Positions 1 to 64,000 of a stretch of 64,000 nucleotides of DNA are shown here, in pieces. The DNA lies in the NCBI GenBank assembly GCA_020091685.1, contig CM034604.1:8723682-8787681 (forward strand). Direction: 5' to 3'. The translations under genes and the position numbers were made by a program. Origin of the DNA: Lutjanus erythropterus (taxonomy: Eukaryota; Chordata; Actinopteri; Lutjaniformes; Lutjanidae). The notes under the pieces are model-generated. The model was not told the DNA's origin. It ran no database searches and saw only the letters and a program-made list of their open reading frames with translations. Numbering within the stretch: the first letter of the stretch is position 1; every line of letters begins with the position of its first letter.

Positions 1-1129
1 ACTAACAAAAAGTAACATTTGCATTTTGTAACATCCAGCACTGGGCATGATGGGAAATGAGGCCATATTTTATAGTGGCAAACCTTTTTTTTTTTACATT
101 ATACTGCCTTTACCAGTGATATAATTTCTCTTAGAATAGTTTTGTGGAGTGTGTTTGTGAGAATGAAAGTCATGGTCTTTGTGTTTGAGTTTCTCGGGCA
201 GACAGGGTTAGGGGCCGCAACTCGAAAAGGTTGAGAACCACACCTTAAACCACAATGCACAGTACCAACAGTCATTTCCCACAATAACTTCCTTCTTCTT
301 CTTCACCCTCACCCCGTAAATAGCTTAGTAAAGTGCCAGGGGCATGGGCAGGATGCGTCTTATATGATTTACTTATGCATTGTATAACATGCCTCATAGG
401 ATATCACAGTATGAACTGATTATGTTTGAGTGTCTGTATGTCTGTGCATAAAGAACACGGGTTCTGCACGTACCCAGCGGTTATGGTGTTCATCATACAG
501 TAGGGAATTTAACCATACATCCCTCTATATTCTAAAGCTGTCTCTCAGTGCTATTCCCGTCTAGCTTGACAAACTGCTTTAAGCCCTTTTGCCATTCACA
601 CTATTTACTCAATCCTCAAAAAACAGATCAACAAAACATCACTTAAAAAACATTATGTTTCAGGCAAATGTTCTTATTCTGTATGCAGACATCCCATAGC
701 CAAGGACTTATGGTTATTACTCAGCCCGTGTGAGCAATGATCATCAATCTAATACTGTATGTTTAGCATAATTTCTAGACGGTATATTTTGAAAATGCAT
801 ATTGCTTTCACCACACAGCAACTATTCTTTTTTCTCATTTACAGTAACTCAAATATGCAGACTGATTGTATTTATGCAGATTTGTTTTGATATGTGTGTA
901 CAAATGGTATATAATTTTAAATGGCTGTGTTTTTTGTGGTGATGGGGTTTGAATTGTTGTTTAACCAACATACTGGTCTTTTTAGGGATATGTTATTTTC
1001 ATTATTAATCCATCTCTCAATTATTTTCTCCATTACCAGTTAATGGTTTGAACCATAAAATGTAAGAAAATAGTAAAAACTGTCCATTCCAATTTCCAAA
1101 AGACCATTTGTTTTTATGAATTATTACTT
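1..1129. other. Non-coding, no gene seen
   Basis: AT-rich sequence. AACTCGAAAAGGTTGAGAAC at about 220 looks like the end of a hAT-type element whose other end is not visible. Confidence 0.5.
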
Positions 1130-2270
1130 GTTTTGTCTAGTGAATAGTCCAAAATCGAAGATATTTATAGTTTAATATCACAGAAGAAAAAGGAAACCTG
1201 TGATTTTTTTTTTCAGCATTTTTACTTAGTCTACTTAGTCTACTGCCATACAAGCAGCTCTGTGAGACTGTATTTTAATACAGGGCTTTGAACTTTACAC
1301 TGACATGCTCACTGTGGAATTACTGAGGAGGCCTAAATTGTTAACCATGTTTACATTTTAGATTAGCAATGTTAGCATGCTGAAATTTGCTAACACTGGG
1401 CCGACTAGCCAACTGACAGGCTGACATTTCCATCCCTAGAGCCAGTTGCTAATGTGCCTACAATTAAAGAATTCACAAATTATCAGCCCCAAATATAAGT
1501 TATTTAGTTCAATACCATAAAAGACAAAGAAAATCAGCAAAATATCACATTTGAGAAGCTATAACCAGTGAATTTTGGGCACTTTTACTTGGTAAGACTA
1601 AGAGTCTACTGCAATGCTAGTAACTCTGAGGCAGTATTTAAACAGTGCTTTGAACTAAATGCTAGCACTAGAATGCTAACATGCACATAGAGGCATTAGC
1701 AGGTATAATGTTCCCCATGTTCACCTTTATAGTTTAACATGTTAGCATACTATCTGTCTTGGACCAACTGACCAACCAACAGACATTTCCATCCATGTGT
1801 TGCTAATGTGGCTAACGGTCAGGGTTAGGGCTTATCAATTCATCAATTATCAAAATAATTTTAAACTAATTTTCTGTTCAGTCCAAACTGCAAGATATTT
1901 AGTTGAATATCATGGAAGACAAAGAAAACCAGCAAACCCTCATATTTGAGATGCTGGATCCAGTAAATTTTGGGCACTTTTTACTTTTCACTGTGCTTGA
2001 ACACAGAGCTTTGAACTAATTGCTAACATCAGCATGCTGATATGTTAATAGTAATATCTTAGACAAAGAAAACCAGCAGACTTTCACATTGAAGAAGAAC
2101 CAGTGAATTTGGGCATTAAATACAGCAAATTAACATTAGCATACTAACATGCTCACAGTAGCATTAGCAGACATAATGGTTACTATATTCACCATTTAAG
2201 TTCAGCATGTTAGCATGCTAAGATTTGCTAATGTTGGACCAACTGACCATTCAACAGACTTACATTTCTG
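1130..2270. repeat. Diverged tandem array, units of about 350-430 bases
   Basis: Recurring blocks appear in the same order: a 'GACAAAGAAAACCAGCA' block, a 'GAATTTTGGGCACTTTTACTT' type block, 'GCTTTGAACTAA', 'TGCTAACAT', then 'GACCAACTGACCA'. I count about four copies, the later ones with deletions. The family is common in fish non-coding DNA. No coding frame. Confidence 0.6.
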
Positions 2271-4470
2271 ACATTTCAAGAGTACATAGCTTCTGTATAG
2301 TGATGTACTTCCAAGTGAAACAGACAGGCAGGTGGGTCAGACTACTGAAAAAAGGGCATGTCATGACAAACACTGAGAACTTGGTTTGCTCTTGCTAGCT
2401 AACTAATGAATATTAGGTCTGTGCTGTTAAAACCTGTTAAAACAGAAGAAAGGCCTCAACAAAGTCAAAAGAATCCTTATTCTGATTTACATCAATTTAC
2501 TGTTCTATCATAAATAGATACGCAACCAATCTCAGCTGAACTGTTTGCTCCCTGTATTCGTTAGTGTTATTTCAGAGATGATGACAATGATGTGAGGAAG
2601 GAAATACAACGTATTAGGATATCACTGGTTGAAATTGGCTGGTTCAAACCTACGGAAGCATGCATCATATTTTGTTTTCAGGAAGAAAACACGATTGTAT
2701 CTTCATATAAGAATATAGAGAAGAATAATATATAGAATAATTGTTACTCTTTTTGGCATACAGATTGTTAAATAGACTAACAATTTGAAAGGGGATGTGA
2801 TTTAAAACAGTTAAAAAGGCGTGTTCATTTTATCTTGACTTTAAAGAATTAAACTATTATCAAGATAGTTTTTGACAAATTAGCTGTTTATGGACTAATC
2901 GCGTCACTTCTGGTTCCAGATTTGAATTTCTGATACCCCACATTGCCACAGTGGAGTAAGTTGTGTGCTTCACCTTCCTCTGTAAGGAGCTTTGAAGTGT
3001 TATCCTCTGTCTGGTAGCCCACACTGTTGTGATCCTGCGCTTCCCGCTCTCTAGCCATGTGTTTCTGAGATGTGGATGGCTACAGTGGGGCCAGATGAAT
3101 AAGTGATGGGGTCTTCGACTCCTCGGGTCAATAATGCATGGCATTCTTTGTAGAGCGGGCCACTGGGATGTCGCTGCAGCACTTAATGCCACCTCCTCTG
3201 TGGAGACAGAGAGCCCCAGCTGTAGTGACACTTGGGCTTGTTGTGTAATGTTACATCACTGCTGTTATTATTCAGGCTTGCCGTAGCTCCTGGAATGGTA
3301 GTGTCATCTCAGCGTCATGCTTATAATGTGTTAAAAGCTTCAAACAAGAAGGATAGAGGAAGCATTTTGCAGTATAATGTAATTATTATTTATGACTGCA
3401 TTACATATCATTTTACGTTTACTCTCTCATCTGTATCCAAATGACAATTCAAATATGTTAATTTAAAAAGGAACGCCCACTCAATCCATTTCACTTCAGT
3501 GCCTTTATCACTATAGTCTTCTGTAAGGAGCGATAACAGAAGTGAAGAGCTGTAGTAACCCTCACTATTAAGGCATTTTATGTAACAAGATTTATTTTCA
3601 CAAGGGCAATTGACATCAATTTCTCATCTGTTCCTGTGATACAGTAAAACGACAAACTACCTAGGCCTGAAGATGACCTTTAAATCCAGTTATTGTAGTG
3701 CTAATCTAGCTCTGAATTTGTGCATATATCACCTCGTCTTGAGTTTTTGTAGCAGAGCAGAAAATGAGACGCTATTTCATCTCTGTCAGCTTTATAGATT
3801 GTTTTAAAATCAGTGCCAGAGTGTATCAGTCACACTCGAATGGTGTCTCACAGCTATTCGATGTCTTGCGAAAAACATTCATCGGGCATTTCAACCCCAC
3901 ATTTCCGTTAAAGATCTTTAGTTCAGAAAGACAAAGGGGAATGTTTGATGCAGGGACGGAGAGGGAGCGTCTGAAACTGGAAAGCAAACAAAATGGCAGC
4001 CAACACGCACACACTTAGAGCAAGAGAAGAGAGAGAAACACACACACACACACATCCAACTCAATGTGCATGAAACAATGAAAAACAAAGATACGTTGTC
4101 TCTCTTGCTGCAAGCCACATCAAAGCCCTACAGTATCTTACTTTCATGGTCATGTTTTGTCACAAATGTGTCTGTCTTTAGAACCTTCAAATATTTCTGC
4201 ATTAACTATTCAAATAAAAATATGACACAAAAAGCACATTTTGTCAGATTTAGCTACACACTGAATTTCAAAAATGTAACTGAGGAATATTTTTCAGCAT
4301 TATGTAACACACTGTTACAGACAAATGACCAACAGCCCAAGCCTGGATGATATATGATCATATTCTTAAGGGTGCTGTATATGGCATTTGCTTCCTCCAG
4401 CATCTCAGACCAAAACAAATGCACACTTGTGTTTTCTGAATTAGGTTTATCTGAAGACAGTGCACACAAA
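2271..4470. other. Non-coding, no gene seen
   Basis: Short frames only, without homology that I recognise. One (CA)n run is at 4038-4053. Confidence 0.5.
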
Positions 4471-5133
4471 ACTCAGATCAAACTGTCAGACTAGGCAGTG
4501 CTGATAAAATGTTGCCTAAAACTTTTTCAGAAATAAATTTTAGTGTAAAGTTTAGCTGTAATACAAAACATATTTTGACCAGGCTGCCATTTTGGCTCTG
4601 GTTTCCAAAGGAGTGTCCCAAAACACAGATGGAACTCAGATGTGGCAGTGCTGGTCAAATGAGAATCAGGATTTTGTTACTATATTACTTATTTCTTGTT
4701 TAAAATGTTTTCAGAAACTATTCTAGTGTACTAATTAGCTGCAATACAAGACGTTTTGAAACCAGGTGGCTTCCATTTTGGCCGTGTTTCTCAGCGGTGA
4801 AACTCAGATCAGACTGTCAAAGTAGGCAATGCTGATCAAATACAGATCAAATTTACGTTATTACATTTCCTTTTTTAGTGCACTGTTTAGCTGTAATACG
4901 AGCTGTATTGTTATCTATAACAATACCAATACCAGATCCAATTTCCAAAGGAGACTCAGAACTCAGATGAAACTGGCAAACTAGGCAACGTTGATCCAAG
5001 ACGGCTCATGATTCTGTCACTGTGTTGCCTGTTTCTCATTTTAAATGTTTTCAAACACATATTTTAGTGTACTGTTTAGCTGTAGTATGAGAAAGTTACT
5101 CACCGGGCTGCCATGTTGAAAACAGATCCAAGG
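4471..5133. repeat. Tandem array of four units of 159-172 bases
   Basis: Units begin ACTCAGAT at 4471, 4634, 4802 and 4961. Each has ...AGGCA..G.TGAT.AAA, a TTTTCAGAAA-like block, TTTAGTGTACTGTTTAGCTG, and ends CCAGGCTGCCATTTTG or similar. The units are clearly related but diverged. Confidence 0.75.
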
Positions 5134-5164
5134 AAGACAGAGAGGGACTTGAATGTATGAACGT

Positions 5165-5300
5165 GCACGCCCGGCTGTACTTACCAACCCTCCTGATTTT
5201 CCCAGGAGACTCACGTTTTTCATTGCCCTCTCCTCTCCTGTATTTCTCCCGATTTATGACAAATTTTGACACAATTTTCTCCTTTTCATTATCTCAACCT
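5165..5300. repeat. Dispersed fish repeat fragment
   Basis: GCTGTACTTACCAACCCTCC followed by TTTTCCCAGGAGACTCACG and TCTCCCGATTT is a motif order I recognise from interspersed teleost repeats. No terminal repeats are found here. Confidence 0.35.
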
Positions 5301-8300
5301 ATTTCTGACACTGTACAGTGTGAATAAGCCCTGTGACTCTAAAAGTCTGTATCCGACTGTCTGACTGTTTCCGACCGAACAACACCAAACCAGACTTCCT
5401 GAAAGAAGAATTCCCATTGTTTAAGGAAAGTGTTAAAGGAAAGGGCATAGATTTGGTAAAATCATCATTTTTTCCTTAGGAGCATGGCAAAAATAAATAG
5501 CTAGGAGAAAAAAATTGTTCATGCCACAGATTTAAGCAAGTTCAGCCCAGAGACACAAATTATTCTGTATTTTTTCCTGAAAAGTAAAAGTCATCAGAAT
5601 GCAGGAAACAAACTCTGAAACTCAGACTATTTCATGTCAAAATTCTCCCTGTTTTTGAGGTCTCAGTGTTTACAAGTGTGCACACGGCCACTATATCTTT
5701 ACATATCAAAGTTGTTTACTGCAAACTAGTGAGGCTGAATGTTGTGTATTTCATCTTTACTGTGTGATTAGGAAGGAAAGAGGAAGAAAGAGATGGTGGA
5801 TCGAGGAGAGGGGTGATTTAAAAAAAGAAGAGAGGAGGAAAAGAAATGAGAAAGTGGTGAGGTGGAGCAGTTGATGGGGGCTTGTAATCTTCTCCAGGTA
5901 GAATGTGATTGGACAAGGTATGAAATATGCTGTCCTCTGGGGTGGAATGTGTTGGGAATGGAAATAAGGACATCTTCATATCTTGGGTTATTGTTCCCAT
6001 GGTGATTACACTGAGGTGTCACTCCCATGGTAGTAAAAGCCATGACGGATGAATAGAGAGCTAGAGAAATGGATGTTCCATTAAAAATTCATGGAGTTAT
6101 TTCTTGCTACAGAGTGTTGTACTGTACATAAATGCAGGTTTTTAGCTGTGTTTTATTGCTTATCCAATTATTTCAAATACTGTTGATGAATGTGGTGTGC
6201 TGCCTCACTCTAATTGCCTTGAAACCTGTGATTAGCACCACGCTGGTCATATATCATGTTTTACAGCATGTTTTAGGGCCATAAATTAAATCATACTGCT
6301 AATCAGTAAACCTCACCCTGCTACAATCCCTTGGCAACATGGATGTAATAAAGCACGTGTTCATTTGTATATACAGTGCTTAGATGAGTTTGTGTGTTTA
6401 GTGCACCGTGCTTCAGCCTGGTCGTGTAATTTTAATATCTGAGAGGCTGATGTTGGCCCGTTGAGAGTTTCTGTTGCCATTCTTTATTGCTTCCGTGTTG
6501 ACTTGGGGTCAAAAGGTTACAGGGGTTACCATTTCCTGCCATAAATGTCAGCGCCAGACTAGAACATGATGACAAGGTGATAGAAACTCGAAGGCAGAGG
6601 ATGTGTGGGTGTGTGTCAATACACAGTGGCAGACACACAAGGATGGATTTGGTTAAAATTAAACACAATAGATATGGTAGTTGTTGGGTCCCTTCATATT
6701 TTCCCCAAATCCTGTGTGTTACCAAATAGAACGAGGGCATTTTGAGCCACCTGTGTGACAGATGTTTGGTGGAAATGAAGGAGTTAGTGTTCATTACCTA
6801 AAGGATTCAGTCAGTGCAGTCTTTGTTCTGACAGATGGAAAGCAATATGTAATACATTAGTCTGTAAGGACCAGAGATTGCACATAACAGGATTACTGTA
6901 GTTTGATTACAAAATGAAGTGATTACCATTACTGATACAATTAAGCAATTAAGTTTCACAAGTAAAGGAATTACTAATTTGAGAGGGCACTGTAGTAGTT
7001 CCCAAATACCACTATGTTAGTATGATACCAAAACTGTTAATCTGTTGTAGCTACTAAAGGAAGGAAAGTGTTTAGATAATTGTTGTATTGTTGGAGGGTA
7101 GAAGTCCAAGAAGTGTAGGGAGCAGTATGAAGACTGAAAAAGTCTCTTGTGAAACCATAAGTCAAAGTTGACTCATTTAAAGTTTTGAGTTGTTCAAGTT
7201 ACGTCACATGTGATTTATGTGACTTATGTAAGTTAATGTAACGTGACATAATGTAATTTAGAGCTACTACTATTTTGTTGATTTTAGAGGCTCCTGTGGA
7301 AAAAGTGGTAGTATTTCCACTGTCATAACTGCTAAATATAAGGTCAGAAATGAATAATTCAATGCTTCTTTCTGACTGGCTAACATACCACTCACTCTGA
7401 CCTTTGATTTCAAGGACACCAACTCCAGTCTTCTGGGTGAAAGTCCTGTGTTTGATCTGTCCACCCACCCTGTACTCCTCCATACACAGATTTTCTAAAT
7501 CTACCTGTAGTTGTGGTGTCCAAACATAACCAAACTGCAACCTTTTCACAACGTTAGCTAAGGCTTCCCTCTCGTGATTTATGTAACATACTTTGATGCT
7601 GCCTATTGCTAGTACTCTCCAACAGTCTTATTACTCATTTTAGGAGTTATTTGCAATCAGTCTATTCTGTCATTTAGATTTGAGCATGTGTTGTTTTCAT
7701 ATCTGTGCAAAATACATTGTAAGAACAGTTTGTCTGTTGGTATGATTGATATTGAATGTGAGGTACTTCTCAACATAGCACAGATAAAAATCAAGATTCA
7801 GTATATTTCTGGATCATCTGGATATTTTTCCCCACTTTATTACCCAAACTGCTGGTAGTGTTTTGGCGATTAGTTAAAAATTAAAAGTGTCTCTCAAGTG
7901 GGTTGGCCAACATTTAATCAGACAGGAAGCTCCAGATAAATGAGTGTCATTTGAGAGGGAGCATTTCATGGATGACAGGGCGGCCTGCTGCTTAAAGATT
8001 CTGTAACTCAAAGGTCATCAGTCTGATCCTTGTGATGGTACCTCACAAAGGCATTTAAAACTACTGAAGTTTGCTCAGTGGATGAATACATTTTTACTCA
8101 TATTACTATATGGAACCAGAGATGAACAACATCCCATTATTTGTTCAAAACAAAACTGAGAATTGGTACAGCTTCTCATTTCTTACTTTTTGGGTGTTGA
8201 TCAGCCTGAAGTGATGACCTCAGTGGATATACCAATGTTTGAAATAACAGTTTGGCTAACAGATACTAGTACTGATGTTTTTTGTTGTTGTTGTTGTTGT

Positions 8301-9710
8301 TTTTGTTGTTATTTATTCCCCTTTTGTGCCAGGGAAACTGAGAGCTTCATTATAAAAATCATGGCGCCCGTCGTACCAGCCAAGTTGTGTCCAGCCATCG
8401 GTGAATGTCATCGCATTTACAGATAGGCCAATTGACCCACCTCCAAACAGCAACTGACCAATCATAGCTTAGCAACTCTAACTAGAGCTGTCAAGCTTAC
8501 CATTTCTTTTCCATGTTGAAGGTGTGCAGGAGGCTCTGAGAAGAGCGATACTCGGCATTTCGTGAGCCTGGATGGTGGTGTCTTTTTGTAATCCCTCAAA
8601 AACGTGAAACACAAGAGCAGTTGTGTGGTGAATGGATCAAACTCTGTCTTCATCTGCTCTAACATGAGTTGTGAACGTTAGCATGTCTGGCTAACTAATG
8701 CTAGCTTACTAGCTGCAGTAAGTTTACCTCAAGCCAAACTTGTTAGATACCACTGCATCTGTATTTGTTCTGTGGGGGTCTGTGGTAGAGGATATGGGCT
8801 GATGCAGAATCAAAGTGGGCTGACCATCCTACTCTGGCTCGCTGTCTCAGATCTAAGCTGGATTAGTTTAACTCTTATCCTGGCTGTCTTCCACGGTTGC
8901 GGTCCAGCTGGGTCAAAGTCCACTGTGCTTCCTTTCCCCACGTTAATGAGTGTATTTATGTCATCTGTTGTGTAAATACACCTGGCGTATTTCACCATCC
9001 GACCAATGTTTCCTTAGATGTAAGCTAGCTTCAGCCTCAGCATTATTGTTATATAATGTACACAACTGTCAGGTAACTTTACATAAACACTTTCATAAGG
9101 CTCTTGTTTCAAAACTTTTAAAACAGCTGCTCTCTGCCACCGTGATCACCATAAACTGCATAAATGCAGTGCGAGAATGGAAAACTTGGCAGGCGTAGTA
9201 ACAGTAACTAAGGAGGGCGGAGCTTGGCAAAGGGTCAATTGTGGTCAACAAAGTGACAGAATTTACCAGAGGAGGGAATTATTCTTACAATTTTATATTC
9301 ATGCAATACAAGTCATTGTTGGTATCTGGAGTGGACAAAATAGACATACAAAATTCAGATCATTTTATTTAATTCTCTTATTATTTTCAAAATAAAAAGA
9401 AGCAGCAACAATAGATATTAAAACCAAAGACATATTATCTGTTAAATATTACAAATTTTTTATCACTTATCTCCTCTGAGGCTAATGATAAACAAAAGCC
9501 CGTATCTGCAGAAAAATATTCTTAAATCAAGGTTTCCCTTACTTATTTCTCTACATAGCTTTTGAGCATATTCCATAGTTGTCTTCAGCAAATGGAAAGT
9601 TACTCAAGTGGCATCACGTGACCTGCAGAACAGGTGATTCACTGAGGAAGACTCTGGGATTTGGTCGAAAGCTCTGAGTGAATGTTGACTTGAGTTTTCC
9701 AAGTTTTAAA
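5301..9710. other. Non-coding, probably snap25 upstream or intron 1
   Basis: It holds a GA-rich patch (5770-5870), a TTG-rich run (8280-8310) and TAGC-rich repeat debris (8640-8720). No exon can be supported. Confidence 0.5.
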
Positions 9711-10008
9711 ATATTGCAGAAACAGAATACAATATTCATAAGTATGTTTTTATTAGAATATAAAAAACCAGCAAATAAGAATTGTTGTGTATTTGTCACC
9801 TTAGAACAAAGTGAGTCCTTTATATCTACAGAAGTGCAAAATGGATAAACCAAATACTGGATCTACATACAGCCTTTCACTTTGTGTGCGAGTTTCATGA
9901 CCATTGTAGTTTCTCCTACACATTTGGAAGGGGAGAGTGAGGCAAGGTGTCTGCAACGTTTAAGCTCACTACTAGATGCACCTAAATCCTACACACTGGT
10001 CCTTTTAA
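9711..10008. mobile_element. MITE, left end truncated
   Basis: The right end reads CTAAATCCTACACACTGG then TCCTTTTAA. The body (AAGTATGTTTTTATTAGAATA, CACTTTGTGTGCGAGTTTC, GTAGTTTCTCCTACAC) matches the element at 31553-31931 in the same orientation. Confidence 0.7.
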
Positions 10009-10430
10009 ATTATGTCATTAAAAATAACCTATAAGCTACTTTAGATCCATTATATATATCTTCTCCATGAATGATTAAATAACAACTTGTTTTCTCGTTG
10101 TTTTATAGTCTGTGTCTATTGTTAGTCAAACAAAGAGTATCTGATACTGAGCCTACATGCAGTGTCAATATGATAAATTCTTCACTTTAACTGTAATGCA
10201 CACTAATTAATGAATTGATTATAAAAGCATTTCATTACATAATGCCCGCTCCACCAGTATTTTCCCTCTATCCTTGAGAAAGCCTGATGATGAACATGTT
10301 CCAGTGTTGAAGCAGGCAGTGCTGGGGGCATCTAAGATGCAAAATGTGAAGCTTGTAATTGAGATGTAAAGTAAAAGGTCAGCGTGGCCTGTTAAAACTT
10401 AATTGCCTGAATTTGGTTACGTAACCGGAC

Positions 10431-10640
10431 AGTGCGATGATGCCCTCTCTTCCTTCAGCGAGCCGTTCTGAAGATCCGACTCGATTCAGACATTTAACAC
10501 TGCACCGCACAGTCCAGTTGGAGGTTTATGTAACCCAACATGGCAGCCGCTGTTGTGAATTGATGCAGGACAGCGAGGGGGAAGGGAGAGAAGGAGACAA
10601 ATCTGAGACGTCAGAGTCGGGAGAGATGGAATAAACATGA
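10431..10640. promoter_or_regulatory. CpG-richer block with CRE-like site, candidate regulatory segment
   Basis: It is richer in CG dinucleotides than the AT-rich flanks and holds GACGTCA at 10607-10613, a CREB-type core. Placed 3.2 kb before exon 2, it could be an enhancer, or hold an alternative first exon. No donor site that I trust is seen. Confidence 0.25.
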
Positions 10641-11509
10641 GGCATGAATATAACTGTGTCTGATTGAACATGCACATTTTATCCACAAAATAGTCGAAGG
10701 ATCTTTGAGTATGTTTTATTATTAATAAACAGGAGCCTGCACACTTAATCATTATGATGCAGCTGTTGATCTGAGGATGTATTCATGACACGGAGATGAA
10801 TGCAGATGAATCTATAGACTGCCCAGGGAGGCTTTAATGATTCACTCCGTGACATACTGTGATACTGGCATAGCAGTAAAAAATGGCTTCATATCCTGCG
10901 TATGTGGCCAGCAGATGTTGTTGTGAACATTTCTGGACACGTGAGTGGGAGAAGCCAACACGGAGGGTACAGCGGGACCTCTGACGCAGAATATCAACCA
11001 GACTGCTCGCTCAGTCACCAAGATGTGACATGTCCAGGTGGGACGCAGCCGTCTGTCCAAGTCCAAGATGATACACAGACTCCTTCCTGACTTGATTAGT
11101 CTTTACCTGGTATCCTGCTTCTGTGTTAAGATTTAGACTGTATTGGAGTAGTGATCATTGAGGAGAATTTGATTGTGGTTAATTTGGTGTATTTTTTCTG
11201 TATTGCAAGTAATAGTGGCATTATAAAGAGAGTTAATTACTTTAGAACACTGATTCTATAAGATATATATTGGGTACATTGGTTTTAATTTGTGTGTCTT
11301 GTTAAGTGTCTTTTAGGAGTATAGTGTACAGTGCATTCAAGCTGAGGTAGGCACTTTATTTTTGGTATCACTGACCAGAAGTTCCCTTAATAACCTTTAA
11401 CATAATAAGTGTAAGTGGTCTGAGAGAAAACTAGTTTTCTAGCCTTGGCTCTCTTTTCAGGCTTTAGAAAATCTAGCCCATGATGAGAGAGTTTGACCAA
11501 TCACAGGTC

Positions 11510-11596
11510 GGTAAGATGGCTGATTGTTGAGTCTCATTCCCAAAATTCCAGCATTCGACAACCCGGGAATGAGACTGAACAATCAACTATCTTACC
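11510..11596. repeat. Inverted repeat forming a 32-bp stem, 23-base loop
   Basis: Arms 11510-11541 and 11565-11596 match at 29 of 32 positions (GGTAAGAT...CTCATTCCC / GGGAATGAG...ATCTTACC). It may be a small fold-back element or a transcribed hairpin. It is 2.2 kb before snap25 exon 2. Confidence 0.85.
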
Positions 11597-13853
11597 TCAG
11601 AATCAGTTACTACACCTTTAATTTTTTAAGGGTTGCAAATGGACTGGATGGTCTGTTGAGATTTGTTGTTCACGAATGTTACAAATAATGCATTTACCTC
11701 ACTATCATTAACCTTAATCTTCAAACTTTTGCAGTACAAAAGCTTTTCACATGGTGGCACCTTGCACAAGTGCATGAAGATACCTTGGTTTGTGGGTGCA
11801 AGAGTCTGACTATCCACTGCTGATTGTTTTGATAGGGCAAAACTAGAACAGCAGGCTACTCAACCTGGGTGTCGGCATTAATGTGCTACTTTAACCCACG
11901 TTAAAACCTTTAGTTCAAGCTGAAGTGGTATAAATTTGTCCCTTAAATCTATGTGTCACTCAGGGGGAGCAGAAATAAGCTGTTAACATATCAGTTGCAC
12001 ATTATGGCCTCATAAGTAGAGTTGTTGCAGTACCGACACTATTATCTGAAGATGCCTCTGATACAACTTAAAATGCTGGCCAGTCCAAAAAGTTCAGGTA
12101 TTGGAATCGGTATGAGAACATCTTCTTAGGAGGTAGCATACAGGTTTATAGAGCTTTATCGGTAATATCTTTTGCCTACTGTTCTTGATAACTGCATTTG
12201 ATAAGAGCGGTGAGATTGAACCTCAACAGTGGGCTGGAAGACCAAAACAATGAGCTGAAAGATGCTAAAGTGCAGCTAAGAGGACCTGCAGACTCAAGGG
12301 ATAATTTGAGTGAATGATGATTTGCATTTTTTGTTCAAAATCTTCATTCCTATTACTATTTGAAGGCAGACAAACAGCCCAAACAGACCAATTGGTGCAG
12401 GAATGTGAGTCGTGACCCTCCAAAAACAATGAGCCAAAACAACCTAAATCCCTTGTAGAGCTGCAGTTTGGTGTTGATTCTCTGAGTAATTGGTACGACT
12501 AGGAGCCCTGTCATGTTTAAATGATTTGATTGGGTGATAATATTAAAAATATCACTTAACCAAACTGTTTTTTTTGTTTGTTTTTTTTTTTGTTTCCCTG
12601 AGGATGCGCATAAAAACAGCCAATGATTCTTCATCCCTCCCCACTGGGCAGTAAAGACCATTATTGTAGCAGGATTGCCACTTAGCCAGATAACTATTGT
12701 AAGGAATTATATTTGATTCTTAAGAGGTTTAAACAATTTTTAATGCTAATTTGTAAGAATGTCTCGTAGCCATATCCACTGATAATCACAACCTCATCTG
12801 ACACATGACAAGCTGTTTCATCATCATCTTTAGAGTTAGCTTCCAGTAATCCTACATCTGGAGATACCCAACTATTGGCTTGTAGCCTGTCCTGACCTAC
12901 ACAGGGAGGAAAGGATCACAGCTACAGGGCTAACAGGCTGTTTATGTCTCTCTGTGGCTAATCCTCCAAAATCCCAGTCAACACTGTCTGAGACTGCCAT
13001 TCCTCTGCAAACATCAGCTGCCTGCTCTCGTCCCATTCATTCCCCAATAAACAAACATTGCTGTGGCGGCGGCTTCTTAATCCTCCATTATACAGCCTGC
13101 AACAGTAAACAGAGATGGGAGACAGAAGCTCCCAGTTGGCTACCACTTGGTTTTATTTTTTCATTGTATGACTTAAATGATCCAGTTTCATTTTTGACAT
13201 CGCTTGCATGCCATTTTTTTCATTTGCATTTTTTGTACCTCCAGCTATTCGCTGCTGTGATCCAAGGCGAGTTGAAGCCAGTGGGTAGGGAGGAGTGTAT
13301 CACCTTGCTCAAGGGCATCTTGACAAAGCACATGCGTGATGATGGATGCATTTACATCGAGAAGATAAACAGGAATTAGAGGACGAATTGCTGTTGAATC
13401 AGTCTGAGTTTGTCATGAATAAATCTTAACTCAATTAGCAAACATTTCTAGAAGCTTTTCTGGAAACCTCATCTGCCTCCTGCCGCTGGTCCTTTTTTGT
13501 AATCCTACATTTACTGGTACCAACTGTTCAAAGTATTCTCATTGCTCAGAGGGCTGCAGAGAGAAGACCATGAATGTTTCATGTTGTTGGTTTGTGATCA
13601 CAGGGACATCTCAGGTTATGGCTTTGATTTCTCTTTTTTTTGGAAGCTGTCTCCAAAAGCCAAAAATCACCTCAATACCATTTAAATATTCAAACATCCA
13701 AGTTATCATTTGTACAGAGACTGTTTGTACTGCAGCATCCATCAATCCCTTTTCTAATGTTTTGTCTCTGTTCTCTTCCAGCCCTCCCCGAATTCCCACT
13801 AGGATCTTCTCTTCCCTGTTGGAGACCTTCTCCACCCCCCACATCCAACAGCC

Positions 13854-37924
<24,071 letters not shown>

Positions 37925-38205
37925 ACGCCCTGAGCTCAGAGCGTGGGCATCCCGCGCCGCACGTCGACAGGCGCTGACATGCTTTCATCATGGTATTGAC
38001 CTTCTAGGTTTGCACACATGCACATATCACCTCCCCTCCCCATTGTAAATGTTGTTCTGTGTGTCGTCTGTCGAGCTTTTTCAAGATGATTGTCCTCGTA
38101 AAAAGATGATTTCTTATACTCCGTATATCATTCTTTCCAAAGGTTGTATATAGTGCTGACTTGATGGCTCTCTAGCTCACCTGTGAAGTTTTTATTCTCT
38201 TTATC

Positions 38206-38262
38206 AAAATATATATATATCATATATTATTATATATCATATATAATATATATATATAAAAG
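38206..38262. repeat. AT-only inverted stretch in snap25 3' UTR
   Basis: ATATATATATCATATATTAT and its near inverse can form a long A/U hairpin in the mRNA. Confidence 0.8.
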
Positions 38263-38665
38263 TACACTGCTCTGGATGACAAGTATATAATAGGAATGCT
38301 ATACAAGCTGTTTGTTTTTATTCCTTTTCCTTTTCAGTATCTCAGTATCGTCTTAGTAAAACTGTGTCATTCCATTTAGGCTACTGTCATGCTCCTTATT
38401 TTGGTGTTGTCATGACAAAAAGGGAGAAGGCTGATGGAAAAACATGAGTGGAGATTTACTGAGCAGTGGTACAGACGAATGGGACGGTAAAGAGCACTTA
38501 CAATCAAAAAGGCAGTCGTTGGTACATTTTCCTTCATCGCAATCATACTGAGTTACTGTTTAGACAATGTGCAACTAGACTCTCTGTAGCTGTATTAGAC
38601 ATTGCATTCCAAGTGATGTGAATTGTGCGTTCTCTGCATGACAAATGGTAGATTTTAGTCTTATA

Positions 38666-38671
38666 AATAAA
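38666..38671 (+). promoter_or_regulatory. snap25 proximal polyadenylation signal
   Basis: AATAAA lies 742 bases after the stop codon. It may give a shorter transcript. Confidence 0.5.
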
Positions 38672-39423
38672 ACCTGTCTGAAAAATATATATAAAAAACG
38701 ATAACATGGCAGTAGCAAAATTGACAAAACGCATGCTCAGTATTAGGACACAGTTGATCGTTCCATACTCCTGCAAGTTTGCAATAGTGCCACTCTTTTT
38801 GTCTCGATATATTTACCGACTGTGACCATCTCGTTGTAAAATAATGCAAAAGGGATCAAAAAAGTGAGATAAAGGTGAAAAAAATATGAGGACTTGGGGT
38901 TGTATTGCAAAAAAAATGACCTGTTTTCTAAATGATTATGCAGTTCAATGATGACGATGTTGATTATGTGCTGAAAGATGAGGACTGGTTGTGTACTGTA
39001 ACATAGGTTTTGGATGCTCTGAAAAAAAAAAATAAACGTTTGCAATGTAAAGCAAAGACGCATATTTCTGAGAGACCTTACTTTTATAAGAAGACTGTAT
39101 CTGTAAGTTTATTCTCCCCGTGTGGTTTGTTATTGGTAAAAATACTGATGATAACATTGAATAACAATAACTATACTCTGAAACAAAAAAATACATACAA
39201 AAGGGGTTTTTTGTTGCTTCTGTACTTTAGAGCTATGCACACCAAATCGCCAAAATGTTGAGTAGTTAGAGTAAGGTGATTAAATACCTAAACCTGAATG
39301 ACACAATAGGTTCAACCGTGAGATTGATGTCCTCAACGCATGTAATATTAAAGACTCCCTCTCTGTATCCTGTCAGTGTGTGAAGTGGTGGACATTTTGT
39401 AGCTAGCTGAATTGATTAAAAGT

Positions 39424-39429
39424 AATAAA
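39424..39429 (+). promoter_or_regulatory. snap25 distal polyadenylation signal
   Basis: AATAAA sits in GTAATAAACCC and is followed by a G/T-rich element (GTGTCTGTCTTT), the usual downstream context. Confidence 0.6.
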
Positions 39430-39767
39430 CCCTAGTCGCACCCGTGTCTGTCTTTATTGCTTCTGTGAGTTGAGAGGCTTCTGTTTCTCTCTATATACAT
39501 ATATATATATATATATTTACAGAGAGACACCACCTCAGGCTGTGCATTAGTACATGAGGACAATCACTGAGGCAGACAGTCCACCCGGCGTCATCTTTAG
39601 GAGTAGAGCAGTTCAGGCATGTTATTAAAAATCATGATTAATACACTGACAGTCAACAAGATATCGCTACAGTTTTATTTTGGAGGAAATCATCCACATT
39701 CTCTGAAATGTAGAAAACCCAGTCAATAAAAATGAGGCCATTTTCACAACAAACTGCACGGTACTTA

Positions 39768-40005
39768 AAGGTGTAGTATGCAGGATTTGTTGGTTGCTGT
39801 TTGTAAACACAACATTCAAAGTTGGCCCCTCCTCCCTGGCTCAACAAACAAGAGAGAGAGAGAGAGAGAGAGAGCAGCAGTGGTCCAGCGAGTGAGCTAG
39901 AGAGTGAATGAAGAGAGGGAGCAACGTCACCGGGAGCAAAGCAGTGAATCGGAAATGGGTTTCCCCCAACTAAAGAGTTTCCTTGTCGACTGCATTCCGT
40001 ACAGT
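39768..40005. repeat. Dispersed fish repeat with GA microsatellite
   Basis: It starts TTAAAGGTGTAGTATGCAGG, contains TTGTAAACACAACATTCAAA and a (GA)n run at 39850-39874. It is a motif order I know from fish non-coding DNA. The right end is unclear. Confidence 0.45.
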
Positions 40006-40009
40006 TACT

Positions 40010-40512
40010 AATAAAAAAGGTGAAATCAGATTACAGATACATTTGTTAAAATGGGGATTATTAGCAGGATTACAATTTTAAAATACGTTTAAAGCAAAGA
40101 ATCATATACTGCCGTGTGCAGTGTACACGCATTATGACACTTCACGAGTCTTACAACACTCTGGTCTGGGTGAAACCAGCTCATCTCACAGTTGTCAGTT
40201 TCATCATCATGGCCTGAAAAACTGCTGGGTGGAAATTTTGTCAGTTTTCTTTAAATCAATGAATCAATGAATCAATAAATTGCACACAACAAAGGAAAGA
40301 ATAGCTGGACAAATTAACCCTAACAACAAACATAAAACATCACATTAGGCTAAACAATTTCATTATATTTTATTCTGAAGGAATCCAAAAGTAATGGAAA
40401 GTAGTCAAGTTACATTACTCTAATACTGTGATACTTGGATTAGGTTACTGACTACATTTTTTAACAAGTAATTAGTGACTGCATTGGAGTATATTTTTAA
40501 AGTAACCCTGTT
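40010..40512. repeat. Dispersed fish repeat, 'AGTAATTAGTGACTGCATTG' family
   Basis: GATTACAG/GGATTACAATTTTAAAATACG on the left, and AGTTACATTACTCTAATACT with TATTTTTAAAGTAACCC on the right. A relative lies at 63063-63610. Confidence 0.45.
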
Positions 40513-43500
40513 AGTTTTAGCCATTCATTGGCTTCTTGTGGTACGTTTATCATATTAATTTAAGGCAAGAAGCTAAATGCTAAAGACAACAGTGTTAATG
40601 ATTCTGAATGTGTCTGAGCAACTAGTAAGGAGACTGAACATTTTGTTAATTTATTTCAACACAGTGTAACTTCAAACAAGTCTCGTAGTTTAAAACAGGA
40701 AAATAAATAAATTCCAACTTCATAAAAACAAATACCTGCAGACTTATCAACACACTGGATGATGTATAATTAGAGAGTAAATCACTATGTTACAAACTCG
40801 TTTCTCAACCGCTTCACACCTCCTGTCTCCGCCCGAACCCGCCATGTCTTCATGGTTCCTGGAGACAGAGTCCTGTCAGTCACTGTAAATCAGCTCAGTG
40901 ATGTCACTGCCACACTGGCTCACCTTATACAACTCCTAACTATGCTAACAAAACAATGGACACCAAAACACAATTAGCAGCAGTGCACCAGTGAGTCATA
41001 TTACAAGATCCATGCAACACAGGCCAAATACAACGGAATTTGAGGTGTTTTTTGGTCCCTTAATAGAGACATAAAATATTATTTTCTGATTGTTTAATGG
41101 CAGTTTGTCTCTCTTTCCTCCTGAGTTTCACACACTGAGGCAGCAATATAACCTGGTTGCTATGTTTTGATACAGTCCTGACTTCACACCCTGCACACTG
41201 TTATTGGCTGGGGGATACACACCCACTACCCAAAGGCTGACACCCAGAAACATGTTGAACACAGCAAAACAAGAAAATATAGGCAGAAGGCAGGGTCTCT
41301 GCAGATACAGACACCACCACACACTACAACCATCATAAATGACAAGTTAGAGGATTACAGGGATTACTTTTACACACGTCTATACATTGCTTTATTAGGA
41401 AAATCCTGTAATATGTCTTAAAAGTCCCTGAAAAAAAATCTTAGTAAAATTAAATATTCATGACTAAATTAATAACAATCTATAAAGGGGGGGAAAACAC
41501 CTGTTCAGTATTTATTAAGAAAACTCTAAAATGTCCTCAGGACTGTGTGGGTGTGGTTTGATCACAGCTGATTTATTTTTGCATAATTTGTCTGAATAAT
41601 TGAGGTTAATCTAAGTCTTTCCTGCTGAATCCTGCCCCTGTTATTTAGGCTACATATTTATTTTCACATAGTAAGAAAGACTCAAAAGCAGGCTGTTATT
41701 TTTAAGATGTTACATATCACATTTCTAGACACACCTAGTCTTTGAATGAGTTAAACACAGATCAAATTTGCATCAGAACCTGCTAAATACATCTACTTTC
41801 TTGCCGCCTTGCCACCTACCTGCACCTCTGAACATCATAAAGATAGTATGGTACATGTTACATCTCGTTTAATTTGACAAAATCCAAAGCGTAAAAATGT
41901 CAGGTTGTTGTTTCATGGGTGGTTGTGTGCTGTTTTTGATCTTTACACTTAAGTAAGCTAACAGGCGGCTAGCTAGAGCTTCATTTTTAGCGTACAGACA
42001 TGGGAGTGGAATCAGTGGCACCAGAGACGTATTTCCCGACATCTCCTTGACAAAAACCTTATTACCTTACAGCTTCAGTTTGATGTTAGCACTTTTAGTA
42101 GAGCAACAGTGTACAAGCAATACATCAGAGTGATGTCATGTCAAGATCGCCAAAATGGTCTGATGGTGGTCTGTAACCAGAATCAGTAGCTTTTACTTCA
42201 CTCGGTTGCATTAATGTGCAGAACAAATACTGCACATTAATGACGTATGACATATTAAAAGTTTGTTGGTCAGTCTTCTTTCACTTGTGAGTGTTAGTGT
42301 GTGCATTAAAGTTCATATCAGTCCAGCTAGTATATTTTGAGACAAACGAACACTACAAAACACAGACGGACGTGGATGGATGGACAGAAGAACCGAAGAA
42401 CAGACATAACCTCTGCTCACTGCTGAAGGTAGGTTTCTTTCAAAATAAAAGAAGAGAAAAATAAAAGATTAATTTTACTTGAAGAAAACCTACATAACAA
42501 TAAACCTTTACAACATAACTATTGTGTGTGCAGACACAGACCATTGCACATTATTTGGTTTGTTCATTCAGCCATTCATTATTTTCTGTTTAAAAGCAAG
42601 AAAACAAGTTAAAATTAACATGAAACTTTTAATTAAGCCAAATGGTGTAAAGTGTTGGTTCAGAAGAGAGAGTTCACCCACTTGATTGAATTAGTTGAAT
42701 TTAGGTGAGTCATTAAGATTAATTAGTCTGATGATTGGTTAAAGACAGTTTGAATGAAACTTTGATAAAGTGTAATGGACTTGTATTAATCAGGTTTTAC
42801 TTCAGGATAAAAGTGACAGTGTGTCGTATACAGTCTGGAGGCACTGTGTCAAAGTGTTTGGGATGAGATATTAATAGAAGTGTTTTACTTTCATCACTCT
42901 GCAGACTTGAGATGTTATAAAAGATTAGGAGAGATTTGTTTGAGCGAACACTGAAAGATTTCCAACAACACAATTAATAAGAGTTTGGTGCAGCTCCAGA
43001 TATGTGGTGCAAAAAGACTTGATGCTGCTTCTTCAGAAAGGTATTTTGGTTTGTGCTTTAAAAACCAAGAGAAATATTTTAAAATCAGGTCTCTGACACT
43101 GGCTGGAGTGATGTGATCTGCTCTCCTGGACTTAGTGAGGACTCAGCTGCAGCTGTCTCATCAACGTTTAAGGCTGGACATGTACTTGCTGTTTAAACAC
43201 ACGTTTCCATTTGCATATGTGTGGTGTTAATTTCTGAGGACGAGCACAACCGCCACTCCTAATACACACAGGATATGTGAGACATGCAGCCATAATTCAT
43301 AGACAAATACGTAGTAGTTTATATTTTCCAGCCAGTGTCAACCTACAATGACACATCAGGCATGAATTATGCATTCATTATTATATAATAAGGGAGATGA
43401 CAGTAACAGTTTTTGTTTGAGCATCAGTAACTAAGTTGATTGTGAAAGATGTCTCAAACTTTGATACACAGTACCTATATGTTTCTACGACAAATAAGAC

Positions 43501-43599
43501 TACGACACAATATTAATAAACACACATTATGTGAGTTAATGTCAAATACATACAGCTGACTGAAATTAACAAACTAAAAGTGTTCCATCTGAAGAGATG
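40513..43599. other. Intergenic, no gene seen
   Basis: Contains repeat debris at 41940-42030 and the palindrome at 42209. A GAAG|GTAGGT donor-like site at 42428 could end an untranslated exon, but no promoter supports it. Confidence 0.4.
42209..42242. repeat. Perfect 13-bp inverted repeat
   Basis: CATTAATGTGCAG and CTGCACATTAATG are separated by 8 bases. Confidence 0.85.
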
Positions 43600-43970
43600 A
43601 GGTTCTACTCAGGACATTGGCTGAACTATTGAACTACAATATAAAAGAGGGTAGGTCGGTTCCAGATTAAACCCTTGGAATATAAAAGGGTTCTTACCAG
43701 AACCCCCTGGGTGTGTTCCAGATAAAACCCTTGGAATAGAGAAGGATTTCCTGGATGACCTCTGGTTAGAACCCTTACAAGGTGGAAAGATTCTGGATAG
43801 AACCCTAGAGAAGGTTGTTGATTTCCCCATCCCTTAAGGTTGGGTTCTAGGTAGAATTATCTGAAAGGGTACTGAGTTGAACCCTTATAAAAGGTTCTAC
43901 TAGGAACCAAAAAAGGATTCTCCTATGAGGACAAGCTGAAAGACCCTTTATGGTTCTAGTTGTCGTGTGT
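43600..43970. repeat. Minisatellite-like array of 'GGTTCTA..AGAACC' units
   Basis: Dozens of short direct and inverted units (GGTTCT, AGAACCC, AAACCCTTGGAATA, TAGAACCCTAGAGAAGG) fill about 370 bases. No long frame is preserved. Confidence 0.65.
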
Positions 43971-44656
43971 AGAATAACAAAATAACCAAAACTTAAATGA
44001 AATGTTTCCATTATTTCTTTGAAATTTATAGTTGTGAACATGTTTATTTATTTTTAAATACACTCTGAATGTGTAGGAGCTGCTGCAGCATCTCCAGTAC
44101 AACTACTATTATCATTCCTGCAGGTCGATTGTTTTGAAATCACTACTTGTTTCTAATTTTTCCAAACACATTATCAAAACAGATGAATTGATGAACTCCA
44201 CTCAACCTCTGAATTCCTGCTTTTTATTCTGTTATCTTGGCCCATGATGTTTGGTTTTCACAGATGCGCTCTCTGCTTCACATGTATATCTAATGAAGAC
44301 ATTGTTATCTTTTCAGATGGAGCTGGATCACGGTAAACAGTGTCTATAGTCAGATGTGTCATGCTATTTGTTTAAAGGAACAGTTCACCCCAAAATCAAA
44401 AATACATATTTTCCTCTTACCTGTGGACCAGCTTGTATTTGATCGACCAAAATCGACCATTTTAAGCAACAAGCGCCTTCAAGAAGGACTTGTGAAATTC
44501 TTATTACTATATGGGAAGTTGTGTACACCAGTGTTTCTCAAGCTTTTTATTGCATGTGCCACCTCAGAAAATATTGTAAGTACCACTTGAGTGTTTTGTG
44601 CAGTTTGCTGGCAGCAGGTGCTGTGGAGGCTTCACCAACACTGAGTGCCAGTGACA

Positions 44657-44717
44657 GGTGAGACAGGTATAATACAGGAGAACCACAGGAGAGGATGTTC
44701 ATATGAACTCTTCTCTT
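44657..44717. repeat. Exact 61-bp direct repeat, copy 1
   Basis: GGTGAGACAGGTATAATACA through ATGAACTCTTCTCTT is identical to 46031-46091. The flanks differ on both sides. Confidence 0.9.
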
Positions 44718-45378
44718 AATTTGATTTGGCGTGTATCTGATCCATCAACCAGCATGTGTTTCATAATCTGATATTTTTTATAAATAATAGTGGAACATAA
44801 ACTGATCTTTATAGTGAAAGAATAGCTTTATTAATTATTATTGCAGGCTCTATATTGCAGGAAATGGTACTTTTATGTACCATTGAATACAAATATTCCT
44901 GCCATGTTCTTCTCTCAACTATAAGGCGCCCACATTCCCAACATTTACAGAAAAGACATTAAAATCATTCCTGTCCACCTATAGGTGAATCCAGTCAAAG
45001 AGGACACTGTTACACCAAGTTGTGTTTCCATCATTTCACTGGACATTACATTGACTTCAATTCATTTTCTGGAGACTCAACCTGACCCCACCCATAACCA
45101 CTACTGGCCTAACTCTAACTCTTACCTTAACTGAACCTAAACACAACCTTAACCAAACGATAAACCAATTCCTCACCCTGAAATTTATGATTTATGTTGT
45201 GTTAGTTTTGTTTCATTTTTTTTATGGGGACTTGCGCTTCATCTCCATAAGGAAGGTGACTCCCCATAATATGAACGTGTAAACAGACTTATATCACAAC
45301 AACATGAGAAACAGACAAACAGTCACGTACGTGTACAGTTTCTCACACTCACGGTTGTAAACTTTTGACATGATATTT

Positions 45379-45423
45379 CACAAGAATGATGGATGAATAA
45401 TCAATTCATTCATCATTCTTGTG
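45379..45423. repeat. Inverted repeat with 20-bp stem and 5-base loop
   Basis: CACAAGAATGATGGATGAAT pairs with ATTCATTCATCATTCTTGTG with one mismatch. Confidence 0.85.
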
Positions 45424-46030
45424 GATGAATAATCAGTTAATCAGTTTTGTCAACTTATTTGGAAAAAGAAAAAACAAGAAATGATTTCACAATGACTGAC
45501 CTGCAGGAATGATTAGAGTAGAAGGTCTTCATCAACAGGTTACCTAAGGGTCAATTTTCTGGTGCTTACACTTACATTTATACTGCTCTCATCTCATTTC
45601 ATACATTTTGCCTTATTAACTCATAATCCAGATTTCTGTCATAAGTATGACATTTTAACACAGAATTCCAACTTTTTAACTGATAATTTTTTAATTTAAA
45701 ATTCCATCTTTTCATGTGTTAATTGTGACTTTTTTAAATCTCACAAGTGTGACTTACCATGGAGATATCCTTTTTTTTACTAGCCAAAAGCTGGCTTCTA
45801 TACAGAGCACCTCCTGAGGCTCCTGAGACAGACAGCAAGTCACTCTGCTCTGGTTTGTGATCCCAGTGACTCTGCTTCACTTCACCCAGCAGCTGAGGAG
45901 CAAGATACAACAACTTCATGAACTTCTTCAGCAGTTCATGTGCAAACTGTAGCCTTCATTGAGGCCTTTTGTTTTCAAGAAAAGTTAAAAATACAATAGA
46001 TATATGTTAATATCTAAATGGAGTGTGGCG

Positions 46031-46091
46031 GGTGAGACAGGTATAATACAGGAGAACCACAGGAGAGGATGTTCATATGAACTCTTCTCTT
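46031..46091. repeat. Exact 61-bp direct repeat, copy 2
   Basis: Identical to 44657-44717, same orientation, start points 1374 bases apart. It lies close to the edge of the LINE patchwork. Confidence 0.9.
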
Positions 46092-46149
46092 GAACACAGT
46101 AAAACCACCCAGTTTGAAGGCAGCAAGTTTCAAGTTTATTTAATTACTC

Positions 46150-47360
46150 TAGACCACACAATGTGGTATGGAGTCCAAACATAAAATAGAGCAAAATAAA
46201 TAGACCAAATATAAAATAGAGCAAAAACACAGTAACCTTAACCCTAAGGCACCTAATTTACCTACTACTCCAGATTTATGTGTCTGTAATAATAATATTA
46301 GTTTAAACATAGATGGATGGTTAACAAAATATTTTTGCAAGTATCTTCTTGAATACTCAACAATGGTTGAATTTTGACATTCAAAGAAAACATGATATTA
46401 ATCACCCAACAATTTATCATTACATAAAGTACAAAACCTTTCATCCCTTTCAAGTCCTTTATATCTTTCTCTTATCTTTATAATTCTGCTACTGGAAACA
46501 CGAAGATTGTAAACAGCCTGGGAGTACCTTCTGTTTTCACAGAGTAGATACTTATCAAACTTAAATTCCTCTTTAAATTCACATTATAGATCACATGATG
46601 ACATACTCTGGAGTTCATTATGACACTTCTGAAGGAAGTGATCTTTTAACCTCTGCTCAACTGTAAACTTCAGCCGAAGGTATAAGAAGCCACATTCATC
46701 TAATATTCACTGACCAAACGTGATCCATGATGATGCATATTAAAATACATAAAGTACATATTAAATAAACAACTATCCAGCTTAGTTTTGTTTCCTTTCC
46801 TCTCAACAAACTCTCCCAATAACCAATAACTCTCTTTTTTAATATTAACACATAGTGAATATCTTCCTAGCTCTCTGTATATCATATTATTACAAGTGGA
46901 CATTTTAACTTTCAGAGTATACTTGAAGAATTTCAGATGTAGCTTCTCTAAATTCTTATTTTCTCAAACCCCCAAACCTCACATGCATAAAGAATAATTG
47001 GTGTCACAGGTCTATGAAAGAGCCAAGTTCCTCCAAAGCAAGTTTAAAAGAGCCAAAAGAACTGATACTTCTTCACATCCAGTTTATGGTTGCCAAATAC
47101 AGTAACTTTACTTTTACTGCTATTTATAACAAACTTCCATTTTTGACAGTAATGACACATTTGATCAATTGAGTCCTTCTTTTGTTGTATCCATTTTGAT
47201 AGTGTCATCTGCGTACATTACTACTATAATTTTAATATAACTATCTATCATGGCATTATTAAGACGAGCCAGTTCACATCCATTTTGTACCAAAAAGTCC
47301 TCCAGGTCATTTATAAATGGTGCAAATAATAGCGGGGATAGATTTTCACCCTGTCAAACT
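46150..47360 (-). pseudogene. LINE ORF2 remnant: reverse transcriptase core and C-terminus
   Basis: Reading right to left, an in-frame stop replaces the residue before QGENLSPLLF (47324-47353). INDLEDFL follows, then MYADDT at 47201-47218, the catalytic YADD of reverse transcriptase. Further on come a KWKFVINSSKSKV stretch and a cysteine-containing C-terminal region near 46400. Frame breaks and stops are frequent, so it is dead. It is probably the same family as the endonuclease fragment at 48500-49400. Confidence 0.75.
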
Positions 47361-47364
47361 CCAG

Positions 47365-47625
47365 ACCACTCCAGGATTTGACTTCTTTAATAAAGACACA
47401 GGACTTAATGTGTTTATAATGTGTATTGCTAATATTGGAGATTAGACCAGCCTCCACAATAAAGTAATCAATTCTAGTGTATGACTGGTGCACATGTGAA
47501 TAAAATGAGTATTCCTTTTCATCTGGATGTTGTATTCTCCAGATGTCTACCATATTTCTACATTTGATTAAACTATTTAATGTCTGAACTGAATTAATTG
47601 TTGGAGGAGATTTAGAAGATGATCT
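47365..47625 (-). pseudogene. L1-type LINE endonuclease fragment
   Basis: The minus strand reads ...SLIKCRNMVDIWRIQHP, then YSFYSHVHQSYTRIDYF, which is the C-terminal part of an L1-clade apurinic endonuclease (DxWR...YT..S...SRIDYF). It is cut on both sides by other LINE sequence. Confidence 0.7.
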
Positions 47626-47626
47626 T

Positions 47627-48496
47627 CTAGGGCACTGTCCCCAACTGCCACGCGATGTTGCAGAGGCGTGTCAACCAAGACAGCCCTACAACATTCAAAG
47701 ACTTGAGGTACTCAGGGCGGATCTCATCCACCCCCGGTGCCTTGCCACTGGGGAGCTTCTGAACTACCTCAGTGACTTCAGCTTGGGTGATGAATGAGTC
47801 AACCTCTGGGTCCCCAGCCTCTGCTTCCTCTACAGAAGGCGTGTCAGTGGGATTGAGAAGATCCTCAAAGTATTCCTTCCACCGTCCAACAATATCCCCA
47901 GTCAAAGTCAACAGCTCCCCACCACCACTGTAAACAGTGTTGGCAGGGTACTGCTTCCCCCTTCTGAGGCGCCGGACAGTTTGCCAGAATCTCCTTGAGG
48001 CCGACCGGTAGTCCTCCTCCATGGCCTCCCCAAACTTTTCCCATACCCAAGTTTTTGCTTCCGCAACCGCCCGGGCCACAGCGTGCTTGGTCTGCCGGTA
48101 CCTGTCAGCTGCCTCAGGAGTCCCATGAGCCAACCAAGCTCGATAAGACTCCTTCTTCAGCCTGACGGCATCCCTTACCTCCAGTGTCCACCACCGGGTT
48201 CGGGGATTGCCACCACGGCAGGCACCGGAGACCTTACGGCCACAGCTCCGAATGGCCGCGTCAACAATGGAGGCAGAGAACATGGTCCATTCGGACTCAA
48301 TGTCTCCAGCCTCCCTCGGGATCTGGTCAAAGCGCTCCCAGAGGTGAGAGTTGAAGACCCCTCTGGTTCCACCAGACGTTCCCAACAGACCCTCACAATA
48401 CATTTGGGCCTGCCAAGTCTGTCCAGCTTCCTCCCCTGCCAGCGGATCCAACTCACCACCACTCACACCATTTGTCCTCCATCCCACCCACCCCAA
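47627..48496 (-). pseudogene. LINE ORF2 internal fragment: linker and start of reverse transcriptase
   Basis: An open frame of 289 codons runs from the region after the endonuclease to the reverse transcriptase entry motif (LPSGKAPGVDEIRPEYLK) and stops right after WQLGTVP, where the sequence changes. It is more GC-rich than its surroundings and still open, so it is younger than the flanking fragments. I recognise the family as a fish non-LTR retrotransposon but cannot fix the clade. It has no endonuclease and no catalytic YADD, so it cannot be active. Confidence 0.85.
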
Positions 48497-48499
48497 AAA

Positions 48500-49400
48500 A
48501 CATTAAAGAAAAACGTCCCAGGCCTTTTAAGTGCTCATAGAAATCTTTCAACTGAACGGGACATTCTTCATCCTTATTATCAGCTAACATATCCCAGTAT
48601 AACTTTGGGTTTTTAACCTTCACGTTGATAAGTTCATTGTTAAATTTCTTTCTATGAGCTCTCCATGCTTTAATTAATTCGCTTTTATATTTATTACTTT
48701 AGAATTTAACTTATATTCATTTTCTCCACCTGTCTTGGGAAAGTGTCAATGAGTCATGATTCTGCATATTTTATCGGTTATTTCATCCACAGACATGGCA
48801 TCCCAATTGAGTAAAAGGTTATCCAATTTATTTAACTGTATATTGCCTACACAGTTCTCTTTTTTCTCCTTGTGCCGATAACCAATTCTTGGCTTGTCTT
48901 GAATAACTGAGTCCTGTAAGCAGTCATGATGTGTCACTGCTTCCTCTTTATAACCTTTATAGTTCCGACACAATACCAGTTCAATACCAGTAACACAATG
49001 GTTATCAGAGAACAGGCAATCAAAGTCATGTGCATAATTTTTTTTTTAACTCTGCCTAATAAAGGTGGAGAGCCTACTACATAGTCAATCACAGTATTAT
49101 CAGTTGAAATAATTTTACCCACATATTTATCTTCCCCACATCTGCCATTCAGGATACAAAGAGGTCTAGGAGGGCAGCCCCATATCCACTATAATCACTA
49201 TAATCAATAAGTATCCATAGACTTTCTCCACCATGGTATTTGAGTCAATTCAATTTTTTAACAGTGTACAAAGTTTCTTGGATGAGCTCATCCATGTCTA
49301 TATCATCTGTCAAGTATTTATCCATAATCCAGTTAATCAAATTCATTATTTTGTTTGACAAATAATCAACCAACACACTTATGTTTTTTGTTTATTTGTT
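48500..49400 (-). pseudogene. LINE endonuclease remnant
   Basis: Minus-strand frames join as VGKIISTDNTVIDYVVGSPP, then CLFSDNHCVT and CRNYKGYKEEAV. This is the ...S.IDYV...SD.H pattern of an APE-type endonuclease. Several frameshifts and stops interrupt it. Confidence 0.6.
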
Positions 49401-49825
49401 AATGCCAGCATGTAGACATGAAGATTATCGATGTGAAGGTGCGCCGTCACAGAGAATACTGTATTTCAACTGCGTTAAGGTGCACCATCACCTGTTAAAC
49501 TATATATTTTTCATCCATGTCTTGGCCTTAGTATTATGACTCTTCCTCTAAATCACAGCTGTGCATTTTGCTAATGTTCGTCATTTTAAAGCTGCATACT
49601 TTCACTTCTTTCATTCATTGACGCTACATTATATTATGTTGTGAGGCATGGCCCCATTTGATAATGTTACATTAGGGCACAATGGTGACTATTTACGCCA
49701 CTGAGGCCAAGATAAATATTTTACTTGTTCTGACAGGAATTCAGGGAGTGAAAGTGATGAAATGGAATTGATGATTACCAATAATTCATGTGTTTAGAAA
49801 AGGTGGTGAACCTTCGCAAGAAGTG
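49401..49825. other. Upstream region of the MABP-repeat gene
   Basis: Non-coding. Nothing recognised before the C/EBP-like site and TATA box. Confidence 0.5.
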
Positions 49826-49856
49826 ATTGCACAACGATCCACAGCATCTCTTGTCT

Positions 49857-49944
49857 CTATATAAAGACAGCTGAGTGTTGGTCAGTACAGACTTCAGCAG
49901 ACCAGCTGTCTTCTTACTGCCGAACATTCACTGTCAGCAGACAC
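49857..49944 (+). promoter_or_regulatory. TATA box and non-coding exon 1 of the MABP-repeat gene
   Basis: CTATATAAAG at 49857-49866 is a strong TATA box. Transcription would start near 49890, and the exon would end at 49944 with the donor GTAAGT. A near-consensus C/EBP site, ATTGCACAAC, is at 49826-49835, about 30 bases before the TATA box. The acceptor that pairs with this donor is at 51451-51452. The promoter is inferred from motifs and spacing only. Confidence 0.6.
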
Positions 49945-50089
49945 GTAAGTGTTCAACACTTTATTATTCTCTTGATGTGGAACGTATATTGTCTGTTTCA
50001 CATCTTAATCCATGATATTCAGTATCAGTAGTGTCAATGGGTTCAGTATGTATGCACATTTAAAATATTATTTTAGATGTCATTATGAT

Positions 50090-50960
50090 AGTCCCGTCAA
50101 ACGATTAAAATATTTAATCATGATTAATTGCATGAGTGTCTGTAGTTAATCGTGATTAATCACAAATTAATCACACATTTTTTTATTTGTTCAAAATGTA
50201 CCTTAAAGGGATATTTTTCAAGTGTTTAATAATGGACAAATACGTTTGCTTTATGCAAATGTAAGTGTATTAAATAAAATATTGTCCAGAAACCCTCAAA
50301 GGCACTGCATTTCCTATAAAAAGAATCTGTTCAAATAATAACATGACAAATCCAAGTCCATCATGCACAGATGAACATATTGACCTGCTCAATTTAAGGC
50401 CAAAACGCACTAAAAGCTTCAATAGAAAAGTCAATTAAAACTTATACGGCGCACTGCAGGCTTCAGATTTAAAATTCCAACACCACAGAACCAGCTGTAT
50501 TTTAGGAGAAGGTCACTATTTATATGCATTTATGTATTTATTTAGTGATATTAATGTTAATAATGGTTTATTTCTGTAATAAAATATTGTCATCTGAGGA
50601 CAGCTTTATTCAGTTCAGTCTATATAATGATGAAACGCTGCGCGATATTCTTGTTTTTGTATAAAGTGAGCCAGATCATTTACATCAGTGAGGATGTTTT
50701 AGACCACAGCAAAGAGCAAACTGCACACAGACACACACCGAGGAGATGAAGAGGGAGAGACAGAGTCTGGACACTTCATCATGACTTATAATAATGCAGC
50801 ACAGTGACAACACAGACACAGGCAGATATTTTACTCTGTAGTTATGTAGTACTCATAGTTATGATCAATCAGCATGAAGTAATTAAGTACCACAGATGTG
50901 TAACATGATTCATGAACATAAAGTTTGTATATTGAGTCGACACATCTGTCCATATGCACA

Positions 50961-51001
<41 letters not shown>

Positions 51002-51325
51002 TGTGTGGATCAGCTGTACTTTTACTTTGACCTTGTTTCAGGTGGAGCTGCAGTTTGATCAACACTCTCTCTCCTCTCCCTCCTCCTATACTTATATTTC
51101 TTTACACTGAGCCAGTTGCCTAAACAGACAAACCTGTTTACATTGTCAGGTAGTAGGGAAGCTTGTTTCTTCACGACTGCGAGTTGATTCATTTCTGGCA
51201 GCTGATTCAAACTATGTGTCTGGCCAGTATAACAGAACATGTGTTAATCAAGTGTCAACAAAAATAGTGGCGTTAAAAGGAATTTGCGTAAATGTGTTAT
51301 TATCACATTAACTTTGACGGTCTAT
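50090..51325. mobile_element. Non-autonomous hAT-like element in intron 1 of the MABP-repeat gene
   Basis: The left end AGTCCCGTCAAACG and the right end (reverse complement ATAGACCGTCAAAG) form imperfect terminal inverted repeats. The flanks ATTATGAT (50082-50089) and ATTATAAT (51326-51333) are an 8-base duplication with one mismatch. The left interior is rich in ATTAATC/GATTAAT units. There is no transposase frame. A (CT)n run at 50962-50999 lies inside. Confidence 0.65.
50962..50999. repeat. (CT)n microsatellite
   Basis: Pure CT run inside the hAT-like element of the MABP-repeat gene. Confidence 0.95.
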
Positions 51326-51450
51326 ATTATAATGATCCATATTTGATAAGTGATATTTGTCCTGATTATATTGGAGCTCAGCTGAAAAGACAGTCATGCT
51401 GTTAACTGTATGTCTTATTCTGTTTACTCATGATCTTCTTTCTTCTCTTC

Positions 51451-51452
51451 AG
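51451..51452 (+). promoter_or_regulatory. Splice acceptor deciding the MABP-repeat start
   Basis: TTCTTTCTTCTCTTCAG ends at 51452. It explains why the open frame extends upstream to 51396 without that part being likely coding sequence. Confidence 0.75.
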
Positions 51453-51461
51453 TTGCCCACA

Positions 51462-52343
51462 ATGTCCAAGTACATCACACACCTTACGGTGTCCCTTGAT
51501 CAAGCTGATGAGCAAAGGCTCCAACATCATGGCTTCAAGAAAATTAATGTTGATCTGAACAAAGGGGCAGGAGGAAACTACATCTATCTTTGGTACAAGC
51601 ATGGCTCAGTGGCAATCACCAGGCTTCAACTTACATTCAACGATCATATGGCTCTTGGATTGATCAATGCAGGGTACACAAAGATCCCTGAAGACCTCAA
51701 CGCTGGAGAAAAGGGTGACATCATCAACCTGTGGTTCTTTAGAGGGCAAACAGAGTACGACACTCCCATCGTGGAGGTTGATGTCACTACAGATGTTCAT
51801 GCTGAAGCCAACAAGTTTGGCCATGGCTGGGAGAGACTGGCCTGTGATCTGAACCGCAACGCTGGTGGAGCCTGGATCCACATCTGGGTGAAGAGAGAGA
51901 AGCAAACCTACATCTGTGATGTCACTGCCACTGATTCCTACGCATCAGACGCTGACAAATTCAAGCAAGGTTACATCCGTGTGGATGAAGATACTAACAG
52001 AGGGGCAAGAGGAGCCTATGTCTTCATCTGGTACCGTCAGACCACCGACCCCAAACGGGCTCTCACTAATCTAAAAGTCTCCACCAATGATCGTGAGTAT
52101 CAGCAGCTTCAGCAGCAAAATTACCAGCCAGTGAGTGTCAACCTCAACGAGGGGACCAGCGGTAACCTGGAGTACCTGTGGTACAAGAAAGAAGATATCA
52201 GCACTCCCATCAAGGCCACCACCCTGCTTCTCAACACATATGCTGCTGACGCATATGAGAAGGCTGGTGTCGATGTTGTTGGAAATCTCAACACAGGCAA
52301 TGGAGGCTGTACTGAGTTCCTGTGTGTTTATCAGAAAGCCTGA
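51462..52343 (+). CDS. Six-repeat MABP/beta-prism-like protein, function unknown
   Basis: A single coding exon encodes 293 residues. Six repeats of about 47 residues run at 4-47, 50-96, 102-147, 149-195, 199-245 and 249-292. Each has a helix-like acidic/Q-rich stretch, then G-aromatic-x(6), an L/T-N pair (L32N33, L79N80, L130N131, T178N179, L228N229, L276N277), a glycine turn, and I/L-W-Y (W44, W91, W142, W190, W240; C288 in the last). This DLNxGAGG...YLWYK pattern is that of MABP domains (MVB12, DENND4), which fold as three-fold beta-prisms. Six repeats therefore suggest two prisms. The start was chosen because AG at 51451-51452, after a C/T tract, puts ATG 51462 nine bases into the exon. 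No signal peptide or membrane segment appears in this form. An in-frame upstream ATG at 51396 lies in the intron. AATAAA at 52655 ends the gene. Confidence 0.85.
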   Translation: MSKYITHLTVSLDQADEQRLQHHGFKKINVDLNKGAGGNYIYLWYKHGSVAITRLQLTFNDHMALGLINAGYTKIPEDLNAGEKGDIINLWFFRGQTEYDTPIVEVDVTTDVHAEANKFGHGWERLACDLNRNAGGAWIHIWVKREKQTYICDVTATDSYASDADKFKQGYIRVDEDTNRGARGAYVFIWYRQTTDPKRALTNLKVSTNDREYQQLQQQNYQPVSVNLNEGTSGNLEYLWYKKEDISTPIKATTLLLNTYAADAYEKAGVDVVGNLNTGNGGCTEFLCVYQKA

Positions 52344-52654
52344 GAAAGTCTTCTTCATGTTAACAGAGCTGAGAATCCTACACACAAGTAGAAAGCACTG
52401 TCTAACAATGTTGTTATATCATTTGGGGATCATTTAACTTCTTCTCTTTTTCTATATAAAACAATGCGATTCATTATATTACAGTACTACTGCTGATATC
52501 AGAAAGTATCAATGGTGTATGAGTTTTATTGTTTTACTTGATGTCAGTCAAATCAATCAAACTATTTCAATTGTCTACTTTTCAACAATGATATTAATGA
52601 ATGATTCAATATTAGAACTCTGTATCACTTTATTCTGCACATTTCCTGCTTTTC

Positions 52655-52660
52655 AATAAA
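52655..52660 (+). promoter_or_regulatory. Polyadenylation signal of the MABP-repeat gene
   Basis: AATAAA lies 312 bases after the stop, followed by GT-rich sequence from about 52675 (GAAATGTGTTTG). Confidence 0.7.
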
Positions 52661-52679
52661 GACACTTTTGCATGTGAAA

Positions 52680-55522
52680 TGTGTTTGCTTCAGTTTCTAC
52701 ACTTTAGAAACTTTACTTTGAATTTTAAATGTTTATTCATCATCTTATTCTCATCACTGTTATCATGCTATCAGATCAGGGCCCATATTCATTAAATTGC
52801 CAAAATAAGTTACATTTTGGACCAATGTTACATTTAAAGTAAAAATCCTTCATTTGCAAACTTAAGATTAACTTAAGGATTTTGTTTAACTTAAAACTGC
52901 TCAAGCTGGTTAAGAGTAGATCTTACATGACTCCTGTCCAGTAACACCTTCAGTGGGCTGGTGACTCAAAAACTGGGGAGGACAGGAGGAAAACCAACAT
53001 CACAGTGTCATATTATTTTACAATATTTGGTCATTGATCTCTACTTTCTGATGAGAAATGAAAAATTAAGCTGTAAAACAAAGGCCTACACAGTTAATCT
53101 TTACTTGCCTCTGTAGAAGTTCTTATATTAGTTGTTATTAAATAACAACAAAGACTAAAGTTAGGCTGTCATGTTTAATTCAAGACTGTAACATCTACAA
53201 ATTGTCAGAATGTCACAGCTTTTCAAAGTCCAGGGTCTTTAAATGTCTCATTTTTGTCTCAGTATTAATCAAGCGTGTGGATACGTGGGCCAAATTACAA
53301 CAGTAATATACATTTAGTTGTCAGTTTCTGAGTTAATACAGTCAAATACAGCAGAAACTCAATAAAGCCTGCTTTCAAAAAAGTAGAGTTTTTTTTATTG
53401 AGGTGTTGATTCAACTGTATTTCTCCATTGGGAAGGCTGTTTATGTTGCTGTTGAATTGTATTGCATTACACTTGGTGGTATTTCTAATATTTAAGTCTG
53501 TCGTCCCTGATTCAAATAGATGTGGACAGAACAACTCCTGCTAGAACAAATACAATGCAGTCAACAGCTGGGAAGCACAGCTGCTGTATTACACTGCATA
53601 AGATTTAGCTCACTTCAGGGTAACCTTATAAAATATCCACGGAGTGACAGCAAGAGAAAACACTTCAGCCAAAAGAAGATATGTCACAAACTGTTCAAAC
53701 TGTCATTAATTTAATCATAATGTTACTTTAATCACTCATCCTGAGCTGCAGTTTTATGACCAGTGTGGCAGCGGGTGTCTGTCTTTTGCTTCCTTTTGCA
53801 CCACCTTGAAGGTGCTGTTCTTGTTTATTCATGCATTCTCCCAGTCTTACATCAAACCATTTGACCTCTTAACTCCTTCACAGGTGCCCAAAGCCGGGTG
53901 TTCAAACTTTTCAGCGACAGTTCAGACTGTCTGACCCATGTTTGCTATTTTAACTCAAACAATGGTTTCAACATTAATCTACATTATAGCCAAGAAAATC
54001 ATTACAACTAAAAATATAGCTCTAACGAGGTGATAGCTTCCTTATTATTATTACTTATTTCTAGATGTCTAACTTACGGATTTAAAGGAGCAAAGTCAAG
54101 TGAAAATCCTCCATGCTATTCAGCAGCAGTCTGTCACCCATATCCAGTCCTGGCTGCGAGTCTATTCCAGCTGCTGAGGCTGGTGCAGACACACCACATC
54201 TGTATGTCTTGACGTACATCATATCCACAATCACAACTATACCTCACGTTTCTGCAAATGAGGTCCATCCAACGCAACGAAGCAGATTCACAAAAGTCCA
54301 ATCAAACTGTCAAATTAGGCAATTCTGTTAAAATATGAATCAAGATTTTGTTACTGCATTGCCTATTTCTTGCCTAAAATGATTTCAGAAACATATTTTA
54401 GTGTTTACCTGAAAAATTAAAAAGCTTGTGACCAGGCTGCTACAGTTGAAAACAAACACAAAATCATGCAGTGCCCACTGGCGGGAGCATGAGCGCTCAA
54501 GATCCATCAGCCCCGGCTTTGGTGTCTCTGCACCACAAGAGCAGAGTGGATCCATCAGCTCCTCTGTGACTTCCTGACACTGCCTTAGTCCCCAGTCCAA
54601 ATCCATTCTCACTGTTAGTTTAACATTCCTTCAGGGCTTTTATGTTATGTAATATCTTATTTTGGCTAAAGCAAATGAGCAACTACTTGAATTAAAGAAA
54701 TGGAAACATAAATCTGAAAAAATTACTTTGTTCAAAACACCTAAATAAAATGTATTTTTATGGTTTATATTCTTCAGTTATTTTTATACTTATTTGTAGC
54801 TCTTTAGAATTGTTGAAATGATTACCATTGCAAGGAAGTAATTTAAAGGTTTTCTGGCCAGTTAGAGTGTAGCATGAAAAAAAATGAAGCATATTAAATT
54901 GATAAGACCCTGCATTAGAAGAGGACAACATGGCAGGAGCACATCCTCCTCTGGGACGTGACTCACCCCTCTGTGTGAGGAGACAAACCTAGAAAGAAAA
55001 ACCACTTCAGTACTAAAGCCTGTTCCCTGTGGTCAAACTAGCCCCACATGGTCTCAGAGTAGGGTGACCAGATGTCCTCAAGAATTAGGTACAGTCCCAA
55101 AGTACAAATATTCCTCAAAATCCTGTCCTGTTTTTCCTGAAAATTGTTGTAGTACAGTACAGTATGATAGTATAGCATAAAACTGTTATAATAGATCATA
55201 TCAACAGTATATGAATCTGTGAAAATATGACCAAACCACTAATGTAGGCTAGAATTCCTGCTTTTTGTTATTAAAAATGTCCCATTTCTTTTTGAAAAGA
55301 ATGTATTGTAATAAACATCAACTGCTTCAGGCCCATTTAATGGCACCTCCCCTACATACTTTACAGTGATAACTGTCATAAAAACACATCCTTGACATGT
55401 GTGAGTATTACTGATGTGTTTTCATTTGCATTGATTAGCCAGACAATAACGGATTGTTGATGTCATTTGATCTGTTTCAATCAGTGCAGCCGCCACTGCT
55501 AGAGGACACACTGTGCTACTGG
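52680..55522. other. Intergenic, no gene seen
   Basis: GGGCCCATATTCATTAAATT at 52779 looks like a repeat end. The dispersed array unit at 54290 lies here. Confidence 0.5.
54290..54460. repeat. Single dispersed unit of the 4471-5133 array
   Basis: It carries the same blocks in order: CAAACTGTCAAATTAGGCA, GATTTTGTTACTGCATTGCC, TCAGAAACATATTTTAGTGT and GACCAGGCTGC, in the same orientation as the array 49 kb away. Confidence 0.65.
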
Positions 55523-55872
55523 TAGTGGTGTCCCGATCCGATATTGATATCGGTCCGATATCAGCCAAAAAACGAGTATTGGATTTTATTGGACTGCATC
55601 TAAAATCTCTGATATAAACGCTCTGATCAGCACTCCTTTTTCCGCTCCAGCACTTCTATCAATAGGTGACTCTGGTTGCTGACCGTTGTTCTCTGTTTGA
55701 GTAACATCACTTGATCAAGCCTTTTCTAACATTCAACACTACAAAATAAGTAATCAAAGTATGTATGATTCGTGCTGATATCGTATCGGATCGATATCGG
55801 TATCGGCCAATACTCAAGGCTGCAATATCGGTATCGTATCGGAAGTGAAAAAGTTGTATCGGGACATCCCTT
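55523..55872. mobile_element. hAT-like MITE, 'GGTGTCCCGAT' family
   Basis: The left end AGTGGTGTCCCGATCCGATA and the right end TATCGGGACATCCCTTA are inverted. Both sub-terminal parts are rich in GATATCGG-type motifs. No transposase. Confidence 0.7.
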
Positions 55873-56874
55873 ACTCCTGGCTTCTATAAACACCAGTGTC
55901 TGCGACAAGTCCCTTCATAGTTACAGATACAGCCATTTCCAAGAGAGATTCAAATGGGGAAATAATGCGCTGACCGTGATCCTTCACTGCTAAGCACATT
56001 TACTTTAATGATTACAATGGTTGTTGTAGTTTCCATGTGTGCAGTACGATCACAGCAGTCATGCACACACACAGCCATGGGGAGACACTTCATCCTGTCT
56101 CACCCGTTTGAAACCCATCAACTGAATGTTAATTTTCACGGCCTGGCCTGTCCAACCCGCAGGTTAACTGACAATAACAGTGTATTGTTTCAGCATCCTT
56201 GTTTGCTTCTCCAACTTGATGAATCTATCATTTAAATAGCGATGTCTTAGAGGCAGGTGAAACTGGCTCTGAAAGGGAATGAGAGATGACACTCTGGTTT
56301 AATTCATGTTACACCCAAAACACACTTGTGATTAATTAAGATACAAGCGTCAACCTTATGATAATAAGATTACTTAGATTCCAGATTATGTGCCTCAACA
56401 CAGCAGTTGAGCCCATAGTACTTAACAATAGGATAAATGCAGAGACTGAATCTCACTGTACTTTGTATAATGGTATATTTGACAATAAAGTTGACCGTTA
56501 CATACACAAACACATAGACTATTGTGATAAATGACAATATTAAACTAATGGATAACCAACAAACCTCATGTAACTCTTTGATTGATTGGCTCTGGTATGT
56601 ACGTACTCTGTATGTGGAAAGAAGACCGTATTTTAATTATTTCCATTTACTAATGTCCATAATATTTCAGCATTAAAATGACACTCTATGTGTCAAAAGC
56701 AGGTGAATCTTATTGGCAGTATAAATTGGCAGTCTGGATGTTCTGTCCTGAAGGTGCCTTCTGGTAATTAAAACGTATGGTTGCAGTGTGATGTGTATGC
56801 GAGTGCATACAGTATCTTTCCTCAGGCAAACCCCCGAGCTCCAGCAACTCCTGCTCTGAGTTGTGTCTGCAGTC

Positions 56875-56875
56875 A

Positions 56876-56911
<36 letters not shown>
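56875..56911. repeat. (CT)n microsatellite
   Basis: CT run with one TTT break. Confidence 0.95.
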
Positions 56912-57079
56912 GACACAGTCTGGGACTCGGTTTTGTCGGAGTCAGCAAACAGAGCCTGCAGAAACAACGACAACCTCCTCCAACACACCCACAGAAATGA
57001 AGCGAAGTGGAACAGAAAGAATGGACACATTCTCAAAACCATTCACACAAATGGAAAGATTATTTGCAACTGACTTAAT

Positions 57080-57121
<42 letters not shown>
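57080..57121. repeat. (CA)n microsatellite
   Basis: Pure CA run of about 20 units. Confidence 0.95.
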
Positions 57122-57123
<2 letters not shown>

Positions 57124-59159
57124 ACGTAAGGGACTGTACAAAAATGACTGAGGGGGTGAAAGGGGCTGAAAAAAGAAGGCCCTCCCCAGTTTTATTAATG
57201 TTGGCCATTTACGTGCCCTGGGCGTAATTGCTTTGTGGTGCCCACCATTTTTAGAAGACGTGAAAACATATGCTGCATATAAAAACATTTTTTGCAGCAG
57301 TTTGTTTTTTGTTTCCAAATCTGCACAGGATTAACAGAAAGTAGGCGTGTATGTAAAGGTGGGACTCATTTTCCCATAGAACCCATTTTAATCAAGATAC
57401 CTTGAGGTGAGGTGTCAAGAGCATTTGAAAATGGCCATCAGTTTTCACTTTGCCCCTTCTCAACAAACTAGCATGTCTTTGTTGGTATAACTGAATGCCT
57501 TATGTCTTCTAGTTTCATATGATACCAGGAACTTTACCTTTGACTGAACTGGAGCTTTGACAGGCAACACTGGTTCTGAACCCTGCTCTTGATTTAGATT
57601 CAGAAAGAAACCACAATATCCTTGTTACAAAATGTCAAAACAGTGATTGATAAAAATAAATAAATAAATGCTGGGTCCTTTAATTCCCATAATGCAATTC
57701 AAAAGCATCTTTGTTAGACCTTCTCCGCCCTCTAAATGCAGACATCTTTACAGTCCTGCAGTTTGTAATGCAGGCTTTTCATTTAAGTTCCATGAAACAG
57801 CTATGAGCTCAATGGTTACATGTTTCCTGGTGGGTAGGGAGGGACTCACACATATTAACTGGCGTTTACAGTGGCCAATGCCGCTGTACCTTACGCCCGC
57901 CTGCCATGCAACTTAAGTGGTCCACAGAGCGCTCCCAGCACCTCGAGGTTGAAAAAAACTATGTTGCAATTAGCAGTTAGCTAACTTACTTTAGCAACAG
58001 GTAAAGCTATGTTCCTGTACAGAAACTCAGTAAACGATCTCAGTACTGAATTCCCTGTCAGTCTCACTTCACTGGGAGGCTGCTGAGCCCAGCTTTGTTG
58101 CCTCTTAATAGCAGCTAGCTAACAGTTACAGTTAGGTACTTCAGCAAAAAGTAAAGCCATCTGTCCATCAGGAAACTGTAATTAATTGACCAAGAATTGA
58201 AGCTGAGCAGCCAGAGGGAAAGCCAGAAAATACTTACAAGATAAAATGTGACCCGCCTTCTGGTGAATTAAGTTATAAAAAATTGTACTTTATGGGATCT
58301 TGTCTCTGACCCAAAATATCCAGTCACATTATTAGAAAAAAACAATCCTAACAACACCATCATGTTTACTTTCAGACCAGACAAAGCTCCTCCAAAGCCA
58401 CATTATTACATAGTTGACGTTATACAACCGCTTTTTTTTTTTTTTTTTTTAAACAGGTTGAGGGGCATTAACTACAACCAGAAAATTGAATTAGGTGTAA
58501 AATTGGTGGCATACTCCTTTAAGAGCAAAATTGGGAAATTAGGATCAGGTGTGAGTAGTGGAGAGGGTCAGAGGTCAGAGAATGAAAGCAGAGCAAATCT
58601 GCTGCCGGTGTCTGCATTTACAGCAAGGGAGGGGCCGAGAGTGAGGGAGGAGAGTGATGGAGAGAGGAGGAGGAGGAGGAAGAGGAGGAGGGGGATCTTA
58701 TGAAATGCTACAGTATGTTGTGTTATGTGAACACAAAGAGAGAGGGGGGAACAAACACAACATCCCACTGGAGAGAGCGAGGAAAACAGGCCAAAGAGAA
58801 ACAAAGTGAGACAGAGAACGAAGGAGAAACACAATGAAAGATTCAGAGAGAGAAAACAGACTGCCGGTTACTGTAACAACGAGAGGAAGACGCAGAGCAA
58901 CACTCCCTGCTACACTGCAGCCCGTACGAAGACACGAGAAGCTTTACGGCAACATAAAACACATTCACCATGAAGGTGACACACTCACAGACCAAAACAG
59001 AATTCAGTATTTACTGAGGGAGAAAGCTGACGCTGCCATGGAAGCAGCAAAATGTGTGAGAGCATGTAAGACCCTGAGGGAGAGCAACACATGTAACTGT
59101 ACACAGCACAGTCATGGGTCTCTGTTAGAGTTTGGTTTTTAGAGTTGATCTCTGAGAAG

Positions 59160-59702
59160 ACGTTGCAAAAGTACACATCTTCTGTACTCAAGTAGATGTA
59201 TAGATGCTTGCTTAAAAAAGCTGATAATAATAAAAGCGAAAGTACTGATTTAACTTATTTGCTCAAAATATAAAAGTAAAAAGTCTGAAGGACATTTCCA
59301 CCAGCTGCTTTTGCCTAAATGAACATCACTTTTTCTGCTGTGGAGCTTCTTGTATTTTGTCTTGTTACGTCTTTTAAGTGGTTTTACATTAATGTCTCTT
59401 TCGTCTCATATCTTTTTTTTGTTTTTCATCATGTTGCCTCTTTTTTGCCTTGTTAAGTCATTGTCATCCTGTGTCTGTTACGTTATTTTTCGTCTTGTTA
59501 CGTCTCTTTTGTCTCATTTCATCATTTTGTTTTGTTTCATAGTTTTTTCATCTTCATTTGTTTCTTACTGTACATTTTGTATAATACTTTACTCAAGGAA
59601 CAATTTCACTACAGGGCTTTTATTTGTAACGGAGTATTTTTTACAGAGTGATATTTCTACTTTTACTCAAGTAAAGGATCAGAATATTTCTTCCACCACT
59701 AT
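59160..59702. repeat. Dispersed fish repeat, 'TACTCAAGTAAAGGATC' family
   Basis: The right end ACTTTTACTCAAGTAAAGG followed by TTCTTCCACCACT is a very common teleost element terminus. The left end has TCTGTACTCAAGTAGATGTA in inverted relation. The middle (59350-59560) has irregular repeats of GTCTTGTTACGTCT. Confidence 0.6.
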
Positions 59703-59890
59703 TTCTTAGTAATATAAACCAGGTTGGAATTATACTGCAATCCTGTCACACACTTATATTTTGGAATATTATTTGTGCCAATACTGCCAACTATTACAGC
59801 ATGTTTATTTTTTGTTACAGTTTAGTTTAATTATGTCATATGTTTCCCTCCTACACCATTTTGATTCTAGCAGTAGGCCATTTTGGCACA

Positions 59891-60050
59891 TTAAAGGTCC
59901 GACGTGTAATATTTACAGGGATTTATTGGCAGAATATGGCAGAAATTTAACATATATCATATTATATATCATGTATGCAACAACTGCACATCCAAAAATG
60001 AGTACAGCAGCTGAAATAATGAGTTGGAGCCATAGATGGTATATTATATA
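59891..60050. mobile_element. Left-end fragment of the same MITE family
   Basis: TTAAAGGTCCGACGTGTAAT and then GGCAGAATATGGCAGAAAT match the left end and body of 31553-31931. The right terminus is not found. Confidence 0.5.
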
Positions 60051-62090
60051 GTGTGGCAGCAGGTTGTTTCCTCCGCCCCCTGCCTCCCAGAATCAAGGAA
60101 GCTTAGGCAGGCTGCAGGACCGCTGCAGGAGTGCAAGATGAGTGCAACATTGTGATTTGACAATGACAAGTTAGGACGAGTCCTACGCTGTAAGTTGATC
60201 GGCTGTTACTAACTGTTAATCGTCTGGCGATGCAAAACTATCCTGAAAACAAAAGCCCGGTACTCTGACGGTACTCACTCTGGTGTTGGAGTTCAGCGGC
60301 TGCCTGCCTTCTACCTGCGAGGATCCATTGACTTATTTTTAATTTATGAATCTACATCTTCTAAAATATTACTAATAATTCCTTACAAGTCATTTGCTCA
60401 TTTGGCAAACATTCAACATTCTATTATCTAATTAGCATGAAACAAGCAAACAAAACCTTCATCTCTGATGACATATCATGGTTATTTTATGATTTGTCAC
60501 AGTAAATATATTACAGATTTCTCCATTACACAACATGCTGTAGCAGTATTGTATGAAAGAACGATCATGCCAGTGAAACAGATAGTTAGATCCAAAGGGA
60601 GGAGGAGGAGGAGGAGGAGGAGGAGGAGGAGGAGGAGGAGGAGAGTGTGGAGAGGAGGTGAGGGACATGACATGAATGTCTGCACAGCCACATCAGCAGA
60701 CTGGAGATGTGCAGGGGTAGAGGAGAGGGGTGGGGCTGCTCCGTGCTACGCAAAGGGAAACCACTGCAATCTCTCCCCCTCTCTGTCTCATTCTTGTAAA
60801 CCAAAACTGGGCAGAAATACCACCCCACCCATCCCTCCGGCGGCTACTCATCACACCGTACTCAAGAGCTATTTAACACAGAAACTACCCCACTGACATC
60901 TTCTGTCAGCGGACTGTGTTTTCACTGCGCACACTGAGCTAAAACCAGCTCTGTGTGTGTATTTATGTTTTTATTGGAGTGGTGGTGACAGCTGGGGGAA
61001 GGGAGGCACATGAGACAGAGAGAGGACTCGCAATGACTCACAGCGAGGAGAAAAGAGTAAAACACAGACAATCTCTGCCAGCTCCTTTTAAACTCGACAT
61101 CCTATTCACAGATCTGAGACGTCTGCCACCTCGCCGTAACCCTCTTGTGATCGCGTTTCGTTTTCTTCAGATTTTAACGGCACGCGCAGTCTTTTCATTC
61201 AGGCCCTCCACTGTCTCTGCATCCTCAAAGGCACCAAATGACCTCTACTGTCATGTGGGGCTGTGCCCTGTAAATATTTGTCAGGAGTGAAGAGCAGAGG
61301 AACACTGGCACCTGGTGGTAGACGAGGGTTTGGTTGAAGTGGGAGGAGGACTGCAGCCTCACAAGGTGTGAGCCACAGGATATTTGTTACACAGCTTGCA
61401 TGTGGTTCTCTGTATGATACAGAAACAATGGATCATCAGTGTTGTTTAATCAATCAACTGTTTAGGCTTAAATTTTTAAATCATTGAACGTCACATTATA
61501 TATAATATAATGTTCATTAAGCATGTGCAATACTACTTCCGATATCAGGGGCCATATTATGTTCAGTATTCAAAATCATAGGCTATATGTGTTTTGTTGA
61601 TTTTGTTTTTCGATAATGTTTAATTTCATGTTTTAATACACTGCGATATTACTTCACTACTGCCATTATTTTCATGGACAATTACATTCAAAATCACATG
61701 TTTTCTTTCATTATCTGGTGCAAAGTAACTTATTTTATTATTACTACTTTTTTTTACTTAGTTACTTTTGTACTTAACATATTTACTTCTATTTTTATAT
61801 TACAAGGAACTGTTTATTTGCATTTACTCCTTATATACTATATTTTATGTTTATATTTTACTTATTTGTTGCTCTACTGTAATTTTGGTGGACATGGTTT
61901 ATACTGCAAGTCGTGTTAAATCAGGCAAAGGCTCTATTTTCTAACATTGGTAATGCAATTGTTGTGCCTTCAAATCATAAAGTTGATTTCATATTGGCAT
62001 TTAATGAATTCTGAAATATATTTCCACATCCTCATAAATGTTTTTATCTCTCTCTATTTTGTTTTTACGATTAATTAAGCCAGTCGTTCC
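60051..62090. other. Intergenic, no firm gene
   Basis: The GGA repeat and a locally GC-richer part (60650-61300) without supported exons, then AT-rich sequence. Confidence 0.4.
60597..60643. repeat. (GGA)n microsatellite
   Basis: About 15 GGA triplets. They produce poly-R, poly-E/G or poly-S/P readings that are not genes. Confidence 0.95.
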
Positions 62091-62210
62091 CAAACTTTTT
62101 CTGGCATACCTTGTTTCACTGTGTATTTCTCTCCAGGTCATCCACACACACGCCCTGCAGAAGCTCTATCGCCCTCCTGGGGGGCCCGCCCCTCAGTTTG
62201 GGAACCACTG
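62091..62210. mobile_element. Short MITE, 120 bases
   Basis: CAGTCGTTCCCAAACT at the left and AGTTTGGGAACCACTG at the right are inverted with one mismatch. The 'CAGTGGTTCCCAAAC' terminus is typical of small hAT-type elements in fish. A left end of a relative is at 27364 (CAGTGGTTTTCAAAC). Confidence 0.65.
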
Positions 62211-63062
62211 AACCAAGTTTACCTAAATATAAGAACAGCGTTGATTGGCTTTATTGATTGGCTTTATTGATGGAAGTTAATGTAATTTTATGTAAATTAG
62301 CATCACTACTGTTCATTCAATGGAGATTCTTTAAATAAACAAACAAACAAAACTGCAAAATCATAAGAACATTTCAATGCATGCATTGTATTTCACTCGT
62401 CTCTTACATACATCAGTTACATAACAGATTATATTGTCAACAGGCTGCTAGAAGACTCAATCCAGCAGCAAAAAACAACAGCATCATTCCAGTACTGTAT
62501 TACATAACTGATTTAAAACTATAATTAAAATACATAAAACAAATACACAGCAAACTGTTTACTGTAAAACAGTTTCTACTCAATCATTATTGTTTCTGCT
62601 GTAGTGTTTTAAGGGTCAAGTTAGTGATTTGTTTTTTCTTACAATTCAAGTACAGATTTGCATGCTGAACAAGATTCTTGAACTTGATCAAATTTGATAA
62701 AATCACCTTTGCTTATTTTCAAAACTACAGTCAACAACCGAGTGTGTAAGATATGTCTTACTATATGTAGAGATCCAGACGTGATGTGCGATCAGACCTC
62801 TCTACAGATGGAAAAACATATTTCAGTTCACCCAGATCAGAAAAACAAGGTCTGTAAAGGCACATCTGGCTGGCGGCCACATGTTTTCTTAAGTGTCCAT
62901 GAGCAAGACGATGAACCCGTCTGCTTTAGTGCTTCTGTTACCAGCTCTGACCCTCTGAAGAATCAGAACTCTCAGTGTGATACTACTAAAACTACGAACA
63001 GACACAGGCCTCACAGTTACACTCCCTGTGTCATGTGGACTGGATGAAAGGTCAGGAAACAA
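62211..63062. other. Intergenic or distal sccpdh 3' region
   Basis: On the minus strand AATAAA occurs at 62250-62255 and 62263-62268, possible poly(A) signals for sccpdh about 1.4 kb after its stop. The 117-codon + frame at 62694 has no homology that I recognise. Confidence 0.35.
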
Positions 63063-63610
63063 CATAGTAACAGATTACATGTAATCAGGATTACAAACTC
63101 AGATTGATTAATTTTTTTTTTTATGTAAAAATTCTGTGATTTCAGCTTTTTAAATTTGAGTTTCTTTAAGCCCCTGTGGCAGTAAAATGAATATCTTTAA
63201 AACAAGACATTTGACGACATGAGCTTGGAATTTGGGAAATACAGATCAATACTTTTTTCTAACCATTTTCAAACATTTTATGGACCAAACTAAGTGATTA
63301 ATTGAGGAAACAATCAACAGATTAATCAATATTGTTACTTGGAGCCATAATAAGAAGTGCTCTATTAACTCTAAAAACCTTATCTGACATTCAGGATTTC
63401 AACAAGTTCTCCACAAAAAAGAACGCTTTGCAAAAATGCATTTCATTTGCATTGAAAATGTTTTGAGAGTTTTTTTTGTGGCTGCACGTCATTTTTGGTT
63501 TATATATTGTCACAGTTTGATTTTGAAGTAACTCAAAAGTATTCAGATTAGAGTCATTTTTTGTAATAGATTACGTTACTAATGACAAAACTTGCCATGT
63601 AATTTGTAAT
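63063..63610. repeat. Dispersed fish repeat related to 40010-40512, in or near the sccpdh 3' region
   Basis: AGATTACATGTAATCAGGAT on the left; AGTATTCAGATTAGAGTCAT and ATTACGTTACTAATGAC on the right. It is non-coding and would fall in the sccpdh 3' UTR or just beyond. Confidence 0.4.
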
Positions 63611-63709
63611 CAGTAAACGACTACACTGTAAAGTAATGTGGGTGAACCCTGAATATAATGTAGTGGAAGTGGAGGGGGTGTGACCTCTACAGTGGTGACT
63701 GCTGAAGGG

Positions 63710-63809
63710 TTACTGGTAGTTTCTGACTGAGAACTTGATGCCGTGGTTATGGAGGCGGTCGATGAGACTGGTTTTACAGAAGGCAGCTCCTGGAGTGTAC
63801 ACACCTCCC
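63710..63809 (-). CDS. sccpdh: Saccharopine dehydrogenase-like oxidoreductase, terminal exon (partial)
   Basis: On the minus strand the acceptor TTATTGACAG (ending at 63810) is followed by one base plus 32 codons and TAA. They read GGVYTPGAAFCKTSLIDRL then HNHGIKFSVRNYQ. This matches the conserved C-terminus of SCCPDH (human ...GGVxTPGAAFSKTxLIDRLNxHGIxFSV). SCCPDH is a Rossmann-type oxidoreductase-like protein found on lipid droplets and membranes; its reaction is not established. All other exons lie beyond the right edge. The two fish paralogues cannot be told apart from this tail. Confidence 0.88.
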
Positions 63810-63810
63810 C

Positions 63811-63849
63811 TGTCAATAACAACAGACAGACAAACAATAGAGAGAGGGG

Positions 63850-63888
<39 letters not shown>

Positions 63889-64000
63889 TGGGATAATGTC
63901 TTAAAAAAAGGAGGTAGGCCGATATAGACATTACCAGACTTTACCAAATCTCCCAGTTTATGACAGAAAGGAACAAAGTAAAGGAAGCAAAAGAAAAAAC
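63811..64000 (-). other. Last intron of sccpdh (partial)
   Basis: Non-coding sequence upstream of the terminal acceptor, dominated by a GA repeat at 63838-63885 on the + strand (CT-rich on the transcribed sense). Confidence 0.6.
63838..63885. repeat. (GA)n microsatellite
   Basis: GA run in the last sccpdh intron. Confidence 0.95.

Follow-up and report, generated by a model that had tools for sequence, protein, structure and literature searches.

The 64,000-nucleotide stretch of Lutjanus erythropterus DNA that we analysed, referred to here as the window, carries on its forward strand a gene whose reading frame stays open across 293 residues (Table 1). A preliminary description of this DNA had placed a single-exon gene with its own TATA promoter at this locus. 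The presence of the gene is confirmed by the open frame and by six copies of a motif within it, and the single exon holds for the coding part. The gene as a whole, however, likely has an intron in its 5' UTR, and the promoter is without support here, since the only TATA[AT]A[AT] matches in the scanned stretch (50001-51462), at 50315 and 50621, lie far from the ATG.

Table 1. Features of the gene and its encoded protein, in window positions
Feature	Residues or motif	Positions	Strand	Remark
Likely 5' UTR intron		51042..51452	+	411 bases; inferred from splice-site scores
Upstream in-frame extension		51396..51461	+	own ATG and hydrophobic lead; inside likely intron
Coding sequence	293 residues + stop	51462..52343	+	one exon
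Predicted beta-prism 1	residues 1-147	51462..51902	+	repeats 1-3
Repeat 1, DLNKG	DLN, residues 31-33	51552..51560	+	predicted metal loop; Asn kept 62/62
Repeat 2, DLNAG	DLN, residues 78-80	51693..51701	+	predicted metal loop; Asn kept 58/62
Repeat 3, DLNRN	DLN, residues 129-131	51846..51854	+	predicted metal loop; Asn kept 61/62
Predicted beta-prism 2	residues 148-293	51903..52340	+	repeats 4-6
Repeat 4, DTNRG	DTN, residues 177-179	51990..51998	+	predicted metal loop; Asn kept 56/62
Repeat 5, NLNEG	NLN, residues 227-229	52140..52148	+	predicted metal loop; Asn kept 56/62
Repeat 6, NLNTG	NLN, residues 275-277	52284..52292	+	predicted metal loop; Asn kept 59/62
Poly(A) signal	AATAAA	52655..52660	+	

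The acceptor of the putative intron, 51452|51453, lies 9 bases 5' of the ATG (...TTCTTTCTTCTCTTCAG|TTGCCCACA) and ranked first among the sites from 51060 to 51470 when these were given a simple score, while the donor, 51041|51042 (CAG|GTGGAG), came fifth under similar scoring between about 50000 and 51440. Joining the two keeps the frame, giving ...SCTFTLTLFQ-LPTMSKY without an earlier in-frame ATG, and the relative P0007 reads ...NSLTFTVSRH-LPTMAKY; it is this join and this reading that make the intron likely. Translation from an in-frame ATG at 51396 would extend the protein by a 22-residue hydrophobic lead, but because this extension falls within the likely intron it is probably not translated. 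In the 293-residue form, which has a pI of 5.92, no signal peptide was visible by eye.

About 36.8 kb downstream and outside the window, near C14:8811989-8812820, lies a second copy. Aligned with the gene and its flanks over 5,482 columns, it shows 54 mismatches, 62 deletions and 9 insertions. It belongs to a longer region (C14:8803056-8815917, loci L087-L088) that nearly duplicates about 10 kb of sequence from the window, gene included, but is rich in deletions, and similarity to it runs in pieces over window positions 44765-55514. Judging from the sequence differences, the second copy is probably a duplicate left unpolished in the assembly and not a gene in decay, and we therefore limit our claim to one intact gene copy. 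Elsewhere in the window, the reverse strand at 47627-48502 contains a 291-residue frame that had no Pfam match at 0.01 and that, we presume, resembles the linker region found in reverse transcriptases of the LINE type.

Repeats, fold and predicted metal loops

The six repeats reported in the preliminary description are real. The six ungapped 26-mers that score highest as a set reached 274, compared to a mean of 42 (SD 10, maximum 77) for 200 shuffles, and the first half of the protein scored 133 against the second, compared to a shuffle mean of 28 (maximum 43, n = 200). Of the repeat signature, said to be an LN-x-G turn followed by a W-Y strand, the turn stands, with L-N in five of six repeats (repeat 4 has T-N) and N-x-G likewise in five (repeat 3 has N-R-N). 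The strand is less strict, as a Trp is found there in five repeats, with Cys in repeat 6, and the exact Trp-Tyr pair in three.

The protein had further been read as an MABP-like, probable double beta-prism, with structure prediction proposed as a check. AlphaFold2 models yielded two three-fold prisms with pLDDT values of 92.6 and 92.1, and in a structure search each prism matched Mpf2Ba1, Plu-MACPF and MVB12B, such that both halves resemble solved MABP domains. Similarity to Mpf2Ba1 was also detected by sequence (E 8e-13, or 9e-18 using the family profile). On the strength of these models, we predict with high confidence that the protein consists of two tandem MABP-type beta-prisms. The resemblance to MABP domains is structural and does not extend to the curated Pfam models: neither PF10240 (MVB12, ESCRT-I) nor PF22356 matched the protein at E values up to 1, and plain Pfam membership was rejected. 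Both models were also absent among the 25 listed of 52 Pfam families matched by 62 family members. All 52 matches were weak, the widest being a spider-toxin model (19 members, best E 0.0037) and the strongest DUF3124 (E 6e-5, 15 members), and because they are scattered across unrelated folds we took them as chance. The protein has no match to the MACPF model PF01823, both halves of the chain being accounted for by prisms.

The repeat turns coincide with a known metal-binding motif. According to excerpts of the published structural account, three DLN motifs of Mpf2Ba1 use the carbonyl of their Leu and the side chain of their Asn to bind a Mg2+ that sits on the three-fold axis, and these loops are drawn at its 'C-terminal membrane binding site'. 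All three DLN motifs of the fish prism 1 align with those of Mpf2Ba1. The second prism also carries three loops of this type, with DTN and NLN variants, and at each of the six places between 56 and 62 of the 62 aligned proteins retain the motif Asn; zebrafish si:dkey-30j10.5 retains all six. Conservation of the six Asn, together with the Mpf2Ba1 motif, leads us to predict two metal sites per chain, one in each prism; by analogy with Mpf2Ba1, the ion at each three-fold axis would be Ca2+ or Mg2+.

Relatives in fishes and microbes

The lineage spread of the gene, for which a search of teleost proteomes had been suggested, proved to be wide: the protein is one of a large family of teleost proteins, with zebrafish among its carriers. 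A protein search with the fish sequence returned 253 matches at E <= 1e-3, and among the 120 of these listed, all organism-named matches were teleost except for the labels of P0007 and P0113, the latter carrying both tilapia and ferret labels. P0007 is a fish-like family member on a 1256-base contig labelled Salmonella enterica, and its presence in a bacterial assembly record is probably due to contamination. Proteins of other fishes are about 70% identical to the Lutjanus protein. When a relative from a minnow served as query, 231 matches were obtained, and the 120 listed include zebrafish si:dkey-30j10.5 (P0180), which is 46% identical to the Lutjanus protein over 290 columns. The zebrafish protein falls in the same length range and has six xLN/xTN motifs, placing it in the same family despite its diverged sequence; homology to the teleost si:dkey-30j10.5 family is thus full-length and spans all six repeats.

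In a tree of 50 hand-picked family members, 14 Cypriniformes (support 100/100), 3 Esociformes (100/99) and 33 others, comprising percomorphs and one cyprinid (99/93), each formed a clade. These groupings indicate that the double prism predates all three groups. The one cyprinid in the third clade, P0032, labelled Leuciscus waleckii, groups with Percidae (Sander vitreus, 76% identity, support 91/95), and keeping all cypriniform rows together was rejected (p-AU 0.0015). Both a fish-to-fish transfer and a mislabelled or mixed assembly are possible.

Copy number differs between fishes among the matches listed, with at least seven entries for Culter alburnus and at least six for Megalobrama amblycephala, in each case apparently on one contig, among the 120 of 231 listed. 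The family is mostly acidic, with a median pI of 5.70 for 62 members and only seven of them above 7. A longer N-terminal lead was listed for 13 relatives, at least three of which (P0015, P0100 and P0113) appear signal-peptide-like by eye. A 476-residue protein of Fundulus diaphanus (P0119) seems to continue beyond its first six repeats with further prism repeats that are degenerate.

With 120 of 253 and 120 of 231 matches listed, non-teleost relatives may have gone unseen among the rest. A query of prism 1 alone (148 residues) found 28 proteins, consisting of named fish pieces, two short pieces and 14 metagenome or read-archive proteins (P0133-P0146; E 1e-7 to 8e-18), the last being mostly single prisms with signal-peptide-like starts as judged by eye. 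A scan of bacterial and archaeal genome contigs and of viral contigs with the fish alignment (A1) yielded no relative. An alignment of 13 microbial rows and fish prism 1 (A2) revealed relatives encoded at 185 places in the genomes of bacteria and archaea, of which 79 loci were kept, and viral contigs gave two more. Conversely, a profile of the 13 microbial A2 rows recovered the Lutjanus protein with an E value of 9e-50 in a set of 108 sequences, establishing homology beyond chance to the DLN-type prisms of bacterial MACPF and free prism proteins. In a Pfam scan of 20 of the 81 loci, the prism was joined to a MACPF domain in 14, accompanied by other domains in three (metallophosphatase with dockerin; chitobiase C-terminal; beta-helix) and without a second domain in three; PF22356 exceeded its cut-off in three of the 20. 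By sequence, the nearest kin outside fish, among the matches listed, are microbial free single prisms and MACPF-linked prisms.

In addition, nine loci, mostly from Bacteroidota, encode bacterial proteins of more than 1,400 residues with DLN prism motifs (L041, L047, L057, L060, L068, L072, L073, L075 and L079), most of which run past the end of the available stretch. On one viral contig (L085, 1274-4375), a 1,034-residue protein carries a DLN prism together with a beta-helix and a phospholipase A2-like match that stays below threshold. Viral kin as such were rejected, with no BFVD match at E <= 0.001.

The fish prism is 35% identical to a bacterial prism versus 16% to human MVB12B. The fish has MVB12-type matches of its own on C3, C9 and C18, and D-L-N-x-G is absent from those exon frames that were read, on C18 and on C3. 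We built a tree of 85 prisms, comprising 24 fish prisms and 61 of 93 microbial proteins, the rest lacking any one match that spans 100 profile positions. The first prisms of the fish proteins formed one clade and the second prisms another (100/100 each), and a single clade of both was not rejected (p-AU 0.505); in the free tree three bacterial rows stood beside the fish prisms with weak support. Because MVB12, DENND4, MPEG1 and invertebrate prisms are absent from this tree, horizontal transfer of the prism from bacteria is only a candidate. A tentative and rather improbable scenario is that an early teleost gained the gripping prism of a bacterial MACPF or free prism protein horizontally and doubled it into a protein with two prisms and two metal ions, giving rise to a lineage-expanding macrophage family that would detect damaged or foreign membranes bivalently. 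The fish family would then perhaps be a bacterial module taken over by fish.

Possible function and comparison with known systems

The preliminary description had the fold right and was cautious on function. Relative to it, our analysis adds the predicted metal loops, the microbial kin, a teleost family reaching zebrafish, the likely 5' UTR intron and a lead to macrophages. This lead comes from a table in a nanoplastics review citing Deng et al. 2023, in which si:dkey-30j10.5 is listed for zebrafish liver macrophages and, by cell order, falls in the down-regulated column with lygl1, MFAP4, c1qb and c1qc (PMC12163001). A second source for macrophage expression was not found among the literature matches listed, nor did the open-access main texts searched provide a function for si:dkey-30j10.5 or anything relevant on MABP-domain proteins in fish or teleosts (one match being unrelated by title). 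The MABP domain of MPEG1 binds negatively charged lipids and membranes, according to excerpts of the published work (PMC6753088).

From the liver-macrophage listing and the lipid binding of MPEG1, we infer that in fish phagocytes the protein binds membranes, or glycans on them, in a bivalent manner through two MABP-type prisms that are each metal-closed, and assign this reading a probability of about 0.5. The presence of several gene copies on one contig in some fishes also speaks for it. Each prism would be closed by a Ca2+ or Mg2+ ion held in three D-L-N-like loops and, judging from MVB12B, MPEG1 and bacterial MACPF proteins, would grip a surface glycan or a membrane. A chain with two prisms would gain avidity or bridge two surfaces; it has no pore-forming domain. 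As the 293-residue form has no visible signal peptide, it may act in the cytosol, for example on damaged vesicles, while the signal-peptide-like starts of some relatives suggest that these act outside the cell. The acidic pI of the protein and its family counts against plain charge-based membrane binding.

Beta-prisms are a common lectin fold, and a possible but less probable reading is that the prisms bind sugars instead of lipids, a two-site chain then clumping microbes or bridging glycoproteins. The acidity of the family and the three relatives with signal-peptide-like starts would suit such a role. Against it, no lectin appeared in the Pfam matches or among the structure matches listed, an absence that proves little, and excerpts of the literature describe membrane binding for the nearest prisms of solved structure. 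It is unlikely that the protein guides to its target a separate pore-former with a MACPF domain, such as a perforin or an MPEG1-like protein, in the manner of a split bacterial MACPF-prism chain. The joining of the same prism to MACPF in most bacterial relatives scanned favours this idea, but no MACPF match was found in the ten long frames searched within the window, and no partner is known. An ESCRT-like role, in which the protein would serve as an adaptor for trafficking in the cytosol, is more doubtful still, given the low identity to MVB12B, a chain with no other domain, a copy number that varies between the fishes listed and the separate MVB12-type matches in the genome. Finally, although rare residues occur at conserved places and the second copy has many small deletions, a decaying, functionless gene in L. 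erythropterus is very improbable in view of 293 codons without a stop, the roughly 70% identity to other fishes' proteins, the six retained Asn and the likeness of the second copy to an unpolished assembly duplicate.

The MABP prisms known to date occur singly, as domains that direct larger machines (ESCRT-I, MPEG1, bacterial MACPF proteins) towards membranes. The free double prisms of teleosts offer a readily testable case of a membrane-gripping module used alone in animal immunity. Mpf2Ba1 carries a single C-terminal beta-prism on a MACPF protein (PDB 8b6u, 8b6v), whereas the fish protein has two in tandem and no MACPF domain; PF22356, 'MACPF/perforin-like, beta-prism domain', covers prisms of the Mpf2Ba1 type and leaves the fish protein unmatched. 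The free microbial prisms (P0133-P0145; L006-L009 and L012) share the same repeat, with DLN-x-GAGG and no MACPF domain seen in the chain, but comprise one prism and mostly have signal-peptide-like starts. The MABP domain of human MVB12B (PDB 3tow), 16% and 15% identical to the two fish prisms, is likewise a single domain, in an ESCRT-I subunit. With MPEG1/Perforin-2, the fish protein would share a membrane-binding MABP domain borne by a macrophage protein.
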